Shown here one piece after another: positions 1 through 64,000 of a stretch of DNA of 64,000 nt. The notes beneath the pieces are model-generated. The model was not told the DNA's origin and searched no databases. It was given only the letters and a program-made list of their open reading frames with translations. Each line of letters opens with the position of its first letter. Within the stretch, counting starts at the first letter, position 1. The position numbers and the translations under genes were made by a program. Location: the NCBI RefSeq assembly GCF_004342115.1, contig NZ_SMAC01000002.1, positions 62,001 to 126,000 on the forward strand, written 5' to 3'. Origin of the DNA: Mannheimia haemolytica. GTDB taxonomy: Bacteria; Pseudomonadota; Gammaproteobacteria; Enterobacterales; Pasteurellaceae.

Positions 1-73
1 CCAACTTGCGAGCGTGCATATGGAACATATCCCACGTCACGACATATTTTTCATTTGTGTATTTTTCACTCAT
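1..73 (-). CDS. gpt: Xanthine-guanine phosphoribosyltransferase, N-terminal part (runs off the window)
   Basis: Only the first 24 codons are present. The translation begins MSEKYTNEKYVVTWDMFHMH and continues ARKL, which lines up with the start of E. coli Gpt (MSEKYIVTWDMLQIHARKL). The family salvages xanthine, guanine and hypoxanthine with PRPP at the inner face of the membrane. The start is the ATG complementary to 71-73. The Shine-Dalgarno is weak (TTAGGT). The gene reads leftwards, away from the window, downstream of the slam terminator. A short extra stretch (TNEK) sits near the N-terminus compared with E. coli. The identification rests on a short fragment but the match is distinctive. 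Confidence 0.85.
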   Translation of the reverse strand, partial: MSEKYTNEKYVVTWDMFHMHARKL

Positions 74-166
74 AGAAACAACCTAATATAAAATTGGGGG
101 CTACCCCGATATAAAAAATCGCACTAGGATAACCCGAAAATGCTTTTTTCGCCATCATTTCATTTA

Positions 167-211
167 TTTTTTGTGCCGGCAGCTACGCAATCGTATGCTT
201 AGCACAAAAAA
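167..211 (-). terminator. Stem-loop after slam
   Basis: TTTTTTGTGC at 167-176 pairs with GCACAAAAAA at 202-211 around a 25-base loop. It lies directly after the slam stop codon on the minus strand, and the A/T arms supply a U-run in either direction. It is probably a rho-independent terminator separating slam from gpt. Confidence 0.6.
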
Positions 212-217
212 CCAACA

Positions 218-1627
218 CTAAAATAGCTTTTCTAAAGTGAAAAAGACTTCCTTGTTTTGGCGAGGGTAAAAATCAGCAATATTGCTGTCAATTTTTTGAT
301 AACGGAAATTCAGCTTCGGCACAATGCCCTGCCAATGCCAAGTGCGGTTCCAAACCGCTAAATTGGCTTGATATTCCGTGTCTAACCGCTTATAGCCAAA
401 CAAATAGTGCTTGTCGGCAAAATATCGCTTGCCAAAGCCGATACTTGCCTGCGTTGCCCAGCGTTCGCCTTGAAAAACCGCCCCCACTCGAGCCAGCCAC
501 TTATTCGAGCTTTGTGCTTTTTCCCGTGCAATTTCACGCACGCCGTCTAAATTTGCAAAAAACCGCCCATTTTTGACCGCTTGCCACTGCACACCGCCAC
601 TGAGTTGGTGCTGATAGCTGTTATAACGGCTTGCGGTTAGCTCCTCAAAATACCGTTTTTGCAAATGGGTAAAACTCCCCGACACCAACCATTGCGAATT
701 AAGGTAACGCAAACCGTTGAGTGTTGCCCCAAATTGAACATTATAACGGCTACTCCCCAGCCAATTTTGCTCAATAAAAGGCGAAAAAGTCAGCCGATAA
801 GCGACGGTGCGGTAGCTATAATTCGGCGAAACGGATATGGATTGCTCACGGTAATCTCGGTTATCCCAATAGTAAATCCCGCTATAATTGAGCGTTAAAC
901 CGACAAAATGATTGCCTTTCACGTTGTGCAATTTACTCAACCCTAAGCCATAACGCACGCCTTTTGCTGATTGTGGCAAACTGTCTGCATTTTTGCGGAA
1001 AATCCGCCCATTTACATTCACAATCGGCGAAGATGAGGCATTATTCACGTTATCTGTTTGGGTATATTGCAGATAAAAATCGGGCTGCCACGCCTCATTT
1101 TCAGCAATTTGGACTTGAGTATTGCGGGCAATTTTAGCAAGTTCCGGCGGTAAATGGGCTTGAATAGCCTTAAATTCCTGCTCTGCCGCACGAAATTGCT
1201 GATCTTCTGCCAAAATCAACGCCAAATCAAAACGAGGGTAAACCAAACTCGGGGGCTTAGCTAACAGTTGGCGATAGTGAAAAACTGCGGTTTGATGATC
1301 TTTTTTCGCATAGGCAAGTGCGGCTTGCGCATAGTGCCACAACAACGGGTCAAAATTTTCAGTTTGCGGATAACGGCTTAAAAGCGGTTCAAGCGTTGCC
1401 CAATCTTGGCTGAGAATCGCTTGGTTAATTTGCTGTTCAACATTCTGATTGACTGAATACGCAGGCTGATAAGCGGTCGGTTTTTGTAAATTTTTTACAA
1501 CATTTTGCTCAAATTTAACCGCTTGCGGCTGACGCTCAAAGGAAATCGGGTCAGTGTTGTGTTCAATCACCTTTTCTGCCCATACAACGGGGCTGAACAG
1601 CGAAAATAAAAGGGGATATTTTTTCAT
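218..1627 (-). CDS. Slam-type outer-membrane translocator for surface lipoproteins
   Basis: The 469-residue protein starts with a signal peptide (MKKYPLLFSLFSPVVWA, cleavage near residue 17). A helical TPR-like periplasmic region follows at about 60-185. The rest, to a terminal Phe, is beta-strand-rich with alternating aromatic residues, as in an outer-membrane barrel (last residues TLEKLF). This is the architecture of the Slam family (DUF560), which moves lipoproteins to the outer leaflet of the outer membrane. Known Slam genes lie beside the lipoproteins they export, and here a lipoprotein gene with a C-terminal barrel lies immediately upstream on the same strand. The family call is strong. 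The substrate pairing is inferred from position. The ribosome-binding site is weak, so translation may be modest. Confidence 0.85.
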   Translation of the reverse strand: MKKYPLLFSLFSPVVWAEKVIEHNTDPISFERQPQAVKFEQNVVKNLQKPTAYQPAYSVNQNVEQQINQAILSQDWATLEPLLSRYPQTENFDPLLWHYAQAALAYAKKDHQTAVFHYRQLLAKPPSLVYPRFDLALILAEDQQFRAAEQEFKAIQAHLPPELAKIARNTQVQIAENEAWQPDFYLQYTQTDNVNNASSSPIVNVNGRIFRKNADSLPQSAKGVRYGLGLSKLHNVKGNHFVGLTLNYSGIYYWDNRDYREQSISVSPNYSYRTVAYRLTFSPFIEQNWLGSSRYNVQFGATLNGLRYLNSQWLVSGSFTHLQKRYFEELTASRYNSYQHQLSGGVQWQAVKNGRFFANLDGVREIAREKAQSSNKWLARVGAVFQGERWATQASIGFGKRYFADKHYLFGYKRLDTEYQANLAVWNRTWHWQGIVPKLNFRYQKIDSNIADFYPRQNKEVFFTLEKLF

Positions 1628-1644
1628 AAAGACAAAGAAAATTG

Positions 1645-1711
1645 GTAGGGGCGGACCTATATGTTCGCCTCTACGGGATTTATCACTCTCTCCCCTTGTG
1701 GGAGAGGGTTA
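1645..1711. repeat. Interspersed palindromic repeats between slam and its lipoprotein gene
   Basis: Two small hairpins lie side by side. The first is of the GTAGGGGCG...CGCCTCTAC type at 1645-1674. The second (CTCTCCCC-TTGT-GGGAGAG) spans about 1686-1708. Related copies of the first occur at 26428-26494, 42340-42403 and inside rnfC (18.5-18.8 kb). Related copies of the second occur at 8483-8510, 8679-8698 and 47806-47827. They are dispersed intergenic repeats of unknown role. As hairpins they could attenuate or stabilise the lipoprotein-slam transcript. Confidence 0.7.
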
Positions 1712-1822
1712 TTAGAAGCTGTAAATTGAAATCTAAACTATTGTGTCTTATGGTATCTACAAGCAATATCAAGACAAATGCCGTTTAATTTTTCGTTAAA
1801 CGGCATTGAACGTTAGAAAAGG

Positions 1823-2683
1823 TTATTTTTGGATATCGCCACGAGTGCCGGCAAGTCCAAAATTACTCACTTCCCCAGTAAGATTTGCTTTTGTCTGAAT
1901 TTCACCGGCAATTTCCTCTGCATTTTTACCGAAAAATTCGACTGTATATTTTCCAGAAAGGTTTAAAGGATTATTGCCATGTACTGTTGAAGAAATCTGA
2001 GTATTATTAATCGTCCCCTCTTCTAATACGATTAAGTTTCCAAATTCTCCCTCAACTCTACCTGAACCGGTACGCTTAGAGAAATTAACATTATAGGTTA
2101 GATCACCACCATTAAAACCTTTAGCTCCATCGTGGTTAAATGCTTTTCCTGAATATGTTGCAGTACCCTCTGTTGGTAATTTCTCTGTTTTCAATCCTTT
2201 AACTGTAACTGTTCCATCAACTTTATCAATATAATTACCGTTTTCCCAGCCATTTCTTTGAACTGCTTGTGCTGTTACTACAGAATATGGCTGATTATAT
2301 AAATAACTCTGTGTTCTGACTGTGACTTTACCCTCAATAGTTTCTTTACTATTACCAAGTTTTAAGCCGTAATTTGTATCATCAATACCTTTTGCTTTAA
2401 TAATAGCTATAGGATCTACTTCTTTTTCTGCTGCTAAACGCTCCGCTTCCGCTTTCTCTTTCGCCGCTTTTTCCGCCGCTAAACGTTCTGCTTCTGCTTT
2501 CTCTTTCGCTGCCTTGTCTTTTGCTGCTTTTTCTGCTGCCGCTTTATCGGTTTGTTGCTGAGTAGTTTGCGGTTTAGTATTCGGTTTTGCCACATTGTTT
2601 GAGCTACTGCCCGAACCACCACTACTACACGCCGTTAAACCCAATAAAATCAAACTGGCTAAAGTTACTTTTTTGATAGACAT
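1823..2683 (-). CDS. Surface lipoprotein, probable Slam substrate (TbpB/fHbp-like barrel)
   Basis: The start is the ATG at 2683, with Shine-Dalgarno AAGGAAC; an upstream in-frame ATG at 2746 has no such site. The 286-residue product has a lipoprotein signal with lipobox LTAC (Cys about 18) followed by a Gly/Ser-rich tether. Residues about 50-90 are a charged Ala/Lys/Glu helix containing two perfect 15-residue repeats (KAAKEKAEAERLAAE). The C-terminal ~170 residues are a beta-rich domain with TYSGKAF, GGDLTYNVNFSKRTGSG and LSGKYTVEFFG segments, typical of the eight-stranded barrels in TbpB, factor H-binding protein and other Slam-dependent lipoproteins. Its host ligand cannot be read from sequence: complement factor, haem carrier and transferrin are all possible for this fold. 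It is probably transcribed with slam. Confidence 0.8.
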   Translation of the reverse strand: MSIKKVTLASLILLGLTACSSGGSGSSSNNVAKPNTKPQTTQQQTDKAAAEKAAKDKAAKEKAEAERLAAEKAAKEKAEAERLAAEKEVDPIAIIKAKGIDDTNYGLKLGNSKETIEGKVTVRTQSYLYNQPYSVVTAQAVQRNGWENGNYIDKVDGTVTVKGLKTEKLPTEGTATYSGKAFNHDGAKGFNGGDLTYNVNFSKRTGSGRVEGEFGNLIVLEEGTINNTQISSTVHGNNPLNLSGKYTVEFFGKNAEEIAGEIQTKANLTGEVSNFGLAGTRGDIQK

Positions 2684-2744
2684 AAAATGTTCCTTTTGTA
2701 AGATAAACAAAAATAGATGTGTATAAAACACACGCATATTGTAC

Positions 2745-2754
2745 AAAAAAAAAA
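2745..2754 (-). promoter_or_regulatory. Homopolymeric A10/T10 tract upstream of the surface lipoprotein gene
   Basis: Ten A residues on the plus strand (T10 on the coding strand) lie about 62-71 bases upstream of the lipoprotein ATG. They are just upstream of a plausible -35 (TTGTAC) and -10 (TATACA) region. Length changes in tracts of this kind next to promoters alter expression of surface antigens in related bacteria. The effect here is inferred. Confidence 0.4.
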
Positions 2755-2786
2755 CAACTCGTCATCAAGTACTTTTTAAGATTTTT

Positions 2787-2816
2787 TTGTTAAATTTCTC
2801 CTAAATATTCTACAAT
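2787..2816 (+). promoter_or_regulatory. Probable sigma-70 promoter of pepD
   Basis: TTGTTA (2787-2792), an 18-base spacer and TACAAT (2811-2816) lie about 70 bases before the pepD ATG. The untranslated leader contains an ACAAGCGGT uptake signal near 2843. Confidence 0.5.
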
Positions 2817-2885
2817 GTCAGAGGTCTATATCAGCTTGAATACAAGCGGTTATTTTTTCTTAAAATTTTACAAAAGGGGCTTATT

Positions 2886-4340
2886 ATGTCTGAAATCTCA
2901 ACGCTCGCACCGCAGCTACTTTGGCAGTGGTTTGATAAAGCCTGTGCTATTCCGCACCCGTCTTACCACGAAAATGAACTGGCTGAATTTATTGTGAATT
3001 GGGCAAAATCGAAAAATTTCTTTGTTGAACGTGATGAAGTGGGTAATGTGTTAATCCGTAAACCGGCAACTAAAGGTATGGAAAACCGCCAAACTGTCGC
3101 TCTGCAAGCCCATCTTGATATGGTGCCACAAGCCAATACCGGCACGGTTCACGATTTCACTAAAGATCCGATTCAGCCTTATATTGACGGCGAATGGGTA
3201 AAAGCCAAAGGCACAACATTGGGGGCAGATAACGGCATTGGATTGGCTTCGTGCTTGGCGGTGTTGGATAGCGATGATTTAGCCCACCCAACCATTGAAG
3301 TGTTGCTCACAATGACCGAAGAAGCCGGTATGGAAGGGGCGATTGGTTTACGCCCGAACTGGCTAACCGCCGATATTATGATTAACACCGACACCGAAGA
3401 AAACGGGGAAATTTACATCGGCTGTGCAGGTGGGGAAAATGTGAATGTGACACTGCCAATTTTCTTGGTGCCTCATCAGCAAGATAGTGCAGTAACCGTT
3501 ACGCTTAAAGGCCTAAACGGCGGGCATTCGGGCTGTGATATTCACACCACCCGAGCGAATGCGATTAAAGTGTTCGCCCGCATTTTGGAACAAGCCCACA
3601 ACGAAGTGGAATTCCAAATTGCAGAAATTCAAGGCGGTTCGGTGCGGAATGCCATTCCACGAGAAGCCCACGCAACCTTGGTTTTCTCTGCAAAAAATCA
3701 GCAAAAATTAACCGCTTGTTTAAGCCAAACCGCCGAACAAGTAAAAGCAGAACTCAAAATTGCCGAGCCAAACTTCCAATTTTTAATTGAAGAAGCTCAA
3801 CTGCCTGAGCAAGCCTTTGACCTTGCCAGCACTGCTCGAGTAATCCATTTCTTAAATGTGATGCCAAATGGTGTGGTGCGTAATAGCGATGTGGTGGAAA
3901 ATGTGGTGGAAACCTCACTCAGTATTGGTGTGCTTAACACCGAAGCGAGTGAGGTGAAAGCGACCATTCTTGCCCGCTCATTAATTGAGGGCGGAAAAGA
4001 GGAAATTCGCAGTAAAATCCGCTCATTAACCGCATTAGTGGGAGCAGAAGTGGAATTTTCGGGCAACTACCCGGGCTGGGAGCCAAACCCAAATTCCAAA
4101 ATCACGCCATTAACCAAAGCGATTTATGATGAAATTTTAGGTTATGAATCTCAAATTAAAGTGATTCACGCAGGGCTAGAATGTGGCTTAATCAACAAAA
4201 TCTACCCGAATATGGATTTTGTCTCGATTGGACCAACTATTCTCAACGCCCATTCTCCGGACGAAAAAGTGCATATTCCGGCAGTGGAGATTTATTGGAA
4301 ACTCCTAACCAAACTACTTGAACAAGCACCTGAGAAATAA
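2886..4340 (+). CDS. pepD: Aminoacyl-histidine dipeptidase (peptidase D, M20 family)
   Basis: The 484-residue enzyme matches E. coli PepD (485 residues) along its length. It is a cytosolic di-zinc peptidase that cleaves X-His and other dipeptides. Metal ligands and catalytic residues are in place: H76 and D78 in AHLDM, D115 in TLGADNGIG, the E145-E146 pair in MTEEAGM, D169 in NTDTEE, and a C-terminal His in [10 protein letters not shown]. The dimerisation motif GGHSG is also present. The ATG at 2886 follows AAAAGGGGC. The gene stands alone, with its own promoter upstream and a strong palindrome after the stop. Confidence 0.97.
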
Positions 4341-4368
4341 ATTTAATCAAAAAAATTATATAATCTTG

Positions 4369-4408
4369 CCCCGTAATTAATTGAATAAAACCTTAATTAA
4401 TTACGGGG
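4369..4408. terminator. Perfect 14-bp inverted repeat between convergent pepD and the MFS gene
   Basis: CCCCGTAATTAATT (4369-4382) and its exact complement AATTAATTACGGGG (4395-4408) flank a 12-base loop. The hairpin sits between two convergent stop codons. On the minus strand it is followed by an AT-rich run, so it probably ends both transcripts. Confidence 0.75.
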
Positions 4409-4414
4409 TAGCTC

Positions 4415-5704
4415 TTATTTTCTCTGTTTTAAAAAATGTACCGTGAAAGCAGCAATTAATAAGACAACTGCTGCACCTAAATAAAGCTCGTTCTTTTTCC
4501 AGCCGGCGTCTAATAAAATACCTGCAAGAGTTGGGGAAACAATTGAGACTAAACGCCCTACACCGATGGCGGTGCCTACGCCCGTGCTGCGGAAATCCGG
4601 TGCGTATAGGGTTGGGTTAATGGTATAAAGCCCGGTAATGCAGCCGTTAATTAATCCGCCAACCAAAATGGCTAGTGTTATCGCAAGCCCTAAATTGCCG
4701 GCAAACACAAAGGCAACCACAGCAGATGCAGCCAGAATACTGAATGCCTGCAAAATATGTTTTGCCGCCCAGCGACTGACTAAAAAGCCGAAAATTAACG
4801 AGCCGATTGTACCACCAACTGAAATTGCCATTCCCACAGTTTGGCTTTGGGTTTTAGGCATTCCGGCTTCTTCTAATAGTGCCGGAGTCCAAGAGCTGAT
4901 AAAGTAAAATGAGGCTGAAATTGCAATAAAGGCAAGCCAAATTAGCAACGTATTGCGGCGATATTCAGGCTCGAATAAACGGGTAATTGCCACTTTGCTT
5001 TTACTTTTTGCCTCAATTTCAGGAAGTTCCCAGCCGTTTCCTAAGCCTAATTTAACGGCAATTTGATTTAAACGAGCTTTAGCATTCACCGGGTGTTTTG
5101 AAATTAAAAATTCCACCGATTCGGGCAATACAAAGAATAATAAAACGAATACCGCACCGGTTAAAATCGACCCAACGAGGAAAACCGCACGCCAGCCATA
5201 TTCTCCTTGCAATAACACCGCAGACATTCCGCCCAGCATTGCACCAATCCCAAAGCCTGAGGCATAAATTGCAATCGCTAAGCCACGCCATTTTTGGCTG
5301 GAGTATTCACTCACTAGCACATTAGTGCCGGTTAAAATGGCGGCTACGCCTAAACCGGTTAAAACACGCCATACACCAATTTCAAACGCAGAAGTAGCGA
5401 AATAAGTTAGGAGCATTCCTAACGTGGCTAAGCCTGTGCCGATTAAAAGCAACGGGCGGCGACCAAATTTATCAGCAAGTGGTGAAAGAAAGAGTGAGCC
5501 TATCGCCATACCGAATAAACCGGCACTCATTAAGCTGCCGATGGCTGCACCGTCTAACTGCAATTCTTCTCGGATGCTTTTGGCGGTAAAGGCGAGTGCC
5601 ATTAAATCAAAGCCGTCCAGCATATTAAGTAACACCGTAAGCCCAACCACTAACCATTGGAATGAAGTCATTTTGTTATGAGCAATTTTTTGACGAATAT
5701 CCAT
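4415..5704 (-). CDS. MFS transporter, aromatic acid:H+ symporter (AAHS)-like
   Basis: The product is a 12-helix permease of 429 residues when started at the ATG at 5704, which has GAGGGAG before it; the longer start at 5722 lacks a site. The first helix carries LLNMLDGFDLMALAF and the loop between helices 2 and 3 carries SPLADKFGRRPLLL, the MFS signature. Those two segments together are typical of AAHS transporters such as PcaK, MhpT and VanK, which import aromatic or small organic acids with protons. No catabolic genes lie nearby, so the substrate is unknown. It is monocistronic, convergent with pepD. Confidence 0.8.
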   Translation of the reverse strand: MDIRQKIAHNKMTSFQWLVVGLTVLLNMLDGFDLMALAFTAKSIREELQLDGAAIGSLMSAGLFGMAIGSLFLSPLADKFGRRPLLLIGTGLATLGMLLTYFATSAFEIGVWRVLTGLGVAAILTGTNVLVSEYSSQKWRGLAIAIYASGFGIGAMLGGMSAVLLQGEYGWRAVFLVGSILTGAVFVLLFFVLPESVEFLISKHPVNAKARLNQIAVKLGLGNGWELPEIEAKSKSKVAITRLFEPEYRRNTLLIWLAFIAISASFYFISSWTPALLEEAGMPKTQSQTVGMAISVGGTIGSLIFGFLVSRWAAKHILQAFSILAASAVVAFVFAGNLGLAITLAILVGGLINGCITGLYTINPTLYAPDFRSTGVGTAIGVGRLVSIVSPTLAGILLDAGWKKNELYLGAAVVLLIAAFTVHFLKQRK

Positions 5705-5907
5705 AAGCTCCCTCTGCATCAAAATTGATAAAATTTTATTTAGAGTGAACTATAGAAAGTTGATTAAATATAATCAAACTCAAAATTTACATAAAATTTA
5801 TGAAAGATTTTCATATTTAATCAAAGGAGGGAATTTATAGCAGGAATGGCGAGGGAGAAAATAGATAGGGCGAATAATTATTCACCCCTAGATTGAATAG
5901 GAGAAAG

Positions 5908-6243
5908 CTATTTCTTCTCCGCTTGCTCAGCCGCTCTTTTGCGTCTGATTTCTTTCGGATCAGCAATTAACGGGCGATAGATCTCAATTCTGTCGCCTTC
6001 TTCCACCGTTTCATTCAGTTTTGCCGGGCGGCTAAAAATACCGACTTTGTTTTCACGCAAGTCAATTTCGGTATATTTTTCCAACACGCCGGAGAGCAAA
6101 ATAATAGTTTGAATGGTCGCGTTTTGCGGTACTTGCAGTTTTTTCAGAAAATATTTATCAGGGTAAGCATAAAGCACCTCAACATTAATTTTCTGTTCTT
6201 CACTTTTTTGTTCTTCTGGATTTTGACGTTGTTCAGACACCAT
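5908..6243 (-). CDS. rnfH: RnfH family ubiquitin-like protein
   Basis: A small acidic/basic protein of 111 residues with the UPF0125/RnfH beta-grasp core (VEVLYAYPDKYFLKKL ... GDRIEIYRPL) and a Lys/Arg-rich tail. The ATG at 6243 overlaps the end of ratA by 11 bases and has GAGGTGT before it. The longer in-frame start at 6273 lies within ratA and is unlikely. RnfH accompanies ratA in many gamma-proteobacteria, as here. Despite its name, its link to the Rnf complex is historical, and its biochemical role is not settled. Confidence 0.9.
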   Translation of the reverse strand: MVSEQRQNPEEQKSEEQKINVEVLYAYPDKYFLKKLQVPQNATIQTIILLSGVLEKYTEIDLRENKVGIFSRPAKLNETVEEGDRIEIYRPLIADPKEIRRKRAAEQAEKK

Positions 6244-6667
6244 ACACCTCTTTTGCACGTTGTTTGAAAGCATTTACCATTTTTAAAGTTAATTCGTTGA
6301 ACACCTTGCCGAACACCATTGCTACAATTGGGCTGGAAAATTCAAAATTTAATTGCAGGGCAATTTTGCAACTTTGCTCATCAAAGGGGGTGAATGTCCA
6401 AGCTCCGTGTAAATGGCGGAAAGGCCCTTCAATTAATGCCATCTCGATTTTATAGGGCGGCGTCATTTTATTGTGGGTACTGAAGGTTTGGCTAATGCCT
6501 AATTTCTGAATATGTAACTCTGCCTTTAATTCATTTTCGCCGGTGCTAAGGGTTTTGGTACTCACGCAGCCGGATAAAAATTCGGGGTATTTTTCATACT
6601 GATTAACAAGTTGATACATTTGCTCGGCACTATAAGGCACGAGGGCAGATTGATTAACGATTGGCAT
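6233..6667 (-). CDS. ratA: RatA / coenzyme Q-binding COQ10-like START domain protein
   Basis: A 144-residue single-domain protein of the polyketide cyclase / COQ10 START family, with MPIVNQSALVPYSAEQMYQL at its N-terminus and the conserved segment PEFLSGC. E. coli RatA was reported to bind 50S subunits and block subunit joining; the COQ10 homologues bind quinone. The chosen ATG at 6667 has AAGAGAC upstream; an in-frame ATG 24 bases further upstream has no site. It overlaps rnfH, so the two are translationally coupled. Confidence 0.9.
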   Translation of the reverse strand: MPIVNQSALVPYSAEQMYQLVNQYEKYPEFLSGCVSTKTLSTGENELKAELHIQKLGISQTFSTHNKMTPPYKIEMALIEGPFRHLHGAWTFTPFDEQSCKIALQLNFEFSSPIVAMVFGKVFNELTLKMVNAFKQRAKEVYGV

Positions 6668-6721
6668 AATGTCTCTTTTGGAAATTAACAAGCGGTCATA
6701 TTTTAGCGTAAATTTGCAAGC

Positions 6722-7777
6722 CTATAAAGAAACACTTTTGATTTGAAGATAGACCTCTTGCCCCGGTTGGATTGCTAATTCATTAAAAGACCAAAGGCTG
6801 ATCGTACTCCAAATTTGCTGATTTTCGACTTGAATTGCTAAATCAACCCGCTCCAAATGCGTTTCAATTTTCCAAACATTGCCTTTTAACACATTACGAA
6901 TTGAGCTTTGAGTCGGTTTTTGTAAGCTGATCGAAACCTCTTTGCTGGCAATAGTCACCCTTAGCTTCTCGCCTATTTGATGGCGAGGGAATTGCTTCAC
7001 CCATAATCGCTGTGCGTTCAAGCTCAAGCCAAGCATATTATAGTGGGGAAGTGTTTCTTCCACCGGTAATTCAAGCAGGCTAATTCGCTGATGATTTGGC
7101 TGCCAAGCGGAAAATGCCGAGCTGTGCCAAACCGCTGAAAGGGTATCAAATGCGGTTACTTTGCCGTTTTCCAACAGCACAAGATGATCTGCCAATCGAA
7201 CTACTTCCTCTAAACTGTGGCTGACATACAGAATCGGTATTTCAAGCCGAGCGGATAATTTATCTAAATAGTCCAGTAGCTCTTGCTTACGAGGGAGATC
7301 GAGGGCAGATAATGGTTCGTCCATCAGCAAAATATTCGGTGAGCTTAATAACGCCCGCCCAATCGCCACACGTTGTTTTTCGCCACCGGAAAGGCTTGCC
7401 GGATAGCGATTAAGCAAAGGGGCAATGCCTAACAGTTCCACAATTTGCAAAAAATCCGCAGAATCCGACCGCTTGTAGCCATATTTTAAGTTTTTTTCCA
7501 CCGAATAATGAGGGAAAAGGCGATGCTCTTGAAACACATAGCCAATGTTGCGTTTTTCAGGTGGTAAATTGATGCCGTTTTGGCTGTCAAACAGCACCTG
7601 ACCGTTTAATTCGATAAAGCCGGCTTGAGCGGTTGAAAGCCCCGCAATTAAATTAATCAGGCTGGATTTACCGGCACCGGAACGCCCGAAAATAGCGGTG
7701 ATTCCTTTATTCGGCAAATCGAGATTGACATTGAGCGTCAGATTGCCGAGTTGCTGAAGAAGTTTAAGTTTGAGCAT
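6722..7777 (-). CDS. modC: Molybdate ABC transporter, ATP-binding subunit
   Basis: The 351-residue ATPase has Walker A (FGRSGAGKSS, residues about 30-39), Q-loop (VFQEHRLFPHY), signature LSGGEKQRVAIGRALL, Walker B (ILLMDEPLSALD) and the switch His in YVSHSLEE. Residues about 280-345 form the molybdate-binding (TOBE/MopB) domain that distinguishes ModC from sulfate and spermidine ATPases. The start is the ATG at 7777, 14 bases inside the end of modB, so the two are coupled. It powers ModB-mediated molybdate uptake at the cytoplasmic face. Confidence 0.96.
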   Translation of the reverse strand: MLKLKLLQQLGNLTLNVNLDLPNKGITAIFGRSGAGKSSLINLIAGLSTAQAGFIELNGQVLFDSQNGINLPPEKRNIGYVFQEHRLFPHYSVEKNLKYGYKRSDSADFLQIVELLGIAPLLNRYPASLSGGEKQRVAIGRALLSSPNILLMDEPLSALDLPRKQELLDYLDKLSARLEIPILYVSHSLEEVVRLADHLVLLENGKVTAFDTLSAVWHSSAFSAWQPNHQRISLLELPVEETLPHYNMLGLSLNAQRLWVKQFPRHQIGEKLRVTIASKEVSISLQKPTQSSIRNVLKGNVWKIETHLERVDLAIQVENQQIWSTISLWSFNELAIQPGQEVYLQIKSVSL

Positions 7778-8456
7778 AGCGTTTTTGCCTTTCTGCCAGC
7801 CATTCCGAACAGAATAGGGCAATGAGTGAAATCAGAATCGCCACCAAGCACAAACGGGCGGCAGCCATTTCGCCATCGGGGGTTTCAATAAAGGTGAAAA
7901 GGGCGGCAGGAATGGTTTGGGTTTGGTTGGGAATGTTGGAGACAAAGGTGATGGTTGCCCCAAACTCCCCCAAAGAGCGGGCAAAACCCAGCACGCCACC
8001 GGCAATAATGCCTGAAAAAGAGAGCGGTAAGGTGAGCGTGAAAAATACTTTTAACGGTGTCGCCCCAAGCGTTCTGGCGGCTTGCTCCAATTTAGGATCG
8101 ACGGCTTCAAAAGCTAAACGGATAGAACGCACCATCAGCGGAAACGCCATCACCATTGAGGCAAGCACAGCCCCTTTCCACGAAAAACTCAAGCTGAAAT
8201 GAAACCATTCCCACAAATATTGCCCGATTACCCCTCGTTTTGCCATCGAGATCAGTAACAAATAGCCAATGACAACCGGCGGTAAAACCAGAGGGAGATG
8301 CACAATACCATTGAGTAGATTTTTGCCCCAAAACTGTTTGCGGGCAAGCAGCCACGCCACCCACACCGCAAGCGGTAATGCAAGCACTACGGCAATGGAG
8401 GCAACTTTTAGGCTTAAAACAATCGCATTGAGTTCTTGTGGGGTGAAATTAAGCAT
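7764..8456 (-). CDS. modB: Molybdate ABC transporter, permease subunit
   Basis: The 230-residue membrane protein has about five to six transmembrane helices and the ABC permease coupling loop (LEQAARTLGATPLKVFFTLTLPL, residues about 122-144). It has the usual length and composition of ModB. The gene precedes modC with a 14-base overlap. It is separated from modA by a 245-base stretch filled with hairpin repeats, which may reduce transcription of modBC relative to modA. Confidence 0.96.
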   Translation of the reverse strand: MLNFTPQELNAIVLSLKVASIAVVLALPLAVWVAWLLARKQFWGKNLLNGIVHLPLVLPPVVIGYLLLISMAKRGVIGQYLWEWFHFSLSFSWKGAVLASMVMAFPLMVRSIRLAFEAVDPKLEQAARTLGATPLKVFFTLTLPLSFSGIIAGGVLGFARSLGEFGATITFVSNIPNQTQTIPAALFTFIETPDGEMAAARLCLVAILISLIALFCSEWLAERQKRYAQT

Positions 8457-8482
8457 AATCTAAAACTATTCGGTTATAAGCT

Positions 8483-8700
8483 TACCCTCGCCCCTTGTGG
8501 GAGAGGGATAGATTTTTCTTCGTTCAGAAGAAAAATCAGGGAGAGGGGGAATATCTTAAACGCTATTTGCCCTCTCTCTGAAAAATATGTCTGAACGACA
8601 TATTTTTCTGTCTCGATACTCGCTTCGCTCGCTCCTACAGAGCCGTTGGAAAAGCCAACGTTCAAACGCAAGCGTTTGTCCCACAAGGGGAGAGAGTAAA
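8483..8700. repeat. Multi-hairpin repeat element between modA and modB
   Basis: The 218-base stretch is bounded by inverted copies of the CCCCTTGTGGGA motif (8483-8510 and 8679-8698). It contains at least four more hairpins: GATTTTTCTT/AAGAAAAATC (8511-8537), GAAAAATATGTC/GACATATTTTTC (8580-8608), GTTGG/CCAAC (8645-8659) and CAAACGC/GCGTTTG (8663-8678). The 70-codon open frame across it has no family resemblance and is best seen as a by-product. The element lies within the mod transcript, where a structured RNA could process or attenuate the message. Confidence 0.75.
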
Positions 8701-8701
8701 T

Positions 8702-9457
8702 TTAATTTACAGGATAAAACCCTGCTGCTTCAAATTTCGCTTTTGCTTTCGGAGTTTTGAGGAAATCTAAAAATGTGGCGGCAGAGGCTTTTTCACTTAC
8801 TGCCGCAGCAGGGTAAACAATTTCGCCGTAGCTTTCCGGTGGGAAAACGGAAACCACTTTGACTTTATTCGACACTTTGGCGTCGGTGGAATAGACAATC
8901 CCAAGCGGGGATTCGCCTCGCTCGACAAAAGAAAGGGCATCTCGTACATTTTTTGCCCTCGCTAAACGAGGTTCAACACTTCCCCATAATTGGTAATGGC
9001 TAAGAGCTTTTTTGGCATATTTGCCGGCAGGAACGTGGTTTGGGTCTCCCACCGATAAATAGCTGTTTGCTAATTCTTTGGCAAAATCGACCGCTTGTAT
9101 CGCTTTTGGCTCGATGTTGCTCTCGGTTGGTGCAATTAATACTAACTCGTTTCTGACTAAATTGCGGCGATATTTAACCTTCTCAGGTTGTTTTTCGGCA
9201 ACATAATCCATCCACTTTTGGTCGGCGGAAATAAAAATATCTGCCGGTGCATCTTGCTCAATCTGCTTTGCTAATACCGATGATGAAGCGAAGGAGAACG
9301 TGATTTTATCCTGTGGATAGGCTTTTTCAAAATCCTGCTGAATATCTTGTAACACATTTGTCATTGAAGCGGCAGCAAACACGGTAATCTCTTGTGAAAA
9401 GGCTGTGCCTGATAACGTTAATGCCATTGTAATTGCTAGTTTTTTTAATGCTTTCAT
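8702..9457 (-). CDS. modA: Molybdate ABC transporter, periplasmic binding protein
   Basis: A 251-residue binding protein with a signal peptide (KKLAITMALTLSGTAFS, cleavage near residue 21) and the family opening ITVFAAASMTNVLQDI, which supplies oxyanion contacts. ADIFISADQKWMDY and the LGIVYSTDA segment are also typical of ModA. The ATG at 9457 is eight bases from GAGG; another ATG two codons earlier is too close to it. The gene begins 20 bases after the yadH-like permease stop, so it may be read from the upstream ABC-exporter transcript. Confidence 0.95.
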   Translation of the reverse strand: MKALKKLAITMALTLSGTAFSQEITVFAAASMTNVLQDIQQDFEKAYPQDKITFSFASSSVLAKQIEQDAPADIFISADQKWMDYVAEKQPEKVKYRRNLVRNELVLIAPTESNIEPKAIQAVDFAKELANSYLSVGDPNHVPAGKYAKKALSHYQLWGSVEPRLARAKNVRDALSFVERGESPLGIVYSTDAKVSNKVKVVSVFPPESYGEIVYPAAAVSEKASAATFLDFLKTPKAKAKFEAAGFYPVN

Positions 9458-9477
9458 TTTCATAACCTCACAATTAG

Positions 9478-10239
9478 TTAAGAACGCAGCCCAACCCCTC
9501 GTTGAATTAAGGAATAGGCAATAATATACAAGCCGATGCAAAGTGAAGTAAGCACTGCAAAAGTATAACCTAACGGCACATCGCTGATACCGAGAAAGCC
9601 ATATCTTAAGCCGTTAATCATATAAACGATCGGGTTGAATTTAGACACCGTTTGCCAAAATTCAGGCAGTAATGAAATAGAGTAAAATACGCCGCCTAAG
9701 TAAGTTAAGGGAGTAAGCACAAAGGTTGGAATCAGCCCCACATCATCAAAGGAGCGGGCGAACACCGCATTAATTACGCCACCTAACGCAAAGGCAATGA
9801 TTGTCAGCAACAGGGTTAAGACGATAATCGCAACCGAGTAGATTTCAAACGAGACAAACACCATTGCCACGCACATTACTAAGGTTGCGGCTAAACCTGC
9901 ACGCAAAATACTGCCGGTGACATAACCCCAAATAATATTATGGGTAGAGAGTGGCGAAATCAGCATCTCTTCAAAATCTCGGGTAAATTTACTCAAGAAA
10001 AATGAAGAGGCGGTATTCACATAAGAGGCGGTGATGGCGGTCATCATAATTAAGCCGGGTGCAATAAATTGGGTGTAACCCACGCCATTCATTTCCCCGA
10101 TTCGCCCACCAATCAGCGTGCCGAAGATTAAAAAATAGAGCGTGGTAGTAATCACCGGTGGCACTAAAGTTTGTCGCCAAATCCGCAAAATGCGGCGGCA
10201 CTCTTTGTAAGCTAAGGTATAAAATCCGATTAAATTCAT
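9478..10239 (-). CDS. yadH: ABC-2 type exporter permease (YadH-like)
   Basis: A 253-residue inner-membrane protein with six predicted helices. It carries the ABC-2 permease features FIAPGLIMMTAITASY and DFEEMLISPLSTHNIIWGY followed by LTPLTYLGGVFYSISLLP. Sequence and length match E. coli YadH. It starts one base after the ATPase stop, so the two are one operon. The transported substrate of YadGH is unknown. Downstream lies modA with a 20-base gap. Confidence 0.9.
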   Translation of the reverse strand: MNLIGFYTLAYKECRRILRIWRQTLVPPVITTTLYFLIFGTLIGGRIGEMNGVGYTQFIAPGLIMMTAITASYVNTASSFFLSKFTRDFEEMLISPLSTHNIIWGYVTGSILRAGLAATLVMCVAMVFVSFEIYSVAIIVLTLLLTIIAFALGGVINAVFARSFDDVGLIPTFVLTPLTYLGGVFYSISLLPEFWQTVSKFNPIVYMINGLRYGFLGISDVPLGYTFAVLTSLCIGLYIIAYSLIQRGVGLRS

Positions 10240-10240
10240 T

Positions 10241-11149
10241 TTACTGAGCCATATTGATAAATAGTTCTTCCAAGCGGTTTGATTTGTTTCGCATACTTAG
10301 CACCTCAGCCCCTTGGGCGGAAATTTGCGAAAACAGATTGGTTAGCCCTTGCTGGCGTTTTACATTCACTTCAAGGGTGTTTTCATCAAGCCATTTATGC
10401 GGGTAATTTTGAATCACAAGCGGTTGATTTTGCTCAGAATTTTGCAAATCTAACACAAATACCTCACTTTCCAATTTGGCAAGCAAGGCTTTCATTGAGG
10501 TGTTTTCAATTAATTCGCCGTGTTGAATAATGCCGATGTGACGGCATAGGGTTTCCGCCTCTTCTAAATAGTGGGTAGTGAGAATAATAGTTGTGCCTTG
10601 ATTGTTTAGATCCCGCAAGAAATCCCACAATGAGCGGCGGAGTTCAATATCCACCCCTGCGGTAGGTTCATCTAAAATCAGTAGTTTTGGATTGTGCATT
10701 AAGGCTCGGGCAATCATCACCCGACGTTTCATTCCACCAGAAAGCTCACGGGTGAGGTGGGTGCGTTTTTCCCATAGGTCGAGCAATTTCAGCCACTTTT
10801 CGGCACGTACTAAGGCTTCACTGCGAGGAATGCCGTAAAACCCGGCTTGTTGCACTAGCACATCAATCACTTTTTCAAACTGATTGAAATTAAACTCTTG
10901 TGGCACTAAGCCGATTTGATGCTTTAATTCGACTTTTTGGGTGTCTAAATCATAGCCAAACACTTTCACGCTGCCGCTGGTTTTATTTACCAGTGAGCTG
11001 ATAATGCCAATAGTAGTAGATTTACCTGCCCCGTTATGCCCAAGTAGGGCATAGAAATCACCTTGCTCGACCACAAGATTAATGCCTTTAACGGCTTTTA
11101 CACCTGTTGGGTAGGTTTTTACCAAATCAATTAATTCTAATGCTTTCAT
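10241..11149 (-). CDS. yadG: ABC exporter ATP-binding protein (YadG-like)
   Basis: The 302-residue ATPase has Walker A GHNGAGKST (about 37-45), signature LSGGMKRRVMIARALM, Walker B LLILDEPTAGVD and switch His in LTTHYLEEAE. The C-terminal ~75 residues are the extension seen in ABC-2 (DrrA-like) exporters. It matches YadG in length and motif spelling. It begins five bases after the dnaX stop, so apt-dnaX-yadG-yadH may be read together. Confidence 0.9.
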   Translation of the reverse strand: MKALELIDLVKTYPTGVKAVKGINLVVEQGDFYALLGHNGAGKSTTIGIISSLVNKTSGSVKVFGYDLDTQKVELKHQIGLVPQEFNFNQFEKVIDVLVQQAGFYGIPRSEALVRAEKWLKLLDLWEKRTHLTRELSGGMKRRVMIARALMHNPKLLILDEPTAGVDIELRRSLWDFLRDLNNQGTTIILTTHYLEEAETLCRHIGIIQHGELIENTSMKALLAKLESEVFVLDLQNSEQNQPLVIQNYPHKWLDENTLEVNVKRQQGLTNLFSQISAQGAEVLSMRNKSNRLEELFINMAQ

Positions 11150-11154
11150 TTGTT

Positions 11155-13212
11155 TTACTCAGTTTCCGCCACCGCTCGAATGGTCGATTCATCAATTTGT
11201 GCATCAAAAGCGTTGCGAAGTAACATTAATTTTTCATCGTTAAGCAGAGCTGATTTTGCTGCCTCAGTTAATTGTTTGAAAATGGCTCGCCGAATTTCAA
11301 GCGGAGTTTGCTGTTCGCTATTGTCACCAATGGTCAATTCGTATGAATAGCCTTTTTTGGCAAGGGCAGCTTCTAAATTTTTACGTGATTCCGGATTATC
11401 TAAGTGAGCCATATTCGGCTTTAACACCAATGCGAGGTGCTGTTCATTTTGTTCCGCTAAATAGCTATTTAAGGCGATCTGACGGGAAAATCCGCCTAAA
11501 TTGAGTGAGTTGGCGATGTCACACCATTTATCCTGCTGACAAGATAAATGAATGGTTTTTGCCACTAATTCAGGGGTGCGTTCTTGCAAAATCGCTTGTT
11601 TAATATCAGAAGGTTTGGCACTGTCTGCTTGATTTTCTAATTCAGGATTGAGCCACGTCCAGCGATAATCTTCATCTTCCACACTTTTAGGGGCGGATTC
11701 GGTTTTCTTTGAAACTTGCAGTACGGCTTTGTGCTGATTTTCCGCCAAGCTGATAAACCGCTCTTGCAATGAAGCGGTCTGATTTGCCGATTTTTTTGCA
11801 ATAACTTGAGGGGCTTTTAGCTCAGGCTTTTTTTTTTCGGTTTGAGCTAAATTTGCCTGCTGTGCTTGTAGCTTTTTGCGGGCTTCGAGGGCTGCCATTG
11901 CCGGTGAAAGAGTCGCAGGAGCAGACGGCGAAATAGCGGTATCTACTGCCTGTGGCGGTTGAGCAATGCTTTCAACCGCTGTGGTAGTATTGGCAACAGT
12001 AACCGTTTTTTGCTGATTTTGCTCAAAATTTTCTCTTAGCTGGCTAATTTGATTTTGTGGTTTTGCTGTCGTAACCGCTGAAACCGAATGGTTTGGTTGT
12101 GTAACCTTTTCCACTGCAACTGTTGCTATTTTTTCTGCCTGTTTAGGGTGGAAAGCCAACGCACGCAAAATCGCCATTTCAACACCGGCACGTTGCTCCG
12201 GTGCAAAAGGCAACTCTTTTTTACTGTTGAGGATTAATTGATAGAAAAATTGCACGTCTTCGGGCGGAATTTGTTTTGCCAGAAAATGCACTAATGTTTC
12301 TTCGGTTGTAGGTGTTTTCACTAATTGCAACATTGCAATTTTGTGTAACACTTCTGCCACATCGCTTAATAATTGTTGCCAATCAACGCCTTTCGCTGCA
12401 ATTTGCTCGATGATCGCCATTGCTTTTTCACCGTCGGCTTGGGCGGTTGCTTGCACTAATTCTAGTGGTTGATTATCGTCAATCAACCCTAGCATTTGGC
12501 TGACTATCGCAAGCGTAATATTGGCATTACTCATTGCAATGGCTTGATCGGTGAGGCTGAGAGAGTCTCGGATACTACCTTGTGCTGCTTTTGCCAACTT
12601 TTCTAGTGCCAAAGGCTCAAACGGAATGTTCTCTGCATTTAGAATAAATTCAAGATGACGGGCAATTTGCGATTGCTCTAATGCCCGCAGATGAAATTGC
12701 ATACAGCGAGAGAGGATCGTAATCGGCAGTTTTTGCGGATCAGTGGTAGCCAGCAAGAATTTGACATATTCAGGCGGCTCTTCAAGGGTTTTTAGTAAGG
12801 CGTTGAAACTATGACGAGAGAGCATATGCACTTCGTCAATTAAATAAACCTTAAAACGCCCAACGGTGGGTTTGTATTGAACGTTATCAAGTAGCTCACG
12901 GGTGTCTTCCACTTTAGTACGAGAAGCAGCATCAATTTCAATGAGATCGATAAAATGCCCTTCTTCAATCGCTTTACAATTCGCACATTCACCGCAAGGC
13001 TCGGCGGTGATCCCGTTTACACAGTTTAAGCCTTTGGCGAATAAACGGGCAATAGAGGTTTTACCCACACCACGAGTGCCTGAAAACAGGTAAGCGTGGT
13101 GCAGTCTATCTTCTCTTAAGCTGTTTTCAAGAGCAGATAAAACGTGTTGCTGACCAACTACTTCCGAGAAGCGTTGCGGTCTCCATTTACGGGCTAAAAC
13201 TTGATAACTCAT
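11155..13212 (-). CDS. dnaX: DNA polymerase III tau subunit (gamma by slippage)
   Basis: A clamp-loader ATPase of 685 residues. Walker A is GTRGVGKT at 45-52; the zinc-binding cysteines follow (CVNGITAEPCGECANC), then Walker B (YLIDEVHML) and sensor residues. Domain III ends near residue 370. The region 370-540 is a low-complexity linker, followed by the tau-specific domains that contact DnaB and the polymerase core. At codons 459-462 a run of ten A residues lies in the linker, and both alternate frames hit a stop within a few codons, so a gamma-like product of about 463-464 residues is expected. The downstream tau domains are intact. The apt-dnaX order is conserved with E. coli; ybaB and recR are not in this window. 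Confidence 0.97.
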   Translation of the reverse strand: MSYQVLARKWRPQRFSEVVGQQHVLSALENSLREDRLHHAYLFSGTRGVGKTSIARLFAKGLNCVNGITAEPCGECANCKAIEEGHFIDLIEIDAASRTKVEDTRELLDNVQYKPTVGRFKVYLIDEVHMLSRHSFNALLKTLEEPPEYVKFLLATTDPQKLPITILSRCMQFHLRALEQSQIARHLEFILNAENIPFEPLALEKLAKAAQGSIRDSLSLTDQAIAMSNANITLAIVSQMLGLIDDNQPLELVQATAQADGEKAMAIIEQIAAKGVDWQQLLSDVAEVLHKIAMLQLVKTPTTEETLVHFLAKQIPPEDVQFFYQLILNSKKELPFAPEQRAGVEMAILRALAFHPKQAEKIATVAVEKVTQPNHSVSAVTTAKPQNQISQLRENFEQNQQKTVTVANTTTAVESIAQPPQAVDTAISPSAPATLSPAMAALEARKKLQAQQANLAQTEKKKPELKAPQVIAKKSANQTASLQERFISLAENQHKAVLQVSKKTESAPKSVEDEDYRWTWLNPELENQADSAKPSDIKQAILQERTPELVAKTIHLSCQQDKWCDIANSLNLGGFSRQIALNSYLAEQNEQHLALVLKPNMAHLDNPESRKNLEAALAKKGYSYELTIGDNSEQQTPLEIRRAIFKQLTEAAKSALLNDEKLMLLRNAFDAQIDESTIRAVAETE
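11827..11838 (-). other. dnaX: A10 slippage tract in dnaX (gamma/tau switch)
   Basis: On the coding strand GAA AAA AAA AAG covers codons 459-462, giving A10 at 11837-11828. Loss of one A reads Ser-Leu-Ser then TAA. Gain of one A (or a -1 shift) reads Lys-Ala then TGA. Either route yields a truncated product that keeps domains I-III. In E. coli and Thermus the shorter gamma form arises at comparable A-rich sites, by ribosomal or transcriptional slippage respectively. Confidence 0.75.
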
Positions 13213-13238
13213 TGATTTTTCTATTCAATTTGGAAATC

Positions 13239-13296
13239 ACAAGCGGTCATCTTTCCGAAAAATTTTGCAAAATTTTAGCAAAAAGCCACCGCTTGT
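13239..13296. repeat. Inverted pair of DNA uptake signals between dnaX and apt
   Basis: ACAAGCGGT at 13239-13247 and ACCGCTTGT at 13288-13296 face each other across about 40 AT-rich bases containing the usual uptake-signal flanks (TTTTGCAAAA). It is the Apl-type core. Here the pair lies within a likely co-transcribed apt-dnaX unit, so it may act as a weak attenuator. Confidence 0.75.
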
Positions 13297-13302
13297 TCCC
13301 CA

Positions 13303-13842
13303 TTAATGACCTTCAAAGCTGACTAGGCTAAAGGATTTAATCCCTTCTTTTTCCAAACGCTCTTTACCACCTAACTCAGGCAGCCAAATCACAAAGGCAG
13401 CGTGTTCTACGTTACCACCTAAGCGACGAATTAGTTTTGCAGTTGCATCAATAGTACCACCGGTTGCGAGTAAATCGTCGATGACCAATACATTATCATT
13501 AGCACTCACTGCGTCTTTATGAATTTCTAGCGTGTCTTCACCATATTCAAGCGTGTAAGATTGCGAAATCACTTCACGTGGTAATTTTTTCGGTTTACGA
13601 ACCAACACAAAAGGCACGCCTAACGCTAATGCAACAGGGGCACCAAAAATAAACCCGCGAGATTCTGTGCCGACAATTTTAGTAATACCTTTGTCTTTAA
13701 ATTCTGCAACGATGGCATCAATGGTGGCTTGGAATGCAGTTGGCACTTCTAAAAGTGAAGTGATATCACGGAAGATAATCCCTGCTTTCGGATAATCTGG
13801 AATGGATTTGATAGAAGATTTAATTAAATCTAATTGGTTCAT
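13303..13842 (-). CDS. apt: Adenine phosphoribosyltransferase
   Basis: A 179-residue enzyme that converts adenine and PRPP to AMP in the cytosol. The PRPP-binding motif [13 protein letters not shown] lies at about 120-132, with [22 protein letters not shown] and the flexible-loop segment [14 protein letters not shown] before it. Length equals the family norm. It is the first gene of the apt-dnaX unit. Confidence 0.97.
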
Positions 13843-13969
13843 TGTTTGACCTACGTGTAATAAAAAAATAACTGGAAAACTCTATAGAAAAACAGCAGAA
13901 ATTTCAAGGAGAAATTGATAACCTTACGTTTGATAGTACAGCTTACTTTTCAGTTTCCTTTTCCCTATA

Positions 13970-14920
13970 TTATAGATAAATATCTTCCCTGTTTCGTCTG
14001 GTTTTAAGCAAACGTAAAATCCAAACATACTGCTCGGGGTTTTTCTCCACAAAATATTCAATTACTCGGTTCATTTCTCGGGCGGATTGAATTGGGTCTC
14101 CTGAAAATTCAAGCGGTGGCAAAATTTCCATTTCATATTTTGCTTTTTCCGCATTATAAATCGAGAACATTGGGATCACTTCCGCATTTGCCACTCTTGC
14201 CATTTTATTTAAGCCCGGCAAAGTGGCTTTTTCGGTGGCAAAAAAGTCGGCATACACACTTAGCTCTTCGCCGAAATCTTCATCGGGCAGAAAATAACCG
14301 ACATCACCTTTACGCACATCGGCTAAAAACGCTTTAATCCCATTTTGACGAGTGTGCATTCGCCCACCTAAACGCTCACGGGTAATATTCCACAGCCAGT
14401 CCACCAACGCATTACGGTGTGGATTGTACATTGATGTCATCGGATAACCGAGCGAGAACATCGCCACCCCCGCCATATCAATCGACCAAGTATGTGGCAC
14501 TAACATAATCACGTTTTTACCGCTCTCTTTGGCTTTCACCACATTTTCAAATCCGGTAAATTCACACCGTTTTTGTAAATAAGAGGCCGGGCGGATTGCA
14601 GTTTCGCCAATCGCCAACATGGTTTGTGCTACCGTGATAAACATTTTCTCGACCACTTCTTCACGCTTTTTCTCACTCCAATCGGGAAAACAGTAACGCA
14701 AATTCACTTTAGCACGGTGGTAGCCTTTTTTATTTTTCTGCTTGAGATAGCGATACGCCATCTTACCCACAAAAGCGGATAATTTATCCCTAATTCGCAC
14801 CGGCACATAGGCTAAAATCACTAATCCTAATACACCTAACCATACGCCCCAATATTTCGGGTGTAGAAAAGACCATAGGAATTTGTGCGTATAGCCGTCT
14901 TGGGCGGTAATTCGTGTCAT
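13970..14920 (-). CDS. lpxM: Lipid A myristoyl/late acyltransferase LpxM (MsbB)
   Basis: A 316-residue inner-membrane acyltransferase. After an N-terminal membrane segment (about 25-45) it has the HX4D catalytic motif (HTWSID) and the downstream segment FLPDEDFGEELSVYADFFAT, followed by KATLPGLNKMA, which resembles E. coli LpxM more than LpxL. The C-terminus (EQYVWILRLLKTR) also matches. LpxM adds the last secondary acyl chain to Kdo2-lipid A. The ATG at 14920 has GAGGAA before it; the in-frame ATG at 14935 has none. Between LpxM and LpxL the assignment is by remembered sequence resemblance. Confidence 0.88.
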   Translation of the reverse strand: MTRITAQDGYTHKFLWSFLHPKYWGVWLGVLGLVILAYVPVRIRDKLSAFVGKMAYRYLKQKNKKGYHRAKVNLRYCFPDWSEKKREEVVEKMFITVAQTMLAIGETAIRPASYLQKRCEFTGFENVVKAKESGKNVIMLVPHTWSIDMAGVAMFSLGYPMTSMYNPHRNALVDWLWNITRERLGGRMHTRQNGIKAFLADVRKGDVGYFLPDEDFGEELSVYADFFATEKATLPGLNKMARVANAEVIPMFSIYNAEKAKYEMEILPPLEFSGDPIQSAREMNRVIEYFVEKNPEQYVWILRLLKTRRNREDIYL

Positions 14921-14938
14921 TCTATAATTCCTCATTAT

Positions 14939-15357
14939 TTGTCACTTTCTTTGCTTCGCCAAAGAAAGTAACCAAAGAAAGGCAACCCTACTTCACCGCT
15001 ATCTTCGCTTGATTTGAATTTGCTTAACGAAAAAATTCCAAACTCGCCGCTTCGCTGCTCAAACAAGGAATTTTTCCTACAAATTCAAAGTCGCTCAGGC
15101 GGTTCAGAAGGGAACCCGGCAGAGCATCATTTTGCAAAATTTTTCAAAAAAATCACCGCTTGTATGGTCGGATCGGGTTCCTTTCTGAGTTGCCCGAACG
15201 ACTTGAAATTTTTAGGAAAATAACTCGAGCGAGAGCGAAGCGAACATCAGGGTTATTTTTCGTTAAGAAAATTTCAACCAAGTGAGGATAGCAACAAAGC
15301 AGGGTGTGCTTTCTTTTGGTTACTTTTCTTTGCACAAGCAAAGAAAAGTGACATAAC
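14939..15357. repeat. Giant imperfect palindrome (~420 bp) between rnfE and lpxM
   Basis: The left arm (14939 to about 15125) and the right arm (about 15165 to 15357) are imperfect reverse complements with the same modules in the same order. The outermost module is a GTCACTTTCTTTGC...AAAGAAAGTAACC motif. Next comes a CTTAACGAAAAA block, then a CGCTTCGCT-containing block, and an AAATTCAAAGTCG / AAATTTCAAGTCG block. The innermost module is TCAGAAGGGAACCCG / CAGAAAGGAACCCG. The centre carries an ACCGCTTGT uptake signal at 15157. Two short open frames over the arms encode near-identical peptides (SRSGGSEGNP and SRSGNSERNP), which shows they are repeat shadows, not genes. No transposase or long terminal repeat is seen. 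Confidence 0.8.
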
Positions 15358-15360
15358 ACA

Positions 15361-16044
15361 TCATCTCTTATCAATAATATTCTTCACCGCCAATATCACC
15401 CCAAGCCCAATAAAAGCCCCCGGGGGTAAAATTGCCAGTAGTAAACCTGAATCAATATGCAATACATCAATGCGTAGGGCTTTTGCCCAATCGCCAAGGA
15501 GTAGATCTAAGCCTGAAAACAGCGTGCCGTTGCCAATAATTTCACGCAACGCGCCTAGCACCACAAGGCTAAAAGTCATTCCCAGCCCCATTGAAAAGCC
15601 GTCAAAAGCCGAGAATTTGACCTCATTTTTTGAGGCATAGGCTTCTGCTCGTCCAATCACGATACAGTTGGTTACAATCAGCGGAATAAAAATCCCGAGC
15701 GATTGGTAAACAGGGAAAGCAAAAGCATTCATTAAAAGCTGTACTGCCGTTACCACCGTTGCAATTACCATCACATAAATCGGAATCCGAATATCGTGTG
15801 GAGTGATTTTCCGAAACAGGGAAACCGTGATATTGGTGCAAATTAGCACAAACATTGTTGCCAAGCCTAGTCCAAGTGCATTGGTTACGCTGTTTGAAAC
15901 CGCCAGTAGTGGGCAAAGCCCTAATAATTGCACCAAAGCACCATTATTTTTCCACACACCATCAGCGAAAATCGTTTTCCAAACGCTGGATTGTTTCGGG
16001 GCAACGTCAATATTCGTCACAGGGATTTGTTGTTCTCTTTCCAT
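15361..16044 (-). CDS. rnfE: Rnf electron transport complex subunit E
   Basis: A 227-residue integral membrane protein with six helices, paralogous to RnfA. It has [19 protein letters not shown], the [16 protein letters not shown] segment and [18 protein letters not shown]. The start is the ATG at 16044, with GGGGAG before it; the open frame extends six codons upstream. RnfE and RnfA together hold a membrane iron-sulfur centre in the Rnf complex. It is the last gene of the operon, eight bases after rnfG, and ends at the giant palindrome. Confidence 0.97.
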
Positions 16045-16052
16045 TTCTCCCC

Positions 16053-16685
16053 CTATTTGCACGCTTTAAATTGATTAAACATTGTCGGGTTTTGAGCCAG
16101 CTCTGTCACCACCCATTTCGCACTTTGGCGGATATGATTGACCACCGCACGAGGTGTAATAGTTGCACCGGTAAATTGGTCGAACTTGCCGCCATCTTTT
16201 TTTACATTCCAATCCGCTTCGTTTTCTAAACTAAAAAGTTGATTGGTAAAAGATAAGATCCAATCCGACACTCGGGTCTCAATTTTATCTCCCAGCCCCG
16301 GAGTTTCTTTATGCTCAAGGGTGCGAACGCCTAAAATGTTGCCGTTCGGCTCAATCCCCATCAATAGCACAATATCGCCGGAATAGCCGTCCGGAGCCGT
16401 TCCTTGAACTAGGTAAGCGGTCAGATTTTCCGATTTTTTTGCAACATAAATACGGTTCAAATAAGGGGCATTTTCGAGCTGAACCAGTTTGCAAGTCGCC
16501 AACACATCATTATCAAAATGGCTTTTCGGCACAACCTCTTCCAATAATTTGCGTTGTTGCATTGCGGTTACATCATCAATCTTGCCTTTGGTAAGCAGGT
16601 ACACACCGGTTGAAACAGCGGTGCAAAGCAAGGCAATAAAGCCTAAAATTAAGGCGTAATTTAAGGTAATTTTTGAGGTGTTCAT
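16053..16685 (-). CDS. rnfG: Rnf electron transport complex subunit G (FMN-binding)
   Basis: The 210-residue protein has one N-terminal membrane anchor (about 10-32) and a periplasmic FMN-binding domain. The flavin attachment motif appears as [12 protein letters not shown] near residue 172, where the second Thr of GATIT carries covalent FMN in the family. [12 protein letters not shown] and [11 protein letters not shown] are further family signatures. It shares one base with the rnfD stop and lies eight bases before rnfE. Confidence 0.97.
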
Positions 16686-17740
16686 TATCTGTTATCCAAT
16701 TTTGTGCCGTATAATCTCGGCTGCGTATAATGGTCGATTAACGGTACGCAAATGTTTGCCAATAACACTGAAAATGCAATCGCATCAGGGTAATTTCCGT
16801 AGTAGCGGATTAGATAAACCAATAATCCCACCAAGCCACCGAAAATCAGTTTTCCTCTTGGGGTAATGGAGGCTGTTACCGGGTCGGTCGCAATAAAAAA
16901 TGCCCCGAACATCATCGCACCGCTAAAGAAATGGCTCACAAAATGCAAGTGCGATTGTTGGCTAAACAGCTCGGTGAATCCACTAAAAAAGGCAAAAGTT
17001 GCCAACATTGCTACCGGAATTTGCCAATGGATAATCCGTTTATAAATCAACACCAAACCGCCGAATAAGAACGCAAGGTTCAGTTGTAGCCAACCGGTCG
17101 CAAACAGCCCGTTGAAAATCGGCGTATTCATTACCGCGTCAAAACCTGATTTTGCAAGGCTGCTTTTCATACTATCAAGCGGGGTAGCTTGTGCAATGCC
17201 ATCAACACTATTAACTAGCTGATGAATACTAAAACCATCGCTAGTTACCCCGTAAAAAATCAACGAAATCGCATCACGAAATGTCGGTGGTTCACTTAAT
17301 AACTCAATCGGCACTATCCACGCCGTCATTTGCACCGGGAAAGAAACCAACAACAACGCATAGCCAACCATTGCCGGGTTAAATAGATTCTGCCCCAAGC
17401 CACCATAACTGTGTTTTGCCAATAATAACGCCACAATCACGCCAATCAACACAAGCCAATAAGGAGCATAAGGCGGAATCGACATCGCCAAAATCAAGGC
17501 GGTTAAAATACCTGATAAGTCAGCCAAATAGAAAGCGGTTGTTTTTTTGCGTAATTTTGCAATCCCGATTTCAATCACAATCGCAAGGCTAACGGCAAGC
17601 AACGTTTGAATCAGCACACCATAGCCGAAATAATAAAGCTGAACCCCAAAAGCAGGTAAGATCATCGCAATCACCCACAGCATAAAATTCGCAGTGAGAT
17701 TGCTCGAATGAGTGTGGGGGGAACTGACCATTTTAAACAT
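16685..17740 (-). CDS. rnfD: Rnf electron transport complex subunit D
   Basis: A 351-residue membrane subunit, homologous to NqrB, with nine or ten helices. The FMN-carrying Thr lies in the ATPLDSMK segment near residue 190. [19 protein letters not shown] and [22 protein letters not shown] are family signatures. The gene directly overlaps rnfG but is separated from rnfC by the inserted TRIC-family gene, unlike the contiguous order in Haemophilus and E. coli. Confidence 0.97.
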
Positions 17741-17785
17741 CTATAAAACCTTTTTAGTAAAAAATTGCAAAAAAATGACCGCTTA

Positions 17786-18421
17786 TTAAAGTCTCGGCAA
17801 ATTCAAATTAAAGCGTATTGCCAGCAGGCGGATAATAATTACGGTGAACACGGTGGCAAGGTAAACCCAATCGCTTTCGAGCCCAACTGAGTTTGCAGCC
17901 ACAAAAATCACACCACCGATAAGGCTGGCGGTCACATACACTTCTTTTTGCAAAATGATCGGCACTTCGTTGCGTAAAATATCACGGATTAAGCCACCAA
18001 AACAGCCTGTCACACCGCCCAGAGCCACACAGATCAGTGGGTGCAAGCCGAAATCCAAGCCTTTTTGCACGCCAATCACGGTAAATACGCCAAGCCCGAT
18101 GGCATCAAACACCAGCAAGCCGGTTTGCCAACTTTTGCGGGAAATTTGGTTGCGGAAAATAGCGGTAATCACCACTGCAAGGGTAATCATCAGCACATAG
18201 ATCGGTTGTTTCATCCAAAACACCGGCGTGGAGCCAATCATCATATCCCTTAGCGTACCGCCCCCGACCCCGGTCACAAACGCTAAAATAAACATACCGA
18301 AAATGTCCATTTTGTGCTGGCGGGCAGCAATTGCCCCCGAAATCGCAAACACGATAGTGCCGATTAAGTCCTGAATAAACAGGAACGACCACGGCAATGC
18401 CGGAATTAGCTCGCTAAACAT
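17786..18421 (-). CDS. TRIC-family cation channel (YicG/UPF0126), inside the rnf operon
   Basis: A 211-residue seven-helix membrane protein made of two homologous halves. Each half carries the family glycine motif ([12 protein letters not shown] near 50 and [12 protein letters not shown] near 140). These are prokaryotic TRIC/YicG channels, thought to pass monovalent cations. The ATG at 18421 overlaps the rnfC stop by eight bases (ATGTTTAG), so translation is coupled to rnfC; the longer frame upstream lies wholly inside rnfC. An operon position between rnfC and rnfD is unusual. A role in balancing ions or membrane potential with Rnf is only an inference from position. Confidence 0.9.
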
Positions 18422-20507
18422 TGTTGCTTTTCTCCTGCTGAGCGGCTTTTTTCGCTTTAGCTCTGGCGATGGCGGCCGCAACGGCGGCTTTGCGTGGGTC
18501 TTCGCTTTCCGTTTTGGGCGAATGGTTATTCGCCCCTACAGATTTATCCGATGTAGTTTCGTTCATTGATTGTAGGGGCAAATCATTATTTACCCCAATC
18601 ACAGCATTGGCAATATCTTCCGGTTTTTCGACCGCTTGTTGAGCTTGTTTTTTCGCTTTAGCTCTAGCGATAGCTGCTGCAACGGCGGCTTTGCGTGGGT
18701 CTTCGCTTTCTGCTTCGGGCGAATAGTTATTCGCCCCTACAGATTTATCCGATGCAGTTTCGTTCATTGATTGTAGGGGCAAATCATTATTTGCCCCAAT
18801 CAAGGCATTTGTAACATTTTCCGATTTTTCGACCGCTTGTTCTGCCTGTTTGGCTAAACGTCTGGCTCTGCGTTGTGCCATTAAATCGCTGTTATCAGGC
18901 TCGCCGTTAGGTTTTACCTGTACTTCTGCCGGTATTTCTTGGACTGTTTCAACCGCTTTTTTCGCTTTCAGGCGTTCAAGAGCCGCTTTTACAGGATCAA
19001 CACCACCTGCATTTGCCACTTCTTCACGGCGTTTTTCCGCCGCTTGGCTAATGCGAGCAGTTCTGGCATCTCGTTCTTTTTGTAAGCGAGCTTCTCTCGC
19101 CTCAAAGCGGATTTTAGCCTCTTCCGCTTTGCGGGCTTTTTCCTCAATTTCCTCGATTTTTGCTTTTTCTTGGCGGAAATATTGGATTAACGGAATGTAG
19201 CTTGGGCAAACGTAAGCACAAACGCCACACTCAATGCAGGCATCTAAATGGTATTCTTTCGATTTATCGTGATCTTCTGCACGGGCAAACCAATAAAGTT
19301 GCTGTGGCAATAACCCCACCGGGCAAGCATCGGAACAGCTTGAACAGCGGATACAACTACGCTCCGGTTCAGGTGGTGCATATTCAAAATGATCAGGGGC
19401 AATCAAGCAGTTCGCAGTTTTGGTAATCGGGGCTTGCAATGCAGGCAAAATAAAGCCCATCATCGGTCCGCCTAAAAACACCGGAAAGCGTTTATCGGCT
19501 TGATAATCTACCTGCTCCAACAAGTGCTGAATTGGCGTGCCTAATCTTGCCCACACGTTCCCCTTGTTGCGAATTTTATCGCCTGTCAGCGTCACTACCC
19601 GTTCAATCAAAGGTTCATCATCAATAATTGCCCGTTTAACCGCAAACGCCGTGCCGACATTGTGCATCACAATGCCCATTTCAATAGTGCGTTTGCCAGC
19701 CGGAATCTCAAGTCCGGTCAACACTTGAATCAGCTGATCAGAAGCTCCGGAGGGATATTTAGTCGGGATCGCCCGCACAAACATATCGTTCGAGCCTTTT
19801 AAAGCGGTTTCTAAAGCTTGAATAGCGTGCGGTTTGTTGTCTTCAATCGCAATCACCACTTCTTCCGGGCGAAGCACATAACGCAGAATGCGAATACCTT
19901 CGATAAGATCCGCAGTGAAATCTTGCATTAAGCGATCGTCACAGGTGATGTAAGGCTCACATTCTGCCCCGTTAATCACCAGTAATTTACAGCGTTTATC
20001 CGCCAAACTTAATTTTGTTGCGGTTGGGAATACCGCACCGCCTAAACCGGCAATGCCATATTGGTAAACTTTTTGGATAATTTGATCGCTTGTTAGGCTT
20101 AAAAAATCCTCAATCGGCTGGCGTTCCACCCATTTATCTTTACCATCGGTTTCAATAATCACCGTTATTTCGGGCAAACCTGAGGCGTGAGCGGAAACAT
20201 AAGGCTCAATCCCAATCACCCGCCCGGAGGTTGGGCTGTGTACGGGCAGTTGACGGAAGTGATCGCCTTTCGTGAGCGGCTGCCCTTTCAATACCACATC
20301 GCCGACTTTGACTAATAATTCCCCTGCCCAGCCAGAATGTTGAACCAGTGGCACATAGAAAAACTTCGGTAAATTTAAGGTGCGAATTGGCTTGCTGTTT
20401 GATTGGGATTTATTTTCCATCGGGTGAATACCGCCCGGGAAATCCCACAGTTTACCCGTTTCTTTATTTTGGCGGATTCGCTCAATCACTAAATTAGGAT
20501 TGCTCAT
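18414..20507 (-). CDS. rnfC: Rnf electron transport complex subunit C
   Basis: A 697-residue peripheral subunit. The N-terminal half has the NADH/FMN-binding and SLBB domains ([16 protein letters not shown], about 150-166). Two [4Fe-4S] motifs follow: [12 protein letters not shown] (about 385-396) and [12 protein letters not shown] (about 424-435). From about 455 the protein is a charged Ala/Lys/Arg helix. The last ~200 residues hold two tandem 67-residue repeats whose ends spell [16 protein letters not shown]-terminal repeat tails vary in length in gamma-proteobacterial RnfC. It overlaps rnfB by 14 bases and the TRIC gene by eight. Confidence 0.96.
18447..18848 (-). repeat. rnfC: Two 201-bp tandem repeats in the 3' end of rnfC, each with an embedded dispersed repeat and an uptake signal
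   Basis: The period is 201 bases (67 codons): TTCGCTTTAG recurs at 18451 and 18652. Each unit carries the inverted pair ATTCGCCCCTACAG / TTGTAGGGGCAAAT, the same motif seen between genes at 1645 and 26428, and one ACCGCTTGT uptake signal. The reading frame stays open through both copies and encodes [13 protein letters not shown]...SDKSVGANN between the Ala/Lys helices. Confidence 0.85.
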
Positions 20508-21111
20508 TTTTGCCTCCGCCGGTAACTAATTTTCTCTGCAATTCAGTGGTATTCACAATCGGAATAATTAAATCTTGGTCAAATTTCCAGTTCCAAGATT
20601 GGGTTGTCGGTTTAATTGGTCGCATTTCAATACAGTTGGTCGGGCAAGGGGCGACACAAAGTTCACAGCCGGTGCAAAGATCCGGAATAATGGTGTGCAT
20701 TGCTTTATTCGTGCCGATAATCGCATCAACCGGGCAAGCCTGAATGCACTTAGTACAGCCAATGCAGAGATCTTCAATCACAAAAGCCACTTTCATCTCA
20801 GGCTCTACCATACCTTCCATTGGCGGCACTTCTACCCCAAGCAATTCGGCAAGATTCACCACTAAAGGTTGTCCACCCGGCACACATTTAGTGATTACAT
20901 CACCATTAGCAATCGCCTCAGCATAAGGCTTACAGCCCGGGTAGCCACATTGACCGCATTGGCTTTGTGGTAAAAGGGCATCAATTTGATCGACAATCGG
21001 GTCGGATTCAACTTTCAGTTTAATCGAGGAATAGCCTAAAACCGCCCCGAAAATCAGTGCGATCACAGCAATAGCGATAAGAATATAAGCGATAATTGGC
21101 AAATCAAGCAT
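20494..21111 (-). CDS. rnfB: Rnf electron transport complex subunit B (ferredoxin-type)
   Basis: A 205-residue protein with an N-terminal membrane anchor (about 6-27). A [4Fe-4S] site follows ([16 protein letters not shown], about 52-67), then two ferredoxin motifs ([12 protein letters not shown] and [12 protein letters not shown]). It receives or donates electrons at the cytoplasmic side of the complex. It overlaps the next gene rnfC by 14 bases and shares one base with rnfA. Confidence 0.97.
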
Positions 21112-21692
21112 TAGAGTTTCACCAATCCTGTAAAGCCCATAAAGGCAAGCGACATCAAGCCTGCGGTAATCAGAGCAATTGATGCTCCTTGGAACGGACG
21201 AGGCACATCAGCGGCAGCCAAACGCTCACGCAGAGCCGCAAATAAAACTAACACCAGCGAGAAACCGGCAGCGGCTCCAAAACCATAAAGAACAGATTCC
21301 ACCAAGTTATTGGCTAAATTCACGTTTAATAATGCCACCCCTAATACGGCACAGTTGGTGGTAATCAGCGGTAAATAGATCCCAAGCAAGCGATAAAGTG
21401 TCGGGCTGGTTTTATGCACAATCATTTCCGTTAATTGCACGATCACCGCAATCACTAAAATAAACACCAAGGTACGCAAAAATTGAGCGTTTAACGGCTC
21501 AAGCAAATAGGTTTCCATCAAATAAGCAGAGAGCGAGGCAACCGTCAGCACAAAGGTTGTCGCCAACCCCATACCAATAGCAGTTTCCACCTTTTTCGAC
21601 ACTCCCATAAACGGACAAAGCCCTAGAAATTTAACTAAGACAAAGTTATTAATAAGGGCGGTGCTGATGACCAACAGAATATAATCGACCAT
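21111..21692 (-). CDS. rnfA: Rnf electron transport complex subunit A
   Basis: A 193-residue membrane protein with six helices and near-identity to E. coli RsxA in [34 protein letters not shown] and the C-terminus [15 protein letters not shown]. The ATG at 21692 (MVDYILLV) matches the known N-terminus; the open frame extends 11 codons further upstream without a site. It is the first gene of the rnf operon. In E. coli the complex keeps SoxR reduced; in other bacteria it couples ferredoxin/NAD electron flow to ion movement. Confidence 0.97.
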
Positions 21693-21800
21693 AAATTCCA
21701 CAAAATTAAATATACAAGCGGTCAAAAACGCATTTTATTTTGCAAAAAACAGAGAAAATCTGACCGTTTGTTAAAGCATCTCATTAAAAATAAACGTTAT

Positions 21801-21829
21801 ATTATCTCTTGTTTTCGGCTCATTCACAA
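21801..21829 (-). promoter_or_regulatory. Probable promoter of the rnf operon
   Basis: On the minus strand TTGTGA (21829-21824) and GATAAT (21806-21801) are 17 bases apart, about 108 bases before the rnfA ATG. An imperfect inverted pair of uptake signals (ACAAGCGGTCA / TGACCGTTTGT, 21715-21772) lies in the leader between promoter and gene. The rest of the 314-base gap up to the next gene shows nothing else I recognise. Confidence 0.5.
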
Positions 21830-22006
21830 TAAGAAATCAGAGGTACTTCTAGTAAACATACCATATCAAATATGATCTTGTTACCTTTGTTTCTATCTCT
21901 GGTAGAATGGAGAATGTGGGGACTAAGCTATACAGCATGAAAGGTGAAAGGAGCTTGATTTTCTAAGTTAATCCTAAAAAGTCTCACTCCTTTGATATAG
22001 AGGATA

Positions 22007-22492
22007 TTAGAATAACAACCAATTAATTACTCGATAAATAAACATAATAATCCCAAATATAATGAAAACATAATAAATCTTTTTCCATAAAGGGAGTTTT
22101 ACCTCTTCTTCAGAATATTCTTCATCATCCTTTTCAGACAACTCTATAAGATTATAGAATTCATCAAGCATTTTTTCTTTGAATTTATATCCTCGATTTA
22201 TTTTAAGTTCATTATGAGACGCTGCCGAAAGTGTTTGGAAAAGAAACGGGTTTTCCAGTACGTTTGGAAAGTTCTCTTGAACATAAGCTTTAGATTGAGA
22301 TAATTTGTTAAAAGTATGGAAACAACCAACATACATAATAAGTTGTTTTGTTGGCATTTCTTTTACCCAAGATTCAAGTTCATCACACTGTGCTATAACC
22401 TCATCAACTTGTTCTTTCCCAAATTGTTTTACAGCATCTTTATAGTGATCACTATTTTTCTTTTTGAAATAAGGTGGTAATAATCCAGCCAT
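22007..22492 (-). CDS. Unknown protein with C-terminal membrane anchor (island gene 4)
   Basis: I do not recognise this 161-residue protein. Residues 1-130 are predicted helical and soluble, with CDELESWVKEMPTKQLIMYV and an acidic run (EKDDEEYSEEE). Residues about 136-158 form one hydrophobic segment ending WLLF, so it would be tail-anchored with its bulk in the cytoplasm. The ATG has GGAGT before it. It is the last gene of a four-gene, AT-rich, same-strand cluster (22.0-24.5 kb) placed between rnfA and ettA, and is probably co-transcribed with the gene carrying the heptanucleotide repeat. Confidence 0.7.
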   Translation of the reverse strand: MAGLLPPYFKKKNSDHYKDAVKQFGKEQVDEVIAQCDELESWVKEMPTKQLIMYVGCFHTFNKLSQSKAYVQENFPNVLENPFLFQTLSAASHNELKINRGYKFKEKMLDEFYNLIELSEKDDEEYSEEEVKLPLWKKIYYVFIIFGIIMFIYRVINWLLF

Positions 22493-22519
22493 TTTTACTC
22501 CACATTGGTTAGAGATAAA

Positions 22520-22870
22520 TTAAGTGTTATCTTTTTTGCTAAACCATTTATTGGCTACAAAACCAACCCCAGCAGTTACAGCCGCACCAAGTAACATTGA
22601 ACTGAGCGATGAACTTTCTTGTGGTTGAGATTGCTTTTCCTTGACAGATTTTGTTGTAGCATTAGCTTTTGCTGGACGTGCTACATATGTCTCAGACCCT
22701 CTAACACAAGAAATAATTTTTGCGTATGGATGGCTCGCTTTAAAACGATTTTTAGCATCTATAATATTTCTTTCAGAAACAGCACCTTGCCCATTCTTAT
22801 TATATCTGGTATCTGTATAGTGAATAGTGAATAGTGAATAGTGAATAGTGAAATTATATTGTTTATCCAT
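22520..22870 (-). CDS. Unknown small membrane-anchored protein with in-frame heptanucleotide repeat (island gene 3)
   Basis: The 116-residue frame opens with a good ribosome-binding site (GGAGGGG nine bases before ATG), followed within ten codons by five perfect copies of a 7-bp repeat that encode FTIHYSLFTIHY. The rest is a small soluble part (NGQGAVSERNIIDAKNRF), a Lys/Ser-rich linker and one hydrophobic helix (SSMLLGAAVTAGVGFVANKWF). Because the unit is seven bases, gain or loss of one copy shifts the frame, and there is no good internal start. The gene therefore looks phase-variable. Function is unknown. Confidence 0.65.
   Translation of the reverse strand: MDKQYNFTIHYSLFTIHYTDTRYNKNGQGAVSERNIIDAKNRFKASHPYAKIISCVRGSETYVARPAKANATTKSVKEKQSQPQESSSLSSMLLGAAVTAGVGFVANKWFSKKDNT
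22818..22852. repeat. Heptanucleotide simple-sequence repeat, (TAGTGAA)5
   Basis: Five exact copies of TAGTGAA (TTCACTA on the coding strand) lie inside codons about 7-18 of the small membrane-protein gene. Copy numbers 2, 5 and 8 keep the downstream frame open; others do not. Repeats of this type mutate by slipped-strand mispairing. Confidence 0.9.
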
Positions 22871-22887
22871 AGTTCTTCCCCTCCAAA

Positions 22888-24057
22888 TTAAACTAATTTA
22901 TTAATCAACCATTGGCGGTTATTTAATAAGAAATTTTCTACGGTATCGTAACTTACGAAAATTCTTACCATGCCCGGCAATAAGTTATAAACGACATTTG
23001 CTACTCGTGCGATATTTTGGTCGTTTTGTAATGCCACAGCACTTAATTGCAAACCACTTTCTTTTAATTTAGCAATTAAGGTATTTGAGTTTGAATCAAA
23101 GAATTTTAGAATTGCAGAGGAGGCTTTGCTATCTGGTTTAGGGATTATCTCTTCAACCATAGGTTGTTTAGCAAGTAAGATTAGCTCACTATTATCTTCA
23201 TAAAAGCTATTTATTTCATCAACATTTAATAAACCAATTTCGCCTTCTTCAGCTTTCTTAATGAGAGCCTGCTCATATAAACCCATACATTCAGTCATTT
23301 CTTCCTGACTCAACACTTCAAAGTTCTCAATCGCAATATCTAAATCTAAACCCTCATTTATCGTATCAATAATTTCTGGAAAAACCTTTCCTACCAAACT
23401 AGGGAAGTCTAAAAATCCATTAAACGCACCAGTCCCGAGAATAGTGATAAATTCGGGAAAAAAGTTAAAAAACCCCTTTTCAAAGAAGAATATATTTCTA
23501 TTACGATATATTCTTAATGTTGCTAGAACAATGAGCAGCTCTACAAAAAGCTCATGTCTTTCATCTGGGTAATAAAACTTAACTTTATTACCAATATCCA
23601 CTTCATTTAGAAATTCTATAACAATTTTCCTTGCTACCTCCTTAATATCACAGCACACCTCACCATTAATTGTTACAATTTTATTGTCACAAATACATGT
23701 TGCATCTCGAATCTCTGCTTCAAAAATAGAGAAAAATGCCTTGTATTTATTTACCGTATCTCTTCCTTCTTCATCTAAATAACTGTTAGATTCTAGATTT
23801 TTGATATGTTTCAAAGATCTTAAGTGAAAGACATATAACGCTACTGGGAGTAGAGCAATAATATCTCTATAATTATCATTAGGTATAAATCCTTTATCTA
23901 AAAACTCTTTCACTCCCACTGCAATCAGAAAGGAACTATATAATTCACCATAATTTTTTTCATTCAGCCATTCTAATGACTCATTTATTTTTTGAGAATC
24001 CTGACTATGAGAATTACTTTTTGAATATTTTGTTAAGAAACTATTTTGAGATGACAT
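22888..24057 (-). CDS. Unknown 389-residue helical protein (island gene 2)
   Basis: I do not recognise a family. The N-terminus (SSQNSFLTKYSKSNSHSQDS) is polar. The middle has several moderately hydrophobic helices (DIIALLPVALYVFHLRSL near 85-102 and FVELLIVLATLRIYRNRNIF near 170-190) and a glycine-containing loop (ILGTGAFNGFLDFPSLVG). The C-terminal ~90 residues are a compact helical block ending LLPGMVRIFVSYDTVENFLL. Cysteines occur as CICDNK and EVCCDI. No signal peptide is visible. The ATG has AGGAG before it and starts nine bases after the preceding gene, so the cluster is an operon. Confidence 0.7.
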   Translation of the reverse strand: MSSQNSFLTKYSKSNSHSQDSQKINESLEWLNEKNYGELYSSFLIAVGVKEFLDKGFIPNDNYRDIIALLPVALYVFHLRSLKHIKNLESNSYLDEEGRDTVNKYKAFFSIFEAEIRDATCICDNKIVTINGEVCCDIKEVARKIVIEFLNEVDIGNKVKFYYPDERHELFVELLIVLATLRIYRNRNIFFFEKGFFNFFPEFITILGTGAFNGFLDFPSLVGKVFPEIIDTINEGLDLDIAIENFEVLSQEEMTECMGLYEQALIKKAEEGEIGLLNVDEINSFYEDNSELILLAKQPMVEEIIPKPDSKASSAILKFFDSNSNTLIAKLKESGLQLSAVALQNDQNIARVANVVYNLLPGMVRIFVSYDTVENFLLNNRQWLINKLV

Positions 24058-24066
24058 AAAAAACTC

Positions 24067-24546
24067 CTATCTAAACACATTCCACATTTGAAAATCATAG
24101 AGGCTCTCTTCATTAAACGCATTTCTAAAGTTTTCATTAGTACAATAATGAAAAAATGCCGAAGTAGGTTGCTCAATACATCCATAAAGACTATGGGACT
24201 TGAGATGAGTGATAAACTCGTTATGTTTATAGAATTCTCTATATAAACTCAAAAGCTCATCATCTTTTTGGCTCAAATTGCCATTTTGGAAATAAAAACC
24301 AAATTGACTGAGTTTTATACATAGATTATTTGTGATGTTTAATACATCAAAAAATCCAGCCTTATAAATCAGGCTTAATAATTGATGAATATTCATATCA
24401 GTATTACCCTCCAAAATATCATCTAAATCATCTTTAGAAATGGATATTAAATCTAAAATCAAGCCTTGATGAGGTAGAGAATTAATCTTCTCCCTTATAA
24501 CAACCAACAATGCTGTTGAATAATTTGAGTGTTTTTGGACATACAT
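24067..24546 (-). CDS. Unknown 159-residue protein, possible HTH regulator (island gene 1)
   Basis: First gene of the four-gene cluster. The family is not recognised. Residues about 28-75 (LILDLISISKDDLDDILEGN, then MNIHQLLSLIYKAG) have the spacing of an XRE-like helix-turn-helix, which would fit the two palindromes that lie 46-90 bases upstream of its start. That link is inference. The remaining ~80 residues are aromatic-rich (FGFYFQNGN, SAFFHYCTNENF). The ATG at 24546 is 14 bases from AGGAAG, a long spacing, so the start is uncertain by a few codons. Confidence 0.6.
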   Translation of the reverse strand: MYVQKHSNYSTALLVVIREKINSLPHQGLILDLISISKDDLDDILEGNTDMNIHQLLSLIYKAGFFDVLNITNNLCIKLSQFGFYFQNGNLSQKDDELLSLYREFYKHNEFITHLKSHSLYGCIEQPTSAFFHYCTNENFRNAFNEESLYDFQMWNVFR

Positions 24547-24591
24547 ATTGCATAGAATAACTTCCTTAAAATTTTTTTCCTTCAGGATTTG

Positions 24592-24635
24592 TTTCTCTTA
24601 CCTGTCAAGGTAAGAGAAATGCATAGTACTATGCA
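24592..24635. promoter_or_regulatory. Two adjacent perfect palindromes in the divergent region before ettA
   Basis: TTTCTCTTACCT (24592-24603) and its exact complement AGGTAAGAGAAA (24608-24619) are separated by GTCA. Immediately after lies TGCATAGTACTATGCA (24620-24635), a perfect 16-bp palindrome. Both lie between divergent genes, so a terminator role is unlikely; operator sites are more plausible. A half-site TGCATAG recurs at 24550-24556 near the start of the minus-strand cluster. Confidence 0.65.
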
Positions 24636-24751
24636 GCCTCAAATAACATCTCTATTGGAAAAGGTTACTTTACCAAAAGCCAAAACCACCCTATATTTTG
24701 GCTGTAAATTCAAGTAAAATAAGGCGAATTTTTTTGTGAGGAATACAACCA

Positions 24752-26422
24752 ATGTCAACTCAATTTGTATATACGATGCACCGTGTCGGCAAAGTCGTGC
24801 CGCCGAAGCGTCACATTCTTAAAGATATTTCCCTGAGCTTTTTCCCGGGGGCGAAAATCGGGGTGCTCGGCTTAAACGGGGCGGGTAAATCAACGCTTTT
24901 ACGCATTATGGCGGGCGTAGATAAAGAGTTCGAGGGCGAGGCTCGTCCACAACCGGGAATTAAAATCGGCTATCTTCCACAAGAACCGAAACTTGCCCCA
25001 CAGCAAACCGTGCGTGAAGCGGTGGAAGAAGCGGTTGCGGAAGTAAAAAACGCCTTAACCCAGCTTGATGAAGTCTATGCGATGTATGCTGATGAGAATG
25101 CCGATTTCGACAAATTAGCGGCAAAACAGGCGGAATTAGAGGCGATTATTCAAGCCCACGATGGCCATAACCTTCAAAACCAGTTAGAGCGTGCTGCCGA
25201 TGCGTTACGTCTGCCGGATTGGGACGCAAAAATCGAGCATTTATCAGGGGGTGAACGCCGCCGTGTGGCACTTTGCCGTCTGTTGCTGGAAAAACCGGAT
25301 ATGTTATTGTTAGATGAGCCGACCAACCACTTAGATGCGGAATCGGTGGCGTGGTTGGAGCGTTTCCTCCACGACTACGAAGGCACCGTAGTGGCAATTA
25401 CCCACGACCGTTACTTCTTAGACAACGTTGCGGGCTGGATCTTAGAGCTTGACCGTGGTGAAGGCATTCCTTGGGAAGGTAACTACTCTTCTTGGTTGGA
25501 GCAGAAAGAAAAACGCTTGGCACAAGAGCAAGCGGCGGAATCGGCTCGTCAAAAATCGATTGAGAAAGAGTTGGAATGGGTACGCCAAAATCCAAAAGGT
25601 CGCCAAGCGAAAAGTAAGGCTCGTATGGCACGCTTTGAAGAGCTTAACTCAGGCGAATATCAAAAACGTAACGAGACTAACGAACTCTTTATTCCACCGG
25701 GTCCACGCTTAGGTGATAAAGTGATCGAGGTACAAAACCTGACTAAATCTTACGGCGATCGCACTTTGATTGACGACTTGTCGTTCGCTATTCCGAAGGG
25801 GGCGATTGTCGGGATTATCGGGGCAAATGGTGCGGGTAAATCAACCTTGTTCCGTATGCTTTCTGGTAAAGAACAGCCGGATTCTGGTTCAATCGTGCTT
25901 GGTGAAACGGTGGTAATGGCATCGGTCGATCAGTTCCGTGATGCGATGGACGATAAGAAAACCGTGTGGGAAGAGGTGTCGAACGGGCAGGATATTCTCA
26001 CGATTGGTAACTTTGAAATCCCAAGCCGTGCTTATGTGGGGCGTTTCAACTTCAAAGGCGTAGATCAGCAAAAACGTGTGGGCGAGCTTTCAGGCGGTGA
26101 ACGTGGTCGTTTACACTTGGCGAAGCTACTACAACGTGGCGGTAACGTGTTGTTACTGGACGAGCCGACCAACGACTTAGACGTAGAAACCCTGCGTGCG
26201 TTGGAAAATGCGCTCTTAGAGTTCCCGGGCTGTGCAATGGTAATTTCGCACGACCGTTGGTTCTTAGACCGTATCGCCACCCATATTTTAGACTACGGCG
26301 ATGAAGGCAAAGTGACGTTCTACGAGGGTAACTTCTCCGACTATGAAGAGTGGAAGAAGAAAACCTTCGGTGAAGCCGCCACCCAACCGCACCGAGTGAA
26401 ATATAAACGGATTGCGAAGTAA
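24752..26422 (+). CDS. ettA: Energy-dependent translational throttle protein EttA (ABC-F)
   Basis: A 556-residue ribosome-associated protein with two ATPase domains and no membrane segments. The first has GLNGAGKST (about 39-47), LSGGERRRVALCRLL and LLLDEPTNHLD. The second has GANGAGKST, LSGGERGRLHLAKLL and LLLDEPTNDLD. The arm subdomain and the linker (LEWVRQNPKGRQAKSKARM) identify EttA. In E. coli it binds the ribosomal E site and gates entry into the elongation cycle according to ATP/ADP. Codon use is more GC-rich than in the adjacent island, typical of highly expressed genes. Confidence 0.97.
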   Translation: MSTQFVYTMHRVGKVVPPKRHILKDISLSFFPGAKIGVLGLNGAGKSTLLRIMAGVDKEFEGEARPQPGIKIGYLPQEPKLAPQQTVREAVEEAVAEVKNALTQLDEVYAMYADENADFDKLAAKQAELEAIIQAHDGHNLQNQLERAADALRLPDWDAKIEHLSGGERRRVALCRLLLEKPDMLLLDEPTNHLDAESVAWLERFLHDYEGTVVAITHDRYFLDNVAGWILELDRGEGIPWEGNYSSWLEQKEKRLAQEQAAESARQKSIEKELEWVRQNPKGRQAKSKARMARFEELNSGEYQKRNETNELFIPPGPRLGDKVIEVQNLTKSYGDRTLIDDLSFAIPKGAIVGIIGANGAGKSTLFRMLSGKEQPDSGSIVLGETVVMASVDQFRDAMDDKKTVWEEVSNGQDILTIGNFEIPSRAYVGRFNFKGVDQQKRVGELSGGERGRLHLAKLLQRGGNVLLLDEPTNDLDVETLRALENALLEFPGCAMVISHDRWFLDRIATHILDYGDEGKVTFYEGNFSDYEEWKKKTFGEAATQPHRVKYKRIAK

Positions 26423-26427
26423 CAATG

Positions 26428-26494
26428 TAGGGGCGAAATATGTTTCGCCCCTAATCAAATGCAGAATTAAGGGATAAAAATATTTCACCCCTAC
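26428..26494. repeat. Dispersed hairpin repeat between ettA and dnaQ
   Basis: TAGGGGCGAAA (26428-26438) pairs exactly with TTTCGCCCCTA (26443-26453) around TATG. A second arm, ATATTTCACCCCTAC (26480-26494), is a further inverted copy of the start of the unit. It is the same motif as in the slam spacer and in the rnfC repeats. It directly follows the ettA stop and may also end that transcript. Confidence 0.7.
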
Positions 26495-26509
26495 AATTTT
26501 AAATTGAAT

Positions 26510-27286
26510 ATGACAGAAGAAAAAATTATCCGCCAAGTAGTGCTGGATACTGAAACCACAGGAATGAATATGGCAGGTGGCCCGCCACAGATTGGGCATA
26601 ATATTATTGAGATCGGTGCGGTTGAAGTCATTAACCGCCGTTTAACCGGCAGAACTTATCACGTTTATATCAAGCCACCGCGTGAGGTAGATGAAGAGGC
26701 GATTGCAGTTCACGGCATCACCAATGAATTTTTGCAAGATAAACCTGTTTTTGCTGAAATTGCCGAGGAGTTTTTGGATTTCATCAAAGGTGCGGAATTA
26801 ATTATTCATAATGCCCCCTTCGATGTGGCGTTTATGGATCAAGAATTTTCTTATCTGCCTAATCCACCGGCAAAAACCGCAGAAATGTGTACCGTAACCG
26901 ATAGCCTGCAAATGGCACGAAGAATGTACCCCGGCAAACGGAATAATTTAGATGCACTTTGCGACAGGCTCGGCATTGATAATAGCAAGCGTGTACTACA
27001 CGGGGCGTTACTGGATGCGGAGATCTTAGCTGATGTATTCCTAATGATGACCGGCGGTCAGATTTCATTATTAGGCGAAGAAGAAACTGAAGTGGTAAGT
27101 GAAGTTATTGATATTGAAGAAGAATTTTCTGCAATTGTGTTAAATGCCGATGAGGCAATTATTCTTAAAGCAAACGATGAAGAGGAAGAGTCGCATTTAG
27201 CACTTCTGAAACTGATTGAGAAAAAATCCAAAGGAAATTGCCTATGGACAAAAGCATTAACCGACACAGCAGAAATATCTCACTGA
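26510..27286 (+). CDS. dnaQ: DNA polymerase III epsilon subunit (3'-5' proofreading exonuclease)
   Basis: A 258-residue protein. The DEDDh exonuclease motifs are in order: VLDTETTGMN (Exo I), HNAPFDVAFMD (Exo II) and HGALLDAEILAD (Exo III, with the catalytic His). The C-terminal tail after about 190 is acidic and ends in a Lys-rich CLWTKA segment resembling the alpha-binding end of E. coli DnaQ (CLWRA). The first ATG is at 26510; a TTG two codons upstream is the alternative. No clear Shine-Dalgarno is visible, because the repeat element ends just before the start. Confidence 0.96.
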   Translation: MTEEKIIRQVVLDTETTGMNMAGGPPQIGHNIIEIGAVEVINRRLTGRTYHVYIKPPREVDEEAIAVHGITNEFLQDKPVFAEIAEEFLDFIKGAELIIHNAPFDVAFMDQEFSYLPNPPAKTAEMCTVTDSLQMARRMYPGKRNNLDALCDRLGIDNSKRVLHGALLDAEILADVFLMMTGGQISLLGEEETEVVSEVIDIEEEFSAIVLNADEAIILKANDEEEESHLALLKLIEKKSKGNCLWTKALTDTAEISH

Positions 27287-27312
27287 TTCTAACCAATAAA
27301 TAAAGCAAACAA

Positions 27313-27336
27313 AAAACCCAGCTTTCGCTGGGTTTT
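27313..27336. terminator. Bidirectional terminator between dnaQ and rplI
   Basis: AAAACCCAGC (27313-27322), loop TTTC, and GCTGGGTTTT (27327-27336) form a perfect 10-bp stem with U-runs on both strands between convergent genes. Confidence 0.9.
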
Positions 27337-27349
27337 CTATTTCTACTGA

Positions 27350-27799
27350 TTATTCAGCAACAACGTTTACTGCTACAGTTGCATTCACTTCAGGGTGTAA
27401 GTGAATTTTAACTTGGTGTTCGCCGGTTGTACGAAGTGGACCTTCACCTAAACGAACTTCAGATTTAGCAACTCCAACACCTGCTGCAGTTAATGCTTCA
27501 GCGATGTCTTTAGCTGATACAGAACCGAATAAACGACCATCATCACCTGCAGTTGCAGATACTGATACTGCTGCTAATGCTGCAATTTTCGCTGCACGTT
27601 CTTGTGCAGTTGCTAATGCTGCTGCAGCTTTTGCTTCTAATTCTGCACGACGTGCTTCAAAGTGAGCAATGTTTGCCGCAGTTGCCATAACCGCTTTACC
27701 TTGTGGGATTAAGAAGTTACGAGCAAAACCAGATTTAACGGTTACTTGGTCGCCCACAGAACCTAAGTGAGCAACTTTGTCTAATAAAATAACTTGCAT
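27350..27799 (-). CDS. rplI: 50S ribosomal protein L9
   Basis: The 149-residue protein begins [19 protein letters not shown] and has the N-terminal rRNA-binding domain, a long connecting helix (about 41-75) and the C-terminal RNA-binding domain with [16 protein letters not shown]. It is the last gene of the rpsF operon, 15 bases after rpsR, and ends at the shared terminator. Confidence 0.98.
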
Positions 27800-27814
27800 T
27801 GTACTCTCTCCTGA

Positions 27815-28365
<551 letters not shown>

Positions 28366-28391
<26 letters not shown>

Positions 28392-28740
28392 CTTCAGCTA
28401 CCGCTTCAGCAACTTTGCTTTCTTTCGCTTTCACCATTGGTGACGCTTCAGTTACTGCCGCTTTAGTGTGAACGATTAAGTTACGAAGAACTGCATCGTT
28501 ATAACGGAAGTTAGTTTCTAACTCGTCGATTACACTTTGAGGTGCTTCTACATTCATTAACACATAGTGTGCTTTGTGAAGTTTGTTGATTGGGTATGCT
28601 AATTGACGACGACCCCAATCTTCTAAGCGATGAACTTGACCGCCAGCTTCTTTTACAGACGCTGTGTAGCGCTCAATCATTGCTGGTACTTGTTCGCTTT
28701 GGTCCGGGTGAACCATAAAAACGATTTCGTAGTGACGCAT
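28366..28740 (-). CDS. rpsF: 30S ribosomal protein S6
   Basis: The 124-residue protein starts [19 protein letters not shown] and contains [21 protein letters not shown], matching S6. The acidic C-terminal tail (EVESEEAGE) is where E. coli S6 receives glutamates. It is the first gene of the rpsF-priB-rpsR-rplI operon. The ATG has AAGG 8-9 bases upstream. The leader between 28741 and about 28810 contains TGACT...AGTCA and a CCG trinucleotide; the S6:S18 autoregulatory leader is known in many bacteria, but I cannot confirm the fold by eye. Confidence 0.98.
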
Positions 28741-28934
28741 TGACTATCCTTACGGGTTAGCAGCCTCCAACTTTAGCCAGTCACCAACTTGTGGAAGCAA
28801 GGATTAAAAAACGAATGTGACTGAACGGCAGGATTATACTGAAAAAAGCCTATTTTGCAAGCAACAATTTCGTATTTTGCAAAAAATCCGAGAAAAACGA
28901 CCGCTTGTCAGCAGATAAACAAATCAAGTACAAT

Positions 28935-28950
28935 ACGCAAACGTTTGCTT
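28935..28950. promoter_or_regulatory. PurR operator upstream of purD
   Basis: ACGCAAACGTTTGCTT matches the E. coli PurR box (ACGCAAACGTTTNCGT) at 14 of the 15 specified positions and keeps the central CAAACGTTTG palindrome. It ends 23 bases before the purD ATG, where a bound repressor would block transcription when purines are plentiful. Confidence 0.85.
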
Positions 28951-28973
28951 TATCATTTTTGCAAGGAATCCCA

Positions 28974-30260
28974 ATGAATATTTTAATTATCGGCAACGGT
29001 GGGCGTGAACACGCTCTTGCTTGGAAAGTTCGTCAATCGCCGCTCGCAGACAAAGTCTTTGTCGCCCCCGGCAATGCCGGCACAGCGATGGAAAACGGCA
29101 TTGAAAATGTAGCTATTTCCGCCACTGACGTGCCTGCCTTAGTTACATTCGCTAAACAAAATAGCGTAGGTTTGACGATTGTCGGCCCTGAAGCACCGTT
29201 AGTAGTTGGCGTGGTTGATGCTTTTCGAGCCCACGGTTTAACCATTTTCGGCCCGACCCAAGCCGCTGCTCAATTAGAAGGTTCTAAAGCATTTACCAAA
29301 GATTTCTTGGCTCGCCATCAGATTCCAACCGCAGAATACCAAAACTTCACCGAAATTGAACCGGCACTTGCCTACTTAAAACAAAAAGGTGCACCGATTG
29401 TAATCAAAGCAGACGGTTTAGCCGCAGGCAAAGGCGTAATTGTTGCAATGACTTTACAAGAGGCGGAAGATGCAGTGCGTGATATGCTGTCAGGCAACGC
29501 CTTTGGTGAAGCCGGCAGCCGTGTGGTGATCGAGGAATTTTTAGACGGAGAAGAGGCCAGTTTTATTGTGATGGTGGACGGCAAAAATGTCGAACCAATG
29601 GCAACCTCACAAGACCACAAACGTGTTGGCGAGGGCGATAGCGGCTTAAATACCGGCGGAATGGGGGCTTACTCCCCTGCTCCGGTGGTAACAAAGGCAA
29701 TCCACCAACGTGTAATGGACGAAATTATTTACCCGACCGTGCAAGGAATGGCAAGCGAAAATACCCCTTACACCGGTTTTCTCTATGCCGGCTTAATGAT
29801 TATGCCAAACGGTCAGCCGAAAGTGATTGAATTTAACTGCCGTTTTGGAGACCCTGAAACTCAGCCGATTATGATGCGTTTGGAATCAGACCTCGTTGAA
29901 TTGTGCTTAAAAGCGTGCGAAGGCAAATTGGATAGCGTGCAATCAAAATGGTGTGAACAAGCCGCATTAGGCATTGTTTTAGCTGCCGCAGGCTACCCGG
30001 GCGATTACCGTAAAGGCGATGAAATCATAGGCATTCCGACCTCTACCTCCAATCAAAAAGTTTTCTTAGCAGGGGTTGAGCAAAAAGAAGGAAAACTGCT
30101 CACCAACGGTGGACGTGTACTTTGTGCCACCGCACTTGGCAACAGTGTATTTGAAGCTCAACAACAAGCCTTACAACTTGCCGAACAAATTCAATGGCAA
30201 GGCAAATTCTATCGCCGAGATATTGGCTACCGAGCAGTGGCAAGAAAACAAGCGAAATAA
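28974..30260 (+). CDS. purD: Phosphoribosylamine-glycine ligase (GAR synthetase)
   Basis: The 428-residue ATP-grasp enzyme joins glycine to phosphoribosylamine in purine synthesis. NILIIGNGGREHALAWK opens the protein. GLAAGKGVIVA and the ATP-grasp metal site (VIEFNCRFGDPETQ) are present. The ATG at 28974 has AAGGAA before it; the frame extends 23 codons upstream through the PurR box and is not used. purH, which normally precedes purD, is not here, so purD appears to be regulated alone. Confidence 0.97.
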   Translation: MNILIIGNGGREHALAWKVRQSPLADKVFVAPGNAGTAMENGIENVAISATDVPALVTFAKQNSVGLTIVGPEAPLVVGVVDAFRAHGLTIFGPTQAAAQLEGSKAFTKDFLARHQIPTAEYQNFTEIEPALAYLKQKGAPIVIKADGLAAGKGVIVAMTLQEAEDAVRDMLSGNAFGEAGSRVVIEEFLDGEEASFIVMVDGKNVEPMATSQDHKRVGEGDSGLNTGGMGAYSPAPVVTKAIHQRVMDEIIYPTVQGMASENTPYTGFLYAGLMIMPNGQPKVIEFNCRFGDPETQPIMMRLESDLVELCLKACEGKLDSVQSKWCEQAALGIVLAAAGYPGDYRKGDEIIGIPTSTSNQKVFLAGVEQKEGKLLTNGGRVLCATALGNSVFEAQQQALQLAEQIQWQGKFYRRDIGYRAVARKQAK

Positions 30261-30293
30261 TTTATAAACTCTTAAAACAAGGAAAAATTTATT

Positions 30294-31433
30294 ATGAGTA
30301 CAACACTTAATGAAATTAATATCACTGAACTCGATGCAGGCCCCGAAATTAAATCACTATCATTAAACGATGCAGTAAACTCTTTTCTAAATGACTCTGC
30401 GTGCCCTATATGTGGAAAAAACTGTCAATATTGGCAAAGACTAAAAAGATCTTTAAATAGAAAAGAAAATCAAGGTAAGGGAGATAAAGTTCTTGTGAAG
30501 AATCCATCTCCAATTTCTATTGAGAAAAATTTAATTAACGCTTATAAAGAATACAGAAAATTTGAAGAGGATTTAAAGGACAAAATCCACTCTCAAGAAA
30601 GTATATATGATCTAAAACTAGCTAAAGAATTATTTCATTCTTATACAAATTTAGCTAGTCATTTAAGTTTAGAGCAAGATAAAAATCATTTTAATGATAA
30701 AGCATTATTAAAGAATTATCCTGATAGTTTAAAAAGTGCTTTAGTACTTGCCGAATGGACTAAAGAATATCATGGCAAATATGATAACTTTATTAATGAC
30801 ATCAAATCAGATAATTGGACAAGTGCAGCAATTAACTTTCATTTAGGTATGGAGAAAGTACCATTAAATGATCTTATTTATAAAGAAATATATAACTACT
30901 GGGATAAAACATCATTGAAAGATGAATCAGAGAGGATTATATCAGCCAGTATTGAATTCAGTAACTATTTTGCTAATAAGTACTCTGAAAACATTGAAGA
31001 AGGTATTAAAAATGCAGAAAAAGAATTTAAAAAGAATTATAATAAAAGTCTAAGATATGATGCTAAAAAAGCACAGCAGAGGGTGCAAAAATATGTCGAA
31101 AAAGTCAACCAAAAGAATCCTCAGGCACTAAAAGATCTCGATAACATATCCAACTTAAAAAAAATTAATGAGAATTTAAAAAAAGCAGCAAAATTTACTG
31201 GTATTATTAGCAGTATTAAGGATTATTACGATCTAGCAGAAGGGTTTAGAAATGGCATAAAGTCTAATGATTGGGAACCTTTTTTAAAGACATCTGCTCA
31301 GATAGGTGCTTCAGCTTTAATGAGTATGTTAGTAGCCTCAATGATAACAGGCCCAACGACAATTGGGAGTATTATTATTAGTGCTGCATTTATTTCTATA
31401 GGGGGATATATTATTTCACTAGCTTCCCGTTAG
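30294..31433 (+). CDS. Colicin-type pore-forming toxin
   Basis: A 379-residue protein in strongly AT-rich DNA. Residues about 205-379 resemble the channel domain of pore-forming colicins (E1, 10, Ia). A basic helical bundle (RYDAKKAQQRVQKYVEKV) comes first. Next is the segment around YYDLAEGFRNGIKSNDWEPF, parallel to the colicin spelling 'DLAVELYKAVKTDNWRPFF'. The C-terminal hydrophobic hairpin (SALMSMLVASMITGP / TIGSIIISAAFISIGGYII, about 343-376) would insert in the membrane. The N-terminus has no signal peptide or recognisable TonB box; CPICGKNC (about 37-44) could bind zinc. The ATG has AAGGAAA before it. It lies 33 bases after purD with no separate promoter evident. A convergent membrane-protein gene follows, as with colicin immunity genes. 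How it leaves the producer is unknown. Confidence 0.75.
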   Translation: MSTTLNEINITELDAGPEIKSLSLNDAVNSFLNDSACPICGKNCQYWQRLKRSLNRKENQGKGDKVLVKNPSPISIEKNLINAYKEYRKFEEDLKDKIHSQESIYDLKLAKELFHSYTNLASHLSLEQDKNHFNDKALLKNYPDSLKSALVLAEWTKEYHGKYDNFINDIKSDNWTSAAINFHLGMEKVPLNDLIYKEIYNYWDKTSLKDESERIISASIEFSNYFANKYSENIEEGIKNAEKEFKKNYNKSLRYDAKKAQQRVQKYVEKVNQKNPQALKDLDNISNLKKINENLKKAAKFTGIISSIKDYYDLAEGFRNGIKSNDWEPFLKTSAQIGASALMSMLVASMITGPTTIGSIIISAAFISIGGYIISLASR

Positions 31434-31450
31434 ATAGTCTTTGTTATACT

Positions 31451-31482
31451 CAATAGCCTACTATACTACCTATAGGCTATTG
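31451..31482. terminator. Hairpin between toxin and immunity genes
   Basis: CAATAGCCTA (31451-31460) pairs with TAGGCTATTG (31473-31482) between the convergent stops. It is AT-rich and lacks a long U-run, so termination efficiency is uncertain. Confidence 0.5.
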
Positions 31483-31487
31483 AACTA

Positions 31488-31853
31488 TCATACATCAGCT
31501 CTATTAACCAAAAAAACAAAAAAAAATATTGCAAATAAAAATAAAATTATTGAGATAGGTCCAGAGTACATAATTAACTCATACTTTTTTTTAAGTTTAA
31601 TCCTAAGAGCCTGAGCTACAAAAGGATATAAAAATAAATTAACCAGCAAATATAATAGAGTTATAAAATAAATGAAAAATGTATTTGAATTCCAGGCCTC
31701 AAAGCTACGCAAATCAGAAAAAAGCACAGCACAGGATATTAATAAAAACAAAAATGGTATATTTAATAATAAAACATAACCCTTTAGAGTTAAATTAAAT
31801 TTTTTTAAAATCATATCACAAAGACAAACCTGTTGCCTACTCTTCTTACTCAT
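31488..31853 (-). CDS. Probable immunity protein for the colicin-type toxin
   Basis: A 121-residue, very hydrophobic protein with three predicted transmembrane helices (about 26-46, 58-81 and 95-117) and Lys/Arg-rich ends and loops. Immunity proteins of E1-type colicins are three-helix inner-membrane proteins encoded on the opposite strand, converging on the toxin gene, exactly as here. Sequence alone does not place it in a named family. The start is the ATG at 31853 with GAAG before it; a GTG four codons upstream is the alternative. The first residues (MSKKSRQQVCLCDMILKKF) are polar and cytoplasmic. Confidence 0.65.
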   Translation of the reverse strand: MSKKSRQQVCLCDMILKKFNLTLKGYVLLLNIPFLFLLISCAVLFSDLRSFEAWNSNTFFIYFITLLYLLVNLFLYPFVAQALRIKLKKKYELIMYSGPISIILFLFAIFFFVFLVNRADV

Positions 31854-31908
31854 ATTAATCTTCACAAGATCGTTATTTTAACAAATACAGTAAAGGAAAA
31901 AAGTCATA

Positions 31909-33948
31909 ATGTCAAACAAACAAAATACAGCTCACTATTTTTACTCCCCAAATATTAAAGAGTATGCCAGCCCCTCTGCTTTTGAGAAAATAGAGCGGCT
32001 TTTAAATACCGATAACGATTTGCAAAAAAATAATCAAATTCTACCGCTTGTTAAAGTGATTACTCAGCCAAATGCCGAGCAACAAGCGGTCGAAATTTCG
32101 CTGAATTTTACAAATGTAGCAAAGTGGCAAATTGTGCTTGAAAATGGTGAGGTTCGGAACGGTGAAATTAAGGCAGAGCAATCAGTTCTAACCCTGCCTG
32201 CCGATTTGCCTTTAGGCTATCATCAGCTTTCTATTTCAACTGAAAATGATGAAGAATCTTGCTCGCTGATTGTAACACCGCCGAAAGCTTTCCAGCCTAA
32301 GCCATTGGAAGAAAGGAAAAAGCTCTGGGGTGCATTTTTACAGCTTTATACTTTGCGTTCCGATAACAACTGGGGAATTGGCGATTTTGGCGATCTCAAA
32401 CAATTCCTTGCCAACATTTCTGATTATGGTGCAGATTTTGTGGGCTTAAACCCTATTCACGCCCTTTTTCCGGCAGATCCTGATGCGGCAAGCCCTTACA
32501 GCCCGTCCTCTCGACTTTGGCAAAATATTATTTATATTGATGTTTGTGCAGTAGAAGCCTTTCAACAATCTGAACAGGCTCAACAATGGTTTAACAGTGA
32601 AGAAACTCAACGGCAGCTTGCTGAATTGCGAGCGAAAGATTATGTCGATTACAGCCAAGTAGCGCAACTGAAATTAAAGGCTCTGCAGTTTGCTTTTGAG
32701 CATTTTTCACAGCCATCTCAACAACAATCGCAAACCGAGTTCAATGCCTTTATTGAGCAAGCGGGCGAGCCATTAAAAATCCAAGCGACGTTTGATGCCT
32801 TGCACCAATGGATTTCATCTGAATTTGGCGAAAAAGGCGGCTGGACAAACTGGGCGGAGGAATACCAAAGTTACCATTCTCCTAAAGTAGCAGAATTTCA
32901 AACCTCACAGGCAACGCAGATACGTTTTTATATGTGGTTGCAATTTGTGGCAAACCAGCAATTAGCAGAATGCAACCAATTTGCTCAATCACTTTCAATG
33001 CCGATTGGTTTTTACCGCGATTTAGCCGTTGGTGTTACCCAAAGCGGAGCAGAAACGTGGGCGGATAAAGCCTTATTTGTGCAAGAGGCGTCAATCGGTG
33101 CACCACCTGATATGCTCGCCCCGAACGGGCAAAGCTGGGGGCTTTCTCCAATGCACCCGCATATTTTACAAAGCCGAGGTTATCAGCCGTTTATTGATTT
33201 AGTGCGTGCTAATATGAAACATTGTGGGGCATTGCGAATCGACCATATTCTCGGCTTTGCTCGTATGTGGTGGGTGGCGAACGGTGAATCGGCAAAAGAA
33301 GGGATTTATGTCCGTTATCCGCTCGAAGATTTGCTCTCTATTTTGGCATTAGAAAGCCAACGTCACCAATGTTTAGTGATTGCAGAGGCTCTTGGCATTG
33401 TGCCTGAAGGTATTTTGGATTCTCTCGAGCAAAAAGGCATTTTTGCCTACAATGTTTTTTATTTTGAAAAGGCAGAAAACGCGTTTAAACCGCTGGAAGA
33501 TTATCCTTACCAAGCAATGACAACCCTAAGCACCCACGACTTACCAACCATTCAAGGCTATTGGAAAGGCTATGATTTTGAGCTAGGCGAAAAATTTAAC
33601 ACTTACCCAAGCAAAGCCGTATTGAGAAAGCTGAAAGAAGAGCGTTCGTATGACCGCTTGAATATCCGTAATGCGGTGGAAAAAGTGATGGAACTCGAGC
33701 CAAATGAAGTGGGGGTCACAATGAAATTTACCCATCAGCTACAACGCTATGTGGCTCACACTCACAGTGCATTATTCGGTACACAGCCCGAAGATTGGCT
33801 CAATATGTTAGAGCCGGTGAACATTCCGGGAACCAGCACCGAATACCCTAACTGGAGAAGAAAATTATCCGCAACCACCGAGCAGATTTTTGCAAATAAA
33901 GATATTCAACAACTGCTAAAAGATATAAACGAAATTCGTAAAGGATAA
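31909..33948 (+). CDS. malQ: 4-alpha-glucanotransferase (amylomaltase)
   Basis: The 679-residue GH77 enzyme transfers maltodextrin segments in the cytosol. DNNWGIGDFGDLKQFL opens the catalytic barrel (about 150). The nucleophile region LRIDHILGFARMWW, the acid/base region VIAEALGIVPEG and the STHDLPTIQGYW segment are present. The N-terminal ~130 residues are the extra beta domain of enterobacterial-type MalQ. malP and other maltose genes are not adjacent. The ATG has AAGGAAAAAA before it. Confidence 0.96.
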   Translation: MSNKQNTAHYFYSPNIKEYASPSAFEKIERLLNTDNDLQKNNQILPLVKVITQPNAEQQAVEISLNFTNVAKWQIVLENGEVRNGEIKAEQSVLTLPADLPLGYHQLSISTENDEESCSLIVTPPKAFQPKPLEERKKLWGAFLQLYTLRSDNNWGIGDFGDLKQFLANISDYGADFVGLNPIHALFPADPDAASPYSPSSRLWQNIIYIDVCAVEAFQQSEQAQQWFNSEETQRQLAELRAKDYVDYSQVAQLKLKALQFAFEHFSQPSQQQSQTEFNAFIEQAGEPLKIQATFDALHQWISSEFGEKGGWTNWAEEYQSYHSPKVAEFQTSQATQIRFYMWLQFVANQQLAECNQFAQSLSMPIGFYRDLAVGVTQSGAETWADKALFVQEASIGAPPDMLAPNGQSWGLSPMHPHILQSRGYQPFIDLVRANMKHCGALRIDHILGFARMWWVANGESAKEGIYVRYPLEDLLSILALESQRHQCLVIAEALGIVPEGILDSLEQKGIFAYNVFYFEKAENAFKPLEDYPYQAMTTLSTHDLPTIQGYWKGYDFELGEKFNTYPSKAVLRKLKEERSYDRLNIRNAVEKVMELEPNEVGVTMKFTHQLQRYVAHTHSALFGTQPEDWLNMLEPVNIPGTSTEYPNWRRKLSATTEQIFANKDIQQLLKDINEIRKG

Positions 33949-33950
33949 TA

Positions 33951-33997
33951 ACAAGCGGTCATTTTTAGGTAAATTTTTACAAAAAATGACCGCTTGT
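33951..33997. terminator. Inverted uptake-signal pair as terminator after malQ
   Basis: ACAAGCGGTCATTTTT (33951-33966) faces AAAAATGACCGCTTGT (33982-33997) between convergent malQ and pnuC. The 16-bp arms combine two Apl-type uptake signals with U-runs, the usual double use of these sequences in Pasteurellaceae. Confidence 0.85.
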
Positions 33998-34015
33998 AAT
34001 TTGTATTTATTCGCT

Positions 34016-34747
34016 CTATTGCTGATGTTTTCTGTGAAGTTTAATCCAGTTGTAATAACCGTAAATAGAGTTACATAAATACATCACATACATCACCAAC
34101 AGCGGCAAGCTGGTTTCGCCGTTTTGGAAGTACATTGCCGTCCATAATGCAATGGTCATCATATTCACAATTATCCATAATGCCCATTGCTCACGGTAGC
34201 GAAGTACCATCAAAATTTGTGCCACAATCGAAATAACCACTGTTGCACCATCTAATATAGCTAACGCACTGCCTAAATATTTAAGCAATTCAATATAAAG
34301 AAATGTGCCGATAATGGTGGTAATGGCGACAATCACCCACTGTTTTGCGGTTAAAGCTTTAGCAATTACCTCTTCCACACCAGCATTATTTACCGTGTTT
34401 TCGCTGGTCATATTTTTACGCCAGAAATAGAAACCGATAAACTGCACCGGCACATATACAAGTAAATTCAGCATCATTTCACCATATAACTGAAAGGTAT
34501 AAGAGATATAAGCATAAAGCGAAACGGAAATTAAGCCGAATAGATAGTTACTGATTTTTCCTTTACCGACAAATACCACGCATAAAATACCTGTTATTGC
34601 CGCAATAGTTGCAATCCAAGTATCGGGTTGATAAATAAAAATACCGATTTGAATCGCTAAAAAAACAATCAACCAACTTGCCTCAAAAGTGGTCCAACCA
34701 CTAAAAAACTCTTGTTTTAACTTAGTTGAAAAAGATGAACAGCCCAT
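34016..34747 (-). CDS. pnuC: Nicotinamide riboside/mononucleotide transporter PnuC
   Basis: A 243-residue membrane protein with seven predicted helices. The family segments FEASWLIVFLAIQIGIFI, then GKGKISNYLFGLISVSLYAY, then REQWALWIIVNMMTIALW are present. PnuC imports nicotinamide riboside, which matters in Pasteurellaceae because several species cannot make NAD and need factor V or its precursors. It stands alone, with a 399-base AT-rich gap upstream. Confidence 0.93.
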   Translation of the reverse strand: MGCSSFSTKLKQEFFSGWTTFEASWLIVFLAIQIGIFIYQPDTWIATIAAITGILCVVFVGKGKISNYLFGLISVSLYAYISYTFQLYGEMMLNLLVYVPVQFIGFYFWRKNMTSENTVNNAGVEEVIAKALTAKQWVIVAITTIIGTFLYIELLKYLGSALAILDGATVVISIVAQILMVLRYREQWALWIIVNMMTIALWTAMYFQNGETSLPLLVMYVMYLCNSIYGYYNWIKLHRKHQQ

Positions 34748-35028
34748 ATTTCCTCCATATAAAGTGAAGTATTCTTTTCAAATTCTAAGTTATTTAAATT
34801 AAGAAATCAAAATACAGAGTACCTTTTGATAAATATACGAAACATTTATTATATTAATAAACCTATATTTAATTGGCATTTAACTAAATCAGTGTTTTTT
34901 AAAACTAAAAAACATACCAAAAACCAAATAAAACTCTGCACTCCACCTCAATATTAGTACAAAACATAAAATTTAAAATAATACATTTATATCAAAAAAT
35001 TGCTATATTTATTCCTAAAAAGCCACTA

Positions 35029-35057
35029 TTTACACCATAAAACCTCACCTATATAAT
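35029..35057 (+). promoter_or_regulatory. Promoter of the trimeric autotransporter gene
   Basis: TTTACA (35029-35034), a 17-base spacer and a perfect TATAAT (35052-35057). Start of transcription would be near 35064, leaving a leader of about 80 bases. The rest of the 34748-35146 gap is AT-rich and shows no other feature that I recognise. Confidence 0.65.
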
Positions 35058-35100
35058 TTTTCAGCCTATTGTATATATTTGGCTAGGCAATACTCAAATC

Positions 35101-35125
35101 ATTAAAATTATTAAAATTATTAAAA
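35101..35125. repeat. Tandem 9-bp repeat in the adhesin leader
   Basis: ATTAAAATT occurs twice in tandem (35101-35118), followed by a partial third copy to 35125. It lies in the untranslated leader, about 22 bases before the adhesin ATG. Copy-number change here would not shift the frame but could change expression. Confidence 0.7.
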
Positions 35126-35146
35126 AATAAGAACAGGAGTAGTTCT

Positions 35147-38100
35147 ATGAATAAAATTTATCGCATTGTTTGGAACCATGCAAAACGAACTTGGATTGTT
35201 GCTTCTAAATTATCAAGAAGTGCTAATAAATCTAATGCAACAAATACATCACTAACCACTAATATTATTAAACTCAGCACACTAAGTCTTGCGCTTTCTG
35301 CAGGTTTTGCAAGTGCTGCAACCTATTCACCAACCTATGGGACCATACCAGATAATAACCCACAAACATCTATCGCAATTGGTGATGGATCTAAAGTTAA
35401 CTCAACACTAGTAAGCACAATAACAGGCTTAGAAGGAAATAGCGGTAAAGTTTCTACAGCATTAGGGTATAACACAACCGCGACAGCCGATTTTTCAACT
35501 GCATTAGGAGGCTTTGCTAACGCTAGTTTTGCTTCAACAGCTGTTGGTGGGCAAGCCACTGCCGATAAACGTTCCGTAGCAGTAGGGTACAATGCAACCG
35601 CAATGGGCTTACGTGAAGTTTTTATTGGCGATCATGCCGGATTAAATCACTCTAACAGCACAGAATACAATATTGGTATTGGTTATTCGGCTAGCTCTAA
35701 TGTAACAGGAAACAATACGATTTCTATTGGTAATACTGCTGGAGACGGTACTAGTGGTAGCCACAATATTGCAATTGGTACTTATGCTAATGCAAAACTA
35801 GCAGGACCTACTACAAATGTAACCAGTGATGATAATATCGCCATCGGTAATTCCGCTCTTGCAAATGGTGTTAATAATTACAAAACTACAGCAGCAACAG
35901 GAGAAACGGTAATAGGAAAAGCAACTGCTGTAGGTAGTCATGCCAATGCAACTGGTATTGTTAGCTCCGCCTATGGTGCTGAAGCTAACGCAACAGCTAT
36001 TCACTCCACAGCAATTGGTGCAAAATCTCAAGCAAATGGCGATAACTCAACAGCAATTGGTTATGAAGCGAAGACTTCAGGCCACGGTGCAACCTCATTA
36101 GGTTATTATGCAAATGCAACAGCAAATTTAACTACTGCTGTTGGTACTCATGCGGGTGCAACCAGCGATTATGCTTCTGCATTTGGTCGTGAAGCCAATG
36201 CAAGTGGAGGTTCTGCAACCGCTTTAGGCAATCGTGCTACTGCATCAGGCGCGGCTTCTGTTGCACTAGGGGTAAGCGCTAAAGCAACAAATCAACGCAC
36301 AATTGCAATCGGAGAATCATCAAATGCTTCCGCCTTTAATGCAACCGCTATAGGTCGAAATGCCACTGCTGAACATACCGATTCGATAACGCTAGGTAGC
36401 AACTCAGTTACAGCTATAGCCATACCAACTACAAATGCAACTGTAAATGGTATTACATATAGTGACTTTGCTGGAACAAATCCAATTGCTACAGTAAGTA
36501 TTGGGGCGGAAGGCAAAGAGAGAACTATCACCAATGTTGCTGCAGGACGTATATCTTTAAGCTCTACAGATGCCATAAACGGTTCACAATTATATTTAAC
36601 ACAACAAGCTATAGGTAATGTTGCTGCAACAACCGCAAATATCTTAGGTGGTGGGGCAGCTGTTACTGAAAATGGAAATATCACTTTCCCAACCTACGCT
36701 TTAGTGAATGGCACACCAGATGCAGATAAAGAAGGCAAACAAGGGAGATACACTACTGTTTCTGCAGCACTAAGCGCATTAAACACAGCGGTGATCAGTC
36801 CGTTAACCTTTGCCGGTGATACAGGAACTAATTTTGAGCGCCATCTAGGTTCAACAGTCAAGATCAAAGGCGGATCTACAGGCATATTAACCGAGAATAA
36901 TATTGGTGTTGTAGCTGATGGCAATAGTACTTTAACCATAAAATTAGCAGAAAAAGTTAACTTAGGCGCTAATGGTTCATTAACAACAGGTGATACCGTT
37001 GTTAACAATACAGGTATCACCATCGCTAACGGCGTTGCAGACAAACCGGTAAGTCTTACTAAATCTGGCTTAGATAATGGCGGTAATAAAATCGCCAATG
37101 TTGCCGCAGGCGATGTAGATACTGATGCGGTCAATGTCAGTCAACTCAAACAAGCTATCAGCAAATTTGCAACTCATTATGTTAGTATTTCAGATGATGG
37201 CATTCAACGTGCTAACTATGATAATTCAGGCTCTAGCGGTGTTAATTCAATGGCTATCGGCGTTGCAACAAGAGCTAATGGTGAGCTGGCAACCGCATTA
37301 GGCTCTGAAGCAGAAGCAAACGGTGAACGTACAACTGCAGTTGGTCCTCGCGCAACAGCTGATGGTATGAATGCAACTTCTATAGGCTACAATGCGAATG
37401 CAAATGCAACAAATGCCCTCGCGGTTGGTTCTGCAGCCAATGCAAATGCTGATACCTCAACAGCTATTGGTACAGCTTCAACAGCGACAGCTACCCGTGC
37501 AACTGCATTAGGCTCTAAATCTGAAGCTACCGGTGAAAATTCAACCGCTGTAGGTTATGAAGCAAGTTCAATCGGTGCAGATTCTCTTGCTGCAGGCTAT
37601 AACGCAAATGCTTCGGGTACACAGTCAACCGCTTTAGGTAACTCTGCTAATGCAGGTGGAATATGGTCAACTTCTGTGGGTAGAAATGCCAATGCTGCAG
37701 GTAGCTCTGCGATTGCTTTAGGTAACAGTGCAAATGCAGCCGGTGTAGCTTCTATTGCATTAGGTGTTTCATCACAAGCAACAACAACTGCTGCAGTGGC
37801 TCTTGGCCAAAATGCAAAAGCAACACACCAAGGTTCTGTTGCATTAGGTACTAACTCTGCAACAGTAGCCACAGTTGCAACAAAAAGTGCAACGCTAAAT
37901 GGCAATACATACACATTTGCAGGTACTACGCCAAGCTCAACTGTAAGTATTGGTTCTGTAGGCAATGAACGTACTTTAACGAATGTTGCAGCAGGTCGTA
38001 TTTCGGACTCATCAACGGATGCTATCAACGGTTCACAACTTTATGCTGCTTATACCGAAATTGATGGTTTAAACACGAAAGTGAATGAGTTAAGTAATGG

Positions 38101-39298
38101 AGCACTTACTTTTGTAGATGATGCTGGTACTGAAATTGTTCGTAAATTAGGTACTTCTCTGAATGTTAAAGGTGGGGCCGATGCAACCATATTGACTGAT
38201 AATAATATCGGTGTAGTGGCAACAGATGCTAACACATTAACAGTTAAATTAGCGAAAGACATTGATTTAACTCCTGCCGGCTCCGTAGCTGTTGGTAATT
38301 CAAAACTAAATAACAACGGCTTAACCATTAATAATGGCCCAAGTGTCACAATGACAGGTGTCGATGCTGGCAAATTAAAAATAACTAATGTAGCTGATGG
38401 TGATATTTCACCTATCTCAGCAGATGCAGTTAATGGTAGCCAACTTTACGATACGGCAAATACTATTGCTACCGCTTTAGGTGGTAATTCAAGTGTAAAT
38501 GCAAATGGTGCTGTTTCAGCCCCAAGCTATACTGTGGTTGATGGCGCTCCTACAAATGAAGTTAGTAAAACGGTCAATAATGTAGGCTCTGCAATTACTG
38601 CGTTAAATGATGCAGTAACCAGCCCACTAACATTTGCAGGTGATACCGGCACGCCATCTCAACGTAAATTAGGTTCTACTGTTACAGTAAAAGGTGGGGT
38701 ATCTAACGAATCACAACTAACTGATAATAATATCGGGGTTATTTCAAATGGTAATGGTTCATTAACGGTTAAATTAGCTAAAGATATTAAAGTTAATTCT
38801 GTCACAGCTCAAACAGTAACAGCTAACATTGCTGTAGCCGATACTGTTAAGACTGGTGATACAACCATTGATACTAATGGATTAACTATTGTAGGGGGAC
38901 CGAGTATAACTAAAACAGGTATTAATGCAGCAGGAACAAAAGTGACTAACGTAAAAGCAGGAACTGAAGATACTGATGCAGTTAACTTTAGCCAATTAAA
39001 AGCAACAGAAAAAAATATCAATAATAAGATCAATAATATTGATTCAAAAGTAAACAAAGTTGATAAACGTTTACGCGCTGGTATTGCTGGTGCAACTGCA
39101 ACCGCAGGTTTACCGCAAGCATATCTACCAGGTAAAAGTATGTTAGCAACGGCTGGAGATACATACCGTAATGAAGCTGCAATCGCAGTAGGTTATTCTC
39201 GGATTTCAGATAACGGGAAGGTTATCTATAAATTAACTGGGAACAGCAATACCAGAGGCGACTTTGGTGGTAGTATTAGCATGGGTTATCAATGGTAA
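35147..39298 (+). CDS. Trimeric autotransporter adhesin (YadA/Hia-like)
   Basis: A 1383-residue surface adhesin. An extended signal peptide region (MNKIYRIVWNHAKRTWIVAS) precedes a normal signal peptide ending near GFASA (about 57). The passenger has two YadA-like head blocks (about 70-425 and about 690-920) made of ~14-residue repeats of the S(T)A(V/I)G type. Each is followed by a neck (ITNVAAGRIS and LTNVAAGRIS, then TDAINGSQLY) and stalk with repeated PLTFAGDTG modules. The last ~70 residues (AGIAGATATAGLPQAY ... GSISMGYQW) are the four-strand trimeric anchor ending in Trp. It should bind host cells or matrix; the receptor is unknown. AGGAG lies seven bases before the ATG. Confidence 0.96.
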   Translation: MNKIYRIVWNHAKRTWIVASKLSRSANKSNATNTSLTTNIIKLSTLSLALSAGFASAATYSPTYGTIPDNNPQTSIAIGDGSKVNSTLVSTITGLEGNSGKVSTALGYNTTATADFSTALGGFANASFASTAVGGQATADKRSVAVGYNATAMGLREVFIGDHAGLNHSNSTEYNIGIGYSASSNVTGNNTISIGNTAGDGTSGSHNIAIGTYANAKLAGPTTNVTSDDNIAIGNSALANGVNNYKTTAATGETVIGKATAVGSHANATGIVSSAYGAEANATAIHSTAIGAKSQANGDNSTAIGYEAKTSGHGATSLGYYANATANLTTAVGTHAGATSDYASAFGREANASGGSATALGNRATASGAASVALGVSAKATNQRTIAIGESSNASAFNATAIGRNATAEHTDSITLGSNSVTAIAIPTTNATVNGITYSDFAGTNPIATVSIGAEGKERTITNVAAGRISLSSTDAINGSQLYLTQQAIGNVAATTANILGGGAAVTENGNITFPTYALVNGTPDADKEGKQGRYTTVSAALSALNTAVISPLTFAGDTGTNFERHLGSTVKIKGGSTGILTENNIGVVADGNSTLTIKLAEKVNLGANGSLTTGDTVVNNTGITIANGVADKPVSLTKSGLDNGGNKIANVAAGDVDTDAVNVSQLKQAISKFATHYVSISDDGIQRANYDNSGSSGVNSMAIGVATRANGELATALGSEAEANGERTTAVGPRATADGMNATSIGYNANANATNALAVGSAANANADTSTAIGTASTATATRATALGSKSEATGENSTAVGYEASSIGADSLAAGYNANASGTQSTALGNSANAGGIWSTSVGRNANAAGSSAIALGNSANAAGVASIALGVSSQATTTAAVALGQNAKATHQGSVALGTNSATVATVATKSATLNGNTYTFAGTTPSSTVSIGSVGNERTLTNVAAGRISDSSTDAINGSQLYAAYTEIDGLNTKVNELSNGALTFVDDAGTEIVRKLGTSLNVKGGADATILTDNNIGVVATDANTLTVKLAKDIDLTPAGSVAVGNSKLNNNGLTINNGPSVTMTGVDAGKLKITNVADGDISPISADAVNGSQLYDTANTIATALGGNSSVNANGAVSAPSYTVVDGAPTNEVSKTVNNVGSAITALNDAVTSPLTFAGDTGTPSQRKLGSTVTVKGGVSNESQLTDNNIGVISNGNGSLTVKLAKDIKVNSVTAQTVTANIAVADTVKTGDTTIDTNGLTIVGGPSITKTGINAAGTKVTNVKAGTEDTDAVNFSQLKATEKNINNKINNIDSKVNKVDKRLRAGIAGATATAGLPQAYLPGKSMLATAGDTYRNEAAIAVGYSRISDNGKVIYKLTGNSNTRGDFGGSISMGYQW

Positions 39299-39330
39299 TT
39301 TTCCAATAGAAAATTGATTTATTGCTGAAT

Positions 39331-39370
39331 AAAAAAGGTTTACAGAGTTTCTGATCTGTAAACCTTTTTT
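39331..39370. terminator. Bidirectional terminator after the adhesin gene
   Basis: AAAAAAGGTTTACAG (39331-39345) and CTGTAAACCTTTTTT (39356-39370) form a perfect 15-bp stem with U-runs on both strands, between convergent genes. Confidence 0.92.
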
Positions 39371-39387
39371 CTATAATTATCTATCAA

Positions 39388-41160
39388 TTATGGATTAAAA
39401 GGGAAGAAAATCGGAATTAATACTATCCCTAAAATCCAATAGATTACATTTAGCGGTAAACCAATTTTAATAAAATCTGTGAATTTATAGCCACCTGCAC
39501 CGTATACCATCGTGTTGGTTTGATAGCCAACAGGGGTCATAAAGCTGGTCGCAGCCGCAAACATTACGGCAATAATGAATGGGGAAGCATCTACCCCTAA
39601 CATTTTAGCGGTAGAAACCGCAATAGGCGTAAGCAACACGGCAGTCCCTGCATTACTCATAAATTCGGTTAACACCATTGTCAGTAAATATAATACAGCT
39701 AACACCACTAAAGGCCCGAACTCCCCTACTTTACCAAGCGTGTTATCAACAATAAATTGCGCCGCCCCACTATTTGCCATCGCTTCACCTAATGGCAGTA
39801 ATCCAGCTAAGACTAAAATGATTTTCCAGTCAATAGATTGATAGGCTTCTTCAGCCGTTAAACAACCAGCAACACACATCGCAACTGCACCAATTAAGGC
39901 ACTCACTGAAATAGGAACCCAGCCTAAGGCTGCTGTTGCCACCACCAAAACCATTACCCCTAAAGCAAATTTACTTTTCCACGATTCCTCCGTTTTGACT
40001 AAATCAGAAGATAACACAATAAAGTCTTTATCTTGGCGTAACGTCTCCATATCCTCTTTTGGTAATGTGAGTAATAAAATATCCCCCATTTTAAAAGCAG
40101 TGGTGCGTAAACGCTCACGAATTACTTTACTTTGGCGTTGAATGCCTAACACCGTTGCATTTTTATTCCAACGCTGTTGTAAAATAGGAATAGTCCCTCC
40201 TATCCAACGAGAAATAGGAGAAATCATCACTTCAGCCACCATCAAGTCTTCATCCAGATTATCTTCATCATTCTCACGGCGTCCATACACAACGTGGTGC
40301 AATCCATATTTTTCTCGTACTTTTGCTAAATTTTCCGATTCACCCCGCAACAATAAAATATCATGTTTTTGCAATACTTGATGACTCGGTGTCGATAATC
40401 TTTCCCCATCACGCAAAACACCAATAGTAAATAGATTAAATTCTTCATTTAATCCTGATTCAAATGTACTTTTGCCAATTAATACAGAGTCTTTATTTAC
40501 TTTAAGTTCAGAAACATATTTTCCAAACCCCTCACCATCTTCAAGTTGCAAATGTGATTCGGGTAATAAGAAACGGCTGGTCACTAATAAATAGGCAACC
40601 CCAACCACTAAAAAAATAATCCCCAAAGGGGCAAATTCAAACATACCGAAACCGGAATGCCCTTGCTTTTGAGCGATTGCATTAACTAATAGATTAGTGG
40701 AAGTGCCGATCAGTGTACAAACACCTGCCATTTGAGAAGAAAATGATAACGGAATAAGGGCTTTGGAAGGAGCCATTTTTATATTCTGTGCTGCGACAAT
40801 CACAATCGGAATTAATACTGCGACCACTGCCGTATTATTCACAAAAGGAGAAACAGCAGCATTTACGCCACAGAGTACAAGCAAGAATAACCAAGGGGAT
40901 TTTACCTTAGCAAGTAAACTGCCTACACTATCTAAAGCACCACTATTTTGTAAACCAGCAGCTAATACAAACATTGCAGTTACGGTTACAGTAGCTGAGT
41001 TTGAAAATCCACTCAGAGCAGATTTGGTATCAACCTGCCCTAATAATACTAATGAACACAGCACTAAAATCGCAACTGCGTCCATTCGCATTTTTTCAGT
41101 TGCAAATAAAAATACGGCAATCCCAGTGACCGCCAATGTTGCAACAATATCCCAAGACAT
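39388..41160 (-). CDS. SLC13/DASS-type transporter with two RCK_C domains
   Basis: A 590-residue permease. N-terminal helices to about 200 contain VSPFVNNTAVVAVLIPIV and LIGTSTNLLVN, the duplicated SNT motif region of the divalent anion:Na+ symporter family. The cytoplasmic insert at about 210-390 has two TrkA-C (RCK_C) domains. The second helix bundle has FMSNAGTAVLLTPIA and FMTPVGYQTNTMVYG. Proteins of this layout are often annotated as sulfate, dicarboxylate or potassium-related transporters; the substrate here is not evident. The ATG at 41160 has AAGGAG before it; the frame upstream is not used. It follows rluB by 64 bases. Confidence 0.85.
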   Translation of the reverse strand: MSWDIVATLAVTGIAVFLFATEKMRMDAVAILVLCSLVLLGQVDTKSALSGFSNSATVTVTAMFVLAAGLQNSGALDSVGSLLAKVKSPWLFLLVLCGVNAAVSPFVNNTAVVAVLIPIVIVAAQNIKMAPSKALIPLSFSSQMAGVCTLIGTSTNLLVNAIAQKQGHSGFGMFEFAPLGIIFLVVGVAYLLVTSRFLLPESHLQLEDGEGFGKYVSELKVNKDSVLIGKSTFESGLNEEFNLFTIGVLRDGERLSTPSHQVLQKHDILLLRGESENLAKVREKYGLHHVVYGRRENDEDNLDEDLMVAEVMISPISRWIGGTIPILQQRWNKNATVLGIQRQSKVIRERLRTTAFKMGDILLLTLPKEDMETLRQDKDFIVLSSDLVKTEESWKSKFALGVMVLVVATAALGWVPISVSALIGAVAMCVAGCLTAEEAYQSIDWKIILVLAGLLPLGEAMANSGAAQFIVDNTLGKVGEFGPLVVLAVLYLLTMVLTEFMSNAGTAVLLTPIAVSTAKMLGVDASPFIIAVMFAAATSFMTPVGYQTNTMVYGAGGYKFTDFIKIGLPLNVIYWILGIVLIPIFFPFNP

Positions 41161-41224
41161 AAATGCTCCTTTTTGAAAGAAAATAGCTGCATTAGCAGAA
41201 CTAATGCAGCCCCAAAGATGGTGT

Positions 41225-42292
41225 TTAGCCACGATATTTTTGATGTTGTTTTACCGCTTTACGAATTTGACGGATATTGGTTCGGCGGCGGTTTACCCCC
41301 ACTTCCACTTTAGTTTCAGTCTCCGGCGGTAACCCTACCAGCTCACGCAAGTAATTGACTTGTTCTAAGCCCATTTCTTCCCAGCCGCCACGAGGTAAGC
41401 CTTTATCTAATTTGATATTGCCGTAACGGATACGAATCAAACGGCTGACTTCTACCCCTTGCGATTCCCACAGGCGGCGAACCTCACGGTTACGCCCTTC
41501 GGTTAAAGTCACATCAAACCATTGGTTCAAGCCTGTGCCACCCACAACCTTAATTTGTTTAAAGTTTGCCGGTCCGTCTTCCAACTGAACGCCTTTGCGT
41601 AAGCGTTGTAACATCGCATCGTCAATGTTGCCGAACACACGCACCGAATATTCACGTTCGACTTCACGGCTTGGGTGCATTAAACGGTTGGCTAATTCGC
41701 CATCGGTAGTGAACAATAATAAGCCTGAGGTGTTAATATCTAACCGCCCGACCGCAATCCAACGAGCGCCACTTAAACGAGGCAAGCGGTCAAATACGGT
41801 GGCTCGTCCTTCCGGATCGGAACGGGTGCAAAGTTCCCCTTCCGGTTTGTAATACATTAATACACGGCAGATCTCTTTTTGTGCCGGCATTAAATTAACT
41901 AAATGTCCGTCAATGCGGATTTTAGTCGATGAGCTAACCTGCACACGATCACCAAGAGTAGCCATTTTACCGTCCACGCTCACTCGTCCAGCAGCGATAA
42001 TCTCTTCTAATTCACGGCGAGAACCTTGCCCTGCTCGCGCTAAGATTTTTTGTAGCTTTTCACCTACTACTTTGGCTTTTTTCTCTTGAGATGCCACTTC
42101 ACTAGCGGTCGTTTTTTCCACTTTTTTTGCAATTCTTTGCGTTAATGGCTTAGAAGTTGGACGTGGTGGTTTTTCTGACGTTTTACCAAATTTGCGTTCA
42201 GATTTTTGCTCTTCTTTTTTAAATGAGGGACGGCTTTCACCACGTTTGTCTGCACGGAAAGTCGCAGTTGATTTTTTTTGAAAAGTTGTCAT
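41225..42292 (-). CDS. rluB: 23S rRNA pseudouridine(2605) synthase
   Basis: A 355-residue protein with a basic N-terminal extension (1-75). An S4 RNA-binding domain follows (about 77-135, [20 protein letters not shown]), then the RsuA-family catalytic domain with [17 protein letters not shown], whose Asp is the nucleophile. The extra basic C-terminal tail ([21 protein letters not shown] is 21 long; its first 20 residues show the composition) is usual for RluB. E. coli keeps rluB next to yciO and trpE, as here. Confidence 0.92.
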
Positions 42293-42339
42293 AAGGTTCC
42301 TTTTGTCGCTTTCACAAGCGTCTGAATTTGATTTTCATT

Positions 42340-42403
42340 GTAGGGACAGGTCCTGTGTCTGTCCAAATAACGATATTAATACGGACTGGCACAGCCCCCC
42401 TAC
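42340..42403. repeat. Imperfect inverted repeat between yciO and rluB
   Basis: Arms GTAGGGACAGG...GTCTGTCC (from 42340) and GGACTGGCACAGCCCCCCTAC (to 42403; 21 bases in two blocks, GGACTGGCACAG and CCCCCCTAC) are diverged reverse complements. They belong to the same GTAGGG-type dispersed family as 1645 and 26428. Confidence 0.6.
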
Positions 42404-42437
42404 GCATAATTCTATATATTAATCATACAACATCAAT

Positions 42438-43055
42438 TTAATTAAACGGTGTTGGATCGCCCGATCCTTCTCGAATAATAACCGGCACGTCATCGGTTAA
42501 GTCAACTACCGTTGTAGGCTGCTGCCCTAAATAACCACCGTGGATAATTAAATCCACCCGATTTTGCAAATGATCCCGAATTTCATCAGGGTCTGACTCG
42601 GTCATTTCCGTCTCCGGCAACATTAACGAGCAAGAAAGAATCGGCTCACCTAAGGCGGAAATTAACGCCAATGCGATCGCATTATCCGGCACACGAATCC
42701 CCACTGTTTTACGCTTTGTCATCAGCCTGCGAGGAAGTTCCTTAGTTGCCGGCAGAATAAAAGTATAAGGATTCGGGGTATTATTCTTAATTAAGCGATA
42801 GGCTTGATTATTGACCAACGCGTAGATAGAAAGCTCGGATAAATCACTACAAACTAAGGTAAAATTGTGATTTTCCGGCAATTTACGAATTGCTACAATT
42901 CTATCCATTGCGTGCTTATCGCCCATTGCACAACCGAGAGCATAGCCTGAATCGGTAGGGTAAACAATTACGCCACCGTTTCGAATAATCTCTACCGCTT
43001 GGTTAATTAAGCGTTGCTGTGGGTTGTCGGGGTGGATATAAAAAAATTGTGTCAT
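42438..43055 (-). CDS. yciO: YciO, Sua5/YrdC-family protein
   Basis: A 205-residue protein almost identical in layout to E. coli YciO (opening FFYIHPDNPQQRLINQAVEI; closing TTVVDLTDDVPVIIREG). It has the YrdC fold with the KxR...SxN-type nucleotide site in altered form. YciO is a paralogue of the threonylcarbamoyl-adenylate synthase TsaC, and its own role is less certain. It is divergent from the trp operon, sharing a 141-base intergenic region, as in E. coli. Confidence 0.93.
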   Translation of the reverse strand: MTQFFYIHPDNPQQRLINQAVEIIRNGGVIVYPTDSGYALGCAMGDKHAMDRIVAIRKLPENHNFTLVCSDLSELSIYALVNNQAYRLIKNNTPNPYTFILPATKELPRRLMTKRKTVGIRVPDNAIALALISALGEPILSCSLMLPETEMTESDPDEIRDHLQNRVDLIIHGGYLGQQPTTVVDLTDDVPVIIREGSGDPTPFN

Positions 43056-43139
43056 AGTCTCAAGCCTTCGACTTTCTAAAAATTGGGCTAATTATACACC
43101 AAGTTCGCCCAAGCTCGCATAATTATCTGGAATAATTGC

Positions 43140-43173
43140 TTGACTTCTTTTTAATGTACTAGTTTAATAGTAC
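43140..43173 (+). promoter_or_regulatory. trp promoter overlapped by a TrpR operator
   Basis: TTGACT (43140-43145), 17 bases, TTTAAT (43163-43168). The near-palindrome GTACTAGTTTAATAGTAC (43156-43173) covers the -10 and matches the E. coli trp operator core (GTACTAGTTAACTAGTAC) at all but two positions. Transcription would start near 43175, only about 22 bases before the trpE ATG. Confidence 0.88.
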
Positions 43174-43196
43174 GAAAAATTGAATAGGAATTTGCT

Positions 43197-44753
43197 ATGC
43201 CTCAATTAACGATTACTCAAACAGAATTACCCTATTTTGCCGATACGACCCGTGTTTATTACGCATTATGCGGCGAACGCCCACATACGCTATTATTAGA
43301 TTCAGCGGAAATTCAAAGTAAAAACAGTGTAAAAAGTTTGCTGTTTGCGAAATCGGCAGTGCATATTTTCTGTGAAGATCAAACCGTGACTTTCCACGCT
43401 TTAACCCCAAACGGAGAAGCGGTTTTACCTTTGATTGCAAACGCATTGAGCCTGTTAAACCCTGCTCCGACTTGCAAATTTTTAGACAAAAACGACCGCT
43501 TGCAAGCGATTTTCCCAACCATCAGCAACCAGTTAGATGAAGACAGCAAGCTCAAAACCACCACCGTGTTTGACGGGCTAAGAACGGTGAGCCAACTGTT
43601 TGCTGATTCCACATCGCCTATCTATTTGGGCGGATTATTTAGCTACGATTTGGTAACAAATTTTATTCCGATGGAAAATATCAGCCTGCAAGATGATGGC
43701 TTAAGTTGCCCAGATTACACTTTCTATTTAGCAGAGCAACTGGTTACAATCGACCACCAAACCGAAACTGCGGTGCTAAACACCTTCTGTTTTGAACCGA
43801 ATGAACAAACCAATTTGAACCAACAAGCGGTCGAATTTACGCAAAAACTTGCAAATCTGTCACATATTGAACTGCCTCTAGCGAACCAAACCGCAACGAG
43901 TGAGGCAACCGCCAATATTGAAGATGAAGATTTCAAAGCGATTATCCGCAAACTCAAACACCATATTAATATCGGTGATGTGTTCCAAATTGTGCCCTCT
44001 CGCCGTTTCAGCTTGCCTTGCCCGAATACTCTTGCCAGCTATAAACAGCTCAAAATCAACAATCCAAGCCCGTATATGTTCTATATGCAGGGCGAAAATT
44101 TCACTCTGTTTGGGGCGTCGCCTGAAAGTGCGTTGAAATATTCGCAAGCCAACCGCCAGTTGGAAATTTACCCGATTGCCGGCTCTCGCCCACGCGGTTT
44201 TGATGAACAAGGTAATATCGATCCTGAATTAGATTCCCGTTTGGAATTAGAACTGCGTTTAGACCAAAAAGAGCTTGCCGAACATTTAATGTTAGTCGAT
44301 CTTGCCCGCAATGATGTGGCTCGTGTGAGCGAATCCGGCACTCGCCGTGTGGTTGATTTAATGCAAATTGACCGCTATTCGCAAATTATGCACTTAGTTT
44401 CTCGTGTGATCGGCACACTTAGAAAAGATCTTGACGCTCTGCACGCTTATCAAGCTTGTATGAATATGGGAACGCTAACTGGTGCTCCGAAAATTAAGGC
44501 AATGCAACTGATCTACCAAGTCGAGCAACAAAAACGCCATAGCTACGGCGGTGCGGTGGGCTATTTAACCTCAGACGGCAATTTAGATACCTGTATCGTG
44601 ATCCGTTCCGCCTTTGTTCAAAATGGCATTGCCTATGTGCAAGCTGGTTGTGGTGAGGTGCTGGATTCCGATCCACAATTAGAGGCAGATGAAACACGCC
44701 ATAAAGCACGCGCGGTGTTAAAAGCGATTGGGCAGGTGAATGCAAAAGCATAA
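43197..44753 (+). CDS. trpE: Anthranilate synthase component I
   Basis: A 518-residue chorismate-utilising enzyme that makes anthranilate with ammonia from TrpG. The N-terminal part carries the tryptophan feedback element LLLDSAE (about 33-39). The C-terminal domain has FQIVPSRRFSL, the SPYMFYMQ segment, PIAGSRPRG, then LVDLARNDVARV and GTLTGAPKIKAMQ with the catalytic and magnesium-binding residues. The ATG has AGGAATTTGCT before it. First gene of the trp unit. Confidence 0.97.
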   Translation: MPQLTITQTELPYFADTTRVYYALCGERPHTLLLDSAEIQSKNSVKSLLFAKSAVHIFCEDQTVTFHALTPNGEAVLPLIANALSLLNPAPTCKFLDKNDRLQAIFPTISNQLDEDSKLKTTTVFDGLRTVSQLFADSTSPIYLGGLFSYDLVTNFIPMENISLQDDGLSCPDYTFYLAEQLVTIDHQTETAVLNTFCFEPNEQTNLNQQAVEFTQKLANLSHIELPLANQTATSEATANIEDEDFKAIIRKLKHHINIGDVFQIVPSRRFSLPCPNTLASYKQLKINNPSPYMFYMQGENFTLFGASPESALKYSQANRQLEIYPIAGSRPRGFDEQGNIDPELDSRLELELRLDQKELAEHLMLVDLARNDVARVSESGTRRVVDLMQIDRYSQIMHLVSRVIGTLRKDLDALHAYQACMNMGTLTGAPKIKAMQLIYQVEQQKRHSYGGAVGYLTSDGNLDTCIVIRSAFVQNGIAYVQAGCGEVLDSDPQLEADETRHKARAVLKAIGQVNAKA

Positions 44754-44762
44754 GGACAAACT

Positions 44763-45353
44763 ATGGCAAATATTCTTTTTATTGATAATTTCGACTCTTT
44801 TACCTATAACTTGGTCGATCAATTTCGTGAATTAGGGCATCAGGTAACGATTTTCCGCAATGATTATCCGCTTGAGGATTTTTTAGCCAAAGCTGAAACC
44901 ACCGAAAATTGTTTGGTTGCCCTTTCCCCCGGCCCGGGTAATCCGGCTGAGGCAGGCAATTTATTGGAAATTATTCGCCGTCTGAAAGACAAAGTACCGA
45001 TGATTGGCATTTGTTTAGGACATCAAGCTCTAATTGAGGCCTTTGGCGGCAAAGTAGTGCATACCGGCACAGTATTGCACGGCAAAGTTTCTCGTATTGA
45101 ACACGATAACCAAGCGATGTTTTCAGGCATTAACAATCCAATGCCTGTCGCTCGTTATCACTCATTAATGGGCGATGAATTACCGGCAGAATTTATCGTT
45201 AATGCGAAATTTGAACATATTGTGATGGCAATTCGCCACAAAACCTTACCGATTTGCGGTTTCCAGTTCCACCCGGAATCCATTTTAACCGTGCAAGGCA
45301 CAAAATTACTTAAGCAGTCGGTGGAATGGTTATTAGGAGAAAAAAATGATTAG
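44763..45353 (+). CDS. trpG: Anthranilate synthase component II (glutamine amidotransferase)
   Basis: A 196-residue class I amidotransferase. Catalytic Cys84 lies in GICLGHQA, and the His-Glu pair in FQFHPESIL. LSPGPGNPAEAG forms the oxyanion/glutamine loop. It is a separate gene, not fused to trpD as in E. coli. It starts nine bases after trpE and overlaps the next gene by eight bases. Confidence 0.95.
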   Translation: MANILFIDNFDSFTYNLVDQFRELGHQVTIFRNDYPLEDFLAKAETTENCLVALSPGPGNPAEAGNLLEIIRRLKDKVPMIGICLGHQALIEAFGGKVVHTGTVLHGKVSRIEHDNQAMFSGINNPMPVARYHSLMGDELPAEFIVNAKFEHIVMAIRHKTLPICGFQFHPESILTVQGTKLLKQSVEWLLGEKND

Positions 45354-45732
45354 TGTATATGGATTAAAACAAACCTTAGCAGACCGCAGAGCCCTGATTG
45401 CAGACGTGATTTTTGACTGTATGCAAATGAGCCTTGGCGTACCAAAACAACGCCACGCTTTGCGTTTTGACTTATTGGATGCGGAAAATTTCTATCCCCC
45501 AATTAACCGTAGCCAAGATTTTATTGTGATTGAAATAAACCTGATGCAAGGGCGGAGCGAACAGCTCAAAAAACGCTTAATTAAAGGACTATTTAGTGCC
45601 TTACACACCAAAGTCGGCATTGTGCCGATGGACGTTGAAATCACCATTAAAGAACAGCCAGAGCATTGCTGGGGCTTTCGTGGAATGACCGGCAACGAGG
45701 CAACCGATTTGGAATATCAGGTACATCGCTAA
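45346..45732 (+). CDS. Tautomerase-superfamily protein in the trp operon (HI1388.1-like)
   Basis: A 128-residue protein of the MIF/tautomerase fold (Tautomerase_2 type), with [20 protein letters not shown] and the C-terminal segment [16 protein letters not shown]. It resembles the H. influenzae protein HI1388.1, which lies at the same place between trpG and trpD. Classical tautomerases use Pro1 exposed after Met removal; here residue 2 is Ile (MISVYG), so the usual catalytic base is missing. It overlaps trpG by eight bases. The role in tryptophan synthesis, if any, is unknown. Confidence 0.85.
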
Positions 45733-45749
45733 TTAAAAAGGAAGAGACT

Positions 45750-46745
45750 ATGCAAGCACTTTTAGATAAATTATTCGCCAACCAAGCCTTAGCCCAAGCG
45801 GAATCTCACCGTTTTTTTAGTGAAGTTATTAAAGGCAATGTATCAAATGAACAACTTGCTGCTGCCTTAATCGCTCTAAAACTGCGTGGCGAAACCGTTG
45901 ATGAAATTGCAGGTGCTGCAAAAGCCGCACTTGAAAATGCCAATCCGTTCTCAACGCCTGATTACCCTTTTGCGGATATTGTCGGCACAGGTGGCGATGG
46001 GCATAATACCATCAACATTTCTACCACAAGTGCGATTGTTGCCGCCACAATGGGCTATAAAATTGCCAAACACGGCAACCGTAGCGTATCAAGTAAAACC
46101 GGCTCAAGCGATGTATTAAGCCATTTAGGTATTAATGTTGACGTTTCACCTGAAACGGCACGCCTTGCTTTAGATGAAACCAACATCTGCTTTTTGTTTG
46201 CCCCAACCTACCACAGCGGATTCAAATATGCCGCTCCTGTTCGCCAAGCCTTAAAAACCCGCACGATTTTCAATATTTTAGGGCCGTTGGTAAACCCGGC
46301 TCACGCTAAACGCCAATTACTCGGTGTGTACTCCCCTGAGTTAGTGAAAGTCTATGCTGAAACCGTAAAAGCCTTAGGTTACGAACACACTATTGTGGTA
46401 CACGGTGCAGGTTTAGATGAAGTTGCCGTTCACGGCGAAACGCAGGTTGCGGAAATTCAAAACGGACAGATCGACTATTACACCTTAACGCCGGAAGATT
46501 TCGGCATTGAACGCCATTCGTTAGAAGATCTCAAAGGCGGTGAACCTGCAGAAAATGCCGAAAAAGCAACCGCTATTTTACAAGGAAAAGGTAAACTGGC
46601 TCATATTGATGCGGTGGCAGCAAATGTCGCATTATTAATGAAAACCTTTGGAGAAGATGATTTAAAAGCCAATGTGCAAAAAGTAAAAGAAACGCTTGAG
46701 AGTGGAAAAGCGTTAGAAACTTTGCGAAAATTATCGACTTACTAA
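45750..46745 (+). CDS. trpD: Anthranilate phosphoribosyltransferase
   Basis: A 331-residue enzyme with the PRPP-binding motif [15 protein letters not shown] (about 77-91) and [21 protein letters not shown], followed by the anthranilate-site segment [16 protein letters not shown] and LGPLVNPA. The ATG at 45750 has AAGGAAG before it; an earlier in-frame ATG lies inside the upstream gene. A strong terminator follows, so trpC/F and trpBA, which complete the pathway, must be elsewhere. Confidence 0.97.
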
Positions 46746-46757
46746 TCATATCGTAGT

Positions 46758-46784
46758 GGCGGGTTTTAACCCGCCTTATTTTAT
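46758..46784 (+). terminator. Terminator of the trp operon
   Basis: GGCGGGTT (46758-46765), TT loop, AACCCGCC (46768-46775), then a T-rich run (TTATTTTAT). Canonical rho-independent structure. Confidence 0.92.
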
Positions 46785-46804
46785 ATTTGTTTAAAGGCTA
46801 TTAA

Positions 46805-47560
46805 GTGAAAAAAAGCATTTACGACACTCCGATTTTCTTTGAGCGTTACCAACAACTTCGACAAAATCCAATAAGTATGAATGAAGTGGTGGAAAAGCCA
46901 ACAATGTTCTCTCTACTGCCAGACTTAACCGGCAAAAAAGTGCTGGATTTAGGTTGTGGCACAGGAGTTCATTTAGCCCATTATTTAACGCTCGGTGCAG
47001 AAAAAGTGGTGGGGTTGGATTTATCTGAATTAATGCTACAACAGGCAGAAAGCGATCTTTCTGCTCATTGGCAAAAAGGCAACGATTTTTCCCTTTACTG
47101 CCTGCCGATGGAGCGATTAAATGAGATCAGCGAGGGCGATTTCGATGTAGTAACCAGCTCTTTTGCGTTTCATTATATTGCTGATTTTTCCGAACTACTT
47201 GCAAAAATTTCGCAAAAAATGACTGCTTGTGGCACGCTGATTTTCTCGCAAGAACACCCGATTGTCACCTGTTACCGAGAAGGCTATCGTTGGGAGAAAA
47301 ACCAAGAAAAACAACAAGTTGCTTACCGCTTGAACTATTATCGGGAAGAGGGCGAACGGGACAGAAGTTGGTTTCAACAACCCTTTAAAACCTACCACCG
47401 CACAATGGCAACCATTGTGAATAACCTTATTCAAGGCGGGTTTGAGATTGTGCAAATGGAAGAACCAATGCTGGCAGACCAACCTCGGTGGCACAATGAA
47501 TTTAAAGATTTACAGCACCGTCCGCCGTTGCTGTTTATCAAGGCGATCAAGCAGAAATAA
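46805..47560 (+). CDS. Class I SAM-dependent methyltransferase
   Basis: A 251-residue methyltransferase with motif I VLDLGCGTGVHLAHYL (about 45-60), the acidic motif II loop VVGLDLSE and FDVVTSSFAFHYI. The start is GTG at 46805, seven bases after AAAGG; no ATG fits. The C-terminal part (TYHRTMATIVNNLIQGGFEI) is of the UbiE/Methyltransf_11 type that acts on small molecules. The substrate is unknown. It follows the trp terminator and stands alone. Confidence 0.85.
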   Translation: MKKSIYDTPIFFERYQQLRQNPISMNEVVEKPTMFSLLPDLTGKKVLDLGCGTGVHLAHYLTLGAEKVVGLDLSELMLQQAESDLSAHWQKGNDFSLYCLPMERLNEISEGDFDVVTSSFAFHYIADFSELLAKISQKMTACGTLIFSQEHPIVTCYREGYRWEKNQEKQQVAYRLNYYREEGERDRSWFQQPFKTYHRTMATIVNNLIQGGFEIVQMEEPMLADQPRWHNEFKDLQHRPPLLFIKAIKQK

Positions 47561-47648
47561 AGTGGTTATTTTACAACCAATTAAACACTATTTTGCAAAA
47601 ACTATTTGCTCAATGTTGAGGAAACCACTATTATTTTAGCACCAGTAC

Positions 47649-47725
47649 GGAGCGGTAGTTCAGCTGGTTAGAATACCTGCCTGTCACGCAGGGGGTCGCG
47701 GGTTCGAGTCCCGTCCGTTCCGCCA
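47649..47725 (+). tRNA. tRNA-Asp (anticodon GUC)
   Basis: A complete 77-base cloverleaf. The acceptor stem GGAGCGG pairs with CCGTTCC (one G-T pair) and is followed by GCCA; the D-arm is GTTCAGCTGGTTAGAA. The anticodon stem CCTGC/GCAGG has loop CTGTCAC (anticodon 47683-47685), and the T-arm is CGCGGGTTCGAGTCCCG. CCA is encoded. Confidence 0.98.
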
Positions 47726-47736
47726 ACAAATTTAAG

Positions 47737-47760
47737 CCTCTGAGAAATCAGAGGTTTTTT
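47737..47760 (+). terminator. Terminator after tRNA-Asp
   Basis: CCTCTGA (47737-47743), GAAA loop, TCAGAGG (47748-47754), then six T residues. Confidence 0.95.
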
Positions 47761-47766
47761 ATATTC

Positions 47767-47827
47767 CCCTCTCCCGAATAAAATCCTGCGGATTTTATTT
47801 ACCCTCGCCCCTTGTGGGAGAGGGTAA
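47767..47827. repeat. Dispersed hairpin repeat copy
   Basis: AATAAAATCC/GGATTTTATT is a hairpin (about 47778-47800) bordered by CCCCTCTCCC and by CCCTCGCCCCTTGTGGGAGAGGG split as CCCTCGCCCC plus TTGTGGGAGAGGG. It is the same family as the element between modA and modB, in a shorter form. Confidence 0.65.
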
Positions 47828-47828
47828 A

Positions 47829-48212
47829 TTACAAATTCATCATTATATGTTTCTGTAACTGACCCAACCCATTTAACCTTGTGCTGGTTAAATTTTGTGA
47901 AATTTTTAGCTCATCAAACATCGTTTTTAAGTCAAAGCCTTTCAGCTCTTCTGCCGTTTTTTCAGTTAAAGCTACACTCACAATAAATAAAATCCCCTGC
48001 ATTAAACGGGCATCGCTATATGCCACTACTTTTCGTGGCTCAGCTTGAAATTCAAACCATAAACGGCTTTCACAGCCCTCAATTTCCGCTATTTGTGCCA
48101 ACTCTTGCTCACTTGGTTTTGGTAACAAGCGACTTAGCTGAATTAACAAGCGGTATCTTTCTTCCCACGATTTACAACGTTCAAATTTTTGGTAAATTTC
48201 TGTTAATGTCAT
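47829..48212 (-). CDS. SufE-family protein (sulfur acceptor)
   Basis: A 127-residue protein with the SufE/CsdE fold. Cys47 in EGCESRLWF is the sulfur-accepting residue, and SDARLMQGILFIVSVALTEK matches the second family segment. SufE proteins take persulfide sulfur from a cysteine desulfurase for iron-sulfur assembly or tRNA thiolation. No desulfurase is adjacent. The ATG at 48212 has GAGGAA before it. Confidence 0.88.
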   Translation of the reverse strand: MTLTEIYQKFERCKSWEERYRLLIQLSRLLPKPSEQELAQIAEIEGCESRLWFEFQAEPRKVVAYSDARLMQGILFIVSVALTEKTAEELKGFDLKTMFDELKISQNLTSTRLNGLGQLQKHIMMNL

Positions 48213-48323
48213 AATTTCCTCATCATTTGCAAAAGATTTTAACAATCTGACCGCTTGTTGTTAATGATTTTCTGAAAATTTGCTAGAATAGCGAGATTTT
48301 GTATTACGACAGAGGAAAACAAA

Positions 48324-48917
48324 ATGGCATTAGTCCCAATGGTGGTGGAACAGACCTCAAAAGGCGAACGTTCTTACGACATTTATTCACGTTTATTAAA
48401 AGAACGTATTATTTTTTTAAACGGTCAGGTGGAAGACAATATGGCAAACCTGATTGTGGCACAACTTCTGTTTTTAGAAGCCGAAGATCCGGAAAAAGAC
48501 ATCTATTTATACATTAACTCACCGGGTGGCGTGGTAACAGCAGGCTTGGCAATTTACGATACAATGAACTTCATCAAACCCGATGTAGCAACCCTTTGCA
48601 CAGGGCAAGCGGCTTCAATGGGGGCATTTTTGCTTTCAGCCGGGGCAAAAGGTAAACGCTTTGCTCTGCCGCACGCTCGTATTATGATTCACCAACCTTT
48701 AGGTGGAGCGAGAGGTCAAGCAACCGATATTCAAATTCAAGCGGAAGAAATTTTACGCTTGAAAGCTACCCTTACCCACCGTATGGCAGAACACAGCGGT
48801 CAGAGCTATGAAAAAGTGTTAGCCGATACCGAGCGTGATAATTTTATGTCTGCGGAAGAAGCCGCTGAGTATGGCTTAATCGACAAAGTATTAACTTCTC
48901 GCAGTGAGGTGGCGTAA
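48324..48917 (+). CDS. clpP: ATP-dependent Clp protease proteolytic subunit
   Basis: A 197-residue serine protease that forms a tetradecamer. The catalytic triad is Ser98 (GQAASMGA), His123 (MIHQPLGG) and Asp172 (DTERDNFMS). It starts directly with [12 protein letters not shown], without the 14-residue propeptide of E. coli ClpP. A probable -10 (TAGAAT) lies at 48284-48289. Its stop shares bases with the clpX ATG, so the two are translationally coupled. Confidence 0.98.
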
Positions 48918-50164
48918 TGGCATTTGAAAAAGAACCCCACTGTAGTTTTTGCGGTAAAAAACGTACCGAAGTCGATCAATTAGTCGAAGGCACAGAAGGC
49001 TATATTTGTAATGAATGTATCGAGGAATCCTACGCCTTATTACACGGTGAAGAAGAGCCGTTAATTGATGAAAACCAAGACGATGAAGGCAGTTTTTTCA
49101 CCAATGTGCCGACACCTCACGAATTACACGCTCATTTAGATGATTATGTCATCGGTCAAGAACACGCGAAAAAAGTGCTTTCGGTGGCCGTTTATAACCA
49201 CTACAAACGCTTAAGAAGTGCATTGTCAAACCATCAAACCACTAATGGCGTAGAGTTAGGTAAAAGTAATATTTTATTAATCGGGCCGACCGGTAGCGGT
49301 AAAACCTTGTTGGCAGAAACCCTTGCCCGCCGTTTAAACGTACCTTTTGCGGTAGCTGATGCTACTACCCTTACCCAAGCAGGCTATGTGGGAGAAGATG
49401 TCGAAAACGTGATTCAAAAATTATTAATGAAATGCGATTTTGAAGCCGAACAAGCGGAACGAGGCATTGTTTTTATTGATGAAATCGACAAAATCACCCG
49501 TAAATCGGAAAGTGCATCCATTACCCGTGATGTATCGGGCGAAGGTGTTCAACAAGCCTTATTAAAACTACTTGAAGGCACGGTGGCGAACATTAACCCA
49601 CAAGGCGGTCGCAAACACCCGAAAGGCGAAACCATTCCGGTGGACACCTCCAAAATTCTCTTTATTTGCGGCGGTGCTTTTGCCGGTTTAGATAAAATCG
49701 TGGAAGCCCGTACCAACACTCAAGGTGGTATCGGTTTTGCAGCGGCATTGAAAAAAGATAAAGATCGCCAAGATTTAACCGAGCTATTCAAACAAGTTGA
49801 ACCGGAAGATTTAGTCAAATTCGGCTTAATTCCTGAATTAATCGGGCGTTTACCGGTGGTGACTCCGCTGCAAGAATTGGACGAAGAAGCTCTGATTCAA
49901 ATCTTAACCGAGCCGAAAAATGCGATCATCAAGCAATATCAAGCCTTATTCGAAATGGAAGGCGTTGAATTGCACTTCACCAAAGATGCATTAATTTCAA
50001 TTGCCCAAAAAGCGATTAGCCGCAAAACCGGGGCTCGTGGGTTACGTTCTATTGTCGAGAACTTATTACTTGACACAATGTACGATCTCCCAACCCTCAA
50101 TGCGAAAAAAGTCACCATCGGCAAAGGCTGTGTTGAAAACGGCGATAAGCCGAAGGTGGAGTAA
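48917..50164 (+). CDS. clpX: ATP-dependent Clp protease ATPase subunit
   Basis: A 415-residue AAA+ unfoldase. The zinc-binding domain has Cys 9, 12, 31 and 34. Walker A is GPTGSGKT (123-130) and the pore loop GYVG (157-160); Walker B is IVFIDEI (about 184-190). GGRKHPKGE is the RKH loop and an IGF-type ClpP-docking loop appears as GGIGFAA. It delivers tagged substrates to ClpP. fic follows after 38 bases, after an ACAAGCGGT uptake signal. Confidence 0.98.
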
Positions 50165-50202
50165 CAATGACAAGCGGTTTAATTTTTTAGGATTATTGCA
50201 AA

Positions 50203-50955
50203 ATGGCTTATAAACCACCTTTTACAGTTACCACTAAAATGCTGAATCTGGTTGTAGAAATTTCTCATAAATTGGGAACGCTACAATTGGATTTTGAGCG
50301 TAATTTACATCTTAGAAAAAATAACCGCTTGAGATCAATTCAAGCCTCTTTAGCTATTGAGGCAAATTCATTAACGATTGAGCAAGTTACCGCAATCATT
50401 AAGGGCAAAAAGGTTCTCGGACACCCCAAAGATATTCGTGAAGTCAAAAATGCCTATGACGCTTACGATGAAATGATGCACTATAATCCTTACTCGATTA
50501 AAGATTTTCTCAAAGCACATAAGTTTCTTACTGCTGACTTAGTAAATGACGCAGGGGCTTTTCGTTCAAAAGATGTCGGCATTTATAATTTCAGTGGGCA
50601 ACTTGTGCATATGGGGGCTCGTCCTCAATTCGTAGAGAATTTGATTAATGAGTTGTTCTCTTGGGCTAAACAAGATGATACACCTGCACTCATTAAAAGC
50701 TCGGTTATGCACTATGAAATAGAAATGATTCACCCCTTTAGTGATGGAAACGGCAGAATGGGTCGATTATGGCAAAATGTCCTTTTAGCACAATGGAACC
50801 CACTTTTCGCTTGGTTGCCGATTGAAACAATGGTTTACGAAAATCAACAACGTTATTATCAAATGCTTTCTCTCGCAGACAGCCAAAATGATTCTACCGG
50901 CTTTATTGAGTTTATGTTGGAGATGATTTTAGAGACATTATTAAAATTAAAATAA
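50203..50955 (+). CDS. Fic-domain protein (AMPylase-type), class II
   Basis: A 250-residue Fic protein. The catalytic motif HPFSDGNGRMGR lies at 177-188, with all key residues (His, Phe, the acidic residue, Asn and the two Arg) present. An N-terminal inhibitory helix is suggested by SLAIEAN at 49-55, which follows the (S/T)xxxE(G/N)-type motif with Ala in place of Gly. Such proteins transfer AMP or another nucleotide part to target proteins. The C-terminal helices end in a Lys-rich tail. No separate antitoxin gene is adjacent, consistent with internal inhibition. It may be read through from clpPX. The target is unknown. Confidence 0.9.
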   Translation: MAYKPPFTVTTKMLNLVVEISHKLGTLQLDFERNLHLRKNNRLRSIQASLAIEANSLTIEQVTAIIKGKKVLGHPKDIREVKNAYDAYDEMMHYNPYSIKDFLKAHKFLTADLVNDAGAFRSKDVGIYNFSGQLVHMGARPQFVENLINELFSWAKQDDTPALIKSSVMHYEIEMIHPFSDGNGRMGRLWQNVLLAQWNPLFAWLPIETMVYENQQRYYQMLSLADSQNDSTGFIEFMLEMILETLLKLK

Positions 50956-50980
50956 CACCACTTAATTCCAAAGTGGTGTT
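50954..50980. terminator. Bidirectional terminator after fic
   Basis: AACACCACTT (50954-50963) pairs with AAGTGGTGTT (50971-50980) between convergent genes, overlapping the fic stop codon. Confidence 0.75.
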
Positions 50981-50990
50981 ACTCATAAAA

Positions 50991-51320
50991 TTACTGTATG
51001 TATTTAGCACAATTTTGTAATATTTCACGAGGTAAATTAGACATAATCTCAATCCGTCTATCACGGGTTAAATATTGCGGCTTAGTGTTTGCCAAAGGGT
51101 AGTCTTTGACTTCATCTCGAGTCAGTTGTTTAGCAAACATTCTACCAGTGCACATAGCATAATCATACGGTGTATTTCTATCACTTCTTACTATTTCTTC
51201 TGCAAAATGTTTTGCGATAAATTCTCTTCGCTCTTTATCTGAAGCTGAGTACCACTCATCTAAATTAGAATAAGCAACATTACTTAATGTCATAAAAGCA
51301 AAAAATAAATATTTTTTCAT
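50991..51320 (-). CDS. Unknown small exported protein
   Basis: I do not recognise this 109-residue protein. It has a signal peptide (KKYLFFAFMTLSNVAYS, cleavage near residue 18) and a charged helical mature part (DEWYSASDKERREFIAKHFA) with two cysteines (MCTG and QNCAKY) that could form a disulfide in the periplasm. It begins three bases after the upstream 60-residue membrane-protein gene, so the two are a small operon, reading away from the XRE gene. Confidence 0.65.
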   Translation of the reverse strand: MKKYLFFAFMTLSNVAYSNLDEWYSASDKERREFIAKHFAEEIVRSDRNTPYDYAMCTGRMFAKQLTRDEVKDYPLANTKPQYLTRDRRIEIMSNLPREILQNCAKYIQ

Positions 51321-51323
51321 AAT

Positions 51324-51506
51324 CTATCCAAATAAATACATAAGTCCACGAACAATACCTAACGGGAAAATAATTATATCCATAAGAGATAACATATTCT
51401 CCCCAAATTGATAGTCTTTATATGCTGCATAAAGAGGCAAAATTACTGATGCAGCTGACGCTAAAATACCTAGCATTCCATATAATGGATTATATTGATT
51501 ATTCAT
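51324..51506 (-). CDS. Unknown 60-residue membrane protein
   Basis: Two hydrophobic segments (about 10-28, LGILASAASVILPLYAA; about 42-59, DIIIFPLGIVRGLMYLF) separated by a short charged loop. The ATG has AGGAGAAGAAAC before it, a good site at slightly long spacing. It is the first gene of a two-gene unit divergent from the XRE regulator. The family is not recognised; a small size and membrane nature would fit a toxin-like or regulatory peptide, but nothing shows this directly. Confidence 0.6.
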   Translation of the reverse strand: MNNQYNPLYGMLGILASAASVILPLYAAYKDYQFGENMLSLMDIIIFPLGIVRGLMYLFG

Positions 51507-51640
51507 GAATGTTTCTTCTCCTGTGAGCTTAAGATAAAATTTACTCTATTCTAAATTGCTCAATAAACTGCTACAATCCACAAAATTTATCCTTTACCAC
51601 ATCAAGTTATATCCCAACTCCCACAATCTATAGGTGTTAT

Positions 51641-52045
51641 ATGAAAGTACACGAAAAAATCAAATTACTGCGAGAAAATAATCATTGGACACAAGATGAA
51701 ATGGCTCAAAAATTAAGTATGACAACCAAAGGTTATGCAAAAATAGAACGTGGTGAAACTATCTCTAATTTACCGAAAATAGAACAAATCGCAGAAATAT
51801 TTAATATGGATATTTGCGAATTATTATCCTATGGGGAAGAAGGAAAAATTTACATAAATAATACAGATAATAATCTCACTAATTCATTTATCTCATTAGG
51901 AAATGGAGTAGAAGAAATTCAACGTTTACAACTTATTATCTCCCACAAAGATGAATTATTAGCCCATAAAGAAGAAATTATCGAAAACCAAAAACGTGAA
52001 TTAGCCTTATTACGAGATTTAGTTGAAACACTTAAAAATAAATAA
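51641..52045 (+). CDS. XRE-family transcriptional regulator
   Basis: A 134-residue protein. The helix-turn-helix lies at about 3-62 ([20 protein letters not shown], then [13 protein letters not shown]). A linker follows, and then a predicted coiled coil at about 95-132 ([20 protein letters not shown]). It probably acts as a dimer on the divergent region 51507-51640, controlling the two small genes and itself. Its stop lies one base before the lpxK ATG, so lpxK translation is probably coupled to it, which is unusual for lipid A genes. Confidence 0.85.
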
Positions 52046-52046
52046 T

Positions 52047-53048
52047 ATGAAAATCTGGCAAACAAAATCCCTTATCACTTGGCTGCTTTCGCCGCTTTCG
52101 TTGCTGTTTTGGCTGATTAGTCAAGCTCGCAAGCGGTTATATTCTCTGAATATTTTGCAATCGTACCGTTCGCCTTTGCCTGTGCTGGTAGTCGGTAATA
52201 TCTCGGTTGGAGGCAACGGCAAAACGCCAGTGGTGGTTTGGCTGGTAGAGCAATTGCAACAGCGTGGCGTGAAAGTAGGTGTGATTTCCCGAGGCTATGG
52301 CGGTAAAGCGAAAACGTTTCCGCAATTAGTTACCCGAGAAAGTTCTGCTGAAATGGTGGGTGATGAACCGGTTCTGATTGTTCAGCGAACCAATGTGCCT
52401 TTGGCTATTTCTCCAAACCGCCAACAAAGCATTGAATTACTATTAAGTCAGTTTGAGCCGGACATCATCATCACCGATGATGGCTTGCAACACTATGCCC
52501 TACAGCGAGATATGGAATGGGTGGTGGTTGATGGCGTAAGGCGTTTCGGTAACGGTTTTGTGCTGCCGGCGGGCGGATTGCGTGAATTACCGAGCCGTTT
52601 AAACTCCGTGCAAGCGGTTATTTGCAACGGCGGCACACCGCAAGCTAACGAGCATTTAATGACGCTTGAACCGTCTGATGCAATTAATTTAGTCACCAAT
52701 CAACGCAAGCCATTAAGCGAATTTACCCAACCCTGTGTGGCGATTGCCGGTATCGGTCACCCACCACGCTTTTTTACGATGTTAGAAAAATTAGGCATTC
52801 CGCTTGCCAAAACTCAAGGCTTTGCCGATCATCAAGCCTTTGATAAGGCTCAGCTGGCTCAATTTGCTGATAGCCAAACGCCGTTATTAATGACCGAGAA
52901 AGATGCGGTAAAATGCCACGATTTTGCACAGCCAAATTGGTGGTATGTACCGGTTTCTGCAACATTTTCAGAAAAATCGACCGCTTGTTTGTTAGCCCCG
53001 ATTCTACAAAAACTAGGAAAAGAAGATGAACGAAACACTACTCAATAA
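52047..53048 (+). CDS. lpxK: Tetraacyldisaccharide 4'-kinase
   Basis: A 333-residue membrane-associated kinase that phosphorylates the 4' position of the lipid A precursor. It has an N-terminal hydrophobic helix (about 8-27), the P-loop-like [15 protein letters not shown] (about 48-62), [10 protein letters not shown] and [11 protein letters not shown]. The ATG at 52047 lacks its own Shine-Dalgarno and lies one base after the XRE stop; a longer frame starts inside the XRE gene. msbA, the usual upstream partner, is absent here. ycaR overlaps its 3' end. Confidence 0.95.
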
Positions 53049-53187
53049 CCTCGTCTGCCCTGTCTCTAATGAAAAATTAGAATGGGACAAAGAGAACAAC
53101 CGATTAATTAACCCTAAGCTCAATATTGCTTACCCGATTAAAAACGGCATTCCGGAATTACTGCCGGAAGCCGGAGTGGCATTATAA
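53026..53187 (+). CDS. ycaR: YcaR-like small protein (Trm112 family)
   Basis: A 53-residue protein, easily missed because of its size. [20 protein letters not shown] and [18 protein letters not shown] match the Trm112/YcaR fold. The usual CxxC pair is reduced to one Cys (LVCPVSN). The ATG overlaps the 3' end of lpxK by 23 bases and has AGGAAAAG before it. E. coli has the same lpxK-ycaR order, followed by kdsB, which is not present here. Confidence 0.9.
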
Positions 53188-53274
53188 ACTGAATAAATAT
53201 TAGCAAGCCTGATTAAATCGGGTAAAATAGCAACAATAACCTTGGTTCGTATTAATTTTATAGAGGAACATAAA

Positions 53275-54291
53275 ATGGCAATTTTAGTTACAGGTGGTGC
53301 AGGCTACATCGGTTCACATACATTAGTTGAATTATTAAACGAAAATCGTGAAATCGTGGTGTTAGATAATCTTTCTAATTCCTCTGAAGTATCACTTGAG
53401 CGTGTGAAGCAGATCACCGGCAAGAGCGTAAAATTCTATCAAGGCGATATTTTAGATCGTGATATTTTACGCAAAATTTTTGCGGAAAATCAGATTGAAT
53501 CGGTAATTCACTTTGCCGGTTTAAAAGCTGTAGGCGAAAGCGTCAGAGAACCGCTACGTTACTATCAAAACAATGTAACCGGCTCGATTGTATTGGTAGA
53601 AGAGATGCTAAAAGCCAATGTGAATACCATTGTGTTTAGTTCATCGGCGACCGTTTATGGTGATCCGCAGATTATCCCGATTGTGGAATCTTGCCCTGTC
53701 GGTGGCACAACCAACCCTTACGGTACGTCCAAATATATGGTTGAACGCATTCTTGAAGATACCGTTAAAGCCTTCCCACAATTAAGTGCGGTAGTATTGC
53801 GTTACTTCAACCCGGTAGGGGCTCACGAAAGCGGTTTAATCGGTGAAGATCCAAACGGTATCCCAAATAACTTAATGCCGTTTATCAGCCAAGTGGCTGT
53901 GGGCAAATTACCTCAATTATCGGTGTTTGGTGGCGATTATAATACTCACGATGGCACAGGTGTGCGTGATTATATCCACGTGGTAGATTTAGCACTTGGT
54001 CACTTAAAAGCCTTAGACAAGCACCAAAATGATGCCGGTTTCCACATTTACAATTTAGGCACAGGAACAGGTTATTCGGTGCTAGATATGGTAAAAGCCT
54101 TTGAAGCCGCAAATGGCATTACTATTCCATACAAAGTGGTAGATCGCCGCCCGGGCGATATTGCCGTTTGCTACTCCGCTCCACAAAAAGCGTTAGAGCA
54201 ACTGGGTTGGAAAACCGAGCGTGGGCTAGAACAAATGATGAAAGACACTTGGAATTGGCAAAAAAATAACCCGAATGGTTATAAAGGCTAA
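53275..54291 (+). CDS. galE: UDP-glucose 4-epimerase
   Basis: A 338-residue short-chain dehydrogenase. The NAD-binding motif is GGAGYIG (7-13), catalytic Ser124 and Tyr149 with Lys153 in YGTSKYM, matching the E. coli numbering exactly. GalE supplies UDP-galactose for lipooligosaccharide and galactose use. The ATG at 53275 has GAGGAA before it; the frame upstream is not used. A strong hairpin follows. Confidence 0.98.
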
Positions 54292-54295
54292 AGCG

Positions 54296-54320
54296 TAAAG
54301 GGAGATAACATCTCCCTTTA
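54296..54320 (+). terminator. Terminator after galE
   Basis: TAAAGGGAGAT (54296-54306), AAC loop, ATCTCCCTTTA (54310-54320), then TCATTT. Perfect 11-bp stem. Confidence 0.85.
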
Positions 54321-54350
54321 TCATTTAAATCTTCTTTTTAGGTAACGCTA

Positions 54351-55511
54351 ATGAAAAAATCTATTCTGTTAATCTTAAGCTTGTTCTCCGCTTCTTTGTT
54401 TGCTGATGTTCAGCTTTCTCCACTCCCACTTCCCCAAATTGGCAAAGTAAGCCAATTTGACCTTTCAGAACAAGGCGAATTAGTGGTAATTAACCAACAA
54501 AAACAATTATGGAGAGTCACACAACAAGCTCAAAAACTGGCAGATGGAGTTTCCACCGAGATTGAACCTAAAGCTCAATACCAACGAATTGCGTTAGCGG
54601 ATCAAAACGGGCATTTTATGCTGTGGACGGCTGATAAAATCTATACCTCCAACATTCCCCTTGCCCCGAAAGCTACAATGACCGCCCTTAATTTTGCCAC
54701 CATTGCCGTGACCAAACAAAACGGACAATTTAAGTTAGCCAGAATTGAAACGCAAGGAAACCAAGCCACTATTACTGCCACCGCAGAAACCGAGGTGTTG
54801 CCTGATGCTCACCCTCTGCAAATTGATTTTGATGCCGAAACACCTAACCAAGGGCATATTGCTGTACTTGCAAAGCCTGATGATTTTACATATCAACACG
54901 GTGTATTAGGCGATGATGTAGAGGCAGGCGAAATTCAATTTCTAGAACGCCATACCCTAAACCCCTTAGCAGAAAAACTCACCCAACAAGGGCGAGTATT
55001 TGAAGCCAACCGCTGGGCGACTTTCACAGAAAATGGAAAAACCAAGATCGTTTCTGTTATCTCTGGCGATGGCAATGGGGCCAGCACTGTTGTGATTGGC
55101 GTTAAAGACGGAAAATTATCAATAGAAGCCGAAAGTGAGCCGCTGTCGACTAACCGTTGGCAATCGCCGTTTATCTTTAACCGCAAGCTCTATGCAATCC
55201 AAATGCCACATCTAAAAGGCAATTTGGTTGAATACAGCCTGAAAGGAAACCAATTAGCTGAACGTTTTATTACCTCCGGCTTAAGCAATCACCGCTATGG
55301 TGATCACGAAACCAATTTAGTGGCGACAACAGAGACTTTCGCACTGATACCCCAAATGGGCTATCAACAAGTTGTTGTGTTGGATAAAACAGGCAAGATC
55401 ACTGAATTGCCAACCGCCCTGCCAGCTGGAATTAAACAAACCAAAGCCGATTCCAACAAAGCCTATTTATTATTAAAAAATGGCGAGATTTGGGTGGCTG
55501 AAGAGAAGTAA
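54351..55511 (+). CDS. Unknown exported protein, probable beta-propeller
   Basis: The 386-residue product has a signal peptide (KKSILLILSLFSASLFA, cleavage near 18) and a mature part of repeated short strands with Asp/Gly turns (FDLSEQGELVVINQQKQLW, then NGHFMLWTADKIYTS, and VISGDGNGASTVVIGVKDG). The layout suggests a periplasmic six- or seven-bladed propeller. I cannot assign a family. It lies between galE and convergent metF and has its own leader after the galE terminator. Confidence 0.75.
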   Translation: MKKSILLILSLFSASLFADVQLSPLPLPQIGKVSQFDLSEQGELVVINQQKQLWRVTQQAQKLADGVSTEIEPKAQYQRIALADQNGHFMLWTADKIYTSNIPLAPKATMTALNFATIAVTKQNGQFKLARIETQGNQATITATAETEVLPDAHPLQIDFDAETPNQGHIAVLAKPDDFTYQHGVLGDDVEAGEIQFLERHTLNPLAEKLTQQGRVFEANRWATFTENGKTKIVSVISGDGNGASTVVIGVKDGKLSIEAESEPLSTNRWQSPFIFNRKLYAIQMPHLKGNLVEYSLKGNQLAERFITSGLSNHRYGDHETNLVATTETFALIPQMGYQQVVVLDKTGKITELPTALPAGIKQTKADSNKAYLLLKNGEIWVAEEK

Positions 55512-55523
55512 AACTATAAGGAG

Positions 55524-55544
55524 GTATAGCTCATTTAGCTATAC
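55524..55544. terminator. Hairpin between the propeller gene and metF
   Basis: GTATAGCT (55524-55531), CATTT loop, AGCTATAC (55537-55544), between convergent stop codons. Confidence 0.6.
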
Positions 55545-55559
55545 AGCCTTAATGTTCGA

Positions 55560-58265
<2,706 letters not shown>

Positions 58266-58276
<11 letters not shown>

Positions 58277-58589
58277 CGACCGACAACTCCAAATTTAATG
58301 CGCTAATAATTTTGCGGATAGTCTCAAAACGGGGCTTACTGCTGGAAAGGCTTTGATACAAACTTTCACGCCCGATCCCTGCTTTTTTCGCTAACTCATT
58401 CATTCCTTTCGCTCGTGCCACGGTATTCAATGCCTGAATAAACTCCTCGTCCGTGCCGTCTTTCAATGTTTCCGCCAAATAAAGGGCGATTAGCTCGTCA
58501 TTGGTGAGGTATTCGGCGGCATCAAATTCGGTGATACCATATTTTTCACGAGTGGCTTGTGGAATCGGGTCATCGTATAATTCGTTCAT
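58266..58589 (-). CDS. HigA-type antitoxin (XRE, putative addiction-module antidote)
   Basis: A 107-residue protein. The N-terminal half carries FDAAEYLTNDELIALYLAET, typical of the antidote family that accompanies RelE/HigB-like killers. The C-terminal half is a helix-turn-helix (AKKAGIGRESLYQSLSSSKP, then RFETIRKIISAL). It lies downstream of the toxin on the same strand, the HigBA order. Its 3' end overlaps the end of the convergent receptor/binding-protein fusion by 11 bases. Confidence 0.88.
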
Positions 58590-58655
58590 TCTTTTTCTCC
58601 TGTTCTGCCATATGCTGTTTAATTTCTGCCCATAGCATTTTATGCTTTATCAATA

Positions 58656-58907
58656 TCAGCTTGGCGTGCCTTTATATCCTCCATTTAGTAGTATATAAAT
58701 AATGCTACCTTTTTGTGCATAGTAAAGGCGATAACCTTTGCTGACGTTTAATCTCATTTCGGAAATTCCTTCTGCGATATATTTGGTATCGCCAAAATTT
58801 CCGCTTTCGGCACGTTCAATACGTCTTGCAATGGTCACCACAGCAAGTGGATCTTTTAAATTTTCAAGCCATTGGTCGAAAATTTCAGTGCGTTCAATAT
58901 GGTACAT
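58656..58907 (-). pseudogene. HigB/RelE-type toxin, C-terminal tail frameshifted
   Basis: The ATG at 58907 (after GGGGGT) opens an 83-residue RelE-fold protein: MYHIERTEIFDQWLENLKDP, then ARRIERAESGNFGDTKYIAE, ISEMRLNVSKGYRLYYAQKG and IIYILLNGG. The family normally continues 'GGDKxxQxxDIxKAKxLWxEI'. Here the frame stops after GGYKGTPS, but the adjacent frames encode KARQADIDKA and then KMLWAEIKQHMAEQEKKNE, the expected tail. Two single-base indels (near 58668 and 58635) would restore a protein running into the antitoxin start. The catalytic core residues lie before the break, so partial activity cannot be excluded. Confidence 0.75.
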
Positions 58908-59087
58908 TCTACCCCCAATCTGTAATGTTTTAAATACAAAACTTAGGCTGATTGAAGGAATATAGCAAAGCCTGTCGTAGGTTACATTCGGCAAACGCTA
59001 TTTTTTCGATGGCGATCGCAAAAATAGCGTTTTCAGCTTGACTTTGGCGCTATGGTATAATCTGCACGTTTGATGAGAGAAAGAAGA

Positions 59088-60056
59088 ATGAAGAAATTAA
59101 ACATTGTGCTTGGAAGCTTGTTGTTGCTGATTGTTAGCAGCGCAGCCTTTTACCAACTGGGCGATTTTGCCTTGCTAAAAAATGCCGAAGGCGTGCTAAG
59201 CGATCTGCGCTGGCTGGTGCTGGGCGAAATTCGACTGCCCCGTATCGGCTTGGCGGTGCTGACGGGCGCCAGCCTTGCGCTTGCCGGTAATGCGATGCAG
59301 GGCGTGTTTCAAAATCCGCTTGCCAGCCCCGGTTTGCTTGGGAGCAGTTCGGGGGCAACGGCGGTGAGCGTGTTTCTGCTCTACTATTTTTCAGCCCCGA
59401 TGGGCTGGCTACTGTTTGGCGGTGTAGCAGGTGCGTTGGGGGCGTTTTTGCTGGTGTGGCTGATTAGCTTTCGCCACGGCACTACAATGATGATTTTAAG
59501 TGGCGTGGCGGTAAACGTGTTGCTCGGGGCAGCGGTGACTTTACTACTTTCCAATGCCGAAAGCCCGTGGGCGTTGGCGGAACTCTACCGCTGGTTACAA
59601 GGCTCATTAGTCTGGGCAACCGCAGAGGCAGTATGTTGGGCGTTCCCCTTGATCTTGCTCGGCATTGTCTGCCTCTATCGGGAACGGCGTTATCTCGACC
59701 TGCTAACCTTCGGCGAAGAGACCGCTGCAACAATGGGCATCAACCTGCAACGCAGTTTTTTTACCGTTAGCATTGGCGTGGCGCTGTTGGTCGGAGCAAC
59801 TATTCCACAAACCGGCACTATCGGTTTTATCGGCTTAATTGCTCCGCATCTTGCCCGTATTTGGCTGAAAAAACCACCGTCTCAGCTTTACCTCACCTCC
59901 GCTTTAATCGGGGCGTTGTTACTGCTGATTGCAGATCTAGCGGTGCAATATGTGCCGTTTTTTGCCCGCATTTACATCGGCACGCTCACGGCGATTTTGG
60001 GCGCACCGTTTTTGATTTGGATTTTATTCACCCAGCAACGGAGATTGGCACAATGA
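59088..60056 (+). CDS. FecCD/BtuC-family ABC permease
   Basis: A 322-residue permease with about ten helices. Family segments LRLPRIGLAVLTGASLALAG appear here as EIRLPRIGLAVLTGASLALA, followed by MQGVFQNPLASPGLLGSSSGA, in which the conserved NPLA..GLLG is intact; the end has GTIGFIGLIAPHLARIW and the C-terminal TAILGAPFLIWIL. Members import cobalamin, haem or ferric siderophores. With a BtuB-like receptor and BtuF-like protein upstream, cobalamin is the likeliest substrate. The ATG at 59088 is used rather than TTG/ATG a few codons earlier. Base composition is clearly GC-richer than the surroundings. It overlaps the ATPase by four bases (ATGA). Confidence 0.9.
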   Translation: MKKLNIVLGSLLLLIVSSAAFYQLGDFALLKNAEGVLSDLRWLVLGEIRLPRIGLAVLTGASLALAGNAMQGVFQNPLASPGLLGSSSGATAVSVFLLYYFSAPMGWLLFGGVAGALGAFLLVWLISFRHGTTMMILSGVAVNVLLGAAVTLLLSNAESPWALAELYRWLQGSLVWATAEAVCWAFPLILLGIVCLYRERRYLDLLTFGEETAATMGINLQRSFFTVSIGVALLVGATIPQTGTIGFIGLIAPHLARIWLKKPPSQLYLTSALIGALLLLIADLAVQYVPFFARIYIGTLTAILGAPFLIWILFTQQRRLAQ

Positions 60057-60802
60057 TCAAGATTGAAAACCTCACCCTTGCTCACGGTATTCAACACCTC
60101 TCTTGCTATCTGCCAAAAGGCAAATTGATCGGCATTATGGGGGCAAACGGGGCGGGGAAATCCTCGTTGCTCAAAGCGATTGCCGGCATTCTACGCCCGA
60201 CAAGCGGTGAAATTTGGCTGGAAAATTGCAAACTGCACGCCCTTTCCGCCGTTGAACGGAGCCGACAATTTGCCTACCTTGCCCAACAGCTCAACGTGGC
60301 GTGGCAACTTTCGGTATATGATGTGATAGCACTCGGCTTGCCCGCACCGCTTTCGCCCGAACAAGAGCGTCAAAAGGTGCGTTCGGTTGCCGAACAGTTG
60401 GCGATTTCTCACCTGCTGGATAACACTTACCAATGCCTTTCCGGCGGTGAACAGACCCGAGTGCAACTCGCCCGTTGTTTGATGAAACAAGCCCCGATCT
60501 TGCTTGCCGATGAACCGATTGCCGCCCTCGACCCCTACTACCAAATCGACATTATGCAGCAGCTCAAAGCCCTCACCCCAACCCAGACCTGCGTGGTGGT
60601 GATTCATCATCTGCCCCTTGCCTACCGTTTTTGCGATGAAATCATTCTGCTTAAAAACGGTAATTTACTCGCCAACGGCAACACACAAGCGGTCTTAACT
60701 GCCGAAAATATTGCAACGGCTTTTGGGGTGAAAGCTGAAATGGATTGGGAGAAAAGGGAAATGTGGGGGATTGAAAAATTGGAAATGAACTTCCAATTTT
60801 AG
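60053..60802 (+). CDS. BtuD/FecE-family ABC ATPase
   Basis: A 249-residue ATPase with Walker A GANGAGKSS (about 32-40), Q-loop YLAQQLNVAW, signature LSGGEQTRVQLARCLM, Walker B ILLADEPIAALD and switch His in VVIHHLPLAYRF. It belongs to the BtuD/FecE group that pairs with FecCD permeases. Its ATG overlaps the permease stop (ATGA); a frame open further upstream lies entirely inside the permease gene. The composition is GC-rich like the permease. With the binding protein broken, the transporter is an orphan unless another binding protein serves it. Confidence 0.92.
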   Translation: MIKIENLTLAHGIQHLSCYLPKGKLIGIMGANGAGKSSLLKAIAGILRPTSGEIWLENCKLHALSAVERSRQFAYLAQQLNVAWQLSVYDVIALGLPAPLSPEQERQKVRSVAEQLAISHLLDNTYQCLSGGEQTRVQLARCLMKQAPILLADEPIAALDPYYQIDIMQQLKALTPTQTCVVVIHHLPLAYRFCDEIILLKNGNLLANGNTQAVLTAENIATAFGVKAEMDWEKREMWGIEKLEMNFQF

Positions 60803-60947
60803 GGAAATTTGCTTGGCAGAAGATTTTTTCAGTTTCATTAAGATTAAATCCCATTCCGACACAACATTTACCTCAACAGATTGTTTAACCGATTTTGAGT
60901 AGGGGTAGAGAGAAAAGTTGGTTGAGGTGAATGGATAGAGGAGAACA

Positions 60948-61003
60948 AGCGGTCAGTTTTGCGGGGAAATTTGCAAAGTTTTGGGAGAATTGACCGCTTG
61001 TAG
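60948..61003. repeat. Inverted pair of uptake signals between the ATPase and the HEPN gene
   Basis: ACAAGCGGTCAGTTTTGC (60948-60965) faces a TTGACCGCTTGT ending at 61003, separated by TTTGCAAAGTTTTGGG. It lies between convergent genes and could terminate both. The remaining gap shows nothing else. Confidence 0.7.
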
Positions 61004-61018
61004 CTTTATTGACAATAA

Positions 61019-61653
61019 CTAATCACAAAATCCTTTTAAACAATCCCACAAAATCAAATAGCAATATTTAACAACTTCGTGGTTTTCAGGTGTTGGACTT
61101 AAGCTACCATGTACCAAATGGCAACGAACTTGATAAATTATTTCTAATAACCCGGAAAATATTTTTTGGATATCCTCTACTAAAACCAAATTGCCTAAAT
61201 CGTGAGCATTTGCATATTGTGTTTTTAATTTTCCTGCACGCGTTTTTGCGTTGTGAATAACTAGATTCTGATATGCTACAGAATTTGTCTTGTTAGGAAA
61301 ATCAATAAGCACATTTTCCAAGTTAAATTTAGAATATTCACTTGGAATATTGCTACCTGAATATTTTAACTCTGCCTGAACTAATGCAAAATGAAGTTGC
61401 TCAATATTATTCCATAAATTAGTTTTTTCTTTTATTTTTCCAGAGGTGAATATTCTTTCAAACTCTTTATAAAGTTTGTTTTGATTACTGGTATCCGATT
61501 TTATTCTATCAATATGTGTTCTATCCTTACCTAAGGAATAATGGAAGTTATACCAGCTATTACAACTGAGCCATAACATTAAAAAAGAGAGTGGTAATCT
61601 ATCCTTGCTTTATTAAACCACTCTTTTTTCAAATCTTGATTATGATTAGGCAT
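61019..61653 (-). pseudogene. HEPN-domain protein next to hsdS, frameshifted at a T6 tract
   Basis: An ATG at 61653, two bases after the hsdS frame's stop and preceded by AGGTAATA, opens MPNHNQDLKKEWFNKARIDY and stops at TAA 24 codons later. One extra T in the T6 run (61581-61586) would join it in frame to the long open frame 61019-61579 (LMLWLSCNSWYNFHYSLGK...), giving about 211 residues. Near the end RCHLVHG fits the Rx4-6H motif of HEPN RNases, followed by SLSPTPENHE. HEPN proteins often accompany restriction or toxin-antitoxin loci. Translation of the long part from the internal ATG at 61579 has no good ribosome-binding site. Either a real inactivation, a phase-variable tract or a sequencing error is possible. 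Confidence 0.7.
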
Positions 61654-61655
61654 TA

Positions 61656-62417
61656 TTACCTCATATTTTCTATTTCTTGTTCTACAAGTATTTTAGCTTT
61701 TTCCAGTAAAACTTCACTTTCTACTCTCAATGCAAAACTTTGTTGTACTTTGTCGCTAATGGTTTGCTGGATATTTTTAGGTAATACCGGAATCACTACA
61801 TCTAAAATTTCAGACGGTTTCCAATGTTGGATAATAGAGCCTCCCGCATCTCTTTCCGCTTGTAATTGTACAGCAGGAGAATTCAATGCTAACGCCAAAT
61901 AATCGGGTAAAACTTCGTCAGTTTTAAGCTCTAGATGCACAATTGCCCCTGATGTAATCACATTCAAATCTTGCGGAACACGGTAAGCAATGCCGACTGT
62001 GCCGTCTTTAGTCAGTAATATACTGTCTTTTTTAGGTCTTACAACATTGCCAAAATCTTTCGGATGTAAGTATTTATCTGTTTGGCTGATGCCGAATTTA
62101 GATAAATCCGATACACGCACAAAGGGTATTCCCTCTGTTTGATAAGCTTCCGAGCCCGGTTCTACCGATTTTTGTAAATTAACAATCTCACCTAATTTCA
62201 TCGTTTTGAAATTGGCTAATTGTGCAAATAAGCTTGCAAATTTAGGTTGGTAATATTCTGCATCTAAACGACCGCTTGTACCGAATGATTGACCGAATGA
62301 ACATACCGAAATATTTTCAGGCTGTTTGACAAGTAAATGTTCTAATAAAGTCCATTCTGCTAAACGTGCAAAATAAGAAGATCTCGCCAATAAACCATAA
62401 GGCTTAGCAGGATCTAC
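61656..62417 (-). CDS. hsdS: hsdS second frame: C-terminal target-recognition domain
   Basis: This frame is open from the last G of the poly-G tract to TAA at 61656 (253 codons) and has no ATG near its beginning; only TTG at 62390 could start it. It encodes VDPAKPYGLLARSSYFARLA, the coiled-coil end, then TSGRLDAEYYQPKFASLFAQ and a target-recognition domain with GIPFVRVSDLSKFG, SILLTKDGTVGIAYRV and AGGSIIQHWKPSEILDVVIP, ending in a second coiled coil (LRVESEVLLEKAKILVEQEI). It is therefore the 3' part of a longer specificity subunit and is expressed in full only when the G tract has 9 (or 12) residues. Confidence 0.85.
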   Translation of the reverse strand, partial: VDPAKPYGLLARSSYFARLAEWTLLEHLLVKQPENISVCSFGQSFGTSGRLDAEYYQPKFASLFAQLANFKTMKLGEIVNLQKSVEPGSEAYQTEGIPFVRVSDLSKFGISQTDKYLHPKDFGNVVRPKKDSILLTKDGTVGIAYRVPQDLNVITSGAIVHLELKTDEVLPDYLALALNSPAVQLQAERDAGGSIIQHWKPSEILDVVIPVLPKNIQQTISDKVQQSFALRVESEVLLEKAKILVEQEIENMR

Positions 62418-63840
62418 CCCCCCCCCGCACTTCTAACTCATTGATATTAAATGAATTATTTTCAATTTCAAACTCTACATTATTTTTAGCTTGAGCGAGT
62501 AAATTTTGTGCTTGCTGCCTTAAATCGTTGCTTTGGCGGATATATTCAGCAATTTTTTCTTGGATTTCTCCACTTATTTTAGGAATTGGTAAATTCAAAA
62601 TATCGTTATCTTTAATTACAGGATAACTCGTACCTACATTAAATTGTAGTAACCAATCTTTATATAGTTCTGACCGTAATAGCACCTTTAAAACTTCATT
62701 ATTAAAAACAGAGTTTTCCTTTCTGCGTAATACTGTAAACGCACCACTAACAACTAAATCTTGATCATTTTCACCGATAATTGTTACTGCACCACGATAA
62801 GGGCGAACGGTTGAAATTAAAATATCACCTGTTTGGGCTTGAGTTTTAGCATTAGCAGGTAATTCTTGTGTCTCTATCCAATTCGTTTGATATGAACCAT
62901 CACCAATATTAACATCACCAATTTCAATATATTGATACATCGGTTTTGTCCAATCAGGTTTTTGGGTGATATGTAAATATTCATCACGAATAAAAACATA
63001 ATCTTGCGATTGAATTAAATTCCAGTATTGCTCATATTTAGTTTGATAATACTCTGCATCTAATCGTCCTGTTTGTAAGAAACTCTCTTTTAAGGATTTA
63101 ACATTTACAGGATTGCTATCAGCTTGAAAAGCTCTCAAACCGAGATTTTCTAATAATAAAGTTTCAGCTTCTTGGTAACTTTGTGTTGATTTTTGTACAA
63201 AATCATTACTTTGCTTAATGATTTTATCTACCTGCTTTTGTGTTTCTAGATCAATTAAGGGGACTTTAATCGCACCAAGCTCCTCATTATTCAGATTGTA
63301 TTGTCCTGTTGGACGTGCATTCCGGTTAATTTGGATTTTTCCATAAGAACTTTGTAAAAAAGCAAATAAATACGTTGGTAATAATTCTTTATTATATTTT
63401 GATTTTAATCTTACAAAAGACATTGCTTGTGTAATATTTGCTTTTGGAAAAGTGCTACTAACATAAGCTACCCGACCAACAACCTCCAAAGTTGCACCAA
63501 CGATATTTACTAAAACATCCCCTTCTTTCAGTTGTGATGAAATCATTTTCTCATTGATATCTTCGCTAATAAAATAATCTACCGAAGAGTACTTATTTAA
63601 TAGATTATTCCTAATATCATTGGTTTTTAATAAGACAACCCCCTCTTTTAAGTTATCATCTCGATCTGTTGGTGTTGTACCACTTTTAATCAGAGAAACC
63701 TCATTCAGCGATAATGGAAAATTAAAACTCGGATGGTTTAAGTATTTTTTCAAAAAGAAAGTACTATCCATTCGTTCCGAATAACTTGCAGAACGAACCT
63801 TACTCAAATAAACCTCGCTCACCTCTAGCCCATCTAACAA
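62404..63840 (-). CDS. hsdS: Type I restriction-modification specificity subunit, first frame
   Basis: In the sequenced state this frame gives about 478 residues with two target-recognition domains. TRD1 is at about 25-200 (NEVSLIKSGTTPT, then GDVLVNIVGATLEVVGRVAY and ARPTGQYNLNNEELGAIKVP). A coiled coil follows at about 205-240 (ETQKQVDKIIKQSNDFVQKS). TRD2 is at about 275-425 (GRLDAEYYQTKYEQYW, GDILISTVRPYRG, GTSYPVIKDNDILNLPIP), then a second coiled coil to about 460 and a short tail cut by the poly-G tract. The start is unclear: TTG at 63840 has no good site, and the frame stays open upstream (GKGLSPFDPAKYQALLDG) to a TAA near 63898, overlapping the end of hsdM. Confidence 0.88.
   Translation of the reverse strand: MLDGLEVSEVYLSKVRSASYSERMDSTFFLKKYLNHPSFNFPLSLNEVSLIKSGTTPTDRDDNLKEGVVLLKTNDIRNNLLNKYSSVDYFISEDINEKMISSQLKEGDVLVNIVGATLEVVGRVAYVSSTFPKANITQAMSFVRLKSKYNKELLPTYLFAFLQSSYGKIQINRNARPTGQYNLNNEELGAIKVPLIDLETQKQVDKIIKQSNDFVQKSTQSYQEAETLLLENLGLRAFQADSNPVNVKSLKESFLQTGRLDAEYYQTKYEQYWNLIQSQDYVFIRDEYLHITQKPDWTKPMYQYIEIGDVNIGDGSYQTNWIETQELPANAKTQAQTGDILISTVRPYRGAVTIIGENDQDLVVSGAFTVLRRKENSVFNNEVLKVLLRSELYKDWLLQFNVGTSYPVIKDNDILNLPIPKISGEIQEKIAEYIRQSNDLRQQAQNLLAQAKNNVEFEIENNSFNINELEVRGGGRSC
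62417..62426 (-). repeat. hsdS: G10 tract joining or separating the two hsdS frames
   Basis: On the coding strand GTGC-G10-TAGATC. With ten G the first frame ends RGGGRSC then TAA. With nine G the reading passes into GTA GAT CCT GCT AAG and fuses both frames into one protein of about 727 residues. Homopolymeric G tracts of this length slip readily during replication. Confidence 0.92.
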
Positions 63841-63869
63841 TGCCTGATATTTAGCAGGGTCAAATGGGC

Positions 63870-64000
63870 TTAATCCTTTCCCACAAAAGAGAGCTTTTCT
63901 TTTTTAGCAAATTCAATAAAGGCTTCTGCAATGCCGTCTTGGGTACTATTATCGTGATTAAATAGATCGTGCTCCACAATTAGGTGTTGATGGTTGTCTA
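63870..64000 (-). CDS. hsdM: Type I restriction-modification DNA methyltransferase, C-terminal end
   Basis: The last 42 codons of a gene that begins beyond the window: DNHQHLIVEHDLFNHDNSTQ, then DGIAEAFIEFAKKEKLSFVGKD and stop. This resembles the C-termini of N6-adenine methylases of NgoAV-like type I loci as far as I recall them. The gene overlaps the open hsdS frame, which lies in the -1 frame. One extra G in GTGGGAAAGG (about 63880) would fuse the two. Confidence 0.7.
   Translation of the reverse strand, partial: DNHQHLIVEHDLFNHDNSTQDGIAEAFIEFAKKEKLSFVGKD

Follow-up and report, generated by a model that had tools for sequence, protein, structure and literature searches.

Two candidate layers of reading-frame control, a putative -1 frameshift signal and a repeat-gated third TRD, in an RM+S restriction-modification system of Mannheimia haemolytica and its relatives

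Introduction

The 64,000-nt stretch of Mannheimia haemolytica DNA analyzed here (hereafter the window) ends in a restriction-modification locus that we read, with a probability of roughly three in four, as an RM+S system with two layers of frame control, namely a fixed recoding signal between RM and S and a phase-variable repeat within S. In the first layer, ribosomes ending RM would sometimes slip by -1 at a G GGA AAG heptamer, aided by a hairpin 5 nt downstream, and read on into S. Both free RM and an RM-S fusion would be made, and an (RM)2S-like enzyme could assemble from them. In the second layer, a G10 tract between half-S units 2 and 3 would alter its length by slipped-strand mispairing, also within a strain. 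Out of frame, which is the present state, S would stop after TRD1-TRD2 and the enzyme would use that private bipartite site. In frame, a conserved third TRD (omega) would be added, and the same RM would also, or instead, use a site with an omega half-site. Cutting and marking specificity would thereby switch together, and the methylome would be expected to change with omega.

Results and Discussion

Locus layout

The operon lies on the minus strand and runs past the window end, and the flanking sequence was taken from the same contig (L007). Following metH come the RM gene of 667 codons, S units 1 and 2, the G10 tract, S unit 3, a small accessory gene and iron-transport genes. The RM gene (L007:5870-7873) extends beyond the window, where its 3' end occupies 63870-64000 with the stop TAA at 63870-63872. 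The S frame (62404-63876) is in -1 relative to RM and starts with a conserved LSPFDPAKYQALLDGLEVSE leader. It continues through half-S unit 1 (TRD1 plus helix, 63103-63774) and unit 2 (TRD2 plus helix, 62428-63066), both placed by a half-S HMM with converted coordinates, and ends with the stop at 62404-62406 at the tract. Exactly ten G (62417-62426) lie between the 478-codon frame 62404-63840 and a second minus-strand frame (61656-62414), which is out of frame here and encodes a helical leader and half-S unit 3 (61659-62270) of the conserved omega TRD type. Pfam places two Methylase_S stretches in the first S frame and one in the second, so that both frames and Pfam confirm an earlier sequence-only reading, in which G10 separated a two-TRD frame from a third TRD. 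Its further claim that G9 or G12 would join the frames stands as reading-frame arithmetic, and an in-frame relative (L051) has an open frame of 734 codons.

When the window was shuffled by dinucleotides, matches to nine G averaged 0.11, and two overlapping matches, as observed, were reached in 2 of 100 shuffles. A chance origin of G10 is untenable because related arrays have a repeat at the same junction. The 2.58-Mb source genome has five tracts of at least nine G, two of them between TRD units of S genes. The second such S gene lies outside the window (G000:C2:40647; L009 ~6618-6640), where a G9 splits two half-S frames of approximately 200 codons. It is accompanied by an hsdM-like gene, a PrrC-like gene (PADLOC PrrC) and an hsdR-like ORF, and this locus at C2:40.6 kb is a much closer NgoAV look-alike than the window locus. 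Of the other tracts, a G11 lies early in a porin-like ORF whose frame is intact in this assembly (L019:3632; G000:C3:59631). Two G9 tracts, with their genes named by eye, lie within an NADH-dehydrogenase-like ORF (L018; G000:C2:20625) and 5' of a substrate-binding-protein-like ORF (L020; G000:C18:15007).

The accessory gene downstream of S (61019-61653, minus strand) encodes an RCHLVHG motif, and its product may be HEPN-like. Near a T6 run (61581-61586), the window copy departs in frame from its relatives, which adjoin S or sit between it and RM in 15 of the 138 sequences searched (a few of them duplicates). The AF2 model of the protein, with a mean pLDDT of 39, was too poor for use.

System type

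In the RM protein, nuclease and N6-adenine methyltransferase are fused in one chain, HSDR_N_2 followed by N6_Mtase. The residues D100, E117, K119, Q129 and Y133 (D..ExK..QxxxY) are identical in all 122 aligned loci and presumably represent the PD-(D/E)xK and QxxxY motifs of HsdR nucleases. The closest PDB match of RM is RM.BsaXI (Type IIB; 8w0p), a match that spans the methyltransferase part only. S has the TRD-CR-TRD-CR layout with two Methylase_S stretches, and its PDB matches are HsdS and S.BsaXI. By this domain architecture, the window locus is probably a two-gene RM+S system of the Type IIB (BcgI/BsaXI-like) kind. Among the ORFs in 18 kb around the locus (L007) no hsdR was found, and an R subunit may be encoded elsewhere. 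As no hsdR was seen in the 18 kb read, membership in the classical, NgoAV-like Type I hsdMSR systems was rejected. The hsdS of classical Type I proposed by the sequence-only reading is thus replaced by an S whose partner is a nuclease-methyltransferase fusion. MADS (MAD2/MAD5) was rejected as well, with NCBIfam equivalog scores (328/720 bits and 135/400 bits) under the cut-off. Searches with unit 3 gave no match in the PDB and none among plasmids. A search of 5426 E. coli genomes with the RM gene matched three, covering 13% of the query at 64.7% identity, so that they gave no strain series.

Relation to known systems

In HpyUM032XIII, a BcgI-like RM+S system of H. pylori, the tract length in S adds a TRD and changes the methylated motif from CYAN7TRG to CYAN7TTC (PMC4450513). 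It shares the RM fusion and the G tract in S with the window locus; unlike HpyUM032XIII, which goes from one TRD to two, the window locus would go from two to three, and two relatives reach four. In NgoAV of N. gonorrhoeae, a one-base change in the hsdS poly-G joins two frames and changes specificity (PMC9577141). The poly-G in the S gene and the joining of two frames by tract length are common to both, and to this extent the NgoAV likeness that had been proposed holds. NgoAV, however, is a classical Type I system with hsdR, separate hsdM and hsdS and a tract between TRD1 and TRD2. The window locus differs on each point, with no hsdR nearby, an RM fusion and a tract between units 2 and 3.

JHP1422 (JHP1422/JHP1423) of H. 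pylori is a published S with three TRDs and two specificities, and by analogy it suggests that more than one TRD pairing can occur in the three-TRD form. JHP1422/JHP1423 differs in being Type I and in having a third TRD that duplicates the second, and recombination-like allele variants are named there instead of a repeat gate (PMC3936762). RM.BsaXI/S.BsaXI (PDB 8w0p) resembles the window locus in its RM fusion, two-TRD S, (RM)2S assembly and modular TRDs. Its S has two TRDs, and neither a repeat nor a frameshift is mentioned in the accessible text (PMC11997821, PMC9159934). Of the further reports, one describes an HpyH1III tract that varies among human reisolates in agreement with methylation, and another discusses frameshift-mediated specificity switching for JHP1272. 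Systematic surveys give repeats in 7.9% of Type I hsdS genes, so single members of the window S family may already be in such lists. Tract-switched TRDs are therefore already known (NgoAV, HpyUM032XIII), and the new elements are the gating of a third or fourth TRD and the signal for frameshifting, for neither of which a description was found in the accessible open-licence literature.

These systems also bear on the state of the short form. An on/off switch, in which the three-TRD form alone works and the short form is inactive, appears unlikely to us. Some phase-variable R-M genes do go on and off, as published reports describe, and DNA binding by the short form is a prediction; however, this form has the two-TRD architecture of 82 two-unit relatives with intact units, and the short form is described as active in HpyUM032XIII and NgoAV. 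We also consider it improbable that the off state would yield unit 3 as an independent half-S pairing in trans. The gated frame does hold start-like codons, e.g., TTG 62390, and half-S can act as dimers (HpyUM032XIII S1, BsaXI TRD1-CR1, JHP1422 TRD3), yet a comparison of six junctions by eye revealed no conserved start where unit 3 begins, and the isolated downstream half of HpyUM032XIII is reported to have given no activity.

Entry into S

The fixed layer of the preferred two-layer reading is suggested by the junction of RM and S. S is in the -1 frame to RM in 80 of 91 loci by script and in four more by eye. An in-phase heptamer (G GGA AAG, G GGA AAA, T TTT TTT or T TTT TTC) is found 0-1 codon 5' of the RM stop in 82 of 90 distinct loci, L151 having been dropped as a duplicate of L026, against an expectation of 0.048 per locus from RM bodies. 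Eight loci lack a heptamer at the RM stop: in four of them RM and S share a frame, in two S lies in +1, L071 has its heptamer further upstream, and L150 is a distant relative. In the window, the X XXY YYZ heptamer 5' of the 0-frame stop is G GGA AAG (63876-63882, minus strand), in phase for -1 and one codon 5' of the RM stop. Phage lambda G-GT uses the same heptamer. A stable structure follows at 5-nt spacing, a hairpin (63827-63870, minus strand) with arms at 63853-63870 and 63827-63844, whose window copy has internal mismatches (z -3.26).

Across loci, the 70 nt 3' of the heptamer folded with a median z of -5.12 against dinucleotide shuffles, and 81 of 82 sites had z < -2; the control segments from RM genes (n=328) reached a median z of -0.16 with 20 under -2. 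An 18-bp stem was aligned for 71 of the 82 heptamer loci (alignment A2), leaving out ten with another loop length or a divergent stem and L146 as a near copy of L145. In this stem, 90.6% of cells are paired vs 30-60% in slid controls, and 86 cells are changed on both sides vs 11-41. The covariation score is 0.285 vs at most 0.104 for slid alignments. Among the pair-count controls, slide -3 equalled the true alignment in pairs with both sides changed (8), and the number of further pair types was matched by 5 of 500 shuffles; no control reached the other measures. An upstream SD-like stimulator, an optional element of such signals, precedes 30 of 45 T-type and 12 of 37 G-type sites and is absent from the window. 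An Rfam search returned nothing but a sub-threshold match on the opposite strand.

The sequence-only reading had started S at TTG 63840. This start was rejected, since the TTG is no more than the first possible start in a frame that opens 5' of it and overlaps the end of the RM gene; the leader preceding the TTG is conserved in the -1 frame. Translation of S by re-initiation or from a TTG in the leader, with no programmed frameshift, seems very unlikely more generally. A TTG does occur approximately 10-12 codons 3' of the RM stop in many loci, and HpyUM-type systems have been expressed with an engineered start. Against this reading stand the leader conserved in the -1 frame 5' of the TTG and the constant distances between heptamer, 5-nt spacer and covarying hairpin, where two unrelated heptamers lead into one and the same frame; moreover, RM and S form one open frame in L034, L044, L053, L096, L184 and L205. 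Given these conserved elements, S probably lacks its own start codon, and we infer that programmed -1 frameshifting would yield RM plus an RM-S fusion from one message.

Such a pair of products has an engineered counterpart. The EcoKI M-S fusion is active and is reported to require extra free M in vitro; it differs in being an engineered Type I protein whose native genes are translationally coupled (PMC3510504). RM and RM-S from one message would fit this requirement, because partial frameshifting would supply the free M. In the BcgI-like pairs HP1471/HP1472 and JHP1364/JHP1365, which share the RM fusion and a homopolymeric G in S with the window locus, S follows the RM stop with no start codon, according to the authors. 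They blame inactivity on the missing start, and frameshifting is not proposed in that section of the paper (PMC3936762).

Of the 32 Campylobacterota loci read, five carry, as judged by eye, a signal of this type, two join RM and S in a single frame, and in the other 25 S is a separate downstream gene that lacks the signal. Because many of the signal-less loci have gated arrays, the two layers are not obligatorily linked.

Repeat switch across relatives

For the second layer, a half-S model was built from seven loci, the model and the unit boundaries being our own, and used to scan the best 80 of 497 RM relatives, among which several contigs end within S. A third half-S unit was found in eight of these 80, and all eight have a repeat of at least 9 nt between units 2 and 3: G10 in Rodentibacter rarus, (AG)11 in a Moraxella MAG, (AG)12 in Moraxella lacunata, G9 in Neisseria sp. 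83E34, G15 in Streptococcus cuniculipharyngis, (AGAAC)9 in Treponema vincentii, (AGAC)7 in a MAG titled Planctomycetota and (AGAC)13 in Parvimonas parva. The two-unit loci among the same best 80 of 497 had no comparable repeat at that place, with A8/T8-type runs only. Searches with unit 3 matched 7 of 140 genomes in the host family, 3 of 398 in a phylum sample, 2 of 335 at the Streptococcaceae level, 6 of 299 around M. lacunata, 4 of 83 around Neisseria, 1 of 130 around Parvimonas and 7 of 195 around Treponema; these counts include the source genome of each search, and many of the matches are two-unit S. The targeted searches added arrays with AG13, AG19, G7, G8, (AGCCAGC)3, (AGCCAGC)5, G9, G10 and C15, together with one decayed copy (L144) that was set aside. 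The RM protein found matches in 71 of 397 genomes sampled from Campylobacterota. Among the 32 loci read, 13 contain a third unit, 12 of these with a junction repeat, and two arrays (L222, L223) have four units and two repeats.

In total, 30 arrays from several phyla provide 32 repeat-bearing junctions, 31 with a repeat of at least 8 nt and one, L142, with G7 only. One array (L202/L226) has a third unit and no repeat. The three-TRD layout, which the sequence-only reading expected to be unusual, thus recurs in these 30 arrays and is no peculiarity of one strain. Comparison of the locus across relatives, in line with the check that this reading had suggested for related strains, places the repeat at the same junction with varying length and frame. 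Six repeat units occur at the gated junction (G, C, AG, AGAC, AGAAC and AGCCAGC). The genes of Treponema vincentii, Parvimonas and the other Treponema loci carry three different repeat units between flanks of 85-96% identity, from which it follows that the repeat sequence turns over while some repeat persists.

The gated junctions are in frame in 11 of 32 cases (binomial p = 1.0 against one third), matching the share that a free-running switch would produce. By contrast, units 1 and 2, whose junction has no gate, are joined intact in 28 of 29 arrays, the exception being a break in L055, and in all 82 two-unit loci, a count that leaves out the cut array L148. Close relatives differ in both repeat number and frame. 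Identity between the Treponema genes L145 and L146 is 96.3% across 2131 aligned nt, and the sole internal gap of 14 nt equals two repeat units and alters the frame. L217 (G11, off) and L220 (G12, on) are 95.1% identical over 977 nt, and L023 (AG12, on) and L140 (AG13, off) 91.9% over 1503 nt. The view that tract length sets a two- or three-TRD frame is upheld by these pairs and by the selection on unit 3 described below. A phasevarion, which the sequence-only reading also proposed, would be a possible further consequence.

Two further observations were made on these loci. Treponema vincentii and Parvimonas parva (L055/L091) share 95.8% identity across 758 nt of unit 1 DNA, a sign of recent transfer between phyla. 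Just 5' of RM, an octanucleotide repeat, CCTACAAG, occurs in 11 copies in Nicoletella (L041:5836) and in 6 copies in Avibacterium (L047:5876), both with a two-unit S, and is perhaps a different phase-variable gate.

The gated third unit

In the 17 non-Campylobacterota arrays, pairwise identity of unit 3 is 50-98% in all 136 pairs, compared with medians of 30% for unit 1 and 36% for unit 2. At a 45% threshold, with four reference units drawn from the arrays themselves, the omega type is the last unit in 27 of 29 arrays; among 84 two-unit loci it takes second place in 34, and it is never the first. With the window unit as the only reference, 27 of 29 last units reached at least 44%. It forms unit 4 in the two four-unit arrays measured and is not last in L214 and L218. 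The AF2 model of the in-frame three-unit Streptococcus S (L051; mean pLDDT 75, pTM 0.55), adequate for helices and not for the placement of unit 3, predicts that unit 2 is followed by one helix, which breaks off at the glycines encoded by the repeat, and that another helix precedes unit 3.

The dN/dS of unit 3 was 0.03-0.21 in all nine pairs, including pairs with both copies out of frame, and 0.10 for the window unit against R. rarus, where dS is near saturation. Judging by these ratios, unit 3 is under purifying selection. That unit 3 is the remnant of a neighbouring S gene and the repeat a neutral expansion at a dead junction, as might be read from the 21 of 32 junctions that are out of frame, is hardly credible and was rejected on dN/dS, with the diversity and turnover of repeat units at this one junction and an in-frame share exactly as for a free-running switch also speaking against it.

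Conclusions

Beyond the window locus, we are inclined to see a widespread RM+S class that would set its subunit ratio by -1 frameshifting, a subset of which would have an extendable S array in which repeats switch on added TRDs and the last TRD is of one conserved type, letting a cell shift between private and shared sites in cutting and marking at once. If this is true, the annotated S start codons in the RM+S family are wrong, and heterologous expression of S alone would miss the native RM-S fusion form. The H. pylori BcgI-like systems called inactive for a missing start codon would then merit a second look. The switch would provide natural pairs of two-TRD and three-TRD enzymes for testing half-site choice by a three-TRD S. 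It would also be a natural test of cell survival when the cutting specificity changes and cutting and marking share one chain.
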